Part shown: one piece after another, positions 1-64,000 of the stretch
Layout: the number at the start of each line of letters is the position of its first letter
Position numbering within the stretch: position 1 is the first letter of the stretch
Assembly (NCBI GenBank): GCA_947259005.1
Contig: CAMYKP010000012.1
Location: forward strand, 297,018-361,017
Length of the DNA stretch: 64,000 nucleotides
Source: an uncultured Parasphingopyxis sp.
GTDB lineage: Bacteria; Pseudomonadota; Alphaproteobacteria; Sphingomonadales; Sphingomonadaceae
Reading direction: 5' to 3'
Position numbers and translations under genes: made by a program
Notes under the pieces: generated by a model
What the model was told of the DNA's origin: nothing
Databases searched by the model: none
The model's input: only the letters and a program-made list of their open reading frames with translations

Positions 1-715
1 CGTCCAGATCGAAGGTGGTCCGCATCATGCCGAGCGGTTCGAATATGCGCTGGCGCATATAGTCGCTGAAAGACTGGCCGGAGGCTTCTTCGATTATGAG
101 CTGCAAAAGCGTGTATCCGCCGCCTGAATAGTTCCATTCCTCGCCGGGCTGTGCGGCGACCCGCACGCGGCCATTGGCATCGGGGGACGCATCGGCCGCC
201 TGGGTCAGGGATTCCTCGAGCGACGGGACCGTTTCACCGGCATCGAAGCCCGAATAGCCCAGCCCGTCATCGAGGCCGGCCATATGGCTCAGCAGCCGTC
301 TGACGGTCACGCCATCATTGTCATAGGGGCTGGGCGGCAACTGCCAGCGGGTCAGATAATCCGAAACCGGCGCATCGAGATCGATGGCACCATCTTCGAC
401 CAGCGCCATTACGCCCCATGCGGTCAGCCATTTGCTCAGCGAGGCCACCTGGAACAGGGAGTCGGGGCCGACCGGAACTCCGGTTGACGAAAAATGACTT
501 TCGACGACCTCGCCATCCTCGATGAGCAGGAGGCCGATATTCCCGTCATGTTCGGTCTCGATGATCGTCTGCGCCGCAGCGACGAAAGCCGCCGGAGACT
601 CCGACTGAGTCAGGGGTTGCCGCCCCCAACCTTCGCTGGCGCCGAAAAACACCAGCGCTCCCCATGCGACCATCGCCATGACAGTCGCAAAGCCGATTAC
701 CATAAATCTGATCAT
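1..715 (-). CDS. Serine hydrolase, beta-lactamase/penicillin-binding-like (3' end outside window)
   Basis: Reading leftward from an ATG at 715 (GGGGA ribosome site just upstream), the product has a hydrophobic N-terminal anchor or signal, then a class C beta-lactamase-like fold. A Ser-Leu-Ser-Lys motif (SxxK nucleophile) follows the sequence FQVA, and a Tyr-Ser-Gly (YxG/YxN-type) motif follows EEWN. These are the hallmarks of the serine beta-lactamase-like family (PF00144), which holds esterases, D-aminopeptidases and carboxypeptidases acting in the periplasm. The substrate cannot be inferred. About 238 residues are visible and the C-terminal part, including the third catalytic motif, lies beyond base 1. 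Confidence 0.85.
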   Translation of the reverse strand, partial: MIRFMVIGFATVMAMVAWGALVFFGASEGWGRQPLTQSESPAAFVAAAQTIIETEHDGNIGLLLIEDGEVVESHFSSTGVPVGPDSLFQVASLSKWLTAWGVMALVEDGAIDLDAPVSDYLTRWQLPPSPYDNDGVTVRRLLSHMAGLDDGLGYSGFDAGETVPSLEESLTQAADASPDANGRVRVAAQPGEEWNYSGGGYTLLQLIIEEASGQSFSDYMRQRIFEPLGMMRTTFDLD

Positions 716-785
716 CTCTGTTCCCCATGTTCAATTTTCACAGTTCCGTTGAAATCCGACCAGCGCCGATCGCGATACGGGCGGT

Positions 786-1355
786 TTAAACCGGGCCGGG
801 CAGCCCGAACAGTTCAAGGTCCGCCCGCGTGTAGCGCTGAGGGATATGTTGCGGGCAATTCCAGTCGAATGCCTCGATGGTGATGATAATCGCGCGCTCG
901 ACCACCGCATCATAATCCCTGTCCTGCAACTGGCTGACTATCTCCGGCCGTTCCCCGGCGTCGACCAGGGTTGCGCGGCCCCAGATTTTTAGCCGTCGCC
1001 GGTTCGGGTAATCCATCAGTATCAGGGCAATTCGGTCATTGGACCCAAGATTGCCGGTGCTCAGATACTGCCGGTTTCCCCGATAATCGGCATAACCAAT
1101 TCGTGTCTCGTCGAGCACCTTGAGAAATCCGGCCGGCCCGCCGCGAAACTGGACATAAGGCCAGCCTGTTTCCGACACGGTGGCCTGATAAAAGCCATCC
1201 CGTTCCGCAATAAATACGCTTTCCCGCTCGCTCAGCCTGTTGCCGCCATCCAATTCGGGCCCCAGCAATCTGGCATAGCTGGCGGCGGAGCCCTGGCGTT
1301 CCTGCACCGCACGGACGGAGGGAGTGAAGGCTATTTCGGCGAAAGCACGAGGCAT
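786..1355 (-). CDS. Pyridoxamine 5'-phosphate oxidase family (FMN-binding split-barrel) protein
   Basis: 189 residues with the PNPOx-like split-barrel pattern: an early segment on using or checking inputs (FIAERDGFYQATVSE), then GWPYVQFRGGPAGFLKV, a GN-rich strand and NDRIALILMDY, as in general stress or flavin-binding PNPOx-like proteins. Such proteins bind FMN, F420 or haem. It is unlikely to be true PdxH because it is short and lacks the C-terminal PdxH signature. The ATG at 1355 follows GAGGAGCGCAATC. It is the last gene of a minus-strand run (2844 to 786) next to a TetR gene, so a redox or detoxification role is inferred. Confidence 0.8.
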   Translation of the reverse strand: MPRAFAEIAFTPSVRAVQERQGSAASYARLLGPELDGGNRLSERESVFIAERDGFYQATVSETGWPYVQFRGGPAGFLKVLDETRIGYADYRGNRQYLSTGNLGSNDRIALILMDYPNRRRLKIWGRATLVDAGERPEIVSQLQDRDYDAVVERAIIITIEAFDWNCPQHIPQRYTRADLELFGLPGPV

Positions 1356-1384
1356 GATTGCGCTCCTCAGAATTTACGGCGTTG

Positions 1385-1792
1385 CTACAGGCGGCGTTCG
1401 GATTCATCGATCGCCTCATCGTTGATGCTCGCATAACGGCGGCGCATCAGGCCATCGGGATCGAATTCCCACATCTCGTTGCCATGGCTGCGCCACCACT
1501 GGCCGTTCAGGTCGCGCGATTCATATTCGAAGCGAACCGCGATCCGGTTTTCGGTAAAAGCCCAGAGCTTTTTCCTCAGCCGGTATTCCGTCTCGCGCGT
1601 CCATTTTTCCCTGAGGAACGTGCGGATTTCGCCACGCCCTGTCAGAAAGCGGTCACGATTTCGCCATTCGGAATCCTCCGAATAGGCGAGCGCAACCCGG
1701 TCCGGGTCGCAGCTGTTCCATGCATCTTCGGCTGCCTGGACCTTCGCCCGGGCGCTGGCTTCGGTAAAGGGCGGGAGGATGGGTTGCGGCAT
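1385..1792 (-). CDS. Nuclear transport factor 2-like (DUF1348/SnoaL-like) protein
   Basis: 135 residues, the normal length for a single-domain SnoaL/NTF2-like cone. The aromatic-rich pattern WxxRDxFLTGRxEIxxFLxxKW followed by RFEYE and the sequence [14 protein letters not shown] is characteristic of DUF1348 proteins. These small cytosolic proteins usually have no assigned reaction, although related folds are isomerases and hydrolases. It lies between the PNPOx-like and the AhpD-like genes on the same strand, so co-transcription is likely. No catalytic residues can be assigned with confidence. Confidence 0.8.
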
Positions 1793-1867
1793 CGTGTTTC
1801 TCCGATGGAAAAGGGTGGCGGCCGGGAGGGGGAGAGGGGGCGTTTCCCGGCCGCCGGGGCAATTGGA

Positions 1868-2434
1868 TCAGGCGGCGCGCGCCAGGTCGGGAGACCAGCT
1901 GTTCGGTGCGAAGGCAGCGTCAATATCGGTTTCCGCGATATGGTTGGTATAGTTGGACATCACCTTGAGAGCGGTCCCGAGGATAACCTCAAGCACCGCC
2001 TGCCGGGTGTAGCCGGCATCCAGGAAAGCCTGGACATCGGCATCTTGCGGCCAGCCGCGGGTCTCGTTGATGACGGCAGCGAAGGTGCGCAGCGCTTCCA
2101 GTTTTGCGTCGGCAATCGGCGAGCCCGCACGCAGGGCTTCGATCACATCGGCCGGAACGCCGGCCCCCTGCGAAATCGTCGTGTGAGCGGCCATGCAATA
2201 GGTGCAGCCGTTCAGCCGATTGTTGGTCATCAGGATGATCTGCCGCTCGGTTTCGCTGAGGTCGGATTTATCGAAGATCCCGGCAAGCGTCATATAGCCT
2301 TCGAGAATTGCCGGCGCTTCGGCCATTGTGCCGAGCAGGTTGGGCACGAAGCCAAAGGCTCTCCCTGCGGCTTCGAGCAGCGGCTTGGCGGCTTCGGGCG
2401 CGGTTTCGCGTGTATGGGTCGTAAAGTTGGTCAT
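1868..2434 (-). CDS. Carboxymuconolactone decarboxylase / AhpD-like peroxidase family protein
   Basis: 188 residues containing the AhpD core motif Cys-Thr-Tyr-Cys-Met-Ala-Ala-His (CxxC followed by His), which in alkylhydroperoxidase AhpD carries the redox-active cysteine pair. The helix-rich context NNRLNGCTYCMAAHT is typical of the CMD family. The ATG overlaps the TAA of the upstream small membrane protein gene by one base (TAATG), and a GGAG site precedes it, which indicates translational coupling. Together with the PNPOx-like neighbour and the divergent TetR gene it suggests a peroxide or electrophile response unit; this role is inferred. Confidence 0.87.
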   Translation of the reverse strand: MTNFTTHTRETAPEAAKPLLEAAGRAFGFVPNLLGTMAEAPAILEGYMTLAGIFDKSDLSETERQIILMTNNRLNGCTYCMAAHTTISQGAGVPADVIEALRAGSPIADAKLEALRTFAAVINETRGWPQDADVQAFLDAGYTRQAVLEVILGTALKVMSNYTNHIAETDIDAAFAPNSWSPDLARAA

Positions 2435-2844
2435 TATTCGTCTCCTTCAGGGTTAGGGTGGCGGCCGGGGAGGGTGCGGGCCCCGGCCGCCGGGGCGTCG
2501 ATCGCGAGAGGGCACGCAATCGAATAAGGTCGGCATCCGCACGGCGATGAAATCTTCGATTCCATCGAGCGCACATTGGCCGGTGTCGAGCAGGTGAGTT
2601 TCTTGGAAACCGCAACGCGGCGATAAGGTTCGACACTATCCGCCAGGGCATCCGGGTCATTGGGGCCCTGGAAAAGCGGAGCCTGCCGCTGATGGTCCTC
2701 CGCCACAGGCGTGGACGCCAACGCGACCGAGCTCAGTGAAAGTGTCAGGAGCGTCGCAAGGAAAGCTATCGTGAAAACCAGAGAGGAAAAAACAAAATAG
2801 CGGAGATTGCTCGTCCTGCGATGAGATTTGTAGCCAGTACGCAT
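2434..2844 (-). CDS. Small membrane-anchored cysteine-containing protein, unknown function
   Basis: I do not recognise the family. From the ATG at 2844 (GGGAAGG upstream; an in-frame ATG six codons earlier is an alternative) the 136-residue product has a basic N-terminus, one strong hydrophobic segment at about residues 17-42, and a tail with four cysteines, three of them in a tight SPCGCRPYSIAC cluster. The segment may be an uncleaved signal anchor or a signal peptide ending near ALAS. Its stop overlaps the start of the AhpD-like gene. The gene begins directly downstream of the twin TetR-type operators, so it is probably the first gene of the regulated operon. Confidence 0.5.
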   Translation of the reverse strand: MRTGYKSHRRTSNLRYFVFSSLVFTIAFLATLLTLSLSSVALASTPVAEDHQRQAPLFQGPNDPDALADSVEPYRRVAVSKKLTCSTPANVRSMESKISSPCGCRPYSIACPLAIDAPAAGARTLPGRHPNPEGDE

Positions 2845-2886
2845 GATGCCTTCCCGTTCCAATTTGATCGAGTTCGACGACTCAGG

Positions 2887-2902
2887 TTAACCGATCTGTT
2901 AA
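2887..2902. promoter_or_regulatory. Candidate TetR operator, distal box
   Basis: TTAACCGATCTGTTAA is an imperfect 16-bp palindrome lying between the divergent genes at 2844 and 3136. It shares the pattern TTRACYGATCKGTYAA with a second box at 2920-2935. The centres are 33 bp apart, about three helical turns, so both sit on one DNA face. TetR family regulators typically bind such palindromes next to their own gene. Confidence 0.65.
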
Positions 2903-2919
2903 GGTGTCATTTACAGACA

Positions 2920-2935
2920 TTGACTGATCGGTCAA
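2920..2935. promoter_or_regulatory. Candidate TetR operator, proximal box
   Basis: TTGACTGATCGGTCAA, a 16-bp imperfect palindrome matching the box at 2887-2902 in both half-sites and core. Its TTGAC end could also serve as a -35 element for the TetR gene, so binding here would repress the regulator itself. Confidence 0.65.
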
Positions 2936-3135
2936 CTTAAATTTGATATTTTTTTGGCAAAGTGGCGGGCCACACACATCAAACCTGCCTCGCTTCTGTC
3001 ACGCCATAATTTCATCTTACTGTTTTATATGTATATTTTCTATTTCCTGGGCGGGAGGATAAAGCATGCCCCTTGCGTTGCCGGATCGAAACGATATGTA
3101 CCGATCAGTTTTCTTTTCGATTTGGGATTTCCGTC

Positions 3136-3720
3136 ATGAGCGCGTCTAAAAGAGACGATCTGGTCCAGAACGCCCTGAAGGTCTTTTACAAGGGCGGGTT
3201 TCACGCAATCGGCATGGACCGGCTGGCCAGGGACACCGGCGTTTCGAAAACGGCGATTTACAAACATTTCCGGACCAAGGAGGATCTGATCCTTGCCACA
3301 TTGCGGTTGCGCGATGAACAGTTTCGCAACTGGCTGCGGCGCAGGATGGAGGCTCTGGCGACTGATCCGAGGGATCAGCTTCTCGCCATGTTCGATGCGC
3401 TGGCCGAATGGTTTGAAGAACCGGGCTTTCAAAGCTGCATGTTCGTAAAGGCATCAGCCGAATATCAGGAAAGGGGCCACCCGATCCATGCGACGGCCGC
3501 AGAGCATAAAAGGCTGCTGGCGGTCTATTTTGCGGAAATCGCGCGAAAAGCCGGCGCTTCCGATCCGGAAGGGCTCGCGTGGCAATTGCTCATCGTAAAA
3601 GAAGGGGCGATTGTTCTGGCGCATCTCCATGATCAGCAAAAGGTTGCCGCAGACGCCAAGGCGGTAGCCCAGCTTATTATCGACAGCGCGATCCCCGGAG
3701 GATCCGGCAAGGTCGATTGA
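3136..3720 (+). CDS. TetR/AcrR family transcriptional regulator
   Basis: The ATG at 3136 gives a 194-residue protein, the usual TetR length; the in-frame upstream start adds unrelated residues. The N-terminal helix-turn-helix reads FYKGGFHAIGMDRLARDTGVS followed by KTAIYKHFRTKEDL (about residues 17-50), the standard TetR signature. The C-terminal ligand domain is variable; the segment RLRDEQFRNWLRRRMEAL with FEEPGFQSCMFV resembles regulators of the YcdC/AcuR-like group, but the ligand is unknown. It is divergent from the AhpD/NTF2/PNPOx cluster, and two palindromes between them are its likely operators. Confidence 0.9.
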   Translation: MSASKRDDLVQNALKVFYKGGFHAIGMDRLARDTGVSKTAIYKHFRTKEDLILATLRLRDEQFRNWLRRRMEALATDPRDQLLAMFDALAEWFEEPGFQSCMFVKASAEYQERGHPIHATAAEHKRLLAVYFAEIARKAGASDPEGLAWQLLIVKEGAIVLAHLHDQQKVAADAKAVAQLIIDSAIPGGSGKVD

Positions 3721-3770
3721 TCGCAATCATCGAAGCGCTAACGGTCCGCATTTGGTCCACCGCCGCGCAC

Positions 3771-3807
3771 AAAAAAAGGCCGGGCAGTTTCCCGCCCGGC
3801 CTTTCTT
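3771..3807. terminator. Bidirectional intrinsic terminator
   Basis: An A-run (3771-3777) is followed by GGCCGGGC (3778-3785), an 8-nt loop, GCCCGGCC (3794-3801) and TTTCTT. The perfect 8-bp GC stem flanked by A and T tracts sits between the convergent TetR and pstS genes and should stop transcription from both sides. Confidence 0.85.
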
Positions 3808-3824
3808 GCAGTCGGCTGTTTAAC

Positions 3825-4871
3825 CTAGCTTTCGAAGTCGGCGGCCGTCAGCGCTGTCATCGCTTCGGCGATGGCGGCATTGGTTGCGCGGACATCGTCC
3901 GGATTGGCGATCATGCCTTCTTCGACGAGATAGCCGTCAGGCCCCCAGGCGGAGACATATTCGGCGACGAACTCGCGGAGGCCGCGGATCGCCTGCAGGT
4001 GATTGCCCTTGATATATACGAACAGCGGCCGCGCGCCCGGATATTCGAAGCTCGCGATGCTGTCATAGGTCGGGGCAACGCCGTCGATCGACACGCCGAC
4101 AACCTGGCCTTCATTCTGTTCGAGGAAGCTGTAACCGAGCAGCCCGAGATAACCGGGGTTCTGGGCGACGCGCTGGATGATCAGATTGTCATTCTCGCCC
4201 GCCTCGATAAAGGCCTGGTCTTCGCGGATCGTGGTGCAGACCTGATCCTTGCGATCCTCATCCTCTTCCTCGAGCGCGGCCATGGCCGGATTGGCATCGC
4301 AGCCCGCTTCCATGATCAGCTCGATAAAGGCATCGCGCGTGCCGCTGGTCGTCGGCGGGCCGTAAACGCGGATCGGGATATTGGGGAGCGAAGCATCGAT
4401 ATCCGACCAGTTTTCGGCCGTCTGCTCTTCGCCATAAGGCTCTGCTGCCAGCGCTTCGTAGATCTGCGCACGGGTCAGGCTCATGCCCGGGCCGTCCGGC
4501 GATTCCACGACCGCCAGCCCGTCAATGCCGACCTGCAGCTCGATGATCTGGTCGACGCCATTTTCCTGGCAGGTTTCGAATTCCGTGATTTTCATCCGGC
4601 GCGATGCATTGGCGACATCGGGATGCTCGTCGCCAACGCCGGCGCAGAACAGTTCCATCCCGCCGCCCGTACCGGTCGATTCCACGACCGGCGAGCCGAA
4701 TTGCGGGTTGTTGCGGGCGAAATTCTCCGCAACCGCACGGGTGAAGGGGTATACGGTCGAGCTGCCGACAACCGTGATAGCGCTTGCGCCACCATCATTG
4801 CCGCCGCCGCCGCAGCCGGCCAGGGTCAAGGCCATAGCCGTCATCAGTCCTGAAATAAGGGGAGCGCGCAC
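3825..4871 (-). CDS. pstS: Phosphate ABC transporter substrate-binding lipoprotein, PstS family
   Basis: 348 residues starting at GTG 4871, chosen because GGAGG lies five bases upstream; an ATG at 4883 overlaps that ribosome site. The N-terminus is a lipoprotein signal ending LAGC followed by a Gly-rich linker. The mature part has the PstS ligand loops: VVGSSTVYPF near the start, STGTGGGMELFCAGVG, and a later TSGTRDAF loop. It should bind phosphate in the periplasm. No pstCAB or phoU lies nearby, so it is an orphan copy, divergent from a LytS-type kinase gene. A role in phosphate scavenging or sensing is inferred. Confidence 0.9.
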   Translation of the reverse strand: MRAPLISGLMTAMALTLAGCGGGGNDGGASAITVVGSSTVYPFTRAVAENFARNNPQFGSPVVESTGTGGGMELFCAGVGDEHPDVANASRRMKITEFETCQENGVDQIIELQVGIDGLAVVESPDGPGMSLTRAQIYEALAAEPYGEEQTAENWSDIDASLPNIPIRVYGPPTTSGTRDAFIELIMEAGCDANPAMAALEEEDEDRKDQVCTTIREDQAFIEAGENDNLIIQRVAQNPGYLGLLGYSFLEQNEGQVVGVSIDGVAPTYDSIASFEYPGARPLFVYIKGNHLQAIRGLREFVAEYVSAWGPDGYLVEEGMIANPDDVRATNAAIAEAMTALTAADFES

Positions 4872-5053
4872 ATTATCCTCCATGTTTGATGTGCAAAAAG
4901 GGGCACACCCAACCGGGTCACCCTTGAAGCGCCTAATGCGACATCTATGTGACACTGGAGTTACAAAGACGGGTATGATTTGCCTGCCCGAATGCGGCGG
5001 GTCGACATGCGCATTTGCTTCCCGCCCCCAAGGAAATCGACTAGAACACTCTG

Positions 5054-6148
5054 ATGGCCCTTGAAGACCTCACCTCCAAACCGTTCTTCGTGGACAAGAA
5101 CAGGGCATTCTGGGTGCTCCAGTCGGTCGGCTGGTCCGGCTATTTCGTGCTGCGTGCGCTGGGCGGGATCGCCAACAATATGGGGCCGCTGTTCATTTTG
5201 CCCACGGCAATCGCCACGGCGACCGGATACTGCCTGACCCTGATCATGGCGGTGATCTTCCGCCAGCTCATCACCCGCGCGCCGCGCGTGACCTGGGGCG
5301 GGTCGGTCACGGTCGTGCTGATTGCCTCGGCGATCTTCTCCTTCATCGAGGTCTGGGCCTTCACCGCCTTTTACCGCGGCGGCGAAATGCCTTCGGGATT
5401 GCAGTTTTTCGGAGCCATCCTGCTCGACTTCACCCTGCTCGTCGCCTGGTCGGGCCTGTATTACGGCATCAATTTCTACATCCTGATCGAGGAGCAGAAT
5501 GACCAGCTGCTGCGGCTGGAAACGCAAAGCTCCAACGCCCAGCTCGCCATGCTGCGCTACCAGCTCAATCCGCATTTCCTGTTCAACACGCTCAATTCGA
5601 TCTCGACCCTGGTGCTGCTGAAACAGACGGAGCGCGCCAATGCGATGCTGTCCCGCCTCTCCTCTTTCCTGCGCTACACGCTCGCCAATGAGCCGACGGC
5701 AAGGGTGCCGCTGGCGCAGGAGGTTGAAACCCTGAAGCTCTATCTCGAAATAGAGAGGATGAGATTTGAAGACCGCCTCCGCCCGACATTCGATATCGAC
5801 CCTAGGGTGACCCGGGCGCGCCTGCCCTCCCTGCTGCTGCAGCCGCTCGTCGAAAATGCCATCAAATATGCGGTGACGCCGCAGGAAGAAGGGGCCGAAA
5901 TCCGCATTTCGGCGCAACAGGTCGGAAATCGCGTGCAGATCGCCGTGTCCGACACCGGACCGGGCTTGCAAGAGAAAGCGATAGCGCGCCAAGCTTCGAC
6001 AGGCGTTGGGCTTGCCAATATCCGGGACCGGCTGGTCCAGGCATTTGGCGAGGAACAACGATTTGACATTGAAACGAACGAAGAGGGCGGTTTTCGTGTC
6101 CTAATCGAGATACCGCTCCAGTTCGACCAGGCAAAGGAAGCCGCATGA
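5054..6148 (+). CDS. LytS/AlgZ-type sensor histidine kinase
   Basis: 364 residues. Four hydrophobic segments (about residues 19-40, 45-70, 82-106 and 118-145) form a membrane sensor with no large periplasmic domain. The His_kinase domain (PF06580) carries the phosphoacceptor motif NPHFLFNTLN with His174, followed by an HATPase domain whose G-boxes read VSDTGPGLQ and STGVGLANIRDRL. It should autophosphorylate and pass phosphate to the LytTR regulator directly downstream, whose ATG overlaps this stop by four bases. The signal is unknown. The gene is divergent from pstS, which may be a target. Confidence 0.9.
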   Translation: MALEDLTSKPFFVDKNRAFWVLQSVGWSGYFVLRALGGIANNMGPLFILPTAIATATGYCLTLIMAVIFRQLITRAPRVTWGGSVTVVLIASAIFSFIEVWAFTAFYRGGEMPSGLQFFGAILLDFTLLVAWSGLYYGINFYILIEEQNDQLLRLETQSSNAQLAMLRYQLNPHFLFNTLNSISTLVLLKQTERANAMLSRLSSFLRYTLANEPTARVPLAQEVETLKLYLEIERMRFEDRLRPTFDIDPRVTRARLPSLLLQPLVENAIKYAVTPQEEGAEIRISAQQVGNRVQIAVSDTGPGLQEKAIARQASTGVGLANIRDRLVQAFGEEQRFDIETNEEGGFRVLIEIPLQFDQAKEAA

Positions 6149-6945
6149 CCATCCGCGCAATTATCGTCGACGATGAGCCTCTCGCCATTCAGGGCCTGCA
6201 GCTCAGGCTCGAACCGCATGCCGATGTCGAAATTGTCGACACCTGCACCAATGGCCGCGAAGCCATCCGCTCGGTCAAGACTCACAAGCCCGATCTGGTG
6301 TTTCTCGACATCCAGATGCCGGGGTTCGACGGCTTTTCCGTCGTCCAGGGCCTGATGGATATCGAACCCCCGCTGTTCGTGTTCGTCACCGCCTATTCCG
6401 ATCATGCGATCCGCGCTTTCGAGGCGCAGGCGGTCGACTATCTGATGAAGCCGGTAGAGGATGACCGGCTGGCCGATACGCTGGCCCGGGTCCGCGAAAG
6501 GCTGGCCGAGAAGAACAGCAGCGAGGAAATATCCCGGCTGCGCGAAGTGCTCTCCGAAGTCGCGCCCGATGCGGCCGAAGACCTGGCCGCCGAAGGCGAA
6601 GCGCCGTCGGCAAGCCGCTATGAGAAACTGATCAACGTCAAGGATCGCGGCCAGATATTCCGCGTCGATGTGGGCAGCATAGAACGGATCGATGCGGCCG
6701 GCGACTATATGTGCATCTATACCGGGGACAATACGCTGATCCTGCGCGAGACGATGAAGGATCTCGAAAAACGCCTCGATCCGCGCACCTTCCAGCGCGT
6801 TCACCGCTCGACCATCGTCAACCTCGACCTGGTCCGCCAGGTGAAACCGCACACCAATGGCGAATGTTTCCTCGTGCTCGATTCAGGCGCGCAGGTGAAA
6901 GTCAGCCGCAGCTACAGGGACGTGGTGGCAAGGTTTGTGCATTAG
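6145..6945 (+). CDS. LytTR-family response regulator
   Basis: 266 residues. The receiver domain (1 to about 120) has the acidic pair DDE at 9-11, the phosphorylation site Asp55 in FLDIQMP, the conserved Thr in FVTAYS and Lys in YLMKP. An acidic linker leads to a LytTR DNA-binding domain (about 165-262) with the typical IERIDAAGDYMCIYT and FQRVHRSTIVNLD signatures. It is translationally coupled to the kinase gene (ATGA overlap). LytTR regulators usually bind two direct repeats upstream of membrane or secreted protein genes; no target site was identified here. Confidence 0.93.
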   Translation: MTIRAIIVDDEPLAIQGLQLRLEPHADVEIVDTCTNGREAIRSVKTHKPDLVFLDIQMPGFDGFSVVQGLMDIEPPLFVFVTAYSDHAIRAFEAQAVDYLMKPVEDDRLADTLARVRERLAEKNSSEEISRLREVLSEVAPDAAEDLAAEGEAPSASRYEKLINVKDRGQIFRVDVGSIERIDAAGDYMCIYTGDNTLILRETMKDLEKRLDPRTFQRVHRSTIVNLDLVRQVKPHTNGECFLVLDSGAQVKVSRSYRDVVARFVH

Positions 6946-7113
6946 GGGACAGAGGCGGCGTTGGCGGTAATCGCGGCACTACCGACGTTCAACTACGGAA
7001 CACCGGGCGTCCGCAATGCACCACAGATGCAGGCTTCCCTGCCAGGCTGGCTCTTAGAACTGCCGTCGCCTTGATCCGGCCCGCGCCAACCGGCAGTCGC
7101 CTAGCCGCTATGG

Positions 7114-8661
7114 TTAGCAGCCGTCATATGGATCGCCTGCAACCGGTTCGACGCTTGTCTCGATCAGCTCTCGGGTTTCCGCGACCGGCGCATTCGCGCC
7201 AGGGCCATCATGGATGGTTACGGTCATCAACTGCACATCAATCACGATGCGATTATTGGGCGTACCGCTGCCAATCCGGGGCACCAAGACGATCGACCGA
7301 AAATTGCGATACCATTCCTGGTAAAGGCCGCAGCGCACGCCCTCGCGGGCGTCGACCCAGTTTCCAACCGTTCCTCTGCGCAACTGGCCCCCGGTATAAT
7401 TCGCTCGCGTCATATCGACGACGACAAATTCGGACGGCATGGTCGTCCACTCATGGTTCGGGCCCGCCATCGTCAGAAGATGTTGATGGTCCACAACACC
7501 GTTGGTTGAAAAAATCCCGAGGAAACGCCCGCTGAGCACGACCTCCGCGAAGACATCATCCTCTTCATTATACAGGATGAGCGTGTCGGTGTTGCTGTCT
7601 ACGACGTTGTAGACAAGGTCTTGGGAACCACGAACGGGGACATCGGGTGCCATAGGCATTTGCCGCCACAGGCCCTCGGGCGTCCGTGTGAAAATGCCGC
7701 TGTGATATTGGACCGTCTCCACGGGAAAGGGTGCGGACGCGCCATCGAGCCGCGGTTCTTCAAGCGGGGCAGGCCGTGTATCGCAGTCGCTCATCGGATC
7801 GGAAATCCGTTCGGCCGACAATCCCGTTAGACGAAGGTTTGCCGATTGCGACTGCCCTCCCGCTCCCGGCTGGATGGAGGTCAACATCATCCTGTCGAGG
7901 TTGACCATCAGCTGCACGTCGCTGTTCTCGTTCCATAATTCGAAATAGCCCCTGTCCCGATGCCGCAACCTGTAGAGCGTGCACTGGCCATTATCGTCGT
8001 GCCTGATCCATCGGCCAAACAGGCTGCGGCGCAGCTGACCGCCTTCGAAGTCGGCAGTTTCGAGCTCGTCCATTCCGACGCGCGCCGGGCGCGGATAAGT
8101 GCGGGGAACAGCCTCCATTGCGGTAATCTGATGGGTGCGACCGGCAACCCCGTCGGCAGCGCCGACACTGATCTCCCTCGTCGGTGCGGTGATATTGGCT
8201 TGCACGTTGCGCGCTGCATCATGCAAGATGATCTGGTTCGGCAAGGCCATGACCAGATCATAGGTGAAGACTTCGCCGCTATCCCTTGTTTCGGTCCAGC
8301 CAGCTGCGGACTCCTGGAAAACGCCGCCATCATATCGGATGGTGGTCGCGTCATCCAATGCCGCACCCTCGACGCGAACCGGCGAGCCGGGTGGCGGCGC
8401 AGGCGGCGGCAGGAGAATGTCACATTCAGACGCCTCATTTCCTTCCGTTGTCCGCCATTCTCCGGTCCATCTGCCATTGCGTTCGTCAGCAAGCGCCGTG
8501 CACCGGACATCGGCTTCCGCATCGTCCCCAATCAGGGTCGTCGTTACGATTTCTTGCCCGAATGCAGGCATCGCCCACGCGCTCAGCATTGCAGTGCTCA
8601 ACAGCAGCAACGCCCGTTGCGGCTTGGTGCTGCGCACGCAGCCAGTCTTCGAAAATGTCAT
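7114..8661 (-). CDS. Secreted protein with two tandem A-B modules, unknown function
   Basis: The ATG at 8661, after a run of seven G, gives 515 residues with a clear signal peptide ending near AFGQ (residue 36). The family is not recognised. The protein contains an internal duplication: module A at about 108-155 and 317-372 (IRYDGGVFQ against VQYHSGIFT, each followed by W and a long beta-strand run) and module B at about 202-262 and 419-484 (both with GGQLRR, then W, then Cys-x-LY). A Cys-flanked GRWTGEW segment near residue 65 may be a third, degenerate B unit. A Pro-rich linker (84-94) precedes module A. It is divergent from the ECF sigma/kinase pair, which may control it. Confidence 0.75.
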   Translation of the reverse strand: MTFSKTGCVRSTKPQRALLLLSTAMLSAWAMPAFGQEIVTTTLIGDDAEADVRCTALADERNGRWTGEWRTTEGNEASECDILLPPPAPPPGSPVRVEGAALDDATTIRYDGGVFQESAAGWTETRDSGEVFTYDLVMALPNQIILHDAARNVQANITAPTREISVGAADGVAGRTHQITAMEAVPRTYPRPARVGMDELETADFEGGQLRRSLFGRWIRHDDNGQCTLYRLRHRDRGYFELWNENSDVQLMVNLDRMMLTSIQPGAGGQSQSANLRLTGLSAERISDPMSDCDTRPAPLEEPRLDGASAPFPVETVQYHSGIFTRTPEGLWRQMPMAPDVPVRGSQDLVYNVVDSNTDTLILYNEEDDVFAEVVLSGRFLGIFSTNGVVDHQHLLTMAGPNHEWTTMPSEFVVVDMTRANYTGGQLRRGTVGNWVDAREGVRCGLYQEWYRNFRSIVLVPRIGSGTPNNRIVIDVQLMTVTIHDGPGANAPVAETRELIETSVEPVAGDPYDGC

Positions 8662-8937
8662 AAAGCCCCCCCTGTGTAGCGAAATCCATACAGGTTCGGA
8701 CCACCAATACCAGAAAAGGATCAAAGCGGTTCGCGGCGATCGGCCGGCGCCCCAACAGTGCATGCCCTGCATCTTCCGGGCGATCCCGCTTGTGGCGTTC
8801 ACCTAAGGGCCGCGGGCGGCACCCTCTCGGTGACCAAGGTCCTGGCAACAATCATCGCGCATAGTGCGGTTTCGCATTTAAGGGGAGCGTCACGGAGCCA
8901 GTTGCCTATAAAGCATTTATCATGCAATTTGGCGGAC

Positions 8938-9492
8938 ATGGTGGCTGCTCAATATCCGTCCGCCCAGCTGCGTTACGAGTGGCAAGATGGCAATCAGCCG
9001 GCGCAGGGCGAGCTGGTCGAAAAACTGTACCCCTGGCTGAACCAGACAGCCGCCAAGCTGCTTTCCAAGGAATATGACGTCTCCCTCGCCAGCGGCGATC
9101 TGGTGCATGAGGCCACGCTAAAGCTGCTCAATAGCGGTTATGGAGAATGGAAGGACCGGCCCCATTTTCTCGCTCTCGCTTCAAAGATCATGCGGCAGGT
9201 CCTGATCGATCACGTCAGGGCCAAGCGCACGGACAAGCGGGATCATCATCGCGTGACGCTGATGACGCATCTCGAAAAACCGCCCAGTGCGGACGTGCAA
9301 GCCCTGCACGAAGCGCTACTGCGGCTGGCGGCAATCGACGCAACAAAATCCGAAATTGTCGAGATGCGGTATTTCGGGGGCATGAGCATCGCCGACATTG
9401 CAGAGGTGCTCGATCTTTCCGAGCGCACCGTGAAGCGTCGCTGGGCATCGGCGCGTGCCTGGTTGATGGATGCGATACAAAACGCATTGTGA
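8938..9492 (+). CDS. ECF-type RNA polymerase sigma factor
   Basis: The ATG at 8938 gives 184 residues, the normal ECF length; upstream in-frame codons carry no sigma sequence. Region 2 includes the segment SGDLVHEATLKLLNSG, and FLALASKIMRQVLIDHVRAKRTDKR, which is typical of the ECF group often annotated TIGR02999. Region 4 contains IVEMRYFGGMSIADIAEVLDLSERTVKRRWASARAWL, a clear helix-turn-helix. No anti-sigma factor with a zinc motif lies nearby. The stop overlaps the GTG start of a membrane Ser/Thr kinase by four bases (GTGA), a gene pair known from ECF systems controlled by phosphorylation. Confidence 0.9.
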   Translation: MVAAQYPSAQLRYEWQDGNQPAQGELVEKLYPWLNQTAAKLLSKEYDVSLASGDLVHEATLKLLNSGYGEWKDRPHFLALASKIMRQVLIDHVRAKRTDKRDHHRVTLMTHLEKPPSADVQALHEALLRLAAIDATKSEIVEMRYFGGMSIADIAEVLDLSERTVKRRWASARAWLMDAIQNAL

Positions 9493-11849
9493 AGACCGAT
9501 CCGGATCTCGACCGCCGGGCCATGGAGCTGCTTGAGGCGGCGTTGGAAAACCCGAAGGGAGACCGCCGCGACTGGATAGAAAATGCCGCTGCTGGCGAAA
9601 CCAGCCTGCGCGACCGGACGTGGCAGCTTTTGCGCGCGCATGACGAGGCCGAAGGAATATTGGCGACCGGGGGGCCGGATTTCGATGACGATTCCGCCGA
9701 GCACCCCGAGCGGATCGGCGCCTATCGCGTTGTCGAGCTGCTCGGACAGGGCGGAATGGGCGCCGTTTTCAAGGCTGAGCGCGAGGCCGGCGATTTCGAT
9801 CACGAGGTTGCGATCAAGGTCATTCGCCCCGGGGCGCTTTCAGATGTTCTGGTAGAACGCTTCGAACGCGAAAGGCAGATCCTCGCCAGCCTCTCGCACC
9901 CCGGCATCGCACGCCTTTACGACGGCGGCACAACCGATGAAGGCGGACCCTATTTCGTCATGGAGTTCATCGACGGCTTGTCGATCCTGAAATGGGCCGA
10001 AGAACGGGGGCTGTCGCTGAATGATCGACTGAATTTGCTGGTACAGGTGTGCGATGCCGTCGGTTTTGCCCATCAGAACCTCATCGTGCATCGGGACCTG
10101 ACACCCCGGAACGTCCTTGTGACGGAAGATGGTACGCCCAAACTCATCGATTTCGGCATCGCCAAACCCCAGGAAGACGAACTTCCGGCCCGGGCAGGTG
10201 AAACACCGCTTGGACATCTCAGCCTGACGCCGGGTTTTGCAGCACCCGAGCGCTATGCCGGAGCGCCGCCCAACACGCTGACCGACATATTCTCGCTTGG
10301 CAAACTCCTCGAGCGGCTGACCGAGGAGGAACCCGGCGATCCCGATCTCGCGGCGATCATCGCCAAGGCGGCAGCGGAAGAACCGGAGGATCGCTATCCG
10401 AGCGCGAGCGCGCTGGCACGCGATATCGAAAGGTGCCGTGACAATTATCCCGTCGAAGTGAGGAAGGGCGGGCGCTGGCACATATTTCGCAAGTTTTTCG
10501 CCCGCAACCGGGCTTCGGTGCTGACCGGGCTCGCCACGATCTTCCTGCTTATCGGGGCTTTTGCGGTTACGATTTACGCCTATTCGCAGGCCCAGGAGCA
10601 GCGCGCCCGGGCCGAAGCCCGCTTTGCCGAAACACGCGCCATTGCCCGTTCGATGATGTTCGACGTCTATGACGAAGTCAGCCTCGTGCCGGGTTCCGTG
10701 AGAGCCCGACTGTTGCTTGCCGATACGGCGCAGCGCTATCTTGAATCGCTTGCCGCCGACGCCAGTGCCGATGTCGACCTGCGTTACGAGGCGGCCCAGG
10801 GTTATTTCCGACTGGCCGAGGTGATCGGCGCACGGATCGGCGGCGGCAATGTAGGGCTGACTTCCCGGGCGCAGCAATCCTATGCCCGGTCGCGCGCGCT
10901 GCTCGAGACATTGCATGCCGAATATCCCGAACGACGCGATATCCAGTCATCGCTCGGCCAGGTAATCGCGGTGATGGCAGACAGCGCGCTGTTCTCCGAC
11001 GGCAATTTCGAGATCGCGAAGGCCAATGCGGCAGAATCGCGCCGGCTGCTCAACGATCTGCCCGAGCTTGATGCAAACAGCGCCGGGGCACTGGTCATGA
11101 CCTATCTCCACGAAGGCAATGCGCTCGCCTGGGAGGGGGAACCCGAACCGGCTGGGGTTATCTATCGCGCAGGCCTGGAGCGATCGGAGGCGCTTCCGGC
11201 GGAGCTGCAGGCCAGCCCCGATGTGCGGCGCGCACATGCCGAACTGCTGAGGATGATGGGAGCCTATCATGCCTATTTCCAACGGCCCGACGAGGCGCGC
11301 CGCGTGCTCGACGAATCATTGCGGATGCACAGGCTGGTGGCGCGCCAGTCGGATTATGCGCCGCGGGACATTTTCGGGCTCGTTACGGTACTCAACACGG
11401 TAGCCCAGAGGGCTTTTGCAAGCGGCGATGTCGAACGCGCGGATACACTGGCGACCGAGGCGGTCGCGAGGAGCCGCCAGGGGATCGATGCCAGCCCCAA
11501 CGATGCCGGCCTGCTGGAACTTTTCACTTCGGTCGCCATCTTCAGGGGGCATCTTCTGGCCGCGCGCGGCCGGGCCGAGGAAGCCGTGGAGCTGGTGGAC
11601 GAGGCGATCGCCATGAAACGCGCGCTGATCCGGCGATCGGGGAATGTCGTTTCAGGACCGATGACGCTGGCGGTGCGTCTGCAGGAGGCTTCGGAAGTCT
11701 ATCTGCTTGTCGGCAGAAGGGCCCGGGCCTGCACGGTAATGCGCGAGGCGGTCGGCATCATGCGAGATTATGAGGAGACCGCCGAACTGCCGATCGCCAA
11801 TCGCACGAACAATCTCGATCCGATGCTCGAGGCACTCCAGGACTGCTGA
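9489..11849 (+). CDS. Membrane-anchored Ser/Thr protein kinase with TPR-like sensor region
   Basis: 786 residues from GTG 9489, which overlaps the sigma factor stop. The kinase domain spans about 76-320: glycine loop GQGGMG (86-91), Lys110 in VAIKV, catalytic HRD at 201-203 and DFG at 221-223. The catalytic loop reads HRDLTPRNV, so the usual Lys after HRDL is Thr, which is unusual. One membrane helix lies at about 343-365. The roughly 420-residue C-terminal part is alanine-rich and helical with TPR-like spacing, and would be outside the cytoplasm. It probably phosphorylates the partner ECF factor; that link is inferred from coupling. Confidence 0.92.
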   Translation: MKTDPDLDRRAMELLEAALENPKGDRRDWIENAAAGETSLRDRTWQLLRAHDEAEGILATGGPDFDDDSAEHPERIGAYRVVELLGQGGMGAVFKAEREAGDFDHEVAIKVIRPGALSDVLVERFERERQILASLSHPGIARLYDGGTTDEGGPYFVMEFIDGLSILKWAEERGLSLNDRLNLLVQVCDAVGFAHQNLIVHRDLTPRNVLVTEDGTPKLIDFGIAKPQEDELPARAGETPLGHLSLTPGFAAPERYAGAPPNTLTDIFSLGKLLERLTEEEPGDPDLAAIIAKAAAEEPEDRYPSASALARDIERCRDNYPVEVRKGGRWHIFRKFFARNRASVLTGLATIFLLIGAFAVTIYAYSQAQEQRARAEARFAETRAIARSMMFDVYDEVSLVPGSVRARLLLADTAQRYLESLAADASADVDLRYEAAQGYFRLAEVIGARIGGGNVGLTSRAQQSYARSRALLETLHAEYPERRDIQSSLGQVIAVMADSALFSDGNFEIAKANAAESRRLLNDLPELDANSAGALVMTYLHEGNALAWEGEPEPAGVIYRAGLERSEALPAELQASPDVRRAHAELLRMMGAYHAYFQRPDEARRVLDESLRMHRLVARQSDYAPRDIFGLVTVLNTVAQRAFASGDVERADTLATEAVARSRQGIDASPNDAGLLELFTSVAIFRGHLLAARGRAEEAVELVDEAIAMKRALIRRSGNVVSGPMTLAVRLQEASEVYLLVGRRARACTVMREAVGIMRDYEETAELPIANRTNNLDPMLEALQDC

Positions 11850-11924
11850 CGTTCTGTGGTCACAAGAAACGAGGGGACGCGCCCTGCTTGAGCCGCTAGA
11901 ACATTCGGCAGGGAGACCATTATC

Positions 11925-12698
11925 ATGACCGACCAGCTAGACCGCGCCCGCACATTCCGCGCCCTGCATGTTCCGGGCGATCCGCTCATACTGTTCAATA
12001 TCTGGGATGCGGGCAGCGCGCTGGCGGTGGCCAAGGCCGGCGCCAGGGCGCTGGCGACGGGCAGTGCGTCCGTGGCGGGTGCGCGCGGCTATACGGATGC
12101 GGAATCGCTGCCCATGCAGCAGGCGCTGACCAATGCCGAGCGCATCGTCGAGGCGGTCGATCTGCCGCTGACGGTGGATTTCGAGGGCGGCTATGCGGTG
12201 GAGCCTGTGCTCGTCGCCGTCCATGCCGCCGCCATGATCGAGACCGGCGCGATCGGCATCAATTTCGAGGACCAGGTGATCGGCGGCACCGGGCTTCATC
12301 CGATCGAGCTGCAGGTCGAGCGCATTGCCGCGATCCGCACCGTGGCGGAAAATGCGGGCGTGGATTTCTTCGTCAACGCGCGCACGGATATGTGGCTGGG
12401 CGCCGGGCGCTCGACGGTTGCCGAAGAGGCGCGCTTCGACGAGGCCGTTACCCGCGCCAAGGCCTATGCCGATGCCGGGGCGAGCGGCTTTTTCGCGCCG
12501 GGGCTGACCGATGAGAGCGAGATCGCGGCCCTGTGCGAGGCCTGCCCGCTGCCGGTGAATGCGATGATGTTCGATGCCATGCCCAGCCATAAGCGGCTCG
12601 GCGAACTGGGCGTTGCCCGGATCAGCCATGGCCCGGGCCCGTGGCGGGACGCGATGACCGCGCTGACCGAGGCTGCAAAGGCGGTTTTCGAGGGGTGA
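11925..12698 (+). CDS. Isocitrate lyase/PEP mutase family protein
   Basis: 257 residues with the PEP mutase/isocitrate lyase superfamily barrel (PF13714): LFNIWDAGSALAVAKAGARALATGSASVAG near the N-terminus, the metal-region acidic motif VDFEGGY, IGINFEDQ and FVNARTDMWL. These positions match the Mg-binding and substrate-phosphate residues of oxaloacetate hydrolase and methylisocitrate-lyase-like enzymes. The catalytic Cys loop (KKCGH) of true isocitrate lyase is absent, so a C-C lyase or hydrolase with unknown substrate is the safest call. It stands alone between the kinase and cyclase genes. Confidence 0.87.
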   Translation: MTDQLDRARTFRALHVPGDPLILFNIWDAGSALAVAKAGARALATGSASVAGARGYTDAESLPMQQALTNAERIVEAVDLPLTVDFEGGYAVEPVLVAVHAAAMIETGAIGINFEDQVIGGTGLHPIELQVERIAAIRTVAENAGVDFFVNARTDMWLGAGRSTVAEEARFDEAVTRAKAYADAGASGFFAPGLTDESEIAALCEACPLPVNAMMFDAMPSHKRLGELGVARISHGPGPWRDAMTALTEAAKAVFEG

Positions 12699-12763
12699 TC
12701 GCCGGCGACGTGGCGCGTCGCGGCGTTTAATGGCATATCCCTCCCAACAGCCGGGGGGCTTCA

Positions 12764-14002
12764 ATGGCGTTGCTGCACAGATTCGACGATCCCGATACCG
12801 AGAAACGCTATGTGACGAGCGAGCGGGCGGCGCGGATTCCGGCGAGCCGGGCGCTCATTCTCATAGGCCTTGCCACCTTCCTCTCCTACCTGACGCTCAA
12901 CCCGATGTATTTCCCGCGCGAAGGCGTGATCGCCTATAATATCGCCGCCGGGTTGTTCATGGCTGTGCTCGGCGCCTTTTTCCTGCTGACCCGGACGCGC
13001 TTCTATCTCGAGAAAGTCTGGGTCGACCTCCTCCTCTTCACCGCACTCACCGTGGCCATGGCGCTGCTGATAGAGGCACTGGCCGCACAGGCGGAGATTA
13101 CCGGCATTTCACGGTTCGGAATGGCGGTCATCAATATGGGCATATTGGTCGTTTTCGCCGGTATCGGCTTCGTCGCGACGACACGGCTCTATTTGCTCTG
13201 GGCCGCCACATTGCTTGTCCTCTATATCCTGTTCCTGCTGCAGGCCGACCGGAGCATCATCTCCAAAGTCTATACGCTGACCAATTTCACCACCTTCTTC
13301 GTGTTCGCGACCTTCGTGAACTGGGATATCGACCGCCGCGCCCGCAAAACCTTTGCGGCGAACGAGGCGCTCGCGGCTGAAAAGGCGAAGACGGAAGAGC
13401 TGCTCTACAATGTCCTGCCGCAGGAAGTCGCCGCGCGGCTGCGCGCGGGCGAAGCCGTCGCCGATGCCTTTTCTGACGTGTCGGTGATCTTCGTCGACAT
13501 TGTCGGCTTTTCGGGGCTGGCGAAAAGGCTGTCGCCCGGCCATCTGGTGCAGACTCTCAACCGCTTCTTCCTGCTCGCAGATACCTGCGCGGAGCGCCAC
13601 GGCATCGAGAAGGTGAAGACGATCGGCGACGCCTATCTCGCCGTCACGGGCGGCACGGCTTCGTCAGGCGGCGGCGCGCAGGCGGCGATCGCGTTCGGCT
13701 GCGAACTGATCGCCGAGACGCAGAAGCTGGCGGAAGAGGAAGGTGTCGACATCAAATTGCGTGTCGGCATTCATTCGGGGCCGGTGGTCGGCGGCGTCGT
13801 GGGATCGAGCCGTCTCGCCTATGATTATTGGGGCGACACGATGAACATCGCCAGCCGAATCGAAGGGGTCGCCGAACATAACGGCATCGCCGTGTCCGCC
13901 GCGACCTATTTTCAGGCCCGCCCGCATTTCGACTTCGAAGCCGGAGAGACGCTCACCCTTAAAGGCGTCGGCGACACCGAGATTTACCGGGTGAAGCTGT
14001 AA
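12764..14002 (+). CDS. Membrane-bound class III adenylate/guanylate cyclase
   Basis: 412 residues. An N-terminal domain of about six membrane helices (residues 25-185) is followed by a short helical linker (AANEALAAEKAKTEELLYNVLPQ-like) that continues into the class III catalytic domain (about 225-410). Metal-binding Asp residues occur in VIFVDIVGFS and in KTIGDAY. The substrate-specifying Lys (VKTIGD) and the Asp in YDYWGDTMNIASRI favour ATP over GTP, so adenylate cyclase is more likely. The linker resembles the signalling helix of membrane-receptor cyclases. No regulator is adjacent. Confidence 0.92.
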   Translation: MALLHRFDDPDTEKRYVTSERAARIPASRALILIGLATFLSYLTLNPMYFPREGVIAYNIAAGLFMAVLGAFFLLTRTRFYLEKVWVDLLLFTALTVAMALLIEALAAQAEITGISRFGMAVINMGILVVFAGIGFVATTRLYLLWAATLLVLYILFLLQADRSIISKVYTLTNFTTFFVFATFVNWDIDRRARKTFAANEALAAEKAKTEELLYNVLPQEVAARLRAGEAVADAFSDVSVIFVDIVGFSGLAKRLSPGHLVQTLNRFFLLADTCAERHGIEKVKTIGDAYLAVTGGTASSGGGAQAAIAFGCELIAETQKLAEEEGVDIKLRVGIHSGPVVGGVVGSSRLAYDYWGDTMNIASRIEGVAEHNGIAVSAATYFQARPHFDFEAGETLTLKGVGDTEIYRVKL

Positions 14003-14003
14003 G

Positions 14004-14027
14004 TCCCCTCTCCCAAGGGGAGAAGGG
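14004..14027. repeat. Short palindromic repeat, probable terminator
   Basis: A CCCTCTCCC arm faces GGGGAGAAGGG across an AA turn between the convergent cyclase and P450 genes. The same CCCTCTCCC-AAG-GGGAGAGGG module recurs at 19112-19132, so it is a dispersed palindrome in this genome. Confidence 0.55.
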
Positions 14028-14033
14028 AAAGGT

Positions 14034-15299
14034 TTAGTATTCGCTGAGTTCGACCATCATCTTCTTATAGCCATGGACGAAACAGGCCGCGACGCGGTCA
14101 GGCTCTTCGACGACATTCACGCGCAGGCGGCGGGCCGCCATTTCCTCCAGCAGGATGCGCAGCTGTAGTTCGGCCAGCCGCGCACCGACGCAGCGATGGA
14201 TGCCATAGCCGAAAGCAAGATGCCGCCCGGCCTTGGGGCGATCGATGATGATGTCGTCCGGACGCTCGAACTTGGTCTCGTCCCGGTTGCCCGACAGATA
14301 CCAGAGGATCATCTTGTCGCCTTCGCTGATCTCATGGCCGAAAAGATTGTGATCCTGGGTTGCCGTGCGCCGCATATGGGCGAGCGGCGTCTGCCAGCGG
14401 ATCAGCTCCTGCACGGCATTGGGGATGAGATCGGGATTCTGTTCCAACTTGGCGCGCTCGTCCGGAAAGGCGTTGAGGCCATAGGCAAAGCCGGACATGG
14501 AATTGCGCGTCGTATCGTTGCCGCCGACGATCAGCAGGATCAGATTCCCCATATAGGTGAACTGGTCCATGCCGCTCATCGCTTCGGAATGGATCATGCG
14601 GGAAATGAGATCGGGGGCCTCATCCTTTTCCGCGCGTTCATTCCACAGATTCTGGAAATAGGCGCCCATCTCGAACAGATGCTCAACGCGCTGCTTGCTC
14701 ATCTCGGGATCGTTGCCGAGCTCGACATCGCCGGCCCAGTCCGACCAGAAGGTCAGCTTGCGGCGATCTTCCCAGGGGAAATCGAACAATGTGGCGAGCA
14801 TCTGCGTCGTCAGTTCGATCGACACCAGGTCAACCCAGTCAAACGCCTCGCCGCGCGGCATCGCATCGAGAATTTCGGCGGTGCGGGACCGGATCACCGT
14901 CGACAGCCGCGTCATTTCCGCCGGGGTAAAGGCCGGTGCGACAACACGGCGCTGATCGGTATGGTCGGGCCGGTCCATCGCGATGAACATCGGCAGGATC
15001 AGCTCTTCGCCGTTGGGCAGCAGATCATTATTGTCGAGGATCGTGATGCCATCCGCCGAGGAATAGATATCGGGCAGCGCCTCGACATGCTGGATCGGCG
15101 TATAGGTGGTGACGTTCCAGTAATCGCCGTGATGGGAGCCGGTGACCTTGTTGATCGGGGCCGTCTCGCGCATTTCCTTGAAGATCGGCTGCCAGCGGTC
15201 TTCGGTGTAGATTTCCGGGACGCTGACATCCCAGGGATGCGGCGCCTCAACGACAACGGTTTCGACTTTTTCTTCAGCCGGAGCTGCAGCGGTGGCCAT
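14034..15299 (-). CDS. Cytochrome P450, CYP153-like (copy 1)
   Basis: 421 residues from ATG 15299 (GGGAGA upstream). Conserved P450 features are the I-helix VGGNDTTRNSMSG, the ExxR region, and the haem loop AFGYGIHRCVGARLAELQ with the Cys thiolate ligand. The exact I-helix and haem-loop wording, and the C-terminal FVHGYKKMMVEL, match the CYP153 family of soluble alkane, terpene-alcohol and fatty-acid hydroxylases. A second copy lies immediately upstream on the same strand. CYP153 enzymes need a ferredoxin and reductase; neither gene lies next to it, so partners must come from elsewhere. The exact substrate cannot be read from the sequence. Confidence 0.92.
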   Translation of the reverse strand: MATAAAPAEEKVETVVVEAPHPWDVSVPEIYTEDRWQPIFKEMRETAPINKVTGSHHGDYWNVTTYTPIQHVEALPDIYSSADGITILDNNDLLPNGEELILPMFIAMDRPDHTDQRRVVAPAFTPAEMTRLSTVIRSRTAEILDAMPRGEAFDWVDLVSIELTTQMLATLFDFPWEDRRKLTFWSDWAGDVELGNDPEMSKQRVEHLFEMGAYFQNLWNERAEKDEAPDLISRMIHSEAMSGMDQFTYMGNLILLIVGGNDTTRNSMSGFAYGLNAFPDERAKLEQNPDLIPNAVQELIRWQTPLAHMRRTATQDHNLFGHEISEGDKMILWYLSGNRDETKFERPDDIIIDRPKAGRHLAFGYGIHRCVGARLAELQLRILLEEMAARRLRVNVVEEPDRVAACFVHGYKKMMVELSEY

Positions 15300-15381
15300 A
15301 ATCACTCTCCCATTTGTCTTCCCGGCGGATTTTTCCGTCTCGGTATCGGTGAAGCCAGATTCAGCTCCGGCCCGTATCGCC

Positions 15382-16722
15382 TCAATATTTTGAGAGCGTT
15401 ACCGGCATTGTCTTGTAGCCATGCACGAAGTTCGAGTTCACCCGCTCGATATCTCCGGTGATGGTCGGGCGCAGGCGCCGTGCGGCCATTTCCTCGAACA
15501 GCACCTGCAGCTGGAGCTCGGCAAGGCGGGCGCCGACGCAGCGATGGATGCCATAGCCGAAGGAAATCTGCCGCCGCGCATTTTCACGGTCGACGATCCA
15601 GTCATTGGGATTTTCGAACACGCTCTCGTCGCGATTGGCCGAGATGTACCACAGGATCATCCGGTCGCCCTTCTTGATCTGCTTGCCGGCCAGTTCGGTG
15701 TCTTCCATGGCCGTGCGCCGCATATGGGCGAGCGGCGTCTGCATGCGGATGGTCTCGGAAACCGCATTCTTGATCAGGTCCGGATTCTCTTCAAGCTTAC
15801 GGGCCTGTTCGGGAAACTGGTTCATGAAATAGACGGCGCCCGACATCGAGTTGCGCGTCGTATCGTTGCCCCCGACGATCAGCAGCGTGATATTGCCGAG
15901 GAAATTACGCTCGTCCATATCGCCCAGCGCGTCGCTATGCGCCATCATCGAGAGGAGATCGGGGCCGGGATCGCTTTCCTTGCGCTGTTTCCACAGGGCC
16001 TGGAAATAGGCTGCCGCTTCCCACATCGCTTCGGCGCGCTTGGGGCCAAGCTCGGGGTCCATCGCGGCCACCACATCGCCCATCCAGTCCGACCAGTAAG
16101 TCAGCTTGCGCCGGTCTTCCCAGGGGAAGCCGAACAGGATGGCGAGCATGCCTGTCGTCAGTTCGATCGACACCTTGTCGACCCAGTCGAATTCCTCACC
16201 GATCGGCAGGCTGTCCAGCAGTTCGCACGTCCGGGCGCGGACATTCTCGTCGAGACGGCTCATCTCGCTCGGCGTGAAAGCCGGGGATACGGTGCGGCGC
16301 TGCGCCGTGTGTTCGGGGCGGTCCATGCCGATGAACATCGGCAGCGCCATGGTTTCGTCATCCGATGAATCGAGAATGGTGAACCCGCCATTGCGCCATG
16401 AGGAGCTGTAGATTTCCGGCAGCGATTCGACTTCTATCAGCGGCTTGTAGGTCGTTACCGACCAGAAGGCGCCATAGATGCTGTCCTTGCAGTAATGGAT
16501 CGGATCCTCGCGGCGCAACTTTTCGAAAACCGGCTGCCAGCGATCGAGCGCATAAAGTTCGGGGCGGCTGACATCGATATCCTCAAGCGGCGTATCGACC
16601 GTCGCCAGCGGTTTTTCGAGGGTCGAGCGATCAATGCCGTCGCGAAATTCGCGCGCCCATTCTTCCCGATAAAGCTGCTCCGGGGTCTTTTCCGGAACCG
16701 TATGTGCTGGATGCGTCGCCAT
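15382..16722 (-). CDS. Cytochrome P450, CYP153-like (copy 2)
   Basis: 446 residues from ATG 16722, preceded by GAGGAGAC. It shares with copy 1 the I-helix IVGGNDTTRNSMSG, PLAHMRRTA, and FGYGIHRCVGARLAELQLQ with the haem Cys, as well as the same DVSxPELYxxDRWQPxFxxxR entry, so the two are paralogues from a tandem duplication that has since diverged. The N-terminal extension of about 30 residues is longer than in copy 1. It is probably the first gene of the pair; a perfect palindrome 110 bp upstream is a candidate operator. A hydroxylase for medium-chain or isoprenoid substrates is inferred from the family. Confidence 0.92.
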   Translation of the reverse strand: MATHPAHTVPEKTPEQLYREEWAREFRDGIDRSTLEKPLATVDTPLEDIDVSRPELYALDRWQPVFEKLRREDPIHYCKDSIYGAFWSVTTYKPLIEVESLPEIYSSSWRNGGFTILDSSDDETMALPMFIGMDRPEHTAQRRTVSPAFTPSEMSRLDENVRARTCELLDSLPIGEEFDWVDKVSIELTTGMLAILFGFPWEDRRKLTYWSDWMGDVVAAMDPELGPKRAEAMWEAAAYFQALWKQRKESDPGPDLLSMMAHSDALGDMDERNFLGNITLLIVGGNDTTRNSMSGAVYFMNQFPEQARKLEENPDLIKNAVSETIRMQTPLAHMRRTAMEDTELAGKQIKKGDRMILWYISANRDESVFENPNDWIVDRENARRQISFGYGIHRCVGARLAELQLQVLFEEMAARRLRPTITGDIERVNSNFVHGYKTMPVTLSKY

Positions 16723-16831
16723 ATTTGTCTCCTCAGTGGCGCGCGCTACAGAATATCCTCTGTGCCACACCTCGATCTCACCCCTATTTCTATAGGGTTT
16801 AATTTATCGGTAGCAAATCGAGACTGACACA

Positions 16832-16849
16832 ATTGACACAAATGTCAAT
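16832..16849. promoter_or_regulatory. Candidate operator upstream of the P450 pair
   Basis: ATTGACA-CAAA-TGTCAAT is a perfect 7-bp inverted repeat with a 4-bp spacer. It lies between the ABC permease stop and the P450 start at 16722. The overlapping TGACACAA units also form a direct repeat. Its position suggests a regulator site for the P450 operon; no regulator gene is adjacent. Confidence 0.5.
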
Positions 16850-16876
16850 AGTTGAAATCCCGTATTGGCCGACCGA

Positions 16877-18115
16877 TCAGGCCGGTTTGCCTCTCAGCCT
16901 TGCGCCGATCCGCCCGAACAGCGAAGGCCCGGACTTCAGTACGCCCTTGCGGAACCAGCGCGCGCCAAGGGCAATGGTAATCGAAACCCAGAGCAGCTGC
17001 CAGCCAATCGCGGCGGCATGCGGCCAGAGGCTGGGATTGGATGCGCCCTTAGCAACCATGGCGAACGGCGAACTGAACGGGAAAAGCTCGGCAAACAGGG
17101 CAAGCGTACTGCCCGGCTGCGCGGCCGCCGCCGAAGCCAGGCCGAACATTGCCATCTGGAAAAAGGTGATCGGCAGCGACAGCATCTGGATTTCGCGCAT
17201 CGAATTGGCCTGCCCGCCAACTGCAAGGAATACCGAACCCAGCAGCAGATAGCCCATCGCGAAATAGATGACCGCCAGCGCAAGGAAGGGGCCGAACCCG
17301 ATTGCGGGATCGAGCATGGTCAGCGCCGCGCCGCTATTCGGCAGCGCGGTTATCGCGAGGATCGCCAGCGTACCCCAAAAGGCGACGAAGAGCAGCGCCA
17401 CCCCGAACAGGCCGATCAGCTTGCCGAGAAACACCGCTTCCAGCGGCACGGCGGCGGCAAGGATTTCGATGACCTTGTTGCCCTTTTCCTCGGCCAGTAC
17501 GCTTACCGTCTGCCCGGCCAGCAACAGGGTCAGCAGAAACAGTATGAACAGCGCGGTGAAGCCCAGGGACTGCTGCCCGCCAATTGTCGCGCTTGTACGC
17601 GCAAATGTTTCCCGCTCAATCTCGAAGACCAGTTCGCCCGGCCCCGTGCCCGCGCGGCGGTCGCGCATCGCCGTATCGGCGAGCAGCGCCAGATAGTCGG
17701 CACCGCGCCCGCCCCCGGCCCCATAGATGATGTGCGGCCTGTCGGGGAAACCGAAAAGCACGGCGGAAACATCGATGTTGCTCTCTGTGAAGAGAGCGCG
17801 GGCCTGTTGTTCGAGATCGTCGCCCTGCGGTTCGCGGCGTTCCAGCGCGGCGGGCGCTATGGCGGGCGGAAAAGTCACCCGGATGCGCGTATCGGCCGCC
17901 TCGATATACGCCCCGTAATCTGCATCCGCGATGACAAGGAGCCGCTGGGCATCGTCCCCGCTATCGGCAATCATCCGCGCGCCCGTGCCGCCGACCATGG
18001 CAAAGATCAACATGAACAGCGGGGCAAGCAGGAACATCAGGAATGCAGGCGTCGCGACGGTCGCGATGAAATCTCGGCGCGCGATCACGGCGGCCTGGCG
18101 CAGATGGTTGCTCAT
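16877..18115 (-). CDS. ABC-2 type transporter permease, NatB-like
   Basis: 412 residues with the layout of sodium-extrusion-type ABC-2 permeases: one N-terminal membrane helix after RRDFIATVATPAFLMFLLAPLF, a large extracytoplasmic loop of about 150 residues, then five or six helices in the C-terminal half, including the conserved EEKGNKVIEILAAAVP cytoplasmic segment. It should pair with the ATPase encoded immediately upstream, whose stop it overlaps by four bases. The transported substrate (Na+, drug or lipid) is unknown. No linked regulator is visible. Confidence 0.88.
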   Translation of the reverse strand: MSNHLRQAAVIARRDFIATVATPAFLMFLLAPLFMLIFAMVGGTGARMIADSGDDAQRLLVIADADYGAYIEAADTRIRVTFPPAIAPAALERREPQGDDLEQQARALFTESNIDVSAVLFGFPDRPHIIYGAGGGRGADYLALLADTAMRDRRAGTGPGELVFEIERETFARTSATIGGQQSLGFTALFILFLLTLLLAGQTVSVLAEEKGNKVIEILAAAVPLEAVFLGKLIGLFGVALLFVAFWGTLAILAITALPNSGAALTMLDPAIGFGPFLALAVIYFAMGYLLLGSVFLAVGGQANSMREIQMLSLPITFFQMAMFGLASAAAAQPGSTLALFAELFPFSSPFAMVAKGASNPSLWPHAAAIGWQLLWVSITIALGARWFRKGVLKSGPSLFGRIGARLRGKPA

Positions 18116-19050
18116 GCCGCCTCCTCCGTTTCGCTTTCCATCCGCTCGACGGTTTCCTCGCCGACCAGCTTGACGAACACGTCGTGCAGGCTGGGCCGTT
18201 CGAGCGAGAGACCGGCGATACCGTGCCCGCTTTCGAGCAGCATCGCGAGCAGCGCCTCCATGCCGCTTTCCGGCACATCGAAAACATAACCGCCATTTTC
18301 GCGCACGGCATCGGCAGGCAGCAGCGCGGCGAGCGCCTCGCCCTTGTCGCGCGGCGTATAATGGGCCTGCATGGGTAGCGTGGCCCGCGCCTCATCGACG
18401 CTGCCTTCATAGCGCAGCCTGCCGCCCGCGATGATCGCCAGCCGATCGCACAGGCGCTCGGCATGGCCCATGACATGGGTGGAGAAGAGGATCGTCGCGC
18501 CGCGATCGCGCTCGGCAAGGATCAGCGCTTCGAGCCGCTCCTGATTGACCGGGTCCAAACCGGAGAAGGGCTCGTCGAGAACGATCAGTTCGGGTTTGTG
18601 AACGATCGAACCGAGCAGCTGCACGAACTGCGCCATGCCTTTCGACAGTTTCTTGATCTTGTCATTGGTCGCGTGACCAAGCCCGGCCTCCGCAAGCAGG
18701 GTTTCGGCCCGCGTCCGACCTTCGGCCCAGGGCAGGCCGCGCAACGCGCCCATGAAGGCAATGGCTTCCCTTGCCTTCATGCCGGGATAGAGACCGCGCT
18801 CCTCGGGCAGATAGCCAATCCGGTTGCTGACGCTGCGCGGCTGCGTTGTGCCGAGCAGCTGACGAGTGCCGCTATCGGGATCGATGATCCCGAGCAGCAT
18901 CCGCAGGGTCGTTGTCTTGCCCGCGCCATTTGGCCCGAGAATCCCGTAAATACTGCCTTGCGGCACCGAGATATCGACACCGTCCACGGCGCGCTTGGCA
19001 CCGAAATTCTTGACAAGGGCTGTGGCGGACAATGCAGGTTCGACAGTCAT
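18112..19050 (-). CDS. ABC transporter ATP-binding protein, NatA-like
   Basis: 312 residues with Walker A GPNGAGKTTT, a signature segment LSKGMAQFVQL (a variant of LSGGQ), Walker B LIVLDEPFSGLDP and the H-loop FSTHVMGHAE. The C-terminal roughly 80-residue extension is the DUF4162-like domain common in NatA-type ATPases. It drives the adjacent ABC-2 permease, with which it overlaps (ATGA). The replacement of LSGGQ by LSKGM is normal for this subfamily. Confidence 0.93.
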   Translation of the reverse strand: MTVEPALSATALVKNFGAKRAVDGVDISVPQGSIYGILGPNGAGKTTTLRMLLGIIDPDSGTRQLLGTTQPRSVSNRIGYLPEERGLYPGMKAREAIAFMGALRGLPWAEGRTRAETLLAEAGLGHATNDKIKKLSKGMAQFVQLLGSIVHKPELIVLDEPFSGLDPVNQERLEALILAERDRGATILFSTHVMGHAERLCDRLAIIAGGRLRYEGSVDEARATLPMQAHYTPRDKGEALAALLPADAVRENGGYVFDVPESGMEALLAMLLESGHGIAGLSLERPSLHDVFVKLVGEETVERMESETEEAA

Positions 19051-19110
19051 ATCCGGGCCTTAACCGCCCGATGGTTAAGAGGCCACCAACAAAACCAATC
19101 CCGCTTGCCT

Positions 19111-19280
19111 CCCCTCTCCCAAGGGGAGAGGGTTGCGCAGACTTGGTCTTGCGGGACGCAAGGCCTAGTCGAAGCTGGGTGAGGGGATCGAATCTTTCGG
19201 TAGAGTCGCAACCCCTCATCCAATTCCAGCTAATCTCCTTCGTCGATAAGCCTCCATATCCTTCTCCCCATGGGAGAAGG
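19111..19280. repeat. Compound intergenic palindromic element
   Basis: Two terminal hairpins, CCCTCTCCC/GGGAGAGGG (19112-19132) and CCTTCTCCC/GGGAGAAGG (19260-19280), bracket an inner inverted pair in which AGCTGGGTGAGGGG faces CCCCTCATCCAATTCCAGCT with a 6-bp bulge. The whole block can fold as a multi-stem structure and contains no open frame of note. It fills most of the gap between the ABC ATPase and queG. Its 9-bp hairpin recurs near 14004, so it looks like a REP/MITE-type dispersed element. Confidence 0.6.
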
Positions 19281-19330
19281 GGTAAGACACGGTATTTCCG
19301 CCGGCATCGGAATGACGGTAAGGAAGCGAT

Positions 19331-20395
19331 ATGGACAATCGCCCTACCCTCTCCACCCGCCTGAAGGCGCAGGCGCTGGCCGAAGGCTTTGCCGCGTGCG
19401 GCGTTGCGCTTGCCGATGCCGCGCCCGAAACCGCCGCGCGGCTGCGGCAATGGCTGGCGGAGGGCGCGCATGGCGACATGCTCTGGATGGAAAGCCGTGC
19501 CCATCACCGCGAACGCCCCAAGGCGCTCTGGCCGGAGGTAAATTCGCTCATCATGCTCGGCATGAGCTATGCGCCGAAAGACGATCCGATGCGGCTGGAG
19601 GGCGAAACGGACATTGGCCGCATCTCCGTCTATGCGCAGGGCAAGGACTATCACGACATCGTCAAAAAGGCGCTGAAGCGCCTCGCCCGCTGGCTTATTG
19701 CGGAAGCGGCGAAGGACGGCGCGGAAGCGGACGTCAAAGTGTTTGTCGATACGGCTCCCGTGATGGAGAAGCCGCTGTCGGAGGCCGCCGGAATTGGCTG
19801 GCAGGGCAAGCACACCAACCTGCTGAGCCGCGAAAACGGCAACTGGCTGTTCCTCGGCGCGATCTACACGACGCTCGATCTTGACGCGGATAGGCCCGCG
19901 ACCGACCGCTGCGGCTCCTGCACCGCCTGCCAGAGCGCCTGCCCGACCGACGCCTTCCCCGCGCCCTACCGTTTGGACGCGCGGCGCTGCATCTCCTATC
20001 TCACCATCGAACATGCCGGCCCGATCCCGCACGAATTCCGCGAGGCAATGGGCAACCGCATCTATGGCTGCGACGATTGCCTTGCCGTCTGCCCGTGGAA
20101 CAAGTTCGCGGACCAGGCCCGCGCCAACAAGGCGTTTGCACCCCGCGCGGAACTCGCCGCGCCGGCCCTCGCCGATCTGCTGGCCCTCGACGATGAGGGA
20201 TTTCGCGCCGTCTTCTCCGGCTCGCCCATCAAGCGGATCGGGCGGCACCGGATGGTGAGAAATTGCCTGATCGCGGCGGGCAATAGCGGGGATGGAGCGT
20301 TGGTGGAGCCTGTGCGGGCGTTGCTCGATGATCCGGATGCGGTTGTGCGGGAAGCTGCCGAATGGGCAATGGAGCGGCTGGAGGTCTGTCGATGA
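19331..20395 (+). CDS. queG: Epoxyqueuosine reductase QueG
   Basis: 354 residues. The catalytic Asp140 lies in [20 protein letters not shown], which also shapes the cobalamin site. The first 4Fe-4S cluster uses Cys194, 197, 200 and 204 ([16 protein letters not shown]), and the second uses Cys220, 247, 250 and 254 ([15 protein letters not shown]). A HEAT-like C-terminal tail completes the family length. It reduces epoxyqueuosine in tRNA to queuosine, the last step of the pathway. The final 203 bp (20165-20367) are repeated at 20822-21024, and the last codons differ between the copies ([12 protein letters not shown] here), which implies the original end was replaced. Confidence 0.96.
20165..20367. 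repeat. queG 3'-end direct repeat, copy 1
   Basis: 203 bp within queG that recur at 20822-21024 with a constant offset of 657 bp. I counted eight substitutions, about 96 percent identity. Confidence 0.9.
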
Positions 20396-20811
20396 AAGAC
20401 TATACCGAAGAAGCCGAGGAACTATTCCGCCGGTTCGCTGATAGACACGGCTTTCACTACGAAATCGAGCGCGACGTTCCAATGGAAGTCTGCTGGATAT
20501 TTCCTGCACAAGACGGGCTGTCCCTTCCAATCACGCTTGGACTCCAAAATTCAGACGAACTCAATTTCGGCGTTTCCGATTTTTGGTCCTATTTCTTTCC
20601 CGTTACGGATGTTGCCGACCAGTTCGAAAGCATCATAAATGCTTGGGTTTCTGGCGATGCCAGAGTAGCTGTAACAGGTATTCGAAGCCGGCTCCTGCAA
20701 ATCAGGGAAGGTGACAAATGGAAATCCGTCTATGGCGCTAACGGCTGTCTTTTCCCATTCAGACTGCGGCCATTTCGATTTATAACGAACTCGTTGTCGT
20801 CAGCCGATTAA
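20392..20811 (+). CDS. Small cytosolic protein of unknown function, inserted next to queG
   Basis: 139 residues; the ATG overlaps the queG stop (ATGA) and is preceded by GGAGGT. The family is not recognised. The sequence is acidic in its first half ([34 protein letters not shown]) and aromatic-rich in the middle ([13 protein letters not shown]), with no signal peptide or membrane segment. Base composition is clearly more AT-rich than the flanking genes, and the gene is bracketed by the two copies of the queG 3' end, which suggests acquisition. An accessory or immunity-type cargo function is possible but is only a guess. Confidence 0.65.
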
Positions 20812-20815
20812 CGCC

Positions 20816-21043
20816 GTGCCCGCCCTCGCCGATCTGCTGGCCCTCGACGATGCAGGATTTCGCGCTGTCTTCTCAGGCTCGCCCATCAAGCGGATCGGGC
20901 GGGACCGGATGGTGAGAAATTGCCTGATCGCGGCGGGCAATAGCGGGGATGGAGCGTTGGTGGAGCCTGTGCGGGCGTTGCTCGACGATCCGGATTCGGT
21001 TGTGCGGGAAGCCGCCGAATGGGCGATTGCCAAGTTAACTTGA
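20816..21043 (+). pseudogene. Detached queG C-terminal fragment
   Basis: An open 75-codon frame starting GTG repeats the QueG HEAT-like tail ([22 protein letters not shown] onward) and ends AEWAIAKLT. It lacks all catalytic and cluster-binding parts, so it has no QueG activity alone. It is either the original queG terminus separated by an insertion or a partial tandem duplicate. Confidence 0.8.
20822..21024. repeat. queG 3'-end direct repeat, copy 2
   Basis: Second copy of the 203-bp repeat at 20165-20367. The two copies bracket the AT-richer gene at 20392-20811. Confidence 0.9.
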
Positions 21044-21045
21044 GG

Positions 21046-21324
21046 CTATTGCTCCGTCAGGTCAGCTCCACACCGATGGCAATGAGGCGTGGGGATTGAC
21101 CGAGAAATTCTGCTTGGGAACGGGATGATGGGTTCCCCACACTCGGAGCAGGAAAAGGTCGAACGGTACAATCGAAACATAGCGATATACCAGCCGATCA
21201 TCAGCGCCATAAGCACCCAAAAAGCTATCGCGATATCGAGTAAAATTCCGATAGGTATTAACAGGAGAACCGTCACGCCCGGCCCCCAAAGATAGAACCA
21301 AAGTGCTTTCCTGTATTTGTTCAC
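21046..21324 (-). CDS. Small membrane protein with zinc-ribbon tail
   Basis: 92 residues from GTG 21324, which overlaps the stop of the upstream lipoprotein gene (GTGA), so it is translationally coupled. Two hydrophobic segments (about 8-30 and 32-50) are followed by a cytoplasmic tail with CSECGEP and HCHRCGADL, four cysteines arranged as a zinc ribbon. The function is unknown. Coupling to the EI24 and lipoprotein genes suggests a small envelope-associated operon. Composition is somewhat AT-richer than the neighbours. Confidence 0.65.
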   Translation of the reverse strand: MNKYRKALWFYLWGPGVTVLLLIPIGILLDIAIAFWVLMALMIGWYIAMFRLYRSTFSCSECGEPIIPFPSRISRSIPTPHCHRCGADLTEQ

Positions 21325-21674
21325 CGCCGCGCCAGCGCCTCGACACAGGCAGCCCGATCCACATCCTCGCCCGCGGCATTGCGGGCATCGACATAGGTGA
21401 CAACCGGCTCGCGGCCGCTGCGTTCGGGATAGAGATAGGTGTCGAGCACGCAGCTGGTGCCCCGAAACTGCAATTTACGCGCACCGGCTTCGCGGAAATC
21501 CTGGTCCGGATCGCCGAACAGGCGCGTCAATCCCGCCGCATCCTGGCCGATCACGCGTTCCAGGCCGACCGTAGTGGTCATCGGCCGGCTCGTCGTGGTG
21601 GGGACCGGTGTCGGCGCGGTCGCACAGCCGGCGAGCGCCACCAGCCCCGAAATCGCTATCGTCTTACGCATCAT
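21321..21674 (-). CDS. Small lipoprotein, unknown function
   Basis: 117 residues. The N-terminus is a lipoprotein signal with lipobox LAGC, then a Thr/Pro-rich linker, then a compact domain: LERVIGQDAAGLTRLFGDPDQDFREAGARKL-like followed by FRGTSCVLDTYLY. The pattern of a small helix followed by a strand with GxP/D resembles the SmpA/BamE-like fold seen in many short alphaproteobacterial lipoproteins, but this is a weak match. Its ATG lies inside the end of the EI24 gene (11-bp overlap) with GGAGG upstream. Confidence 0.75.
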   Translation of the reverse strand: MMRKTIAISGLVALAGCATAPTPVPTTTSRPMTTTVGLERVIGQDAAGLTRLFGDPDQDFREAGARKLQFRGTSCVLDTYLYPERSGREPVVTYVDARNAAGEDVDRAACVEALARR

Positions 21675-22350
21675 CTTTCATGCCTCCGTGCAGCATATGG
21701 GCTGCCATGGCCGCACTGAGAAGCGGCGCGAACAGATTGACCACAGGAATCACGAACAGGGCCGCCGCGACAAGCCCGATCTGCATCCGTCTGCCGCGCG
21801 TCTCTCTCTTCCAGTCGCGCCACTGGTCGCGCGGGACATGGCGGATCGCCACCAGCTCGCCCAGATCCTGCGCCAGCAGCAGCGCATTGACCGCGAGGAA
21901 CAGCATGATCGTGCCGACGCCCGTCACCAGCAGGAGGATATAGAGCGGCGCGGCGAGCAGGTTCCAGCCGATTGCCCGGCCCACCGATGCGAGCGCCACG
22001 CGCATCTGCGTGCCATAGCTTGCCGGCTGCGCGGCCATCGCCTTGTCCGGATAATGTTTGCGCTCCACCGCATCGACAATCTCGTCGGTGAAGAAGCTGA
22101 TGACGCCCATCGCGACCGCGCGGAACAGCAGCCAGAAGCTGACAAAGGCGATGATCGCAGCGCTAGCCGCCGCTGCGAGCCCGCCGCTTTCACCCCAGCC
22201 GAGCCAGGCGAACAGCCCGACCAGCAACCAGTAGGTGACGACGCCGAAGACCAGGAACAGGATGATCGTCAGCGCGACCGACTTGGCCAGCACTTTGAGG
22301 AAGGCGGGATCGGCAAGCTGGCCGATGGACAGGAGGAGGGCGCGAAACAT
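21664..22350 (-). CDS. EI24 domain (CysZ-like) membrane protein
   Basis: 228 residues from ATG 22350; a TTG at 22386 would add 12 residues. The segments MFRALLLSIGQLADPAFLKVLAKSVALT, TDEIVDAVERKHYPD and the four to six membrane helices match the EI24/CysZ family (PF07264). Bacterial CysZ members are sulfate permeases, but many alphaproteobacterial EI24 proteins have no tested role, so sulfate transport is only possible. First gene of a three-gene overlapping operon with the lipoprotein and the zinc-ribbon protein. Confidence 0.85.
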   Translation of the reverse strand: MFRALLLSIGQLADPAFLKVLAKSVALTIILFLVFGVVTYWLLVGLFAWLGWGESGGLAAAASAAIIAFVSFWLLFRAVAMGVISFFTDEIVDAVERKHYPDKAMAAQPASYGTQMRVALASVGRAIGWNLLAAPLYILLLVTGVGTIMLFLAVNALLLAQDLGELVAIRHVPRDQWRDWKRETRGRRMQIGLVAAALFVIPVVNLFAPLLSAAMAAHMLHGGMKDDA

Positions 22351-22471
22351 GGCCAGCCTGATGGAGTCATGCGGGGCGCGCGTCAATCATGCGGTTGCGC
22401 GCCGCCCGGTGCACGGCTAGGGCCTGCGCACCTATTTGCCTCTCCCAAAAACATTGCTGGAGCCTGCCCCC

Positions 22472-23470
22472 ATGTCCGAACCCACCCTAGATATTGTCGC
22501 CATCGGCAACGCCATTGTCGACGTAATCGCAAAGGCCGATGACGCATTCATCGCCAGCGAAGGGCTGAGCAAGGGTTCGATGCAATTGCTGTTCACGACC
22601 GAGGAGGCCGAAGCCCTTTACGCCAAAATGGGGCCCGGCGTGGAAGCCAGCGGCGGCTCGGCAGCCAACACTATCGCAGGGATTGCTGCACTGGGCGGCA
22701 AGGCCGGCTTTATCGGCCAGGTTGCCGATGACGAACTGGGCGATGTTTTCCGGCACGATATCACGGCGCTCGGCGTGAAATTCGATACGCCCGCACGGGC
22801 CGGCGAACCGGCATCGGCGCGCTGCCTGATCCTCGTGACGCCCGATGGCGAGCGGACGATGAACACCTTTCTCGGCGCATCGCAGCACCTGCCCCCGGCC
22901 GCGCTCGATACCGATCTCATTGAAAGCGGCGCGATCCTCTATCTGGAAGGCTATCTCTGGGATCCCGAGGAACCGCGCGCGGCGATGGATAAGGCCATCG
23001 ACATCGCCCATGACGCCGGGCGCCGTGTCGCCTTCACCCTCTCCGACGGCTTCTGCGTCGACCGGCACCGCGACGGTTTCGAGGACCTGCTGGACAAGGG
23101 CCGGATCGACATCCTGTTCGCCAATGAAGACGAGATCAAATCACTGAACGAAACGCAGGACTTCGAAGCCGCTGTTGCCGCAACCGCCGCCAAGACCCCG
23201 TTGCTGGTGGTCACGCGCAGCGAGAAGGGCGCGATTGCGGTACAGGATGGCAAGCGTTTTGCGGTCAGCGCAGAACCGATCGACAGGGTAGTCGACGCGA
23301 CGGGCGCGGGCGACCAGTTCGCCGCCGGTTTCCTTGTCGGGCAGGCCGAAGGCCGCTCGATCGAAGACAGCCTCACCATGGGCGCCGTCTGCGCGGCCGA
23401 AGTGATCCAGCATTACGGCCCGCGGCCCGAGGCCGATATCCGGGCGCTGGTCACCAAAAGGCTGGGCTGA
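22472..23470 (+). CDS. Adenosine kinase, PfkB family (copy 1)
   Basis: 332 residues from ATG 22472. It has the ribokinase-fold signatures: IVAIGNAIVDVIAKADDAFI at the start, the GGSAANTIAGIAALGGKAGFIGQVADDELG substrate/lid region in continuous order, and the catalytic DATGAGDQFAAGFL (PfkB signature 2) near residue 280. The first pattern is typical of the alphaproteobacterial adenosine kinase group. It phosphorylates a nucleoside, most likely adenosine to AMP. A clear paralogue sits at 35686-36672 in a nucleoside salvage operon; this copy is monocistronic. Confidence 0.88.
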   Translation: MSEPTLDIVAIGNAIVDVIAKADDAFIASEGLSKGSMQLLFTTEEAEALYAKMGPGVEASGGSAANTIAGIAALGGKAGFIGQVADDELGDVFRHDITALGVKFDTPARAGEPASARCLILVTPDGERTMNTFLGASQHLPPAALDTDLIESGAILYLEGYLWDPEEPRAAMDKAIDIAHDAGRRVAFTLSDGFCVDRHRDGFEDLLDKGRIDILFANEDEIKSLNETQDFEAAVAATAAKTPLLVVTRSEKGAIAVQDGKRFAVSAEPIDRVVDATGAGDQFAAGFLVGQAEGRSIEDSLTMGAVCAAEVIQHYGPRPEADIRALVTKRLG

Positions 23471-23507
23471 CACGCCGTAAACCGTGATGAAGGACGGGAG
23501 GTCCCGC

Positions 23508-25076
23508 CTAGGGATCGACACCCGGCGTCTGCGGGGCGAGATCCTCGATCTCGACCTCATGAACCTCGACATGCCCCCTGCCGAGATGGCTCGTGCGATA
23601 TCCGTAAAGCCAATAAACGAGGAACCCGAGAACCGCCCAGACCGGCAGCATGAGCATCGCAGCCGATGGCAGGTTCAGGAACAGGAACACGCATCCGCCG
23701 ATCGCCGAAGGCCCGACCAGCCATAGCATCGGCACGCGGAAATGCCGCTTGCGCCCCGGGTCCGTCCGCCGCAACAGCATCACGGCGATAGCAACCATGG
23801 CAAAGGCGTAGAGCGTCCCGGCATTGGCGATGTCCGCCAGTTGCCCGACCGGGAAAAAGGCCGCGCCGAGCGCCACCACAATGCCCGTTATCGCGGTCAC
23901 GACATAAGGGGTTTTCCATTTGGGATGAACCTTGGCCAGCCCTTCGGGGAGCAGCCCGTCCCTCGCCATGACGAAGAAGATCCGGGTCTGGGCGAACAGC
24001 AGCACCAGAATGACCGAAGGCAGGGCGACGAAAGCCGCGATACCCAGCAAATTGCCAATCTGGGAAAAGCCTATCTGACGCAGCACATGCGCCAGCGCTT
24101 CATTTGAACAGACCAGCGCCTCGGAATATTGGGGAAGCGCGCACTGCCGGGCGAGTTCTTCCGATCCGGCCGGGAATGGCACACCGCCCGGCCCCATGAT
24201 CGGCTGGCCGCCGATCGTACCGATCGCGCCCGCCGCAACCAATATGTAGAAAACCGTGCAGAAGAGCAGCGATCCGATCAGCCCAATCGGCACGTTGCGC
24301 TGAGGGTTCCTGGTTTCTTCTGCAGCGGTCGAGACAGCGTCGAAACCGACATAGGCAAAGAAGATCGTCGCCGCCGCGCCAACTGCACCCACCCCGGTTC
24401 CGAACCCGCCGAACATGCCGGCAGGCAGGAAGGGGTTGAAGCGCTGCATCTCGACCTGCGGCAGGGTCAGTGCGATGAACGCCGTCAGCGCGGTGACCTT
24501 GATCACGACGAGGACAGTGTTGACCTTGGCGCTTTCGTTCGTGCCGATCATCAGCAGCCAGGTCACGAGCAGCGCAATCACCAGGGCCGGCAGGTTGATG
24601 AATCCGCCCGGCGCGCCACCCAGCACGACCGGCCCGGCGCTGAGCCAGGCTGGCAGGTGCAGCCCGAGAAATTCGTTCAGGATCGTGCCGGTAAAATAAC
24701 CCGACCAACCGACCGAAACCGCACTTGCGGCAATCGCATATTCGAGGATCAGCGCCCAGCCGACCGTCCAGGCGAGAAACTCGCCCATCGTCGCATAGCT
24801 ATAGGTATAGGCCGATCCGGCGACCGGGATCATCGCGGCAATTTCGGCGTAGCAGAGCGCCGCTACGATACAGACGGCCCCGGCGATGACAAAGGCCAGC
24901 ATGAGCCCCGGCCCGGCCTTTTGCGCACCGGCGGCGGTCAGCACGAAAATGCCGGTGCCGATAATACAGCCGACCCCGAACAGCATCAGCTGGATTGGGC
25001 CCAGTGTCCGGTGCAGCGCCTTTTTCTCGGCGGTCTCCATGATCGCGTCGAGAGGCTTGATCCGTCCAAAAATCAT
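23508..25076 (-). CDS. APC family amino acid permease
   Basis: 522 residues from ATG 25076 with about 12-13 membrane helices. The N-terminal GVGCIIGTGIFVLT motif is the APC-family unwound helix 1 that binds the amino acid, and the second helix reads GPGLMLAFVIAGAVCIVAALCYAEIAAMIP. The overall pattern matches the CAT-like YfnA/YhdG group of cationic or branched amino acid transporters. An extracytoplasmic loop with two cysteines (CALPQYSEALVC) is present. It is convergent with the adenosine kinase gene and has no obvious partner. Confidence 0.9.
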   Translation of the reverse strand: MIFGRIKPLDAIMETAEKKALHRTLGPIQLMLFGVGCIIGTGIFVLTAAGAQKAGPGLMLAFVIAGAVCIVAALCYAEIAAMIPVAGSAYTYSYATMGEFLAWTVGWALILEYAIAASAVSVGWSGYFTGTILNEFLGLHLPAWLSAGPVVLGGAPGGFINLPALVIALLVTWLLMIGTNESAKVNTVLVVIKVTALTAFIALTLPQVEMQRFNPFLPAGMFGGFGTGVGAVGAAATIFFAYVGFDAVSTAAEETRNPQRNVPIGLIGSLLFCTVFYILVAAGAIGTIGGQPIMGPGGVPFPAGSEELARQCALPQYSEALVCSNEALAHVLRQIGFSQIGNLLGIAAFVALPSVILVLLFAQTRIFFVMARDGLLPEGLAKVHPKWKTPYVVTAITGIVVALGAAFFPVGQLADIANAGTLYAFAMVAIAVMLLRRTDPGRKRHFRVPMLWLVGPSAIGGCVFLFLNLPSAAMLMLPVWAVLGFLVYWLYGYRTSHLGRGHVEVHEVEIEDLAPQTPGVDP

Positions 25077-25194
25077 TGCACTGCCCCAGAGGCACACGGG
25101 ATGGCCGGGAAGGCCAGGCGGCTCTTGAAGGGGCGCAGATTATGCTCTTTTTCGCGCCGCGCAATCGAATTTTACTGCGACGGGAAACGAATTC

Positions 25195-26625
25195 TTATTG
25201 GGGCACCAATCCCGGAAACAGGCCGAAAACCAAAATCAGGCCAACCGCAATCGGGCTGACCCAGGCGACCAGAAAACGCCACACGCCGAACATCGCGCCC
25301 TCAAGCCCCGATTCATTCTCGACAAGCTTTTTGTCGGCGCGCCAGCCTACGAAAATCGCCGTCAGGAGCGCGGCCACCGGGAGCATCACCTTGCCCGTAA
25401 AGCCGTCTACCGTGTCGAGAATATCGGCTTCGGCGAAGATATTCCAGAAACCCAGCGGGCGAACGTCCGAAAGTATATTATAGCCTAGAGCACAGAGCAC
25501 GCCGATCAGGAACGCGCAGAATGCGAATATCCCGGCCGACTTTCCGCGCGACCAGCCCCGCTCGTTGATCCCCCAGCTTGTCGGGCCTTCGAGCAGCGAA
25601 ATCGAACTGGTGAGGGCGGCAAAGAAGATCAGCACGAAGAAGAGGAAGCCGATCAGCGATCCTGCGGGCATCTGCTGGAAGGCGACGGGAAGCGACTGGA
25701 AGACAAGGGTTGGCCCCGCCGCCGGATCAAGACCGACAGCAAAGACGATCGGGAAGATCATCAGGCCTGCGATAATCGCGACCCCCGTATCGGCAAAGGC
25801 GATCATCGCCGCCGTCGGCGCAAGCTTCGTCTCGCGGCTGACATAGGCGCCATAGGTCATCAGCGCAGCCGAGCCGAGGCTCATTGAAAAGAGCGCCTGC
25901 CCCAATGCCTCGTTCATGGCCTGTGCGGTGAGGCGGGAAAAATCAGGCTGGAACATGAAAGCCAGCGTTTCCGTCATGTCGCCGACCACGGCACCATAGA
26001 TCGTGATGCCGATCAGCAGGACGAAAAAGGCCGGCATCAGCCATATCGCCGCCTTCTCGATCCCGTCATGCACGCCGCTGGCGACCACCCAGAAGGTTAC
26101 GCCCATAAACACCACATGCATGGCAATGAGCATCCACGGATTGCCAAGCAGTCCGCCCAGCCGGCCCTGCACTGTCTCTGCGGCCTCGCCCTGGAATGCA
26201 GAGGCGAAGGGATCGCCTGACGCCAGCGCGCCGAAGAAATCCACTCCCATCACGCCGACATAGTAAAACACCCAGCCTGCAACGACGCTGTAAAAGGAAA
26301 CGATCAGGAACGCGGTAATGATCTCGACCCAGCCCAGCACGGCCCATCGGCTGCTGCGCCCGGATGCCGCCGCGACGTTGCGCGTACTGCCCACGGCATC
26401 GCTGCGCCCGGCCCGGCCGACCAGAATTTCGGAAAGAACCAGCGGCAAGCCGATCAGGACCACGCAGCCGATATAGAAAAGAACGAACGCACCGCCGCCA
26501 TTTTCACCGGCCAGCGTGGGAAAGCGCCAGACATTGCCGAGCCCGACAGCGGCACCGATTGCCGCCAATATAAAGGCCCATCGCGAGGACCAGCCCTCGC
26601 TTGTCTGATGCGTTGCTGCCACCAC
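25195..26625 (-). CDS. Sodium:neurotransmitter symporter (NSS/SNF) family transporter
   Basis: 476 residues from GTG 26625 (GGGGAGAG upstream) with 11-12 membrane helices. Helix 1 reads FILAAIGAAVGLGNVWRFPTLAGENGGGAF, which contains the NSS sodium and substrate site (GLGNVWRFP). The related LeuT and TnaT/MhsT proteins import amino acids with Na+. The substrate here is unknown, but hydrophobic or aromatic amino acids are usual. It lies downstream of the HIT protein gene and upstream of the APC permease gene on the same strand. Confidence 0.92.
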   Translation of the reverse strand: MVAATHQTSEGWSSRWAFILAAIGAAVGLGNVWRFPTLAGENGGGAFVLFYIGCVVLIGLPLVLSEILVGRAGRSDAVGSTRNVAAASGRSSRWAVLGWVEIITAFLIVSFYSVVAGWVFYYVGVMGVDFFGALASGDPFASAFQGEAAETVQGRLGGLLGNPWMLIAMHVVFMGVTFWVVASGVHDGIEKAAIWLMPAFFVLLIGITIYGAVVGDMTETLAFMFQPDFSRLTAQAMNEALGQALFSMSLGSAALMTYGAYVSRETKLAPTAAMIAFADTGVAIIAGLMIFPIVFAVGLDPAAGPTLVFQSLPVAFQQMPAGSLIGFLFFVLIFFAALTSSISLLEGPTSWGINERGWSRGKSAGIFAFCAFLIGVLCALGYNILSDVRPLGFWNIFAEADILDTVDGFTGKVMLPVAALLTAIFVGWRADKKLVENESGLEGAMFGVWRFLVAWVSPIAVGLILVFGLFPGLVPQ

Positions 26626-26666
26626 GAAAACTCTCCCCTATTCTTTTGTTATGTAAACCCTAACCT

Positions 26667-27047
26667 CTAGCTGCGCGCAAGCATAGGCCCGAGCGGTTTT
26701 CCGCCAAACAGATGGACATGGAGATGCGGAACCTCCTGATGGCCATGGCCGCCGATATTGGCGAGGAGCCGGTAGCCGGGTTCGACGAGGCCCATGTCTC
26801 GGGCAATCTTCCCGACCGTGCGGACGAAATAGGCGATCTCGGCATCGGGCGCCTTGGCGGAAAAATCGTCCCAGCTCACATATTCGCCCTTGGGGATGAC
26901 GAGCACATGGATCGGCGCCTGCGGGTTGATGTCCTTGAAAGCGAGGACGTGATCGTCCTCATACACCGTCTCGTTCGGAATCTCGCCGCGCAGAATCTTG
27001 GCGAAGATATTGTCCGGGTCATAGGGCTGGGTGGCATCGATCGGCAT
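26667..27047 (-). CDS. HIT family nucleotide-binding hydrolase
   Basis: 126 residues with the histidine triad HLHVHLFGG near the C-terminus and the usual IFAKILRGEIPNETVYEDDHVLAFKDINPQAP-type N-terminus of the HINT branch. AAAGGA precedes the ATG. HINT proteins hydrolyse purine nucleoside phosphoramidates in the cytosol. Full length, with no anomalies. It is divergent from the small secreted protein gene at 27152. Confidence 0.95.
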   Translation of the reverse strand: MPIDATQPYDPDNIFAKILRGEIPNETVYEDDHVLAFKDINPQAPIHVLVIPKGEYVSWDDFSAKAPDAEIAYFVRTVGKIARDMGLVEPGYRLLANIGGHGHQEVPHLHVHLFGGKPLGPMLARS

Positions 27048-27151
27048 GGATAATCCTTTGTCGTTGGCTTGCGCTATCCTATGATCGCGGTCACAGCATA
27101 TCCAGTGCGGTCGTGATAGCGCCGTTGTCTGACATCAAGGGGGAGAATGTA

Positions 27152-27607
27152 ATGGGGATGATACGCACGGCTGCACTTCTGGCTGCGCTGAGCCTGCCCA
27201 TGGCCGCACAGGCGCAACCGACCGACTTCGAGGATTGCGAAAATGCCTGGGCCGCCCAGCTTCAGAATCTGGTGATAGGCGAGAATGGCGAAGGTATCCG
27301 GACATATTATGACGGAGCCGTCACCCTTTTACAGATCGACACGATCGAACCGGCTGCAGCATCGGGCGGGATCATCGTGATGATGTGGACCGGCTCCGAA
27401 CTCAGCGATATCGAGCGGCACTGCTGGGTGACTTCAGGCCATAGCGGGATCGATGTCGACGCAACCGAATCCAGCTACGATCCGGCCGAAGGGCTGACCC
27501 TGTCCGTTCCGACTAGCAGATACAGCCAGGACGATGGCAGCCTGATCGAGGGGACACTCCGGTTCCGCCTCAACGCCGATGCGGGTACTTTGACGCCGCT
27601 CTACTGA
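27152..27607 (+). CDS. Small secreted protein, unknown function
   Basis: The ATG at 27152 (GGGGGAGAA upstream) gives 151 residues with a signal peptide cleaved near AQAQ. The mature part starts PTDFEDCENAWAAQL and is mainly beta-strand, with two cysteines about 60 residues apart that could form a disulfide in the periplasm. The family is not recognised and no catalytic motif is visible. It stands alone between the HIT and MaoC genes. Confidence 0.6.
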   Translation: MGMIRTAALLAALSLPMAAQAQPTDFEDCENAWAAQLQNLVIGENGEGIRTYYDGAVTLLQIDTIEPAAASGGIIVMMWTGSELSDIERHCWVTSGHSGIDVDATESSYDPAEGLTLSVPTSRYSQDDGSLIEGTLRFRLNADAGTLTPLY

Positions 27608-27621
27608 GCCGGGATCGAGGT

Positions 27622-28080
27622 TCAGGCCTGCGGTTTCTTCTTCTGCAGGCCGGATCGCTTGCAGGTCGCGACAAGATCGCCATGCTGGTTATAGGCCCGG
27701 TGCTCGAACGTCACGATCCCCTGATCGGGGCGGGACTTGGACTCGCGCAGGCCGACAACCTCGGTTTCCACTCGCACGGTATCGCCGTGGAAGAGCGGCT
27801 TTGGAAAGCGGACATCGTCCCAGCCGAGATTGGCCACAGCCGTGCCGAGCGTCGTATCGCCGACCGATACGCCGACCATTAGCGAGAGCGTGAAGCAGCT
27901 GTTGACGATCCGCGTGCCGAATTCGGTTTCGGTCCGGCAATATTCCTCGTCGAGGTGAAGCTGGGCCGGGTTGTGCGTCATTGTCGTGAACAGCACATTG
28001 TCTGTCTCGGTGATCGTCCGGCGGATCGGATGATCGAAAACCTGCCCCACTTCGAGTTCGTCGAACCATTTGCCTGCCAT
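27622..28080 (-). CDS. MaoC family (R)-hydratase
   Basis: 152 residues from ATG 28080 (GGAGCAACGACA upstream). The hotdog-fold signature [28 protein letters not shown] followed by [12 protein letters not shown] carries the catalytic Asp/His pair region seen in MaoC-like enoyl-CoA hydratases, and [13 protein letters not shown] forms the central helix. It probably hydrates an enoyl-CoA in an acyl-CoA degradation route. Nearby CaiB, ECH and thiolase-like genes on the same strand make a shared CoA-ester pathway likely. Confidence 0.92.
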
Positions 28081-28244
28081 TGTCGTTGCTCCATTGGATG
28101 TTGCTTTCACCGCCCTTAGCAAGAAGAAACGCCCGCGAAAATCGATCCGGGCCGCGTGCTGCGGAGAAATTCACGGATTTGGCTGCCGACTGATCAAGAT
28201 TTACGCTCCCTTGCGCCAAGGCGCGTCCGGTTTATAGCGGCCCC

Positions 28245-28754
28245 ATGTCTACACCAACGCCAGATCACCGTTCGGGCTCCGATAGCCGCACCTTACGCGA
28301 CGCATTGGGCTGTTTCGGCACCGGCGTGACCATCGTCGCGACCCTGGACCGCGACGACAGGCCGGTCGGGCTGACAGCCAACAGCTTCACCTCGGTTTCG
28401 CTCGACCCCGAATTGCTGCTTGTCTGCCTGAACAAGAAATCGGCGACGCTGCCCTGGTTCAAACGCGCTGAAGCCTTCGCGGTCAATGTTCTCCATATCG
28501 GTCAGCAGGATGTCGCCCAGCGCTTTGCAACGCCGGACATCGACCGGTTTCGCGATACGGACTGGGAGGCATGGTCGACGGGCGTGCCGATGCTCTGCGA
28601 CTCTCTCGCCAATTTCGAATGCGCGAAATTCGCCGAATATGACGGCGGCGACCACCTGATCCTGCTCGGTCGCGTGATCCGCGTCCGCTTTGATTCCGAT
28701 CGCGATCCACTGCTCTATTTTCGCGGCACCTATCGCGAGCTGCATTTCGACTAA
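28245..28754 (+). CDS. Flavin reductase-like FMN-binding protein
   Basis: 169 residues with the flavin reductase-like split barrel: LRDALGCFGTGVTIVATLDRDDRPVGLTANSFTSVSLDPELLLVCL, then the KKSATLPWFKRAEAFAVNVL strand pair. These proteins use NAD(P)H to supply reduced FMN or FAD to a two-component monooxygenase. No monooxygenase partner is adjacent. It is divergent from MaoC and convergent with the thiolase-like gene, three bases apart. Confidence 0.92.
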   Translation: MSTPTPDHRSGSDSRTLRDALGCFGTGVTIVATLDRDDRPVGLTANSFTSVSLDPELLLVCLNKKSATLPWFKRAEAFAVNVLHIGQQDVAQRFATPDIDRFRDTDWEAWSTGVPMLCDSLANFECAKFAEYDGGDHLILLGRVIRVRFDSDRDPLLYFRGTYRELHFD

Positions 28755-28757
28755 ATC

Positions 28758-30293
28758 TCAGTCGGCGAAGGTAAAGATATTGCGATTGTCGTCTTCGCCG
28801 CGAACCAATATCCTCCGCCCGAACGGTTCACCCTCCTGCAGCACTGCCAGCGTCTCGGCGTCGTCCGGCGCAGCCCGGGCTACGAACCGTTCGCCGCTTT
28901 CGACCTGACCGACGACCGCGCCGACTGTCTCCGTCTTGCCCGGCACAACGGTAAAAGTCTCGACCACACCTTCGCCGACCATCTCCTCGATCGTGTCGAC
29001 CTCGTCCTGATCGCGATCGACATCGGCATAGCGTTCGGCATCGGGCCATGCTGCTGGCCGGGCCGAATAGATACCGACAGCGTTTTTATGCATCACCCCG
29101 CCATTGGCGTTGACCAGCGCATAGCTGTTTCGATCCGCGCGCAGACGCATGACCGCCTCGGCGATGGCATGGGCAGAATAGTTGTTTCCGGCACCGCCAA
29201 AGAACGGCAAGCCGCCGGTCAAGGTCAATCCGCGCGGATCGTCCGGCGCAATGCCGAAGGCGTCGATAATGTTAAACAACGGAATGGCAAAACAGCTGTA
29301 AAGATCGAAATAGGATATATCGTCCATTGCGATCCCGGTTATTTCGAGAGCCAAACTGACAGACTTTATGGCTGTGGTGCTCTTGCCCAGATCGGGCCGT
29401 GACAGCACGGTGGTTTCCGCAGCCTGGGTCGCCGCGTGAATATAGATCCACTTTTCCTCGGGAATACCAAGTTCTCGGGCCTTGCCCACCGAGGCGATCA
29501 GGATCGCGGCCGCTTGATTGACCTGATCGCGAGCCACAGTCATGCGTGCATAGGGTTCGGCAAGTATACGGTTACGCTTGGTGACGGTCGCCAGTTCCTC
29601 AACAGAACGCGCAACCGGCGACGCTGCATAGGGGTTTTTCGCCGCAACGTCGCTGAACGGCGCGAAAAGTTTGGCGATGTCCAAGCGATACTCATCCAAC
29701 GATCTGCCGAGATCGGCGCGGCGGCGATTTTCGAACAGCGCATAGAGCGGGATGACGGTGCGCAGACCGTTATAGCGCAACATGCGTTCAAACAGATTGC
29801 CAATCCCGAAGCCGCGATCTTCAAGCTGGCCGTCCACCTCTTCAGACCAGTCTCGCTGTTCGCCCTTGGCCATCAGGGTCAGGACCGTCGAAATGGCTTC
29901 CGACCCCACAATAGCGGCAACTTGGGACCGACCCTCCGCTATATCCGTAGCCAATTCACCGACCATTTTCTGATTGCCCTGCCCGCCGACAATTTCGAGA
30001 ATCGCGCGTTCGGGATTGGCCCCAACCCGCGCGCCATAGGAACGCGGAGGATTGTTAGACTTGCCGAACGGCACCGGTGCCCGCGGTGTCGAAATCTCGA
30101 ACTGACGTATCGCCGCAATCGTATCAATGGCACCCACAACATCGCCCTCGGCACCGCAATCGGCAATCGCCGCCGCCAGAGCCTTGCCGCCAAGGTCCAT
30201 CGGCGAGAGAGCCTGATAGCCCGCGTCATCGGGGCGCTCTGCAAACTGGCCGACACCGATGATAACAGGTGTCGTATCTGGAATAACTGTCAT
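28758..30293 (-). CDS. Thiolase-like acetyl-CoA acetyltransferase
   Basis: 511 residues. The N-terminal IIGVGQFAERPDDAGYQALSPMDL and the mid-protein FDLYSCFAIPLFNI and GGLPFFGGAGNNYSAHAIAEAVM segments match the SCP-x/thiolase-like acetyl-CoA acetyltransferase family, with an extra C-terminal OB-like domain (from about residue 420). The N-terminal nucleophile Cys of degradative thiolases is not evident, so true thiolytic activity is uncertain. The ATG overlaps the upstream enoyl-CoA hydratase stop (TAATG), showing one operon CaiB-ECH-thiolase-like. Confidence 0.88.
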   Translation of the reverse strand: MTVIPDTTPVIIGVGQFAERPDDAGYQALSPMDLGGKALAAAIADCGAEGDVVGAIDTIAAIRQFEISTPRAPVPFGKSNNPPRSYGARVGANPERAILEIVGGQGNQKMVGELATDIAEGRSQVAAIVGSEAISTVLTLMAKGEQRDWSEEVDGQLEDRGFGIGNLFERMLRYNGLRTVIPLYALFENRRRADLGRSLDEYRLDIAKLFAPFSDVAAKNPYAASPVARSVEELATVTKRNRILAEPYARMTVARDQVNQAAAILIASVGKARELGIPEEKWIYIHAATQAAETTVLSRPDLGKSTTAIKSVSLALEITGIAMDDISYFDLYSCFAIPLFNIIDAFGIAPDDPRGLTLTGGLPFFGGAGNNYSAHAIAEAVMRLRADRNSYALVNANGGVMHKNAVGIYSARPAAWPDAERYADVDRDQDEVDTIEEMVGEGVVETFTVVPGKTETVGAVVGQVESGERFVARAAPDDAETLAVLQEGEPFGRRILVRGEDDNRNIFTFAD

Positions 30294-31060
30294 TACTTGA
30301 ACTCCGGTTGTTGCTTTCCGAGAAACGCCGCTGCGCCCCGGATGAAATCTTCGCCCTGAAAGGCATCTGCGAACTGGGCTTCCGTTTCGGCATCGTCATC
30401 GGCCTGCCCGTCCAGTATCCGGCGGACGATTGCCTTGCTCATGATCTGGCTGTGCGCGGAAACGGATATCATGGTTTCGGCCAGCGAAGCCGCCTCTTCA
30501 TGCGGATCGCCGGCGAGGATCGTGACCAGTCCGATATCGCGCGCCTCTTCCGCAGACATAAGCTGCCCGGTAAACAGGATGCGCTTTGCCTGTGAAGGGC
30601 CGACCAGATCGACAAGCAGCTTGGTGTCGTGCAGCGAATAGACAAGACCGAGCTTGGCCGGGGTGATGCCGAAGCGCGCCCTGGGGCCTGCCACCCTTAT
30701 GTCGCAGGCAATCGCGATGCCGCAGCCTCCGCCGATACAGTCATGATCAACAATCGCGATGGTCGGCTTGGGCGCGCGGGCCAGCTCATGCTGGACCCGG
30801 CGGATCGCCGCCTGGTTGCGGGAGCGCCATTCGGGATCATCGGCCCCAGCTGCGAATTCCCCGATATCGGCGCCCGCGCTGAACGCGCTGTCCTTCCGGC
30901 TGGCGCGCACCATCATCACCCGGATCGCCGGATCGTCCATCGCTTCGGCGAGCAGTTCTGGAAACAGCTCCCACATCTGCTGCGAAAAGGCGTTATGCTT
31001 GTCCGGCCGGTCGATGGTCAGATGCACGATCCTGCCGGACTTTTCGAGACGCAGCGTCAT
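30293..31060 (-). CDS. Enoyl-CoA hydratase/isomerase family protein
   Basis: 255 residues from ATG 31060, which overlaps the CaiB gene stop. The crotonase fold is shown by VHLTIDRPDKHNAFSQQM, the first oxyanion segment SAFSAGADIGEF, and the second oxyanion loop DHDCIGGGCGIAIACDIRVAGPRARFGITPAKLGLVY. The usual catalytic Glu of the second pair sits near GITPAKLGL but is not unambiguous, so hydratase versus isomerase is open. It acts with the flanking CaiB and thiolase-like proteins on an unknown CoA ester. Confidence 0.92.
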   Translation of the reverse strand: MTLRLEKSGRIVHLTIDRPDKHNAFSQQMWELFPELLAEAMDDPAIRVMMVRASRKDSAFSAGADIGEFAAGADDPEWRSRNQAAIRRVQHELARAPKPTIAIVDHDCIGGGCGIAIACDIRVAGPRARFGITPAKLGLVYSLHDTKLLVDLVGPSQAKRILFTGQLMSAEEARDIGLVTILAGDPHEEAASLAETMISVSAHSQIMSKAIVRRILDGQADDDAETEAQFADAFQGEDFIRGAAAFLGKQQPEFK

Positions 31061-32145
31061 CCGTCCTGATCCAGTTCCGGGGCAGGCCGGACCGGCAGGC
31101 CCGGTTCCTTCAGGAAGCGGATCGCCGGGCCGATCTGGTGCGTGCCATCCCGTTCGACCAGCATAGCGCGTTCGGTCACCAGATCGCTGTCCAGCGCTTC
31201 GCGGAAATCGAGAACCGGTGAGAAGGCAACATCCTTGTCGGCAAACCATGCCTCCCATTCGTCGCGCGTTTTCGTGGCGAAAGTCTCGCCGAGAAAGGCG
31301 CGCAACGGGGCTTGCGCTGCCCCGGCATCTGCCTCGCCCAGCGGAATGAGATCGGGCCGGTCCAGCGCCTCGAGAAGATTGCGGACAAACTTCATTTCCC
31401 GCGCGCCAAGGACCACGAAACGATCATCTTTCGTCTTGTACACACTGTAAAAAGCCGCGCCACCGAGCGAACGCTGGGACTGGGATCGCGGAGTTTCGCC
31501 GCCGCTGACTGCGCTTCCGGCCGTATGCGCGCCCCAGGGCAGCATCGAATCGAACATCGTCGCGTCGATATAGTCCCCCTGCCCGCTTTTCTCCCGCCCG
31601 ATCAGCGCCATAAGGATAGCCGACAGCGCGGTCAGCCCGGCCGCCATGTCCCCCGATGCGACACCGGGAACAACCGGCGCTCCATCCGGGCCGTCATTGA
31701 CCGACAGGAAACCGGTCAGCGCCTGGACCGCAAGATCATGCGCCGGATGATGCGCCATCGCGCCTTCCTGCCCGAAGGCCGAGATGGAACAGTAAACGAT
31801 ACGCGGATTGATTGCGGACACAGCGGCATAGTCGAAGCCGAGCCGCTGCATCACGCCGGGCCGAAACCCTTCGACAAACACATCGGCCTCGGCAATCAGC
31901 TCGTGCAGCCGCGCCTTGCCGTCTTCGCTCTTCAGGTCGAGAACGATGCTTTTCTTGCCGCGGTTGAGGCTGCGGAACCAGACGGACTGGCCGGCCTCCA
32001 TCGGCGGCATGTCGCGCGCCGGATCGCCGGCTGCCGGTTCGATCTTGATGACCTCAGCCCCTTGATCCGCCATCATCATCGTCGCCATCGGCCCCGGCAG
32101 GAATAACGACAGGTCTATTACCTTTATACCGTCCAGCTTCGCCAT
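31057..32145 (-). CDS. CaiB/BaiF family III CoA-transferase
   Basis: 362 residues from ATG 32145, starting MAKLDGIKVIDLSLFLPGPMATMMMADQGAEVIKIEP, the standard family III N-terminus. An in-frame ATG at 32199 is possible; neither has a strong ribosome site. The loop SVWFRSLNRGKKSIVLDLKS, and later NPRIVYCSISAFGQEGAMAHHPAHDLAVQALTG with the catalytic Asp in HDLAVQA, are typical. It moves CoA between a donor ester and a carboxylate. First gene of the CaiB-ECH-thiolase-like operon. Confidence 0.92.
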   Translation of the reverse strand: MAKLDGIKVIDLSLFLPGPMATMMMADQGAEVIKIEPAAGDPARDMPPMEAGQSVWFRSLNRGKKSIVLDLKSEDGKARLHELIAEADVFVEGFRPGVMQRLGFDYAAVSAINPRIVYCSISAFGQEGAMAHHPAHDLAVQALTGFLSVNDGPDGAPVVPGVASGDMAAGLTALSAILMALIGREKSGQGDYIDATMFDSMLPWGAHTAGSAVSGGETPRSQSQRSLGGAAFYSVYKTKDDRFVVLGAREMKFVRNLLEALDRPDLIPLGEADAGAAQAPLRAFLGETFATKTRDEWEAWFADKDVAFSPVLDFREALDSDLVTERAMLVERDGTHQIGPAIRFLKEPGLPVRPAPELDQDG

Positions 32146-32363
32146 CGGATCAAACGGTGCCGCCCGGTGCGGGAGCACGAAGCTGCCCCTGTAAGACATG
32201 GCCAAATCGTTCGCGCATTCTCGTTCCTCATTGATATCAGGCACCGAAAAATACGCCGCCGCTTTCCCTGCCTTGAGCGCCGGAGGCGTTTCGTCAAGCC
32301 TCTCTTTTGGTCTCCGGGCGGAACAATATTGGTCAAGCGGCATGTCTCGTCTAGGGTCGGAAG

Positions 32364-32828
32364 ATGGAACGCTACGAACATACACCGGCAGAGCTTGTTG
32401 CCCGCGCGCGTGAAGCGGCGGCGAAGGCCCATGCGCCCTATTCGGGATTTTCCGTCGGCTGCGCGATCGAGGCGGAGGATGGCAGTATCGCCATTGGCAG
32501 CAATATGGAAAATGCCTGTTACCGGCTCGGCACCTGCGCCGAGATTTCGGCCCTGACATCGGCCCAGCAGGAGTTCGGGCTCGACAAGATACGGCGGATC
32601 GCAGTCGCCGGTGGCCATATCGGCGCGGGTGGAGCGCTGACCGGGGAACAGACAGTGCTGCCCTGCGGTGGATGCCGGCAGGCGATTGCCGAAGCCCGCG
32701 ATCTTTCCGGTTTCGATATTGAGATCATCGCGGCATCCGGCGATGGCGGCGCAATATCCACCCACCGGATTTCGGCCCTGCTCCCGGCGAGTTTCGGCGC
32801 CGACAATCTGGACGATGCGCAAGACTAG
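32364..32828 (+). CDS. cdd: Cytidine deaminase
   Basis: 154 residues. Zinc ligands and the catalytic Glu appear as Cys-Ala-Glu in TCAEISAL and PCGGCRQ; the substrate loop is SNMENACYRLG. The length fits the homotetrameric CDA class with a short C-terminal extension. It converts cytidine and deoxycytidine to uridine derivatives. Its stop TAG shares the palindrome CTAG with the convergent oxygenase gene. It lies near the nucleoside transporter, LOG and adenosine kinase genes, so a nucleoside salvage locus is likely. Confidence 0.93.
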   Translation: MERYEHTPAELVARAREAAAKAHAPYSGFSVGCAIEAEDGSIAIGSNMENACYRLGTCAEISALTSAQQEFGLDKIRRIAVAGGHIGAGGALTGEQTVLPCGGCRQAIAEARDLSGFDIEIIAASGDGGAISTHRISALLPASFGADNLDDAQD

Positions 32829-33760
32829 ACCAGATTGATCTCGCGCAGCCGCTGCAGGAGATATTCATGCGCGGAGATCGGCTCGGGATAGCGGTTGGGA
32901 TTGTCTTCCGAGATGCAGCTCGGCAGGGTTTCGATCATGTAATCGGGCCGGAAATGCAGGAAGAACGGCATCGAGTATCGCGCGTGACCACGCCGTTCGG
33001 GCGGCGGATTGACGACCCGGTGCGTGGTCGAGGGCAGCACATGGTTGGTCAGCCGCTGGAGCATATCGCCGATATTGACGGCAAGCTCGCCCTCCTTCGG
33101 CGTCACCGGCAGCCAGTTGCCGTTCCTGTCCAGCAACTCGAGACCGGCCTCCTCGGCGCCCAATAAAAGCGTGATCGTATTGATGTCTTCGTGCGCCGCT
33201 GCACGCACGCCGGGCGCATCGGCGGGAACCGGCGGATAATGGATCAGGCGCATCACCGAATTGCCGTCTTCCACCGTATCCTCGAAAAAATCGGGCGCGA
33301 GGCCGAGATAAGTCGCGATCGCCGAGAGTATCCGCCGCCCGCTTTCGTCAAAGGCCGCGAAAAGCCTCTCAAACGTGTCATGAAAACCCGCCACTTCGTC
33401 GGGCCAGATATTGGGAGGCATCAGATCGGCAAAGCGATGCCCTTCGGGCAGCGTGCGGCCGACATGCCAAAATTCCTTCAGATCATATTCGGTGGCGTCC
33501 TTCGCGGTTTCGATGCCGAACGGCGTGTAGCCACGCGCCCCGCCGCCGCCTTTTATGAAATAGCGGCGCTTCACCTCTTCGGGCAGCGCGAAAAACTCCC
33601 GCATCCTGACATCGGCTTCGGCGATCAGATCGGCAGGCACACCGTGATCGGAAACAACCGCAAAGCCATAGGTGGAAAAGGACCGGCCGATTTCCTGCGC
33701 AAAACTGAGCGCGTCACTATCCGCATCGCGAAGGGAAACCGAGGCAATCGTATCGGGCAA
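32825..33760 (-). CDS. Isopenicillin N synthase-like 2-oxoglutarate/Fe(II) dioxygenase
   Basis: 311 residues. The DSBH iron ligands are His-x-Asp in AAHEDINTITLLLG and the distal His in STTHRVVNP, followed by the Arg/Ser pair in RGHARYSMPFF that binds 2-oxoglutarate. The N-terminal DIOX_N region (FSTYGFAVVSDHGVPADLI) is present. The family includes desaturases and hydroxylases of varied small molecules; the substrate is unknown. It sits between the convergent cdd gene and the CNT transporter gene, and a role in nucleoside or purine modification is possible from location only. Confidence 0.92.
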   Translation of the reverse strand: MPDTIASVSLRDADSDALSFAQEIGRSFSTYGFAVVSDHGVPADLIAEADVRMREFFALPEEVKRRYFIKGGGGARGYTPFGIETAKDATEYDLKEFWHVGRTLPEGHRFADLMPPNIWPDEVAGFHDTFERLFAAFDESGRRILSAIATYLGLAPDFFEDTVEDGNSVMRLIHYPPVPADAPGVRAAAHEDINTITLLLGAEEAGLELLDRNGNWLPVTPKEGELAVNIGDMLQRLTNHVLPSTTHRVVNPPPERRGHARYSMPFFLHFRPDYMIETLPSCISEDNPNRYPEPISAHEYLLQRLREINLV

Positions 33761-33808
33761 GAGGCAATCCTGTGGGCAATCAGTGGAAAGGGAATCGCGC
33801 CAGCTTTA

Positions 33809-35047
33809 TCAGCTCAGCAATAATCCGGCGAGTGCAGCGCTCATCAGGTTGGCGAGCGACCCGGCGGCCAGCGCCTTCAAGCCGAGCCTGGCGATGACCG
33901 GCCGCTGGTTGGGCGCGAGCCCGCCGGTAACCGCCATCTGGATCGCAATCGAGAGCAGATTGGCAAATCCGCACAGGGCAAATGTTACAATTGCGACGCT
34001 GCGCTCCGATAGTCCGCCTTCACCTGCACCGAGCGCGATAAAGGCGACAAATTCGTTGAGGACAACCTTGGTGCCGAACAGGCCGCCAGCCGCCAGTGCC
34101 TCATCCCATGGTACGCCGATCAGATACATGATCGGTGCAAAAACATAACCGACAAGCTGCTGGAAACTGAGTTCCGGGAAGCCGAACCAACCGCCAATGC
34201 CGCCAAGCAGCCCGTTTGCAAGCGCCACCAGGGCAACGAAAGCAAGCACCATCGCCCCAACCATGACCGCAATCCGCACGCCGGTTTGTGCGCCCATGGA
34301 AGCCGCCATGATGATATTGACCGGCTTCTCCTCCTCATATTCGACATCGGCGGGGAGGACTGGCTCGGATGCCAGATCGGCAGGGTTGTCCGGCATTATG
34401 ATCTTCGCCATCAGGATGCCGCCTGGCGCCGACATGAAGGCGGCAGCAAGCAGATAATCAATCTGTATGCCCATTGCGGCATAGGCGGCGAGGATCGTTC
34501 CCGCGACACCCGCCATGCCAACACTCATAACGGTAAAAAGCTGCGACGGGGTAAGCCCGGCCAGATAGGGCCTGATGACGAGAGGGGATTCGGATTGGCC
34601 GACAAAGATATTAGCCGCTGCACAGAGCGATTCGACTTTGCTGATCCCGGTAACCTTCTGGATAGCGCCGCCCACCCACCGGATCACGAACTGCATAATC
34701 CCGAGATAATAGAAAATCGAAACCAGCGACGCGAAGAAGATGATTACGGGCAATGCGGCAATGGCGAAGCTGTTGCCGCCGATCTCCGGATTTGCGAGGG
34801 GCCCGAAGATGAAGTTCGTTCCCTCCTGCGCATAACCAAGAAGGTTGGAAACACCGCGGGCCATCGCGGCAATGCCGGCCCGGCCCCAGTCCGTGTAGAG
34901 TACCAGTACGGCGATACCAGCCTGTAAACCGAACGCAGCTGTCACCACCCTCAGGCGAATCGCCTTGCGGTTGGAGGATAGCAGGAAAGCGGCCAGCAGG
35001 ATCACCGCGATCCCGGCAAAGCTCATCGCAATGTTGGAAAGGTTCAT
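33809..35047 (-). CDS. Concentrative nucleoside transporter (NupC/CNT family)
   Basis: 412 residues from ATG 35047. The layout of about 10-12 helices and the motifs GQSESPLVIRPYLAGLTPSQLFTVMSVGMAG and GTKVVLNEFVAFIALG are the CNT substrate and sodium site signatures. It imports nucleosides with Na+ or H+. Its ATG begins one base after the stop of the LOG gene, so it is the last gene of the adenosine kinase-LOG-CNT operon. Confidence 0.94.
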   Translation of the reverse strand: MNLSNIAMSFAGIAVILLAAFLLSSNRKAIRLRVVTAAFGLQAGIAVLVLYTDWGRAGIAAMARGVSNLLGYAQEGTNFIFGPLANPEIGGNSFAIAALPVIIFFASLVSIFYYLGIMQFVIRWVGGAIQKVTGISKVESLCAAANIFVGQSESPLVIRPYLAGLTPSQLFTVMSVGMAGVAGTILAAYAAMGIQIDYLLAAAFMSAPGGILMAKIIMPDNPADLASEPVLPADVEYEEEKPVNIIMAASMGAQTGVRIAVMVGAMVLAFVALVALANGLLGGIGGWFGFPELSFQQLVGYVFAPIMYLIGVPWDEALAAGGLFGTKVVLNEFVAFIALGAGEGGLSERSVAIVTFALCGFANLLSIAIQMAVTGGLAPNQRPVIARLGLKALAAGSLANLMSAALAGLLLS

Positions 35048-35048
35048 A

Positions 35049-35618
35049 TTACCAGACCATCCCCTGTTCAGCCCCGTTTTCTGCAGTTTCGAGCTGTGTG
35101 ATTGCATCGCCTATATCGGTGGACACAAGCAGGTGGCCGCGCCGTGCTGGCGAGATGAATCCGCTCTCGACGACATGGTCGATAAAGCTGATCAGCGAAT
35201 CCCAGAACCCCGCAACATTGAGCAGCAGGAATGGCTTTGCATGATAGCCGAGCGCATTCCAGGACCAGGCTTCGAACAGTTCGTCCAGCGTACCGACGCC
35301 GCCCGGCATCGCGACAAAGCCGTCGCAAAGGTCCGTCATCTTGGCTTTGCGTTCATGCATGGAGGGCACGATATGCAGTTCCGTGAGGCCGCGATGTGCG
35401 ACCTCCAGATCGACCAGGGCTTCCGGGATCACGCCATGCACTTCGCCTTTGGCTTCAAGCACGGCATCGGCAATGATTCCCATCAGGCCCAGCCTGCCAC
35501 CGCCATAGACCAGCCCGATATCCCGCGCCGCCATTTCCCGGCCCAGCGTTCGGGCGGCCTCGGCAAATTGCGGTTCAACGCCTGAATTTGAACCACAATA
35601 AACGGCCAGTCTTCGCAT
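35049..35618 (-). CDS. LOG family phosphoribohydrolase (TIGR00730)
   Basis: 189 residues from ATG 35618. It has VYCGSNSG at the start, VYGGGRLGLMG, and the catalytic PGGVGTLDELFEAWSW motif (PGGxGTxxE) of LOG-type cytokinin riboside 5'-monophosphate phosphoribohydrolases. Bacterial members split AMP or cytokinin nucleotides to base plus ribose 5-phosphate. Gene order with an adenosine kinase upstream and a nucleoside transporter downstream supports purine nucleoside salvage. Confidence 0.93.
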   Translation of the reverse strand: MRRLAVYCGSNSGVEPQFAEAARTLGREMAARDIGLVYGGGRLGLMGIIADAVLEAKGEVHGVIPEALVDLEVAHRGLTELHIVPSMHERKAKMTDLCDGFVAMPGGVGTLDELFEAWSWNALGYHAKPFLLLNVAGFWDSLISFIDHVVESGFISPARRGHLLVSTDIGDAITQLETAENGAEQGMVW

Positions 35619-35685
35619 GTGTATTTGCCCCTCTAAAGGCTGGTTTGGCGGTTGGCATGACGGCCGACGCGCAACTTGTAAACGG

Positions 35686-36672
35686 TCAATTGCCCGCGAG
35701 TGGGAGCAGTTCTCCGCGCGGCCGCGCGCCATATTCGGCGATCACCTCGGCAGCCGCTGCGGCGCCCAGTGCAAGGCTGGCTTCAAGCGACCGCCCCCAG
35801 GCATGGGCGGCAAGAAAGCCGGCGGCAAACAGATCGCCCGCGCCGGTCGTATCGACAAGTGCGCGGGGTTTGACGGCCGGAACCGAAACAATTTCACCAC
35901 CCCGGATCGCCATCGCCCCCTCGGCACCGCACGTGATCACGCAAAGATCGACATTTTTGGCCAGCGCAGCCATCGCGGCATCAAGATCGTCCGTGCCGGC
36001 AAGTGCGCGCACCTCATCTTCGTTGCCGAACAGGATGTCGACCCGGCCGCTCTCGACCAGCTCGGTAAAATCCGGGCGGTGGCGACCGATGCAGGCGATG
36101 TCCGACAGGGTGAACGCGACAGCCCGGCCCGCCTCATGCGCGAAATCCGCGGCCTTTTTCATGGCGATGCGCGGTTTTGCGTGATCCCAGAGATAGGCTT
36201 CGAGATAGAGGATCGCGGCCCGGGCGATCTGGTCCGCGTCAATCGCATCAACCGAAAGATGCTCGGATGCGCCGCGATAGGTGTTCATCGTGCGCTGGGC
36301 ATCCGGCGTCACAAGGATCAGGCAGCGGCCTGTGCTGATGTCGCCAGCGAGCGACGGGGTGTCGAACGTCACGCCCTGAGCGCGAATATCATGGGTGAAG
36401 ATCGTGCCGAGCTGGTCCGGGCCAACCTGCCCCACAAAGGCCGCGCGGCCGCCTAGAGCGGCAATCCCCGCCATGCTGTTGGCGGCGGACCCGCCACTGG
36501 TTTCCTGGGCAGGACCCATCCGCGCGTAAAGCCGGTCAGCCTCGTCCGCGTCGAGAACCCGCATCGATCCTTTCGGCACGCCTTCCGCGGCAAGCAGGCC
36601 ATCATCGGCCGGCGCGATGACATCGACCACGGCATCGCCAATCGCCAGAACGTCATAATCGGTATCGGTCAA
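35686..36672 (-). CDS. Adenosine kinase, PfkB family (copy 2)
   Basis: 328 residues, a clear paralogue of the kinase at 22472-23470: it shares VLAIGDAVVDVIAPADDGLL, TSGGSAANSMAGIAALGGRAAFVGQVGPDQLG in continuous order and a DTTGAGDLFAAGFLAAHAWGRS catalytic region. It should phosphorylate adenosine or a related nucleoside. It is the first gene of the operon with LOG and the CNT transporter, so this copy is the one linked to imported nucleosides, while copy 1 may be housekeeping. Confidence 0.9.
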   Translation of the reverse strand: MTDTDYDVLAIGDAVVDVIAPADDGLLAAEGVPKGSMRVLDADEADRLYARMGPAQETSGGSAANSMAGIAALGGRAAFVGQVGPDQLGTIFTHDIRAQGVTFDTPSLAGDISTGRCLILVTPDAQRTMNTYRGASEHLSVDAIDADQIARAAILYLEAYLWDHAKPRIAMKKAADFAHEAGRAVAFTLSDIACIGRHRPDFTELVESGRVDILFGNEDEVRALAGTDDLDAAMAALAKNVDLCVITCGAEGAMAIRGGEIVSVPAVKPRALVDTTGAGDLFAAGFLAAHAWGRSLEASLALGAAAAAEVIAEYGARPRGELLPLAGN

Positions 36673-36729
36673 ACGGCTTCTCTTTCCCTGGGTCTTTTGT
36701 TGGTTCGGCGAACAGGATAGGGGGTTGCG

Positions 36730-37395
36730 ATGTCGACTGTACCAACCCCGGCGCCGCTATCGCGCTCGCTCTTCATTTTTTCAATCCTTTATGGCGGGAT
36801 GACCTGCATCGCGGGCGTGCTGGCCTTCAAGCAGGTCGCGCTCGGACCGCTGGCCGTCGAGGCAGGCATCTTCGCCTTCCTCATGCTGGTCGTCATCTCC
36901 AGCACCGTCGCGCAGCTCCACGGCCCCAAAACGGCGAACTGGCTCGTGCTGTTCGGCTTCTTCCCGCTGGCCTTGTCCGTCCTGCTGATATTCCTGGTTC
37001 TGTCGCTGCCAGCGTCGTCCGAGATGCCAGCGGAAAATATAACGGCGTTCGAGCGGGTGCTGTCGCAAACTCCGCGGATCATGATCGCCGGACCGATAGC
37101 CTACGGGGTTTCGCTGTTCCTCAACGTGAAGATTTTTGCCGCATTGCGCGGGACTGCCGGAGACAGCAGCATGGGCATGATGGTGCGCGGAGCGATTGCG
37201 TCCGCGCTCAGCCAGTCCATCGATACGGTAATCTTCATCACGGTGGCCTTTTACGGCCAGTTCCCGATTGGCTCGCTGATCGCCGGGCAGATGCTCGCCA
37301 AGGTCGTGCTCTCGGCAATCCTCGTGCCGCCGCTTATCTTCGGGCTGGTAAAGCTGGCGAGGCGGCTCGATCGATCGCAAATCGCGGAAACATGA
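36730..37395 (+). CDS. Queuosine precursor transporter, YhhQ family
   Basis: 221 residues with six membrane helices. The pattern SRSLFIFSILYGGMTCIAGVLAFKQV, the helix with LVVISSTVAQLHGPKTANW, and NVKIFAALRGTAGD with ASALSQSIDTVIFITVAFYG match YhhQ (DUF165/PF02592), which imports preQ0 or preQ1. It replaces de novo synthesis when the queC-F genes are absent. With queG in the same window it supports a salvage-plus-final-step queuosine route; other genes (tgt, queA) are not in view. Confidence 0.9.
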   Translation: MSTVPTPAPLSRSLFIFSILYGGMTCIAGVLAFKQVALGPLAVEAGIFAFLMLVVISSTVAQLHGPKTANWLVLFGFFPLALSVLLIFLVLSLPASSEMPAENITAFERVLSQTPRIMIAGPIAYGVSLFLNVKIFAALRGTAGDSSMGMMVRGAIASALSQSIDTVIFITVAFYGQFPIGSLIAGQMLAKVVLSAILVPPLIFGLVKLARRLDRSQIAET

Positions 37396-37662
37396 GCCGG
37401 CCAGCCTTGGTGACCCGCGAGAATATGCAACGTGGCACGCGGTAAACGCCATCACGCGAAAAAAACTGTACCGTGTCCGAAATGCCGCGACGCCAGACAG
37501 GATTGACCGATGACGTGGGGGCATCCTGTAGTTGCGGCTGCCCCCTCCCGGAGAGGGATGGCGTCCGGGCTCCGCTGACCGCCTGCGCAACGCCTTGAAT
37601 CCCCTTTTTTGTTGCTGACGGTCGTGTAAATAAGGTCGCAAAAGAGCCGAGGAGACCGTCTG

Positions 37663-38859
37663 ATGAACTTGGAATTCAGCCCCGAGGAACAAGCGTTCCG
37701 CAACGAAGTGCGCGCCTTTATCGAAGAAAATTATCCCAAACAGGCCTCGGCTGACAGTTTGCGCGACGATATGTCGGCGGAAGAGCTTGTCGCCTGGCAC
37801 AAAATTCTGGGCGAAAAGGGCTGGTCGGTTCCCGCCTGGCCGGAGCAATATGGCGGCACCGGCTGGACGCCGACCCAGCGTTACATCTGGGGCGAGGAAA
37901 ATGCCCGGGTCAACGCGATAATGCCCCTGCCCTTCGGCGTCTCCATGGTCGGGCCGGTGATCTACACCTTCGGAAACGAAGCCCAGAAGGAACAGCATCT
38001 CCCCGGCATCCGCAGCGGCGATGTCTGGTGGTGTCAGGGTTATTCCGAACCCGGCGCCGGTTCGGATCTCGCTTCACTCAAGACCACGGCGGTGCGCGAT
38101 GGCGATCATTATGTGATCAACGGCCAGAAAACATGGACGACGCTCGCGCAGCATGCCGATTGGGGCTTTTTCCTGTGCCGCACCGATCCGGATGCCGCGA
38201 AACCGCAGGAAGGCATCAGCTTCATTCTCGTCGACATGAAGACGCCCGGCATCGAGGTGCGGCCGATCAAGCTCATCGATGGCGGCTATGAGGTCAACGA
38301 AACCTGGCTGACGGACGTGCGCGTTCCGGTCGAAAACCTGATCGGTGAGGAGAATAAGGGCTGGACCTATGCCAAATTCCTGCTCGCCCACGAACGCTCC
38401 GGCATTGCCGGGGTTGCGCGCTCCAAGCGCGGCGTCGAACAGCTGCGCGAAATCGCCAAGTCCGAGGTTCTGGACGGCAAGCCGCTGATGCAGGATTTCG
38501 ATTTCGCCCGGAAAGTCAGCCAGCTCGAAATCGATCTGGCCGCGCTCGAAATCACCGAGCTGCGCACTCTGGCCGGTGAACAGGCAGGACGCGGCCCGGG
38601 GCCGGAAAGCTCGATCCTCAAGATCAAGGGCACCGAGATCCAGCAAAGGCTGACCGAGCTCGCTCTCGAAGCGGTCGGCCATTATGGCACGCCCTATTAT
38701 CGCGCCGTCGCCGATGCCGGATCTAACGAATATCCGATCGGACCGGACTATGCGCAGCATAGCGCCGGATCCTATTTCAACATGCGCAAGACTTCGATCT
38801 ATGGCGGGTCCAACGAGATCCAGCGCAACATCATCACCAAAATGATTCTCGGCCTCTAG
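37663..38859 (+). CDS. Acyl-CoA dehydrogenase (copy A)
   Basis: 398 residues with the ACAD layout: N-terminal helix FSPEEQAFRNEVRAFIEENYPK, the FAD segment WWCQGYSEPGAGSDLASLKTTA, QKTWTTLAQHADWGFFLCRTD, and the C-terminal YGGSNEIQRNIITKMILGL. It oxidises an acyl-CoA with FAD and passes electrons to ETF. Paired with a second, shorter dehydrogenase gene 35 bp downstream; such pairs (e.g. the heteromeric FadE-type or isoprenoid/steroid ACADs) can form alpha2beta2 enzymes. The substrate is not defined. Confidence 0.93.
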   Translation: MNLEFSPEEQAFRNEVRAFIEENYPKQASADSLRDDMSAEELVAWHKILGEKGWSVPAWPEQYGGTGWTPTQRYIWGEENARVNAIMPLPFGVSMVGPVIYTFGNEAQKEQHLPGIRSGDVWWCQGYSEPGAGSDLASLKTTAVRDGDHYVINGQKTWTTLAQHADWGFFLCRTDPDAAKPQEGISFILVDMKTPGIEVRPIKLIDGGYEVNETWLTDVRVPVENLIGEENKGWTYAKFLLAHERSGIAGVARSKRGVEQLREIAKSEVLDGKPLMQDFDFARKVSQLEIDLAALEITELRTLAGEQAGRGPGPESSILKIKGTEIQQRLTELALEAVGHYGTPYYRAVADAGSNEYPIGPDYAQHSAGSYFNMRKTSIYGGSNEIQRNIITKMILGL

Positions 38860-38894
38860 TCAGAGCCTAAGCCAGAGAAGCCGGGAGAGAATTT

Positions 38895-40031
38895 GTGGAT
38901 TTCAATTTTACCGACGAACAAACCATGGTGCGCGACAGCCTGAGCCGGCTGGTGCGCGAAAATTACGATTTCGATACCCGTCGTGCGGCGATCGAAAGCG
39001 AAAGCGGCTGGCGGCCGGAAATCTGGGCGCAGCTGGCCGAACTTGGCCTGCTCGGCATGCCGTTTTCCGAAGCCGATGGCGGCTTTGGCGGCGGGGCGAT
39101 CGATTCCCTGATCGTGATGGAAGAATTCGGCAAGGGCCTTGTGGTCGAGCCTTTCGTGCCGACCGTGGTCTGCGCCGGCGGATTCCTGAAGCACGCCGGA
39201 ACCGATGCCCAAAAGGCCGAGCATATTGGCGGGATCGTCGATGGCAGCCGCATCTATGCGTTCGCCTATGCCGAGCCGCGCGGCCGCTATGACCTTGCCG
39301 ATCTGGAGACAACGGCAAAGCGCGACGGCGAGAGCTATGTCCTCAACGGGCATAAGGCGGTCGTCATCGGCGCGCCCTGGGCATCCCATCTGATCGTCAC
39401 CGCGCGCACGTCCGGCGAGCGGCGGGACCGGGACGGCATCTCCGTGGTCGTCGTCGACAAATCAGCGGACGGCATTGTGACGCGCGACTATCCGACAGTC
39501 GATGGCCGCCGTGCATCGGAAGTCTATTTCGAGAATGTCGCCGTGCCAGCCGACGCGCTGATCGGTGAGGAGGGCAATGCCCTCCCCCTGATCGAGCTTG
39601 TCGCCGACGAGGCCATTGCCGCGCTCAGCGCCGAAGCCTGCGGGGCGATGAAAGTCGCGCATGAGATGACGGTCGAATATTCGCGGCAGCGCAAGCAGTT
39701 CGGCACGCCTATCGGCAAGTTCCAGGTGCTGCAGCACCGGATGGTCGACATGTTCACCGAATATGAGCAGTCGGTTTCCATGGCCTATCTCGCGACGCTC
39801 AGGCTTGGCGAAGACGAGCATGTCCGCAAGCTTGCCTGCGCTGCCGCCAAGGTGCGGATCGGCCAGGCCGCGCATCATATCGGGCAGGAAGCGATCCAGA
39901 TCCATGGCGGCATGGGCATGACGGACGAACTTGCCATCGGCCATTATTTCAAGCGCCTGACGGTCTACGATTCCGAATTCGGCAATGTCGACCATCACAT
40001 GAAACGGCATGTGGCGCTGAGCAGCAGCTAG
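38895..40031 (+). CDS. Acyl-CoA dehydrogenase (copy B)
   Basis: 378 residues from GTG 38895. It matches the second partner type: DFNFTDEQTMVRDSLSRLVRENYDF, then LAELGLLGMPFSEADGGFGGG, AYAEPRGRYDLADLETTAKRDGES (shorter FAD loop than copy A) and GGMGMTDELAIGHYFKRLT near the end. The presence of a divergent pair with copy A suggests a heteromeric ACAD; a homomeric one is possible too. It should act in the same pathway as the CaiB/ECH/MaoC cluster, although the two are not adjacent. Confidence 0.93.
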   Translation: MDFNFTDEQTMVRDSLSRLVRENYDFDTRRAAIESESGWRPEIWAQLAELGLLGMPFSEADGGFGGGAIDSLIVMEEFGKGLVVEPFVPTVVCAGGFLKHAGTDAQKAEHIGGIVDGSRIYAFAYAEPRGRYDLADLETTAKRDGESYVLNGHKAVVIGAPWASHLIVTARTSGERRDRDGISVVVVDKSADGIVTRDYPTVDGRRASEVYFENVAVPADALIGEEGNALPLIELVADEAIAALSAEACGAMKVAHEMTVEYSRQRKQFGTPIGKFQVLQHRMVDMFTEYEQSVSMAYLATLRLGEDEHVRKLACAAAKVRIGQAAHHIGQEAIQIHGGMGMTDELAIGHYFKRLTVYDSEFGNVDHHMKRHVALSSS

Positions 40032-40099
40032 CCCTTGCAACTCATCCCGCCGCCATCCGCCCGAGTGGCGATGGCGGCGGCTGAGTCATTCATCCTGCG

Positions 40100-41239
40100 C
40101 TACTGACCCTTTTGCGGGCAGATCAGGAATTTTTCGCCGGTCGTCTTCGCATAATAGCGCGCGACGATATCGGCTTGCAGCGCCTCGACGAGCGAGATTT
40201 CGTCCGTGTAATGGCTGGCAAAAGTCGTCTTGAGTTCGGCCACGACACGCGCGCGCAACCGTTCGCCGACCTCGGCACCGGCTTTGGCGAGGAAGTTCGG
40301 CAGCAACCAGCCCCCAACACCCCAGGCCATGCCATAGCCCCGGTTGAGCATTGTCGGCGAGACATCGAGGCCGCCGTAAAGATAGACCTGCTTGTGCGCG
40401 ACCGACCCGTAAATGCTGTAAGCGCCCGGCGTGCGCGAAGCGGCCGCTTCCATCGCGCTCAAAATCGTCGACGCAAGGTCGCCGCCGCCTGTCGCATCAA
40501 AGGCCAAAGTTGCGCCGGTCGCGTGAATGGCATCGGTCAGGTCGGCCTGAAACGTCTCGCTGCTGCTGTCGCAGACATATTTGGCGCCCATATCCCGCAG
40601 CATCTGCGCCTGTTCAGGTCGGCGAACCACATTGACCAGCTCGACGCCGTCGGCCTGGCAGATGCGGTTGAGCATCTGGCCGAGATTGGAGGCGGCGGCC
40701 GTGTGTACCAGCGCCGTATGCCCTTCCATGCGCATCGTTTCGATCATCGACAGGGCCGTCAGCGGATTGACGAAACAGGATGCGCCGTCCTTTGCCGTAT
40801 GTTCCGGCAATAAGGCCATGCACATGCCGGCGGGAAGGCAGCGATATTCGGCATACATGGCGCCGCCCATCACAGCGACCGTCTTGCCCATCAAGGTCTG
40901 CGCCGCATCGTCTGCGCCCGCAGCAACAACGGTTCCGGCGCCTTCATTGCCAAGCGGCAAGGCCTGGCCAACCCGCGCTTTCATCACGGCCATGCCCTGC
41001 GGCGAAACCGGCGCGGTCAGCACTGTTTTACCACCTTCGCCGCTGGACGTGCACTCGGCCATCGTTGCCCAGCCGAACATCACACCCTGATCGGACGGGT
41101 TGATCGGGGACGCTTCCACCCTGACAAGAACCTCGCCGTCCCGTGGCGTGGGCATGGGCTGTTCAACGAGTTCCATCCGAAGCTCTCCCCCCTCGGTTAC
41201 GGTGGACATCATCTGCAGATAGGTTTCGGGTAGGGGCAT
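40100..41239 (-). CDS. Zinc-less MDR family oxidoreductase (quinone-reductase-like)
   Basis: 379 residues from ATG 41239 (GGAGAAACCG upstream). The MDR fold is shown by DGEVLVRVEASPINPSDQGVM, the substrate/cofactor segment GNEGAGTVVAAG and a nucleotide region ALVHTAAASNLGQMLNRICQADGVELVN, close to the enoyl reductase/quinone oxidoreductase group. No cluster of zinc-binding cysteines is evident. It may reduce an alpha,beta-unsaturated or quinone substrate using NADPH. It is convergent with the ACAD pair and divergent from katG. Confidence 0.88.
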   Translation of the reverse strand: MPLPETYLQMMSTVTEGGELRMELVEQPMPTPRDGEVLVRVEASPINPSDQGVMFGWATMAECTSSGEGGKTVLTAPVSPQGMAVMKARVGQALPLGNEGAGTVVAAGADDAAQTLMGKTVAVMGGAMYAEYRCLPAGMCMALLPEHTAKDGASCFVNPLTALSMIETMRMEGHTALVHTAAASNLGQMLNRICQADGVELVNVVRRPEQAQMLRDMGAKYVCDSSSETFQADLTDAIHATGATLAFDATGGGDLASTILSAMEAAASRTPGAYSIYGSVAHKQVYLYGGLDVSPTMLNRGYGMAWGVGGWLLPNFLAKAGAEVGERLRARVVAELKTTFASHYTDEISLVEALQADIVARYYAKTTGEKFLICPQKGQ

Positions 41240-43844
<2,605 letters not shown>

Positions 43845-43864
43845 ATAGCGACCGATACGAGGCG

Positions 43865-43900
43865 GGCGGCGGTGCCGGTGGCGCCGCCGCCTCTCCTCTC
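43865..43900. terminator. Probable terminator between katG and the sulfur operon
   Basis: GGCGGCGG (43865-43872) pairs with CCGCCGCC (43884-43891) across an 11-nt loop; TCTCCTCTC follows. The stem is strong but the T-tract is poor, so partial termination is likely. It lies between the convergent katG and SulP genes. Confidence 0.6.
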
Positions 43901-43902
43901 GT

Positions 43903-45675
43903 TCAGATCAACCCCCTGGGTCCATAGGGATCACCATCGACCGGAAGCAGGTCATTATCGCCATCGGTACGCCCGGCAAGATCGGCGAAGGCGGCGTTCT
44001 GAGACAGGTATATCTCCCCGGTCAGCGCCTCGAGAAAATGGGATTTTTGCAGCCGGTCCATCACCGGTCCCTTCACCTCCGACAGGTGGAAGCGGACATT
44101 GGCATCGGCAAGCCGGTGATTGATCGCTTCGAGGCTTTCCAGCGCTGAAGCATCGATCTCGTTCACGGCCGAACACATCAGCACCAGATGCTTCAGCTCG
44201 GGCCGGTCGGCCATCTGTTCGAGCACATATTCCTCAAGCCAGCGCGCGTTCAGATAGGTCAGGCTTTCGTCGATCCGGATCATCAGCACATGGGGCAATG
44301 TGATGACCTTGTGGCGATCGACATTGCGGAAATGCTCGGTATTGGGGACGCGGCCGATAATCGCGGCATGGGGGCGCGAAGACCGCCAGATAAACAGCGC
44401 CAGGCTGAGCACGACCCCCGCGATCACGCCCGTCTCGACCCCGAGCAGCAACGTCCCCAGCATCGTCATCGCCATCGCCGCGAAATCGGCTTTCGCATAG
44501 CGCCAGGTAATAATCGGCGCTTTCAGGTCGACCAGGCTGAGCACCGCCACGATGATCGTCGCAGCAAGCGTTGCAAGCGGCAGGGACGCGAGCAGCGGCG
44601 TCAGTACGAGCGCGGCGATCGCTATTCCGAGCGCGGTAAAGGCGCCGGCGGCCGGAGTTTCAGCACCGGCATCGAAATTGACAACCGACCGTGCAAACCC
44701 GCCAGTAACTGGATAACCGCCCGAGAATCCGGCGACGATATTGGCCGCGCCAAGGCCGACAAGCTCCTGATCTGGCGCGATTCGCTGGCGGCGTTTGGCG
44801 GCGAGTGTCTGGGCAATCGACACCGACTCGACGAAACCGATAATGCTGATCAGCAGCGCCGGGACGGCGAGCGCCAGCCAGAGCTCCGTATCGAACAGGG
44901 GCGCGCCAATCGGCGGCAGGCCCGTGGGGATGACCCCGACCGTGCGAACCCCGGCTTCTTCCAGCCCCAGCAGGATGACCGCGACAATGGTCGCGGCGAC
45001 CGCAAAAACAGGGCCCGCCTTGGCCAGCAGATCGGCCGGTCGATCCGCAAGGCCGAGTTTAACAAGCACCGGCTTCAACCCCTTCCGGACCCAGAACAGG
45101 AAGAAGAGAGAGGCGGCCCCGATGGCCAGTGTCGGCAGGTTGATCGTGCCGATATTGGCGGAGAGGGATGCAAGCAGCTGCGGCATGGTATGGCCGCCCG
45201 CCTCGATCCCGAGAATATGTTTGAGCTGGCTCGTCGCGATGATGATGCCGCTGGCGGTGATGAAACCCGATACCACCGGATGTGAAAGAAGGTTGGCGAG
45301 GAAGCCGAGGCGCAGCAGCCCCATTACGAGCAAGAAAATTCCCGACAACAGCGCAAGAATAAGCGCAGCGGCAATATAATCGGCAGACCCGGTCGCCGCG
45401 ACCGCCCCCGCCGCCGTTGCCGTCATCAGCGAGACGACGGCGACTGGGCCGACCGCGAGCGTCCGGCTGGTCCCGAATATGGCATAGGCGATCAATGGCA
45501 GGATCGACGCATACAGGCCGACCACGGGTGGCAGTCCGGCGAGCATCGCATAAGCCAGGCTTTGCGGGATAAGCATGATCGTGACGATGATCGCGGCGAC
45601 GAGATCGCTGGTCAGCGTCGTGCCATTATATTGGCGACCCCAGTCAAGGATCGGGAAATAGCGGGAAAAGCGCAT
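43903..45675 (-). CDS. SulP family anion permease with STAS domain
   Basis: 590 residues from ATG 45675 (a TTG at 45693 would add six). The membrane domain of about 12-14 helices starts DLVAAIIVTIMLIPQSLAYAMLAGLPPVVGLYASI, with AVGPVAVVSLMTA, and later GGYPVTGGFARSVVNFDAGAETPAAG, the SulP substrate region; the cytoplasmic STAS domain (from about residue 450) has LVLMCSAVNEIDASALESLEAI. SulP proteins carry sulfate, bicarbonate or other anions. Last gene of the sulfide/persulfide operon, so export or import of sulfate or sulfite is most likely. Confidence 0.92.
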   Translation of the reverse strand: MRFSRYFPILDWGRQYNGTTLTSDLVAAIIVTIMLIPQSLAYAMLAGLPPVVGLYASILPLIAYAIFGTSRTLAVGPVAVVSLMTATAAGAVAATGSADYIAAALILALLSGIFLLVMGLLRLGFLANLLSHPVVSGFITASGIIIATSQLKHILGIEAGGHTMPQLLASLSANIGTINLPTLAIGAASLFFLFWVRKGLKPVLVKLGLADRPADLLAKAGPVFAVAATIVAVILLGLEEAGVRTVGVIPTGLPPIGAPLFDTELWLALAVPALLISIIGFVESVSIAQTLAAKRRQRIAPDQELVGLGAANIVAGFSGGYPVTGGFARSVVNFDAGAETPAAGAFTALGIAIAALVLTPLLASLPLATLAATIIVAVLSLVDLKAPIITWRYAKADFAAMAMTMLGTLLLGVETGVIAGVVLSLALFIWRSSRPHAAIIGRVPNTEHFRNVDRHKVITLPHVLMIRIDESLTYLNARWLEEYVLEQMADRPELKHLVLMCSAVNEIDASALESLEAINHRLADANVRFHLSEVKGPVMDRLQKSHFLEALTGEIYLSQNAAFADLAGRTDGDNDLLPVDGDPYGPRGLI

Positions 45676-45695
45676 CACCGGATTCTGGGGCAATT

Positions 45696-46985
45696 CTAGC
45701 CGGTTTTCGCGTCAGTCGGCGAAGCACCGGCAGTTTCCGTCGCTTCCATCGCCCCGGGCTCGATATGCGGCCGCACCAGCCATTCGTGCCCGCGCAGCAT
45801 GCCGTTCCAGTAAATCCAGGGCAGCGCCGAAACCTTCAGATGCCAGGCCAGCCGTGAAGGCCGGGTAGGATCGATCAGCCAGTTGGGGAAAGTCGGCTGC
45901 AAGACTCCGCCATAACCGAATTCGGCGAGCACGATCTTGCCCCGCTCGACGGTGAGCGGGCAGGAGCCATAGCCGTCATAACTGGCATGCCGGTCTGCAC
46001 CGTTCAGCATGGCGAGAACATTCCAGGCGACGACGGGTGCCTGTTTGCGGACCGCTGCGGCGGTTTTCGCATTGGGCGCCGAACAGACATCGCCCAGGGC
46101 AAAGACATTGCCGTACCGCGTATGGCGCAGCGTCTCCTGATCGACTTCGATAAAGCCGCTCTCAGCAGCGAGTGGGCTATCGGCGATAAAATCCGGAGCA
46201 ACCTGGGGCGGTGTCACGTGCAGCATGGCAAAGTCGCGCGTTACCTCACCGCCACCTTCGGAAAATGTGGCGCGTTTATTCTCCCCATCGACAGCGATGA
46301 GGCGCGATTCGAGGCGGACGTCGATGCCATAGCGGTCGACATAGCTTTGCAGCGCGGGGACATAGGCGGCAACGCCGAACAATGCCGGGCCACTTGTGTG
46401 AAAGGCCACGTCGATAGCGAGAAGCTGGTTATGATGCTGCCAGTGATCGCAAGCCAGATACATGACCTTCTGCGGCGCTCCGGCACATTTGATGGGCATT
46501 GGCGGCTGGGTGAACAGCGCGCGCCCCTCCTTTAGCGACTGAACCAGTTCCCAAGTGTAAGGCGCGGTTTCGAACGTGTAATTGGAGGTCACGCCATTCT
46601 TGCCCAGCGTTGCGGGCAGCCCGTCAATCTGTTCCCAGTCCAGCTTGATGCCTGCGGCAACGATCAGCACGCCGTAGGCCAGGCGGGTTCCATCTTCGAG
46701 GATAACCTCGTCCGCCTCGGGCGCGAACCGGGCAGCTCGCTCCCTTATCCATTGCACGCCTTTCGGCATGACGCTGGCCATCGGGCGGTGCGTCCGGCTG
46801 CGATCGAATATGCCGCCGCCGACCATCGTCCAGCCGGGTTGGTAATAATGGGTGTCGCGAGGCTCGACGATGGAGATAGAGAGGCTTGCGTCACGCTGCA
46901 GCAAAGATGCCGCAACAGCTATCCCAGCCGATCCGCCGCCGATTATCAATATATCGTGGCGTCCGGAAGGCTTTCCTGTCGTCAT
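45696..46985 (-). CDS. sqr: Sulfide:quinone oxidoreductase (SQR), membrane-associated flavoprotein
   Basis: 429 residues. FAD-binding IIGGGSAGIAVAASL at residue 14, then YYQPGWTMVGGG, and TQPPMPIKCAGAPQKVMYLACD. The redox cysteines match human-type SQOR: Cys167 in KCAGAPQK and Cys342 in GYGSCPL. The pattern fits the SQR family that oxidises H2S to bound polysulfide with quinone as acceptor. Between DUF6691 (stop at 46999) and SulP on the same strand, preceded by AAGGA. It lies in an operon with a persulfide-dioxygenase-like MBL protein, which fits a full sulfide-to-sulfite path. Confidence 0.93.
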   Translation of the reverse strand: MTTGKPSGRHDILIIGGGSAGIAVAASLLQRDASLSISIVEPRDTHYYQPGWTMVGGGIFDRSRTHRPMASVMPKGVQWIRERAARFAPEADEVILEDGTRLAYGVLIVAAGIKLDWEQIDGLPATLGKNGVTSNYTFETAPYTWELVQSLKEGRALFTQPPMPIKCAGAPQKVMYLACDHWQHHNQLLAIDVAFHTSGPALFGVAAYVPALQSYVDRYGIDVRLESRLIAVDGENKRATFSEGGGEVTRDFAMLHVTPPQVAPDFIADSPLAAESGFIEVDQETLRHTRYGNVFALGDVCSAPNAKTAAAVRKQAPVVAWNVLAMLNGADRHASYDGYGSCPLTVERGKIVLAEFGYGGVLQPTFPNWLIDPTRPSRLAWHLKVSALPWIYWNGMLRGHEWLVRPHIEPGAMEATETAGASPTDAKTG

Positions 46986-46998
46986 GATTTCATCCTTG

Positions 46999-47421
46999 TC
47001 ACGCGGTTGAACGGTTGAAGCTGCGATGCACGGTCATGCCCACGATCATCGCAACAACAAAGATCAGCGCAGCGGAAGGGCTCAGAGCGAGGCCGGCAAT
47101 GGCCGGGCCGGGGCAAAGCCCTGCGATTCCCCAGCCAATACCGAACAGGATCGACCCGGTAATCAGCGGTCGGTCCAGCTTGCCCGTCGCCGGTACGGCA
47201 AACTGGGAGGCAGCCATGGGCGCCTCGATGCGTCGCTGGATCAACCAGGCAACGGCCATGGGGAAGATCGCCCCGGCCATCACAAAGGCCAATGTCGGAT
47301 CCCATTGCCCGCCCAGGTCTAGAAAGCCGCGTACCCGGGTGGGGTCCGCCATGCCCGAAACAGCGAGGCCGGCACCGAATAACGTTCCGGCGATGAGCGC
47401 TATGATGAAGGAGCGGGTCAC
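46999..47421 (-). CDS. DUF6691/YedE-related membrane protein
   Basis: 140 residues from GTG 47421, which overlaps the YeeE stop (GTGA). Four membrane helices are present. The C-terminal [28 protein letters not shown] segment is typical of the second partner of split YeeE/YedE transporters, with one conserved Cys. Together with the preceding YeeE half it should form one sulfur-compound (thiosulfate or persulfide-sulfur) channel. It is part of the operon with MBL and SQR genes. Confidence 0.9.
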
Positions 47422-47855
47422 CAGCCCATCCCCAGCGCATTCATGACCGCGACCGTTGCAAAACCCGAACCCATGAAACAGGCGGTGGCGACAACCGAGC
47501 GTTTCGAGAGACGCGACAGCCCGCATACGCCGTGGCCGCTCGTGCAACCACTGCCAAGGCGTGTGCCGAAGCCCACGACAAGGCCGCCAACGATCAGCAG
47601 GGCCGAAGATTCAGGATAGCGCGTCACGACCGGCCCGATGAACTGGGCAACCAGAAACGCACCGAGCGGCAGGCCAAGAATGAAAGCTCCCGCTATGACG
47701 AGCGGTGGCCCGCTGTCCGAAATTCGCATTGCACGGGCAAGCAGCCCGCTGACCCCTGCAATCCGCCCGAGACCCAGCAGCATGATCGCAGCGGCAAATC
47801 CGATCATCAGGCCGCCGATCAGGCCCGGAACTGGCATGGCATAATCCGGTAACAC
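47418..47855 (-). CDS. YeeE/YedE-type sulfur transporter half
   Basis: 145 residues from GTG 47855. The conserved [25 protein letters not shown] loop with two cysteines is the YeeE/YedE hallmark, which in TsuA-type proteins passes thiosulfate by Cys relay. It is a half-size protein that works with the downstream DUF6691 half. The MBL stop and this GTG are separated by two bases, so translation is probably coupled. Confidence 0.93.
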
Positions 47856-47857
47856 GG

Positions 47858-48799
47858 CTAAACCGCGTTCATCGGGAGTTTGAGATAGCGGGTACCGTTA
47901 TCCTCTGGCTCCGGAAAGTGGCCGCCGCGCATATTGACCTGGATCGCCGGGAGAATGAGCGTCGGCATCGACAGGGTGGCGTCGCGTGCGGTCCGCATGG
48001 CGACGAATTCCTCTTCGCTGACTCCCTTGTGGACGTGAATATTGGATTCCGTCTCGTCGCCTACCGTCGTCTCCCAGGCGAAAATATCGCGACCGGGCGC
48101 CTTGTAATCGTGGCAGAGGAAAATGCGGGTTTCGGTCGGCAGCGACAAGAGCCGCCGGATAGACCGATACAGCATATGGGCATCGCCGCCGGGGAAATCG
48201 GCCCGCGCCGTGCCATAATCGGGCATGAACAGCGTATCGCCGATAAAGGCCGCATCGCCGATGACATAGGCGAGATCGGCCGGCGTATGGCCCGGAACAT
48301 GAAGGACAACGCCCTCAAGATTGCCGATCCCGAAGGTGTCTCCATCCTTGAACAACCGGTCGAACTGCGACCCGTCGGTCGCGAAATCGGGACCTGTGTT
48401 GAACAGGGTGCCGAAAGTCTTCTGCACGGTCAGAATTTCGCTGCCGATCGCGATCTGCCCGCCAAGCTCGGCCTGGAGATAGGGCGCGGCCGACAGGTGA
48501 TCGGCATGGGCATGGGTTTCGAGCAGATATTCGACCTCGAGACCCTGATCCCGCACATAGGCGATGATCTCGTCGGCCGAGGCATGCGATGTCCGGCCCG
48601 AGGGCGCGTCGAAATCGAGCACGGAATCGATGATCGCCGCCTTTTTCGTCTCGGGATCATGCACGACATAACTGGCGGTAAAGGTGGGTTCGTCGAAGAA
48701 GCAGTGAACGGAAGGCTTTGCCTTCTCGCCAGCCCTGCTCGCTTCGACCAGGGACCGAGCGTCATCGAGAACCGGATCGGTGATTGTATCTGTGGTCAA
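47858..48799 (-). CDS. Persulfide-dioxygenase-like metallo-beta-lactamase protein
   Basis: 313 residues from TTG 48799, supported by a strong AGGAGG five bases upstream. Metal ligands form HAHADH (96-101), with VPGHTPADLAYV and DTLFMPDYGTARADFPGG downstream. The pattern matches the ETHE1/Blh persulfide dioxygenase group, with DEPTFTASYVVHDPETKKAAIIDSVLDFD in order near the start. It oxidises glutathione persulfide to sulfite. First gene of the operon with YeeE, DUF6691, SQR and SulP; a perfect TTGA-N6-TCAA box is 115 bp upstream. Confidence 0.92.
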   Translation of the reverse strand: MTTDTITDPVLDDARSLVEASRAGEKAKPSVHCFFDEPTFTASYVVHDPETKKAAIIDSVLDFDAPSGRTSHASADEIIAYVRDQGLEVEYLLETHAHADHLSAAPYLQAELGGQIAIGSEILTVQKTFGTLFNTGPDFATDGSQFDRLFKDGDTFGIGNLEGVVLHVPGHTPADLAYVIGDAAFIGDTLFMPDYGTARADFPGGDAHMLYRSIRRLLSLPTETRIFLCHDYKAPGRDIFAWETTVGDETESNIHVHKGVSEEEFVAMRTARDATLSMPTLILPAIQVNMRGGHFPEPEDNGTRYLKLPMNAV

Positions 48800-48907
48800 A
48801 CAGGCCTCCTGCGCATAAAATTGTACGATTCTGTGTCTTTTGCCGGTCGCACCCTACACTTTTGACCAACAATCCGAAACTCTTGCGACCTGCAGCCTCC
48901 GGTTTCC

Positions 48908-48921
48908 TTGACCGACATCAA
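48908..48921. promoter_or_regulatory. FNR/FixK-type site upstream of the sulfur operon
   Basis: TTGACCGACATCAA fits TTGA-N6-TCAA exactly. Its centre is 115 bp from the TTG start of the MBL gene on the minus strand, so a class II promoter would give a 5' leader of about 75 nt. It is one of five such sites in this block. Confidence 0.7.
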
Positions 48922-48946
48922 TTGCCCCCATCACCAAGGGAAAAGA

Positions 48947-49001
48947 GACGGCAGCCGAGTGCATCAAGGGCCGCATAGATGCTTTGGGTTCGGCTGCCGT
49001 C
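48947..49001. repeat. Long perfect inverted repeat, structured element
   Basis: GACGGCAGCCGA (48947-48958) and TCGGCTGCCGTC (48990-49001) pair perfectly over 12 bp. The 31-nt loop can form a second stem, GCATC (48961-48965) with GATGC (48978-48982). It has no T-tract, so it is not a standard terminator. It lies between two FixK-type boxes in the 398-bp gap before the fixL-like gene, which otherwise holds a 15-bp palindrome (49054-49068) and no credible gene. Confidence 0.6.
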
Positions 49002-49090
49002 ACTATCAGGCCGTCCACTGTGCAAGGGCGTGGCGCGGCCCGATCTCAAAATCCAGAATGCCATTCTGCGCGCTCTTCACGCGTGGCAAG

Positions 49091-49104
49091 TTGATCAAGG
49101 TCAA
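49091..49104. promoter_or_regulatory. FNR/FixK-type site upstream of the fixL-like gene
   Basis: TTGATCAAGGTCAA fits TTGA-N6-TCAA exactly. Its centre is 100 bp before the fixL-like ATG, consistent with a class II promoter and a leader of about 60 nt. It suggests feedback from the FixK-type regulator on the sensor genes. Confidence 0.7.
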
Positions 49105-49197
49105 GCAATTCACCATCCAAAAGGCCGAACGATAGGATACAGATAACTTGCTTGGGCTCCGTCTGACGTGCGATGTGATAACTATGGAGAGTCAGCA

Positions 49198-50337
49198 ATG
49201 AAGGCGCCAAAGGAACCGGACACGGAGCTTGGACGGCGAGACTTGCTGGTTGAGGCCCTGTTATCCCTTTCCCCCGACATGATCGTCACGATCGACCAGC
49301 ATAGCGTCATCCAGTCGATCGGTGCGGTTGCCGCCACGATGCTCGGCTATGAAGGCAACGAACTGGTCGGTCAGAATGTGAAAGTGATGATCCCGCCGCC
49401 CTATCGCGATGAGCATGAAGCCAATGTCAGGCGCTATATCGATACCCACGAAGCCCATATCATAGGGGTCGGTCGGAAACTCGAAGCGCAGCGCAAGGAT
49501 GGCACGCTTTTCCCGATCTATTTGAGAGTGGCCGAAGTCTGGGACGGTGGCAATCCACTGTTCGTCGGCCTGATTCATGACCTCACCAAGGAAGAACAGG
49601 CGAAGGATCGCGAACAGGAAATGCGGACGGCGATGCAGCACATGTCCCGCGTCGCCTCGATGGGAGAAATGGCAACCGGGCTGGCGCATGAGATCAACCA
49701 GCCTCTAACGGCGATCAACCAGTATCTGAGCGCCGCATCGCACCAGTTGCGCAACGGCAAACCCGATATCGCTTCGGCTCAGGAATTTATCGAAAAGGCC
49801 AGCCGGCAGACTGAGCGCACCAGCGATATCATCCGCTCACTGCGCAAGTTCGTCCGCTTTACCGGGGGCGAAAAAACGCGCTGCGCTCTCGAGCCTCTAA
49901 TCCGCGAGACCATCGATCTCTCACTGCTGGAAAGCGAACGGAAAAGGATTACGGTGGATGTCGATATTCCCGATACCCTTCCCGACGTCCTTGTCGAGCC
50001 GGTGCAGATTCAGCAAGTGCTGCACAACCTGTTGCGCAATGCACTCGAAGCGACGGCCAAGGTCGTCAGGCCGCACATTCGAATTTTCGCCAAACCCCAC
50101 CGCGAAACCCATGTCCAGATTTGCCTCGAAGACAATGGACCGGGTATTGATTCCGCACTGAAAGATGAGCTTTTCGAGCGGTTCGTGAGCGGCAAAAGCC
50201 AGGGTCTGGGCATCGGTCTCGCTATCTGCCGTTCCATAGTATCGGCACATGGCGGAACGATATGGGCTGAAGAGGCCGAGCCAACCGGCGCCCGCTTCTG
50301 TTTCGCAATACCAGCTGCGACCAGGAGTCAGCAATGA
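49198..50337 (+). CDS. fixL: FixL-type oxygen-sensing PAS histidine kinase
   Basis: 379 residues from ATG 49198 (GGAGAG upstream). The PAS domain (about 18-135) keeps the FixL haem features by spacing: His73 (proximal ligand, equal to His200 in the Bradyrhizobium protein), Arg79 (equal to Arg206), and HIIGVGR at 87-93, where Arg93 equals Arg220 that binds O2. The kinase has phosphoacceptor His164 in GLAHEINQPL and an HATPase domain. There are no membrane segments, so it is a soluble sensor. Its stop overlaps the FixJ-like start by four bases. It should be active when oxygen is low. Confidence 0.92.
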   Translation: MKAPKEPDTELGRRDLLVEALLSLSPDMIVTIDQHSVIQSIGAVAATMLGYEGNELVGQNVKVMIPPPYRDEHEANVRRYIDTHEAHIIGVGRKLEAQRKDGTLFPIYLRVAEVWDGGNPLFVGLIHDLTKEEQAKDREQEMRTAMQHMSRVASMGEMATGLAHEINQPLTAINQYLSAASHQLRNGKPDIASAQEFIEKASRQTERTSDIIRSLRKFVRFTGGEKTRCALEPLIRETIDLSLLESERKRITVDVDIPDTLPDVLVEPVQIQQVLHNLLRNALEATAKVVRPHIRIFAKPHRETHVQICLEDNGPGIDSALKDELFERFVSGKSQGLGIGLAICRSIVSAHGGTIWAEEAEPTGARFCFAIPAATRSQQ

Positions 50338-50945
50338 CCAAAATTATCCTGGTCGATGACGATCCCGCGATCCTGGATGCGCTGGGAAGCCGGCTGAAAC
50401 TTGCCGGATTCGAAGTCGATACCCATGAGGATGCCGACCACTTTCTGGAAAGCGCGGATCTGCGCGCAGCCGATTGTATCATGCTCGACATCCGTATGCC
50501 GAAACATGACGGCATGGAGGTGCTTGAACAGCTTCAGGAGCGCGATCCCGCATTGCCGGTTGTCATGATGACGGGACATGGCGATATCGACCTCGCCGTT
50601 GCAGCCATCCGAAAGGGCGCAATGGATTTTCTGGAAAAGCCGTTTTCCGATGAACGGTTGATGGACGCCGTGCAAACAGCGGTGAAATTGCGTGAAGCGG
50701 GCCGCAAGGCATCACAGGAAAGGGCCGACCTCGCAGCCAGGGCCGAACAGCTGACTCCGCGTGAAATGGAAGTGTTCAGGGAGCTGGTTACCGGCCAGCC
50801 CAACAAGGTCATCGCTTATAATCTGGGATGCAGCCCCCGGACGGTCGAGATCCACCGGGCACGCGTTATGGCCAAGATGGGTGCACAAAATCTCGCCGAG
50901 ATCGTCCGCATCGCCATCGAGCTTGGCATCCAGCCCGAAGCATAG
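50334..50945 (+). CDS. fixJ: FixJ-type response regulator
   Basis: 203 residues. Receiver domain with acidic Asp8-10, phosphoacceptor Asp52 in MLDIRMP, Thr in VVMMTGHGDI and Lys in DFLEKPF, then a LuxR-type helix-turn-helix LTPREMEVFRELVTGQPNKVIAYNLGCSPRTVEIHRARVM. It is the typical FixJ layout. ATGA overlap with the kinase gene. On phosphorylation by FixL it should activate the FixK-type gene downstream. Confidence 0.94.
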   Translation: MTKIILVDDDPAILDALGSRLKLAGFEVDTHEDADHFLESADLRAADCIMLDIRMPKHDGMEVLEQLQERDPALPVVMMTGHGDIDLAVAAIRKGAMDFLEKPFSDERLMDAVQTAVKLREAGRKASQERADLAARAEQLTPREMEVFRELVTGQPNKVIAYNLGCSPRTVEIHRARVMAKMGAQNLAEIVRIAIELGIQPEA

Positions 50946-50985
50946 TCGCCATTCCCGCTGACTGGCGGCCAGCCGCGCGATTCAA

Positions 50986-51008
50986 TAGGTATAAACCCCT
51001 AGGTATAA
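50986..51008. promoter_or_regulatory. Direct repeat in the fixK-like promoter
   Basis: TAGGTATAA occurs at 50986-50994 and again at 51000-51008, 14 bp apart start to start, 73 bp before the fixK-like ATG. It could be a pair of FixJ-binding elements or overlap the -35/-10 region. Confidence 0.45.
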
Positions 51009-51080
51009 GTCACGACTCCCCTCGCAACCGGATACATTGCACCAATCGTCCCGTTGGATTGAAACTGTCGGGAGGAAGCA

Positions 51081-51725
51081 ATGCGCTTGGGAATTTCAGA
51101 CAATGTCGTTCCGCTCCATGGGGATTTCCCGGACCAGCGTCTGCATATGACGCAGCTTACCCCGGGGCAGACCCTGTTCTGGGAAGGCGATGAGGCAAAC
51201 CAGCTTTTCAGAATCGAAAGCGGCGTGGTCCGGAGCGTCAATTTTTCCGCCGAGGGCGAAAGGCAGGTCACGGGATTTTTCTTTCCCGGCGATGTGATCG
51301 GTCTGCCGCGCGGCCATGACTATCGTTACACCGCCGAGGCCGTAACCGAAGTAAGCTATTCAACCCAGCCCCTGAAAGGGTGGAGCGAGGAAATGCGCTG
51401 CACGCGAGACCTGAACGATGCCCTGTTCGGCACGGTGCAGCCCGAACTGGAAGCCGGTTATATGCGCAGCCTGCTGCTGGGCCGCCAGGGTGCGCTTGTG
51501 AGAATGTGCTCCTTCCTGGCGGATGTCTGCGCGCGGATCGGGAATGGCGAAGAAACGGTGTTGCCGATGCCGCAGACCGACATCGCCGCCTATCTTGCAA
51601 TGACGCCCGAAACTGTCTGCCGGACCTTCCGGAAATTGAAGGATATCGGTACGGTGCGCATTGAAAAGCATGACTGTATCCGCATTCTCGAACCGGGAAG
51701 AATTGCGCAGCTCGCAAGCCATTGA
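51081..51725 (+). CDS. fixK: FixK-type Crp/Fnr transcriptional regulator
   Basis: 214 residues. The cyclic-nucleotide-like sensor domain (about 20-130) lacks the N-terminal cysteine cluster needed for an Fe-S FNR, so it is a FixK-type protein whose level is set by FixJ. The helix-turn-helix reads MPQTDIAAYLAMTPETVCRTFRKLKDIG; the E-xx-C-R pattern keeps Glu and Arg for TTGA contact, with Cys at the Ser position, possibly redox-sensitive as in some FixK proteins. GGAGGAAG precedes the ATG. It should bind the TTG(A/C)-N6-(T/G)CAA boxes seen in this region. Confidence 0.9.
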   Translation: MRLGISDNVVPLHGDFPDQRLHMTQLTPGQTLFWEGDEANQLFRIESGVVRSVNFSAEGERQVTGFFFPGDVIGLPRGHDYRYTAEAVTEVSYSTQPLKGWSEEMRCTRDLNDALFGTVQPELEAGYMRSLLLGRQGALVRMCSFLADVCARIGNGEETVLPMPQTDIAAYLAMTPETVCRTFRKLKDIGTVRIEKHDCIRILEPGRIAQLASH

Positions 51726-51738
51726 GAGGTAAGGCCCC

Positions 51739-52794
51739 TCAGGGCGTGATGGCGATCTTCAATACGCCGTCGCGCTGATGGGCGAAAAGGTCATAGGCTT
51801 CCTTGATATTTTCCAGGCTGAACCGGTGGGTAACCAGCGGCTTCAAATCTACCCGGCCCGACGCGACAACCTCGATCAGCCGCCGCATCCGTTCCTTGCC
51901 GCCCGGGCACAGAGTCGTCACGATATGATGGTCGCCCAATCCGGCGGCAATGGCATCGACCGGCATCGTCAGTTTCCCGGAATAGACACCCAGACTTGAT
52001 ACCGTGCCGCCCGGCTTGGTTACGCGCAGGGAAGACTCGAAGGTCTGCTGCGTACCCAGCGCCTCGATGGCCACATCGACCCCGCGCCCCTCGGTCAGCT
52101 CCATGATCCGCTCGACGGGATCCTCGGCCTTGAAATCGATAACGATATCGGCGCCCATCGCCTTCGACATCGCGATCCGCTCAGGCACGGTTTCGACCGT
52201 TATGATCTGCGTTGCGCCAGATAGTTTCGCACCGGCAGTCGCGCACAGGCCGATCGGTCCCTGAGCGAAGACCGCCACGGTGTCTCCGATGCGGATCTTG
52301 CCGCTTTCTGCACCGGCAAAACCTGTAGACATGATGTCCGGGCACATCAGCACCTGTTCGTCGCTCAGGGTTTCGGGGACGCGGGTAAGATTGGCCATGG
52401 CGTTGGGCACGCGCAGAAATTCAGCCTGCGAACCGTCGATAGTATTGCCGAAACGCCAGCCGCCAATTGCTTCTCCGCCGCATTGCGCGAGATGCCCGTC
52501 GAGGCAGGAAAAGCATTGACCACACGGAGTTATCGCCCCGGCAATCACCCGTTCTCCTTCATGAAACCCCGTTATTGCGGATCCCAGTGCCACGATAATG
52601 CCGACCGGCTCATGACCTATGGTAAGGCCCGGCTCGACCGGATATTCGCCCTTCAGGATATGCACATCCGTCCCGCAAATGGTGGTCGTTGTTATCTTGA
52701 GCAGGGCATCGGTCGGCCCGATATCGGGAACCGGCTTGTCGGCGATTTCGATCCGGTTCGGCTCAACGAATATCGCCGCCTTCATCATCCCCAT
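51739..52794 (-). CDS. Zinc-dependent alcohol dehydrogenase (copy 1)
   Basis: 351 residues (a second ATG two codons in is possible). Catalytic zinc ligands are Cys in TICGTD and His-Glu in TIGHEPVG; the structural zinc loop CGQCFSCLDGHLAQC keeps all four cysteines. The nucleotide loop reads VFAQGPIGLCATAGAKL. It resembles the NADP(H) secondary-alcohol (TBADH-like) branch. A variant FixK box (52879-52892) lies 92 bp upstream. It may reoxidise NAD(P)H by reducing aldehydes when oxygen is low; the physiological substrate is unknown. Confidence 0.92.
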   Translation of the reverse strand: MGMMKAAIFVEPNRIEIADKPVPDIGPTDALLKITTTTICGTDVHILKGEYPVEPGLTIGHEPVGIIVALGSAITGFHEGERVIAGAITPCGQCFSCLDGHLAQCGGEAIGGWRFGNTIDGSQAEFLRVPNAMANLTRVPETLSDEQVLMCPDIMSTGFAGAESGKIRIGDTVAVFAQGPIGLCATAGAKLSGATQIITVETVPERIAMSKAMGADIVIDFKAEDPVERIMELTEGRGVDVAIEALGTQQTFESSLRVTKPGGTVSSLGVYSGKLTMPVDAIAAGLGDHHIVTTLCPGGKERMRRLIEVVASGRVDLKPLVTHRFSLENIKEAYDLFAHQRDGVLKIAITP

Positions 52795-52878
52795 GGTTAC
52801 TGCCTTCCAGAGTTAATTTGCGCAGAACCCGGCTCCACACCACTGTTCGCATCTTGACGCCTGTCCGCTGAGAGCAAG

Positions 52879-52892
52879 TTGCGCTAGATCAA
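52879..52892. promoter_or_regulatory. FixK-type site between ADH copy 1 and the lipoprotein gene
   Basis: Read on the minus strand the site is TTGATCTAGCGCAA, which fits TTG(A/C)-N6-(T/G)CAA. Its centre is 92 bp from the ADH start. The same TTGATnnAGCGCAA form recurs before ADH copy 2 at 57122-57135. Confidence 0.65.
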
Positions 52893-52984
52893 TTTCCGAG
52901 AATTTTTTCCGCCGGGGTCCATCTGTCCGCCGCAACTTGATCGAACGCAATTTGGCACCGGCGATAATCTGGCAGGGTCGAAGA

Positions 52985-53668
52985 ATGACACACGCAAAAA
53001 GCCCTTCCCTGCGCACGACCCTGCTCGCTCTGCTAATCGCGATCGTAACGACCGCCTGTACGCCGGGCGTATCGTGCGATGTTTACCGCCTGCATCGCCT
53101 GCCTGCGCCGACCGGGGAAACCGTCGCCATTGTCGCTGCAGACGAGGGCCTACAAAACAGCCTGGAATTCGAAAGCTACCGGGCACTGTTTCAGGAACGG
53201 CTGAGCAATGCGGGTTATACGCCGGTGGCGGACATGGCCGACGCATCCCTCATCGCCGAGATCCAGTACAGCATCCGCGAAGGCGCGCCCCGGGTCATGT
53301 CGTCATGGCCGCGCTGCTCCTACCGCTATTATTATCGCAGCGGAGAGCCCTTCAATCCGCAATGGTATGGCTATCGCTGCTGGGAACCGCCCGTCGTCTC
53401 GACCATGGCCCAATATGTCCGCGAGCTGAGGATGGACATCAGGCCGGCCGGCCAGCCCCAGTCCGAACCGCTGTTCGAAGGGCGTGCCACAAGCATCGGT
53501 CTCAACAGTCATCTGAATGAAATCATGCCCTATCTCGTCGCAGCAATATTCGATAATTTCCCCGGAGAGAGCGGCCAGTGGAAAACGATCTTCATCGAGG
53601 AAGACGCACTGGGTGAACCGGCGGAAGTCGGACAGGCTCCCGCAGGCGGCTGCCCGGCGACAGTGTAA
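52985..53668 (+). CDS. DUF4136-like secreted lipoprotein
   Basis: 227 residues from ATG 52985. The N-terminus is a lipoprotein signal with cleavage before Cys in TTACTPGVSC. The domain has ETVAIVAADEGLQNSLEFESYRALFQERLSNAGYTPVADMADASLIAEIQYSI in order, the usual DUF4136-type core with a later region of Tyr/Trp/Cys-rich sequence (SWPRCSYRYYYRSGEPF and YRCWEPPVV). It should sit in the outer membrane or periplasm. Function unknown; it is divergent from ADH copy 1 with a FixK-type site between. Confidence 0.7.
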   Translation: MTHAKSPSLRTTLLALLIAIVTTACTPGVSCDVYRLHRLPAPTGETVAIVAADEGLQNSLEFESYRALFQERLSNAGYTPVADMADASLIAEIQYSIREGAPRVMSSWPRCSYRYYYRSGEPFNPQWYGYRCWEPPVVSTMAQYVRELRMDIRPAGQPQSEPLFEGRATSIGLNSHLNEIMPYLVAAIFDNFPGESGQWKTIFIEEDALGEPAEVGQAPAGGCPATV

Positions 53669-53694
53669 AGCACAACCCAGAGAGGACAGGAAAG

Positions 53695-54126
53695 ATGAGC
53701 GCACTTGGTTTGAGGATTTTCGACAAGGCCATTCAGGACGCCAATGTCTGGCTCGACGAGCTGATGGCGCATCTCGACTGGGAGGACAAACAGCGCGCCT
53801 ATCGCCTGCTCCGATCGACCCTGCATGTGCTGCGGGATCGCATACAGCTTAATGAAACCGTGCAATTCGCCGCGCAATTGCCGACCTTCATCCGGGGCGT
53901 CTATTTTGAGGGCTGGCAACCGTCCGAGCCCTGCACGGACCAGAAACATGCCGCTGAATTCGTCGCCTCCGTCGAAGCGGCTTTCGACACCGATCCCAAT
54001 GCGGACCCCGAAGCGACTGTACGGGCCGCCTTCGCAGTAATTGCAGGACATGTATCGGCTGGTGAAATCGACGACATCAAATCGAGCCTGCCGCCCGGTA
54101 TCAGGGAGCTCTGGCCAGCCGACTAG
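53695..54126 (+). CDS. DUF2267 domain protein
   Basis: 143 residues matching DUF2267: FDKAIQDANVWLDELMAHLDWEDKQRAYRLLRSTLHVLRDRI, then QLPTFIRGVYFEGW and PEATVRAAFAVIAGHVSAGEIDDIKSSLPPGIRELW. DUF2267 proteins are helical, cytosolic and of unknown role, and are often found in FixK/anaerobic or stress regulons of alphaproteobacteria. It lies 26 bp behind the lipoprotein gene with AGGACAGG upstream, so co-transcription is likely. Confidence 0.92.
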   Translation: MSALGLRIFDKAIQDANVWLDELMAHLDWEDKQRAYRLLRSTLHVLRDRIQLNETVQFAAQLPTFIRGVYFEGWQPSEPCTDQKHAAEFVASVEAAFDTDPNADPEATVRAAFAVIAGHVSAGEIDDIKSSLPPGIRELWPAD

Positions 54127-54163
54127 TCGTGAACCCGGGTCGATCCAGAATTATTGCGAGAAG

Positions 54164-54177
54164 TTGATCGACATCAA
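54164..54177. promoter_or_regulatory. Perfect FNR box in a convergent intergenic region
   Basis: TTGATCGACATCAA is an exact match to TTGAT-N4-ATCAA. It lies in the 236-bp space between the convergent DUF2267 and L,D-transpeptidase genes, where no protein gene start needs it. A CATTAT -10-like element at 54199-54204 puts a start point near 54211, 40-41 bp from the box centre, the class II FNR spacing. Confidence 0.7.
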
Positions 54178-54210
54178 CCGGGCTTCGTTTCCACGGTTCA
54201 TTATCAAATC

Positions 54211-54360
54211 TGCCTGATGATGAGTCGAAGGCTATCCTGCTCTTCCCGTGCGCAAGCGCAGCTAAGCGGTGCCATTCGACGATGACCCAACAGGTGAGGG
54301 CCTGCGGTGATCAGTTCGAATCCCTTGCGGACTACGATCAGACCCCACCGCAGGCCTTTC
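54211..54360 (+). ncRNA. Candidate FNR/FixK-activated small RNA
   Basis: A transcript from the predicted start near 54211 would run about 150 nt to a hairpin formed by GGCCTGCGGTG (54299-54309) and CACCGCAGGCC (54346-54356), an 11-bp perfect stem with a 36-nt loop, then TTTCCTC. The only open frame is 22 codons (54217-54285) and looks random. The end of the RNA reaches the 3' end of the convergent L,D-transpeptidase gene. This is inferred from DNA only; the T-tract is short, so the exact 3' end is uncertain. Confidence 0.4.
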
Positions 54361-54362
54361 CT

Positions 54363-55292
54363 CTATCCAAGATAGCATTGCGGATCGGTGCCTTCGAAGT
54401 CCGCGCCGGCCGTGTTGGAGGCCACCGAACGCCTGTCACGGTTATAGACATCGGGGAAATATCGGATGGATCCGTCGCTATCGGGCTCTGCGGTAAAATA
54501 GCCGATATAGACAGGGATCGGCTCGGGAAGATCGATCCGCATCGTTTGCCCGGAAGCCACGACTTCATCGGTCCGCGCCCTGTTCCAGCCCGGACGCGCG
54601 GCCAGCACTTCGCTCGCAAAGTCCAGCGCATCGCCAACCCTCACACAGCCATGGCTCAAGGTTCTGACATCGCGGTCGAACAGCGAACGGTTCGGTGTAT
54701 CGTGCAGGAACACGCTGTGAGAGTTGGGCATTACGAGCTTCATCAACCCAAGCGCATTGTTGGGCCCCGGGCGTTGGCGATAGCGTCCATTCTGATAGAC
54801 ATAGCCTCTCTGCCGTGCCGCCGCCGGACGGTTGCGCACCATCGAGGCGATGCCTTCACGCGCGATGCTTGCGGGAACCTCCCACCAGGGATTGAAGATC
54901 ACGCCGGACACTTCGGCCTGGAAAATCGGCGTCGGCGTGCGCGTGGTGCCGACAATCACCCGCCAACGGCCCATCTCGCGCCGGCCTTCCCATAACGTGA
55001 CTTCGGCCGCCGCCGCATTGACCATCAGATAGCGCGGGCCGAGCTCTGCCGGCATCCTGCCCCAGCGATCCAGGTTGGACGCAAGCGTCGCCCGGCGGGC
55101 CGGATCGGTTTCCGTTGCATAAGCTTCCCGCAGCGCATCATAATAGGGATGGCCGACAAGCGCCGAGGTTTCGGCAGCCTCTTCGGTTTCCAGCGTTTCG
55201 GGAGCCACTTCCCCGGCAACCTGCGCACTCGCCGCAACAGGCGCGGTCAGGCTGAAAATTGCTCCGGCAATCGCAAAAATAAGCTTCTTCAT
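54363..55292 (-). CDS. L,D-transpeptidase (YkuD domain)
   Basis: 309 residues with a signal peptide (cleavage near ASAQ). The catalytic motif is HDTPNRSLFDRDVRTLSHGCVRV with nucleophile Cys216 and the conserved His214. The region between has VNAAAAEVTLWEGRREMGRWRVIVGTTRTPTPIFQAEVSGVIFNPWWEVP, the usual start of YkuD domains of the YcbB-like type, but the protein is shorter and lacks a large subdomain. It crosslinks or anchors to peptidoglycan in the periplasm. Divergent from a second L,D-transpeptidase-like gene. Confidence 0.93.
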   Translation of the reverse strand: MKKLIFAIAGAIFSLTAPVAASAQVAGEVAPETLETEEAAETSALVGHPYYDALREAYATETDPARRATLASNLDRWGRMPAELGPRYLMVNAAAAEVTLWEGRREMGRWRVIVGTTRTPTPIFQAEVSGVIFNPWWEVPASIAREGIASMVRNRPAAARQRGYVYQNGRYRQRPGPNNALGLMKLVMPNSHSVFLHDTPNRSLFDRDVRTLSHGCVRVGDALDFASEVLAARPGWNRARTDEVVASGQTMRIDLPEPIPVYIGYFTAEPDSDGSIRYFPDVYNRDRRSVASNTAGADFEGTDPQCYLG

Positions 55293-55406
55293 TCGGCTAT
55301 GTCTCGTTCACTGGGCCATTCGGACCAATAGGGGGTTATACTTATAGGCAATCACGGCACCGATACAGATATTCCTCGTTTAGCCACGACAGAGTGAGTA
55401 TTTTCG

Positions 55407-56036
55407 ATGGCCCGATTATCCCGAAGGCGTTTTCTCGCAGCAAGCGGTGCGATGATAGCGAGCATTCCAGCCGCTGCAACCGCCCCCTTGCCGACCGCCA
55501 CACCGACAACCGAGCCGCCCGCAACCGGTTCCGAAGATGAAATCGTTCAGCGCGCCCGCGCGGCACTGGAGCGGCATCAGGATGTGATCGTCCATCGCGA
55601 CGTCATCGGCATTGCCGATTTCAGCGCTCCGTCACGCCTGCCGCGCTTTTCAATTGTCGATCTCGCCAGCGGACGCACCGAGCGCCTGCTGGTGGCCCAT
55701 GGCCGCGGATCGGACCCGGCGCATAGCGGCTGGCTACAGCGCTTTTCCAATACGCCCGGTTCCAATGCGACATCATCGGGCGCCTATCTGACCGCCCAGG
55801 CCTATTCGGGCATCCATGGCGCATCGCGCCGGCTCGCCGGGCTCGATCCGGAAAACAGCAATGCCGAAGCGCGTGCAATCGTGATCCATTCGGCTTGGTA
55901 TGCCAATCCGAATGTCGTTCGCGAGCAGGGCAAGCTTGGCCGGAGCGAGGGCTGTTTCGCCTTCTCACAAGCCGATATCGGGCAGGTGCTCGAACGACTT
56001 GGCCCGGGTCGGCTGATCTACGCCGACAAGGTCTAG
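55407..56036 (+). CDS. Murein L,D-transpeptidase catalytic domain protein (YkuD_2 type)
   Basis: 209 residues. The N-terminus SRRRFLAASGAMIASIPAAATA has a twin-arginine-like pattern, suggesting Tat export; a Pro/Thr linker follows. The catalytic stretch HSAWYANPNVVREQGKLGRSEGCFAF gives nucleophile Cys183 and fits the YkuD_2 group (PF13645). It is a peptidoglycan L,D-transpeptidase or related enzyme in the periplasm. It is divergent from the other L,D-transpeptidase gene, in the FixK-box-rich block. Confidence 0.9.
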   Translation: MARLSRRRFLAASGAMIASIPAAATAPLPTATPTTEPPATGSEDEIVQRARAALERHQDVIVHRDVIGIADFSAPSRLPRFSIVDLASGRTERLLVAHGRGSDPAHSGWLQRFSNTPGSNATSSGAYLTAQAYSGIHGASRRLAGLDPENSNAEARAIVIHSAWYANPNVVREQGKLGRSEGCFAFSQADIGQVLERLGPGRLIYADKV

Positions 56037-56057
56037 GCGCCTCCGGAAACCCCGGAC

Positions 56058-57047
56058 TCAGGGCACCAGGACGATAGCCCCTTCGACCTCGCCAGCGCGC
56101 AACGTATCAAGCGCGGCATTGGCGTCCCCAAGCGGCAGCCGGGTGACATGGGTTTTCACCGGGATTTTTGCCGCGATCTCTAGGAAATCGACACCATCCT
56201 GCCGGGTGAGGTTGGCGACCGACCGGATCGAGCGCTCTTCCCAGAGATCGGCGTAGGGAAAAGCCGGAATGTCGCTCATATGGATGCCTGCACAGACCAC
56301 GCGCCCGCCCTTGCAGACGGCGCGGAGCGACGCCGGGACGAGCGCGCCGACGGGCGCAAATATGATTGCCGCATCCAGCTCCACCGGCGGTTGTTCTTCG
56401 GAATGACCGGCCCAGACGCATCCCAGGGAGCGGGCAAATTTCTGGCCTTTTTCGTCACCTTTCCGGGTGAATGCATAGGCGTTTCGGCCTTGCCAGATGG
56501 CAACCTGCGCTACGATATGCGCCGCCGCGCCGAAGCCATACAGCCCGATATTCAGGCCCTCGCCGGCCATGCTGAGCGCCCGGTAGCCGATCAGCCCGGC
56601 ACAGAGCAGCGGCGCAGCATGCGCATCGTCGAAGCCGTCCGGAATGGCGAGACAGAAACGGGCATCCGCGACGACATGCGTGGCGAACCCGCCATCGCGC
56701 GAAAAGCCCGTGAAGACCGGATGGTCGCACAGATTTTCTCGGCCGCTCTCACAATAGCGACAATGACCGCAGGTCTGGCCGAGCCAGGGAATTCCAACCC
56801 TGTCGCCAGCCGCAAATCTATCCGCATCGGGGCCGAGCGCGACAACGGTGCCGACAATCTCATGCCCCGGAACGATGGGCAATGCGCCGTGAATATCGCC
56901 ATCCGCGACGTGCAGATCGGTCCGGCAGACGCCGCAGGCGCTGACCTGGATGAGTATGTCGCTGCCCTGCGGGACCGGTAGCGGACGCTCGACCATATGC
57001 AGCGCCTCGCCCGGCGCATCCATCTGCATTGCCCGCATCATGGCCAT
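56058..57047 (-). CDS. Zinc-dependent alcohol dehydrogenase (copy 2)
   Basis: 329 residues. Catalytic zinc ligands lie in GVCRTDLHV and VPGHEIVG; the structural zinc loop CGHCRYCESGRENLC keeps four cysteines. The cofactor region reads IGLYGFGAAAHIVAQVA, of the AdhA-like zinc-binding branch. It differs clearly from copy 1, so the two are not recent duplicates. A TTGATTCAGCGCAA box (57122-57135 on the minus strand) is about 82 bp upstream, nearly the same as before copy 1. It probably acts in low-oxygen aldehyde/alcohol turnover; the substrate is unknown. Confidence 0.92.
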   Translation of the reverse strand: MAMMRAMQMDAPGEALHMVERPLPVPQGSDILIQVSACGVCRTDLHVADGDIHGALPIVPGHEIVGTVVALGPDADRFAAGDRVGIPWLGQTCGHCRYCESGRENLCDHPVFTGFSRDGGFATHVVADARFCLAIPDGFDDAHAAPLLCAGLIGYRALSMAGEGLNIGLYGFGAAAHIVAQVAIWQGRNAYAFTRKGDEKGQKFARSLGCVWAGHSEEQPPVELDAAIIFAPVGALVPASLRAVCKGGRVVCAGIHMSDIPAFPYADLWEERSIRSVANLTRQDGVDFLEIAAKIPVKTHVTRLPLGDANAALDTLRAGEVEGAIVLVP

Positions 57048-57121
57048 TCGATTCCCTTCCGGTGACAGGCATCCACCCTATCATACCGAACTGCAGCTGG
57101 CCCCATCGGGCGCCAGCTGCA

Positions 57122-57135
57122 TTGCGCTGAATCAA
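57122..57135. promoter_or_regulatory. FixK-type site upstream of ADH copy 2
   Basis: Minus-strand reading TTGATTCAGCGCAA, the same TTGATnnAGCGCAA form as the site at 52879-52892. It lies between the divergent ADH copy 2 and the truncated SpoIIAA-like gene. Confidence 0.65.
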
Positions 57136-57202
57136 GACGCTTTGCCCCGCGGCCCTTATGCTCGGTCACCGAGATCGGCGCCAAGCTGGAATGGAGGATG
57201 CT

Positions 57203-57376
57203 GTGCTGGAGTTTTTGCAAACCGCCGATGACGTAATCGGGATGCGTCTGGGCGGCCATATGTCGCAGTCGGAAATCGAACAGATACTCGGCCGCATCGA
57301 AACGGCGCTCGAGGCCAATGAAAAGACCCATCTCTATGTGGAGGCCGAGAGCTATGAGGGGTACGATGTCCGCTGA
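57203..57376 (+). pseudogene. SpoIIAA-like protein gene, 3'-truncated
   Basis: A GTG at 57203 with GGAGG five bases before it starts a 57-residue product (LEFLQTADDVIGMRLGGHMSQSEIEQILGRIETALEANEKTHLYVEAESYEGYDVR in continuous order, read in parts). It matches the first half of SpoIIAA-like (PF11964) proteins, normally about 120 residues; everything after YEGYDV is missing. The next gene starts inside its last codons. It looks like the stump left by a deletion or insertion at about 57360. It is divergent from ADH copy 2 and shares the FixK-type box. Confidence 0.7.
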
Positions 57377-57845
57377 CAACATCATTGTTGAGAACGCGTC
57401 CAACTCTCCGGACCACACAACTCTCGTAGCTGCTGTCGCCCAGGCCAATCTCGTCGATACGCTAACTGGTCCAGGCCCGTTCACTGTTTTCGCGCCGACC
57501 AACGATGCGTTCAACAGGCTCCCCGCTGAAACGGTGAATGAGCTGATGCAGGATACCGTACGGCCGCAGCTCGTCCGGATCCTGACTTATCATGTCGTCG
57601 CCGGATCAGTGGACGCAGCGTCGCTGATTGCGATGATCAACGATGCGGGCGGTGAGGCCACGCTGACGACGGTCGAAGGGTCACCCCTCAAAGCATCGAT
57701 CGTTGACGGCAACGTTGCACTCACCGATGAAAATGGAGGTGTCTCGTATGTCACTCAGGCAGACTTGCTGCAGTCAAACGGCGTCATCCATGTCGTGAAT
57801 GGCGTACTCCTGCCCGATCTCACGGTGCACGCTCGCGGCGACTAA
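57366..57845 (+). CDS. Fasciclin domain protein lacking its signal peptide
   Basis: 159 residues from ATG 57366 (GAGGGG upstream). The fasciclin fold is clear: DHTTLVAAVAQANLVDTLTGPGPFTVFAPTNDAFNRLP, then LVRILTYHVVAGSV and SNGVIHVVNGVLLP. Normal homologues are secreted or membrane-anchored and have about 30-50 more residues with a signal peptide at the front; here the sequence starts inside the mature part (MSADNIIVENASNSPDH). It is fused in DNA to the SpoIIAA-like stump, so it may be made in the cytosol or not function. Confidence 0.85.
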   Translation: MSADNIIVENASNSPDHTTLVAAVAQANLVDTLTGPGPFTVFAPTNDAFNRLPAETVNELMQDTVRPQLVRILTYHVVAGSVDAASLIAMINDAGGEATLTTVEGSPLKASIVDGNVALTDENGGVSYVTQADLLQSNGVIHVVNGVLLPDLTVHARGD

Positions 57846-57865
57846 GTATTTTAGGCCGTCAACCA

Positions 57866-57890
57866 GGGGGCGCTGTGCAACGGCGCCCCC
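57866..57890 (+). terminator. Hairpin after the fasciclin gene
   Basis: GGGGGCGC (57866-57873) and GCGCCCCC (57883-57890) form an 8-bp stem with a 9-nt loop. The following sequence is AATGATAG, without a T-run, so efficiency is doubtful. Confidence 0.55.
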
Positions 57891-58272
57891 AATGATAGAT
57901 CCTTATCGTGTAGCCTTAAGTAAAGGTGCCCGAAGATGAGAATTCACATTTCTAGTGGTCAATTGGTTGGAGTCCTCAGCTCAATTCTGCATACGTTTGG
58001 TGCGCCCCTATACGCGCCTAATGACCCAACGGCCGTTTCCAAGCTCAGCTAGCCAAAACCGGACCGGCTGTTCTCGCCCCATTCGCGGACGTTGGCGGCA
58101 CCCCACAAATCCCGATAATGGTCGTAATGGTTAGGGATTACAGAACAGCCCGCGGCGACCAAGCAGAAGTGAGACTTCGTTAGACAGACCAAATTTGGGC
58201 GGATCGTTCAATTCACATAGCGTCGTCGCTAATCGTTATCCGCTTGAAATTGGCCATAGAAGATTAGCTCGT
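57891..58272. other. Non-coding or decayed region
   Basis: About 380 bp between the fasciclin hairpin and the SbtB-like stop. It is less GC-rich than the surroundings and has stops in all frames. I see no tRNA, box or clear repeat. It may be remnants from the rearrangement that joined the two flanking regions. Confidence 0.5.
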
Positions 58273-58584
58273 TCAGAATCTTTCAGGTCTGATGACGTCG
58301 ACGATTGATCGCAGAACCACGAGACCGTGGCTTTCCAAAAGCGGCTCGAGAGAATCGAGAAATCGTGTCGCGCTCTCGCTGTTGGCGACGGTAAGAAACA
58401 GATATTTGGCTGTTGCTCCGCTTATGAGATCTTCAGACCATTCGCCACTATGGCCCTGGCCGCTGTCGGTTCGGATCAATGTGTGCCCGGTGATGCCGGC
58501 CTGGAGCGCAAGTCGGGCAAGTTGCGGCGCAAGCGGCGCGTCGACAAGCACCTCGATCCTCTCACGTTCGGTCATTTTGATCAC
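58273..58584 (-). CDS. sbtB: SbtB-like PII family regulatory protein
   Basis: 103 residues from GTG 58584, overlapping the SbtA stop. The length and order of beta-strand, helix and a Gly/Ser-rich T-loop (RTDSGQGHSGEWSEDL), followed by AKYLFLTVANSESATRFLDSLEPLL and GLVVLRSIVDVIRPERF, fit the SbtB subgroup of PII proteins. SbtB binds adenine nucleotides such as cAMP or AMP and controls SbtA. Gene coupling with SbtA supports the assignment. Confidence 0.85.
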   Translation of the reverse strand: MIKMTERERIEVLVDAPLAPQLARLALQAGITGHTLIRTDSGQGHSGEWSEDLISGATAKYLFLTVANSESATRFLDSLEPLLESHGLVVLRSIVDVIRPERF

Positions 58585-59543
58585 AGCGCGCCTCCAAGAA
58601 TTTCGGCCAACCAGCGAAATAACGGTATTCCTATTACGATATTAAACGGAAAGGTCACACCGAGCGACATAGCAAGATAAAGGCCGGCGTCGGCTTGCGG
58701 CAGTGACAGCCGCATCGCGGCAGGCACGGCTATATAAGATGCACTTGCTGCCAATATACCAAGAGCCGCGGCCGAGGGAGCATCCAGCCCAATTGCGCTA
58801 CCGAACAGGACACCAATTGTTCCGTTGAAGATCGGGAAAACGATTGCGAGCATGGCGAGACGCAATGTCAAAGCGCGGGTCTTCAGGATCCGCCGCATGG
58901 CGATTAAACCCATGTCGAGCAGGAACAGGCACAGCACTCCGGTAAATCCGGCTGTAAACACAGGAGATATGGGTTCAAACCCTTCTTCGCCGATGACCAT
59001 TCCGATGGCAAAACTGCCCAACAGAAGAACAACTGACCCATTGAACAGGACCTCACGCAGTAATTCGCGCGAGAACAGCGTTCCTTTCTCTCGCCGCGCA
59101 ATGAACAAGCCGGAAAGAATTGCCGGTGTTTCCATCATCGCCAGTACCGCGACCATAAAACCGGCAATGGCGAATCCATTCGCTCCGTATACCTGGCTCG
59201 CGGTGACGAAAGTAACGACGCTTACCGATCCGTAATGGGCGGCGACTGCGCCGCTATTGGTGCGATCCAGCCTACCGAACCGCGCTAAGACGGGCGCTAT
59301 CAAAAACGGGATTGTCGCACTCAGCACCAGACCCGCCGCTAGGGCGGAAACAAGCTCAGGGCCGACTCCCGCTTTGGCGACTTCCACTCCGCCCTTGAGA
59401 CCGATGGCCGCCATCAGATAGAGCGACATTGCCTTGGCAATGGTCTCTGGAACCGACAGGTCTGAGCGGGCAGCAGCGGCCAGCGCGCCGAGCACGAAGA
59501 ACAACACCGGCGCCGACAATAATGTTGCGGAGAGTTGATCCAT
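58581..59543 (-). CDS. sbtA: Sodium-dependent bicarbonate transporter SbtA
   Basis: 320 residues with about ten membrane helices. The segments LFFVLGALAAAARSDLSVPETIAKAMSLYLMAAIGLKGGVEVAKAG in order and AAHYGSVSVVTFVTASQVYG are typical of SbtA (PF05982). It takes up bicarbonate with Na+ and is inhibited by SbtB. GGAG precedes the ATG. Neighbouring carbonic anhydrase and Na+/H+ antiporter genes support a coupled carbon-sodium system. The host shows no RubisCO in this window, so anaplerotic carbon supply or pH control is more likely than autotrophy. Confidence 0.92.
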   Translation of the reverse strand: MDQLSATLLSAPVLFFVLGALAAAARSDLSVPETIAKAMSLYLMAAIGLKGGVEVAKAGVGPELVSALAAGLVLSATIPFLIAPVLARFGRLDRTNSGAVAAHYGSVSVVTFVTASQVYGANGFAIAGFMVAVLAMMETPAILSGLFIARREKGTLFSRELLREVLFNGSVVLLLGSFAIGMVIGEEGFEPISPVFTAGFTGVLCLFLLDMGLIAMRRILKTRALTLRLAMLAIVFPIFNGTIGVLFGSAIGLDAPSAAALGILAASASYIAVPAAMRLSLPQADAGLYLAMSLGVTFPFNIVIGIPLFRWLAEILGGAL

Positions 59544-59593
59544 CTCCAGTCAGCTTGCCGGCAGGGTGCAGCGCGTATCGAAAAACGCGGACA

Positions 59594-60331
59594 TTATTCG
59601 GTAGGTGCCACGACAAGCCTGGTGCTCTGCGGCTGCAGCGACCGAGCCGTCTGCCCCAGTGCGTCGCGTAGCGCGCCGATCTGCTCGGCGCTCGCCTCAA
59701 CCGGCGTGTCAGCAACATGCCAATTTACGCCTTCGCTGCAGGGCGGCGTAGTGAGCGAGCCCATATAGCGATAGACGTTGAGATCGTTGGGGATCATCGT
59801 TGCAATATCGAACGTGACCGGGGTTCCATCGCCGCTGCTATGGGCTTCGAGGATGTCGGAGAGCCCCTCATTCGCCGCGCCTTGTGCGAACATTACTCCG
59901 AGCACGCCGAGCCGACCGTCATCAGTCGCGTGGACAAAATGCGCCACTAGAGGAAACCGCTCTCCCTCAATGGCATGTTCTGACGGAGTGTGGAAATGCA
60001 CCTGCAATAAGTTGAACAAGATGCCGCCTGAATTCATCCCTTGGCCTTGGCCGGGCGAGAAATTTACCTGCACTTTTTCCTCAGCGAGGGCGAGTGTGCC
60101 CGACGCAGTGCCGAATGTCGTTGAAAGAGAGATATTGCTCCGTGCATTGGGTGTTCCCAAGTCAATCGGCGATTGATTGAGACCGGCATCGCACAATGCG
60201 TAATCCGGGTTAGCGAGCGACCAACGTTCGTCGGTGACTCCGTCACCGAAATTCCAGTCTTTTTCTGCGGCGAAGATTGGTGAGGCGAAGAGCACGGTAG
60301 CAAGGGTGAAGCTAACGAAATTACTTTTCAT
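59594..60331 (-). CDS. Periplasmic alpha-class carbonic anhydrase
   Basis: 245 residues from ATG 60331 (AGGAGAACC upstream). Signal peptide ends near FAAEKDW. Conserved alpha-CA features: NQSPIDL, zinc ligands His112 and His114 in VHFHTPSEH and His131 in LVAHFVH, and LTTPPCSEGVNWHV near the C-terminus. A disulfide between Cys47 and the Cys in PPCSEG is expected. It converts CO2 and bicarbonate in the periplasm, giving the substrate of SbtA encoded just downstream. The usual proton-shuttle NGH sequence is modified. Confidence 0.94.
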   Translation of the reverse strand: MKSNFVSFTLATVLFASPIFAAEKDWNFGDGVTDERWSLANPDYALCDAGLNQSPIDLGTPNARSNISLSTTFGTASGTLALAEEKVQVNFSPGQGQGMNSGGILFNLLQVHFHTPSEHAIEGERFPLVAHFVHATDDGRLGVLGVMFAQGAANEGLSDILEAHSSGDGTPVTFDIATMIPNDLNVYRYMGSLTTPPCSEGVNWHVADTPVEASAEQIGALRDALGQTARSLQPQSTRLVVAPTE

Positions 60332-60395
60332 AATGGTTCTCCTGTTTGATTGAATACGAATGGGCATCGAAGCCCAGTTTTCTTGCGACGCGTTT

Positions 60396-61394
60396 TCATA
60401 GCGCCGCGGACCATTTGTTTTCCTCTCCCGCACGCGTCTTCCAGAGGGAGTAGAGCACGCCAGCCGCAATCAGCGCTGCAGTGACGGCCAGACTGAACCA
60501 CGCAGGAAGTTTGTCGCCTCCCAAGACGAAATCGCTGATGAAAATCTTGCTGCCGATGAAAATCAGCACGGCGGCAAGAGCGTATTTTAAATAGTGGAAT
60601 CGATGAATCATCGCGGCGAGCGCGAAATACAGAGCGCGCAGACCCAGAATGGCGAATATGTTCGATGTGTAGACGATGAACGTATCGGTAGTGATCGCAA
60701 AAATCGCCGGTACGCTATCTAATGCAAAGACGAGGTCCGCGAGATTGATCACCACGAGCGCAAGGAACAACGGCGTGGCGGCCCGGACAAGACGCCCGGT
60801 GCGCTCATCGCGAACTTTCACGATAAATCGCTGGCCATGCAGTTCTGGCGTCACCCGCATATGGCGGCTGATCCACCGCACGACCGGATCGCCACCGATA
60901 TCCATCGGCTCGTCTCCGGCGAAGAACATCTTGATACCGGTAAGCACGAGAAAGGCTGCAAAGAGATACAGCACCCAGTATGCCTCAGCCAGCAGGGTCG
61001 CGCCGCCTGCGATCATCAATCCGCGCAACGCTATGACTGCCAGGATGCCCCATAGAAGAGCGCGGTACTGATATTTTGGCGGAATGGCGAAGTAGGTGAA
61101 GATCAGGCTGATGACGAAGACATTGTCGATCGACAACGCCTTCTCGATGAAAAAGCCGGTATAATATTGCATCCCGGCGGTGCTGCCGCGTTCGGCCCAA
61201 ACCCAAGCGCCGAACGCGAGCGCAACCGCTATGTAGAAGGCGGAAAGTTTCAGGCTTTCGCCGATACCAAGCTCACGGTCTTCCTTGTGTAGAACACCAA
61301 GATCAAAGGCCGTCAGGGCGACTACGATCAACAGGAAGGCTATCCAGAACCAGACCGGGGTTCCCAGCCAGTCGGCCATCAAAAATTCAGGCAT
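60396..61394 (-). CDS. TerC/Alx family membrane protein
   Basis: 332 residues; nine or so helices. FDLGVLHKEDRELGIGESLKLSAFYIAVALAFG and TGFFIEKALSIDNVFVISLIFTYF with the later VVINLADLVFALDSVPAIFAIT are the two Asp-containing repeats of TerC/Alx proteins, which move manganese or other metal ions and respond to alkaline pH. It overlaps the NhaA stop by eight bases. With NhaA and SbtA it suggests a pH and ion response unit. Confidence 0.93.
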   Translation of the reverse strand: MPEFLMADWLGTPVWFWIAFLLIVVALTAFDLGVLHKEDRELGIGESLKLSAFYIAVALAFGAWVWAERGSTAGMQYYTGFFIEKALSIDNVFVISLIFTYFAIPPKYQYRALLWGILAVIALRGLMIAGGATLLAEAYWVLYLFAAFLVLTGIKMFFAGDEPMDIGGDPVVRWISRHMRVTPELHGQRFIVKVRDERTGRLVRAATPLFLALVVINLADLVFALDSVPAIFAITTDTFIVYTSNIFAILGLRALYFALAAMIHRFHYLKYALAAVLIFIGSKIFISDFVLGGDKLPAWFSLAVTAALIAAGVLYSLWKTRAGEENKWSAAL

Positions 61395-62580
61395 GGGCCT
61401 GCGCCTTGCGCAAACTCGAATAAGGCAGCGTGAATGCGAGTACCGTCATACCGATGATCGCCGAGACGAGCGAACCGGATAACACGCCCATCTTCACCGC
61501 ATCGATTTGTCCAGACTCAGCGAAGGCTAGTCCGCCGATGAACAGGCTCATTGTGAATCCGATGCCAGCAAGGCAGGAAAGGCCGTACAATTGGCTAAAG
61601 GTCACGCCATCGGGCACGATGGCCAGCTTCGCCTTCGTCGCTACAAGGCAGGCTCCAAAGATGCCCACCTGTTTGCCAACGACCAGGCCGACCGCAATAC
61701 CGAGCGATAGCGGCGCGAATATGGATTCGATACCGACATTGGCGAAAGAGACCCCCGCATTTGCGAAAGCGAAGGTGGGCAGCACGCCAAAAGCAATCCA
61801 GGGGTGCAGAGCATGCTCAAGCTTAGCGAGCGGGCGCTCGTCTTCGATCGCGATCGGAACGAACATGGCAGCCGCCACTCCGGCTAGAGTGGCATGAACG
61901 CCGGACTTAAGCACGAAGACCCACAGCAGCAGCGACAACAGTAGATAGGGAAGAACTCGAGCGGCACCACAACGGTTGAGCAGAAGCAGGCCCGCAAGCG
62001 GCAGCAATGCTAGTCCGAGTGCGGTGAGGTTGAGCTCGGCGGTGTAGAACAACGCAATGATTAGGATAGCCCCGATGTCGTCTATTATGGCAATCGCGAG
62101 CAATAAGGCCTTCAGCATGACCGGGACGCGGCTTCCGAGCAGGGCGAGCAGGCCGAGCGCAAAGGCGATGTCGGTTGCGGCCGGAATGGCCCAGCCATCG
62201 AGATTCGCAGGCTCGTTCCAATTGATTGCCACAAAGATAAGTGCCGGAACGACCATTCCTCCTATCGCGGCATAGACGGGCAGTGCCGCCTGGCGCCATG
62301 TGCAGAGTTGGCCGGTAACGACCTCGCGTTTCACCTCAAGGCCTATCAAGAAGAAGAACAGGGCCATCAGCCCATCATTGATCCAGAGGAGAAGCGGCTT
62401 GTCGATCGCGAACGCCTCGACCCCCACAGCAAGCGGAAAAGCGAAAAGAGCGCGGTAAGAACCTACTCCGCCTGTATTGACCCACAGCATTGCCACTGCG
62501 GCGGCAAATATGAGAGCAAGACCACCGGCCGATTCCTTACTGATGAAGTCACGCAGCATCGGTGTGCGAGAGGGACGCAT
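61387..62580 (-). CDS. nhaA: Na+/H+ antiporter NhaA
   Basis: 397 residues from ATG 62580 (an upstream in-frame start adds 17 residues). The double Asp in AIAIIDDIGAILIIALFYT is the ion site of NhaA, and LDGWAIPAATDIAFALGLLALLGSRVP is the adjacent helix IV region. LKSGVHATLAGV is also conserved. It exchanges Na+ for H+ and can supply the Na+ gradient for SbtA. Followed by TerC with an 8-bp overlap. Confidence 0.94.
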   Translation of the reverse strand: MRPSRTPMLRDFISKESAGGLALIFAAAVAMLWVNTGGVGSYRALFAFPLAVGVEAFAIDKPLLLWINDGLMALFFFLIGLEVKREVVTGQLCTWRQAALPVYAAIGGMVVPALIFVAINWNEPANLDGWAIPAATDIAFALGLLALLGSRVPVMLKALLLAIAIIDDIGAILIIALFYTAELNLTALGLALLPLAGLLLLNRCGAARVLPYLLLSLLLWVFVLKSGVHATLAGVAAAMFVPIAIEDERPLAKLEHALHPWIAFGVLPTFAFANAGVSFANVGIESIFAPLSLGIAVGLVVGKQVGIFGACLVATKAKLAIVPDGVTFSQLYGLSCLAGIGFTMSLFIGGLAFAESGQIDAVKMGVLSGSLVSAIIGMTVLAFTLPYSSLRKAQAHA

Positions 62581-62665
62581 AGGCAGGTCTTTCAAAGAAT
62601 CGGGCGGCAGGCGAAACCAAGTTCGCCGCACCGCCCGCGCATCGGCTTAAGATTTGAGGGAGGGG

Positions 62666-62872
62666 TCAAGCCGTGCGAGTACGTCCATAATAGTGGCGCT
62701 GGAGCGCTGCGATCTTGTCTTTGAGGCGCAGACGAATCCGCTTCATGTCCCTGACTTGACTTTGGGCTCCAAATGTCTTGGTCGTGTCAATTAGCTTGTT
62801 GAGCGCCCGATGCTCTCGCATCAGTTTGCGCAGATAAGGTTTCATCACGTGTTCTTCGGCAGATTTCGGCAT
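62666..62872 (-). CDS. DUF465 (YdcH-like) small protein
   Basis: 68 residues from ATG 62872 with GGAGAGGACCG before it. The sequence is highly basic and helical (LRKLMREHRALNKLIDTTK, then VRDMKRIRLRLKDKIAALQRHYYGRT), matching DUF465/YdcH. Cytosolic, function unknown. First gene of the minus-strand module with nhaA, TerC, CA, sbtA and sbtB, divergent from the LysR gene. Confidence 0.85.
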   Translation of the reverse strand: MPKSAEEHVMKPYLRKLMREHRALNKLIDTTKTFGAQSQVRDMKRIRLRLKDKIAALQRHYYGRTRTA

Positions 62873-62954
62873 CGGTCCTCTCCTTTTCAGTGATCGCTGG
62901 AAGGGAGATGGCCGACAGAATAGATAGAATCCAATCGAAATTACTAGCAGTTTT

Positions 62955-62971
62955 GATAAACTATGTTTATC
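62955..62971. promoter_or_regulatory. LysR operator palindrome
   Basis: GATAAAC-TAT-GTTTATC is a perfect 7-bp inverted repeat with 3-bp spacer. It lies just before the LysR start at 62981 and 83 bp from the divergent DUF465 start, the usual site for LysR autoregulation and divergent activation. It covers the alternative ATG at 62963, so the later start is preferred. Confidence 0.65.
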
Positions 62972-62980
62972 GGCATTGGT

Positions 62981-63904
62981 ATGGCAACATTGCGCCAATT
63001 AGAATATTTCGTTGCTGTGGCGGAGCGCGGTCATTTCGGTCGCGCAGCATCCGCCATGAACGTTTCGCAACCTGCGCTCAGCCATCAACTTCGTGCACTC
63101 GAAACCGGGCTGGGGGTCACGCTTATCGAGCGAGGTACTCGAAATGCCGAACTTACGCCTATAGGACGCGAACTGATCGACCATGCGCGGTCGGTGCTGC
63201 GCGAAATGAGCGACCTCAACCAAAAAGCGGCGCGGGCGGCTGATCGCCCTCTCGGTCGCATCCGCTTCGGTGTCACGCCCACCCTAGGTCCTTATCTAAT
63301 GCCCCGGGTGATCGAAGTGCTACACCGGGAGAACCCTGAACTCCGGTTGTTCATCAAAGAAGATATTCCGGCGCTCCAGATCGCGCAGTTGATCGATGGG
63401 CAGCTCGATATGATGCTATGCCCCTTGCCTGTACCGGACGCGCTGCTTCACGTAGAGCCGCTGTTTAGAGAAAGCCTGCACCTCGTAGCACCTCCAGACC
63501 ACCGTCTGGCGCAGGAGCTTTCAATAAGAAAATCCGACCTGTCGGGCACGACCTTTCTGACACTTGATCACCGTCACCATTATCACCGACAGGTTAGTGA
63601 AATCGCTGAGCGTGTCGGAGCGAAGGTTTTGGGTGATTACGAAGGGACCAGCCTCGACAGTTTACGGCAGATGGTCGGATCTGGTGTTGGCCTCGCCGTA
63701 CTTCCAGAACTCTACATCCGTTCAGAGGCCGGTGGCACCGACATGGTCCGCCAACTCCAAGTCGACGGAATGGATGAGTACCGCAGCATTGCTGCGATCT
63801 GGCGGCGCGGGGCGGCGTTCGAGGAAACGTTTTTCATGCTTGCCGAACTGGCGCGATCGCAGGCATCGATGTTACTAGGTTTCGTGGACAAAGGGTATCC
63901 ATAG
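62981..63904 (+). CDS. LysR family regulator, OxyR-like, with IS-derived C-terminus
   Basis: 307 residues from ATG 62981. The winged HTH reads LRQLEYFVAVAERGHFGRAASAMNVSQPALSHQLRALE in order. The effector domain resembles OxyR (GVTPTLGPYLMPRVIEVL, and GTSLDSLRQMVGSGVGLAVLPE), but the two redox cysteines are absent and the equivalent loop is His-rich (LDHRHHYHRQ). The last residues (about GFVDKGYP) and stop come from the adjoining IS5-family element. Divergent from the bicarbonate/pH module, which it probably controls. Confidence 0.88.
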   Translation: MATLRQLEYFVAVAERGHFGRAASAMNVSQPALSHQLRALETGLGVTLIERGTRNAELTPIGRELIDHARSVLREMSDLNQKAARAADRPLGRIRFGVTPTLGPYLMPRVIEVLHRENPELRLFIKEDIPALQIAQLIDGQLDMMLCPLPVPDALLHVEPLFRESLHLVAPPDHRLAQELSIRKSDLSGTTFLTLDHRHHYHRQVSEIAERVGAKVLGDYEGTSLDSLRQMVGSGVGLAVLPELYIRSEAGGTDMVRQLQVDGMDEYRSIAAIWRRGAAFEETFFMLAELARSQASMLLGFVDKGYP

Positions 63905-64000
63905 CTTGATTGAGGCGAGCGCGACGAAGCCGAGGTAGGAGCTGGCGGTTTTATCGTAGCGGGTGGCGACCCGCCGCCAGTTTTTCAGCTTGTTGAACAG
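63875..64000 (-). mobile_element. IS5-family transposase C-terminal part (runs past window end)
   Basis: On the minus strand from the window edge to a TAG at 63875, 41 residues include LFNKLKNWRRVATRYDKTASSYLGFVALASIKLW, the conserved C-terminus of IS5-family DDE transposases (R-ATRYDK). The stop sits in CTAG (63875-63878), a typical YTAR target site of this family, so the element probably begins there. The rest lies outside the window. Confidence 0.8.

Follow-up and report, generated by a model that had tools for sequence, protein, structure and literature searches.

The window, which is the whole stretch of 64,000 nucleotides analysed here, comes from a draft genome of 2.45 Mb that is 84% complete. 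It carries genes for FixL-like, FixJ-like and FixK-like proteins, with a metallo-beta-lactamase-fold gene (47858-48799, minus strand) divergent from fixL (49168, plus strand), and a gap of 236 bases separates the stops of a DUF2267 gene (plus strand, stop at 54126) and of a YkuD L,D-transpeptidase gene (minus strand, stop at 54363). The features of the locus are given below; compared genomes carry G numbers.

48908-48921, no strand assigned: consensus FNR/FixK box TTGACCGACATCAA, between the metallo-beta-lactamase-fold gene and fixL
49091-49104, no strand assigned: consensus box TTGATCAAGGTCAA, 5' of fixL
49168-50337, plus strand: FixL-like histidine kinase (Pfam PAS, HisKA and HATPase_c; NCBIfam FixL at 317 bits, cut-off of 850 not reached)
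50334-50945, plus strand: FixJ-like response regulator (Pfam; NCBIfam FixJ at 233 bits, slightly under the cut-off of 255)
51081-51725, plus strand: FixK-like Crp/Fnr regulator without an N-terminal Cys cluster, candidate activator (Pfam; NCBIfam FixK at 89 bits, under the cut-off of 300)
53695-54126, plus strand: DUF2267 gene, left neighbour (Pfam)
54164-54177, no strand assigned: FNR/FixK box TTGATCGACATCAA, a perfect TTGAT-N4-ATCAA, matched in register by a box in G006, G001, G414, G074 and G212
54199-54204, plus strand: -10-like element CATTAT, 4/6 against TATAAT, 21 nt past the box
54211-54364, plus strand: predicted small RNA, some 150 nt long, its two ends likewise predicted
54212-54216, plus strand: 5' strand of helix P1, GCCUG, covarying with its partner CAGGU at 54291-54295
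54222-54225, plus strand: GAGT, invariant in six aligned sequences
54224-54232, plus strand: 5' strand of helix P2, GUCGAAGGC, partner at 54271-54280, one bulged A
54248-54259, plus strand: apical hairpin GUGC-GCAA-GCGC with a GNRA-type loop, 3 of 4 pairs doubly changed in the model-fitted alignment
54271-54280, plus strand: 3' strand of P2, GCCAUUCGAC
54280-54286, plus strand: CGATGAC, 3' side of the internal loop, with CGATGA invariant in six sequences
54291-54295, plus strand: 3' strand of P1, CAGGU
54299-54356, plus strand: 11-bp hairpin, predicted terminator with a weak U-tract TTTCCTCT, stem kept in G006, G001 and G414
54363-55292, minus strand: YkuD L,D-transpeptidase gene, right neighbour, convergent (Pfam)

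The FNR box, the CATTAT element and the 11-bp hairpin that a preliminary description had reported in the convergent gap were all present at these positions. The arms of the hairpin are GGCCTGCGGTG (54299-54309) and CACCGCAGGCC (54346-54356), followed by TTTCCTCT. With a transcription start at 54211-54212, the centre of the box would lie at -40.5 to -41.5. The proposed placing of CATTAT for a start near 54211, at the class II FNR distance, is supported by relatives, in which the register is kept: at the same 21-nt spacing we found GATAAT in G006, CATAAA in G414, CATAAC in G074, TATCGA in G001 and TACATA in G212. The class II distance from box to -10 element is thus seen in the register of all six copies, with weak elements (3/6 against the consensus) in G001 and G212. 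A simple consensus scan listed neither the plus-strand promoter of the gap nor its terminator, and it listed two promoter-like sites on the minus strand. The predicted terminator of the window is a strong hairpin, but its loop exceeds the length that the rule of the scan allows, and its U-tract is weak.

In 200 simulated sequences, the number of boxes expected per 64 kb was 0.06 for the perfect form and 0.19 for TTGAY-N4-RTCAA. The window has three consensus boxes (at 48908, 49091 and 54164), all inside 5.3 kb around fixLJ-fixK. The pair at 48908-48921 and 49091-49104 suggests FNR/FixK control of fixLJ itself or of the divergent gene. Eight perfect FNR sites were counted in the whole draft genome, one of them 5' of ccoN. 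This ccoN belongs to a cluster elsewhere in the genome (G000 C1:9001-27000, L136) which also encodes an FnrN-type regulator and hemN, the latter with its own consensus box. The N-terminus of the FnrN-type protein, MSSCDTCLVRNQAIC, contains cysteines; against NCBIfam, FnrN stayed below its curated cut-off while ccoN and hemN were above theirs. The FixL, FixJ and FixK genes upstream of the gap had been proposed to supply the regulator. They are relatives of these families by Pfam, although all three remained below the curated NCBIfam cut-offs, and since an FnrN-type protein with N-terminal cysteines is encoded elsewhere in the genome, there are two candidate activators, FixK and the FnrN-type protein.

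We searched 60 related genomes by BLAST with 311 bases of the locus. The best match, in G006, covered 157 query bases (E 2.8e-26); a short match was found in G001 (E 8.4e-6), and G002 gave a 37-base match at the end of the DUF2267 gene (E 1.8e-5). With the limit at E 10, 58 of the 60 genomes returned a match of some kind; the remaining non-own matches, all above E 0.003, were taken as chance, and two that were read (L014, L018) are located elsewhere and lack the RNA. The G006 and G001 regions both adjoin the transpeptidase gene, and the G001 copy comes directly after a fixK-like gene. Their boxes are TTGATCCGAGTCAA in G006 and TTGATCTCGCTCAA, one base off the consensus, in G001. Between the window and G006, identity was 84% (73/87) in the 5' domain of the RNA, above the 72% and 74% nucleotide identity of the flanking genes; it was 66% in the terminator stem-loop and 57% (13/23) in the spacer from box to -10 element.

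A covariance model of the RNA alone, box excluded (R1), was trained on the window, G006 and G001 and run on 397 genomes of the family. At E <=0.01 it matched four genomes, the three training genomes and G414, which belongs to another genus (41 bits, E 2.3e-5). In G414 the RNA lies beside a formate dehydrogenase gene and a formate/nitrite transporter gene, with a perfect box TTGATCGTGATCAA, the CATAAA element 21 nt on and a terminator ending in T7. A model including the box (R3) returned the identical four copies from the same 397 genomes. From box to RNA start, these four long forms align without internal gaps. Within the genus, where up to 77 candidates per genome were scored, the long form was present in 3 of 10 genomes; G008 gave two weak matches (E 0.096 and 0.33), both without an R3 match. 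The larger searches (R1 and R3 in the family, a further model R2 in the order, R3 in the class) scored 7-10 candidates per genome, a depth at which diverged copies can be missed. G002 keeps both flanking genes and fixK, and in its gap of 22 bp no RNA match was found, which points to loss of the RNA there or to its later gain in the other genomes. The comparison with relatives that had been proposed as a check thus came out in favour of a conserved element, the box, the -10 register and covarying helices being kept together in G006, G001 and G414.

The RNA is predicted to fold into two helices, P1 and P2, separated by an internal loop and topped by the apical hairpin. The P1 pairing GCCUG/CAGGU of the window is replaced by GCAAG/CUUGC in G414. 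In a sequence-only alignment of the four long forms, which are few and related, 94.6% of the P1 and P2 cells were paired and 4 pairs were doubly changed; a result as high came from 1 of 500 shuffles, and sliding the partners of P1 and P2 lowered the pairing to 24.5-52.8%. In the model-fitted alignment, which leans to the structure, 19 of 51 pairs were doubly changed (0 of 500 shuffles as high). Each long form also folded well alone, with z scores of -3.37 for the window and -3.64, -3.17 and -4.26 for the other three; in the same order, 0, 2, 1 and 0 of 200 shuffles folded as well. The apical loop is of the GNRA type throughout, with GCAA in three long forms and GAAA in G414. In the internal loop the 5' strand is variable except for GAG, whereas the 3' strand is invariant.

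The surroundings of fixK (+/-20 kb, less at contig ends) were then examined in G014, G207, G117, G179, G212 and G074. R3 gave a match in G074 (32.2 bits, E 2.4e-5) and did not list G212, and R1 matched none of these regions. On reading the contexts of all consensus boxes, we found the layout of the long form again in G074 and G212: a consensus box followed after 21 nt by a -10-like element (CATAAC and TACATA, respectively), GAGT...ACGATGAY, an apical GAGA and a long GC-rich hairpin. These short forms come from two further genera and lie within 0.6 kb of fixK. Their P1 strands differ from those of the long forms yet can pair, as CUGAUUGG/CCAAUCAG and CGAAUGG/CCAUUCG. Folded alone, G074 had part of CGAUGA paired and no GAGA hairpin, and the longest G212 segment lost P1. 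GAGT and CGATGA are invariant across the alignment of the six sequences. Written once G074 and G212 had been seen, a descriptor that combines box, GAGY and CGATGA finds both short forms and has no match in 4.6 Mb of simulated sequence; its match in G207 (L142) was taken as chance. Because the short forms were found via the box and fixK, they give no independent proof of either link; the link of the predicted RNA to the box is independently supported by G006, G001 and G414.

FixK proteins of the type in the window are rare, being detected in 8 of 179 family genomes at E 1e-30. Those of G006, G001 and G414 also reach this value, which brings the carriers known here to 11, and the RNA occurs in 6 of these 11. 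The five FixK genomes without a copy are G002, G014, G117, G179 and G207. Six members of the genus without this FixK (G003, G004, G005, G007, G008 and G009, two of them less than 90% complete) had no strong RNA match. In all six genomes with the RNA, fixK lies at most 16 kb from it; the distance is 2.4 kb in the window, 2.5 kb in G006, about 0.2 kb in G001 and 15.6 kb in G414.

Other searches returned mostly matches that we rejected. A pattern scan of GTDB gave 18 stretches, two of which were known copies (L079 in G001, L088 in G414); the other 16 had no R1 match at E 1 and were taken as chance. The same kind of scan gave no match in viral contigs. R2 gave seven non-own matches in 396 genomes of the order; six R2 matches (L094-L099) were coding or unrelated by eye, and a consensus box was listed in none. 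A match in G238 (L093 1440-1601, minus strand) scored 27.0 bits with R1, 27.9 with R2 and 19.3 with R3. It follows a 402-codon gene and has CGATGAC and a terminator, no FNR box, and in its genome only a distant FixK-like protein (33% identity); it is possibly a diverged relative of the RNA and was left outside the copy count. In 385 genomes of the class, R3 had no strong match outside the family; the matches in G676 and G961 were weak (E 0.009), and that in G676 was rejected on reading. Further weak R1 matches scored 18-24 bits; L104-L108 and L110 had no R3 match at E 1, and L109 was a reverse-strand match inside the G006 copy.

No family of Rfam 15 matched the RNA at the gathering score, and the four matches obtained at E 10, all of them below threshold, were to two microRNA and two snoRNA families, with none to an FnrS family. 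Rfam includes an FnrS family. The preliminary description had named E. coli FnrS as a known RNA of the same kind; the likeness stands for the logic of an FNR-controlled small RNA and fails for homology, and because no Rfam family matches, we use FnrS as an analogue only. FnrS is under direct FNR control and made without oxygen (PMC8139620, PMC4263372). It has known mRNA targets; the RNA of the window differs in being tied to fixK. In Rhodobacter sphaeroides, RSs0019 and RSs2461 are described as small RNA candidates with the Fnr-type regulator FnrL bound at the promoter region (PMC4263372). These resemble the RNA of the window as alphaproteobacterial candidates with an Fnr-type promoter, a likeness at the level of description. 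PcrZ of the same species is an FnrL-dependent low-oxygen small RNA that pairs with photosynthesis mRNAs, whose main direct regulator is PrrA, the role of FnrL being perhaps indirect (PMC8139620). It shares an alphaproteobacterial host with our RNA, and the low-oxygen setting predicted for it; their sequences were compared through Rfam only. In these sources, direct FNR control of a small RNA is documented in E. coli, with FnrS as the example, and has been proposed in Rhodobacter.

The box consensus and the -41.5 centre agree with the class II Fnr promoters of Sphingopyxis granuli TFA, given as TTGAc/t-N4-g/aTCAA centred at -41.5, with targets including ccoN and hemN2 (PMC7713065). The Fnr target table consists of protein genes (PMC7713065). 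The terms 'small RNA', 'sRNA' and 'ncRNA' are absent from the text of PMC7713065, and 'non-coding RNA' occurs twice, both times in SuhB references. Among titles and the beginnings of abstracts in the open-licence literature, no FNR- or FixK-driven small RNA of sphingomonads was recognised.

Across the copies, the box, the -10 register and the predicted RNA are conserved together, its helices covary, and its form is kept beside different neighbours. The main claim of the preliminary description, an undescribed small RNA driven by the FNR box, gains support from this conserved gap, and we consider that the gap very probably holds a small RNA gene. A class II FNR promoter served by FixK or FnrN would be the simplest account of the box. 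Our preferred reading, to which we give a probability of roughly 0.65, is a trans-acting hypoxia small RNA activated by FixK or FnrN, FnrS-like in logic, with a seed that pairs with mRNAs; in the pairing mode we have less confidence than in the gene itself. FixK or FnrN would bind the box at 54164-54177 in low oxygen and bring about transcription of the structured RNA of about 150 nt. RNA polymerase would start at 54211-54212 by class II activation and stop at the hairpin at 54299-54356. The RNA would then act in trans during the shift to low oxygen; we favour this mode since the RNA is retained next to changing neighbours. Contact would be made by the CGAUGA strand of the internal loop, which P1, P2 and the apical hairpin would hold in place. 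That CGAUGA is less variable than the strand facing it in the loop speaks for an outside partner, either mRNA, which we prefer, or protein. As a candidate seed it would most likely pair with target mRNAs, as in FnrS-like small RNAs, which is a guess from the pattern of conservation. Such an RNA would be a separate family with a fold of its own, associated with FixK in a large family of bacteria, and would add an RNA output to FixLJ-FixK signalling. This output can be tested directly, because the predicted promoter, the conserved loop and the helices have been delimited at base resolution.

If the partner is a protein or a ligand, the alternative is that a real FNR-controlled RNA serves as a scaffold, which would bind this partner through its GA/GAUGA internal loop and its apical hairpin. 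The core can indeed be read as a helix-loop-helix with 5'-GA facing GAUGA, with the GNRA-capped hairpin in the long forms, and outside the core the sequence varies while pairing is kept. Yet the contrast between the invariant and the variable strand of the loop suits a seed equally, and the module did not emerge when G074 was folded alone. We hold the scaffold to be rather unlikely; tentatively, it would make the RNA an unnamed structured class of sphingomonad FixLJ-FixK islands, with a GA/GAUGA module common to long and short forms, and low oxygen would be answered by an RNA binding module and not by an ordinary antisense small RNA. Antisense action in cis on the 3' end of the L,D-transpeptidase mRNA, which had earlier been suggested as possible, is much harder to sustain. 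The layout is convergent in the window, G006 and G001, and the predicted 3' end reaches the stop codon of the transpeptidase gene, but the neighbours are different in G414, G074 and G212, 3 of the 6 copies, so the overlap with this gene is not conserved. In addition, G002 keeps the transpeptidase gene with its 22-bp gap and has no RNA match, and the conserved core lies away from the overlap. We consider antisense action on this gene very improbable.

We give equally little credence to a leader or mini-peptide gene starting at the ATG inside CGATGA. This ATG is present in 6 of 6 copies, opening frames of 15, 11, 12 and 12 codons in G001, G414, G074 and G212, and a purine stretch precedes it in both short forms. 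However, the frame in the window has 237 codons and runs antisense through the transpeptidase gene, that of G006 stays open to the end of the segment, and the peptides have little in common. The differences between the window and G006 in frame 0 number 5, 4 and 6 by codon position, third-position bias appears in no frame, and a clear ribosome-binding site was found neither in the window nor in G006. The RNA is conserved while no reading frame is, frames of unlike length following the ATG, and a short protein was judged unlikely for this reason. As for a chance box next to an ordinary terminator hairpin common to two convergent genes, the convergent layout of the gap is consistent with it, as is G002, where the element is missing and both neighbours are present. 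Against this, box, spacing and the covarying 5' domain occur together in G006, G001 and G414, the last without the flanking genes, and the expectation is 0.19 consensus boxes per 64 kb; we find coincidence barely credible and retain the FNR- or FixK-controlled small RNA as the preferred reading.

Further boxes were observed outside the locus. In the genome of the window, two perfect FNR boxes lie 104 bp apart (G000 C12:23300-23417, L004/L005) with, by eye, a NarK-like transporter and a Crp-type regulator on either side, and another perfect box (L006 1501-1514, G000 C12:45472-45485) falls within a 654-codon frame, where it likely has no promoter role. In G014 and G207, which belong to one genus, 11 consensus FNR boxes were found in 72 kb around fixK (L139-L142), several of them shortly 5' of an ATG resembling a gene start.
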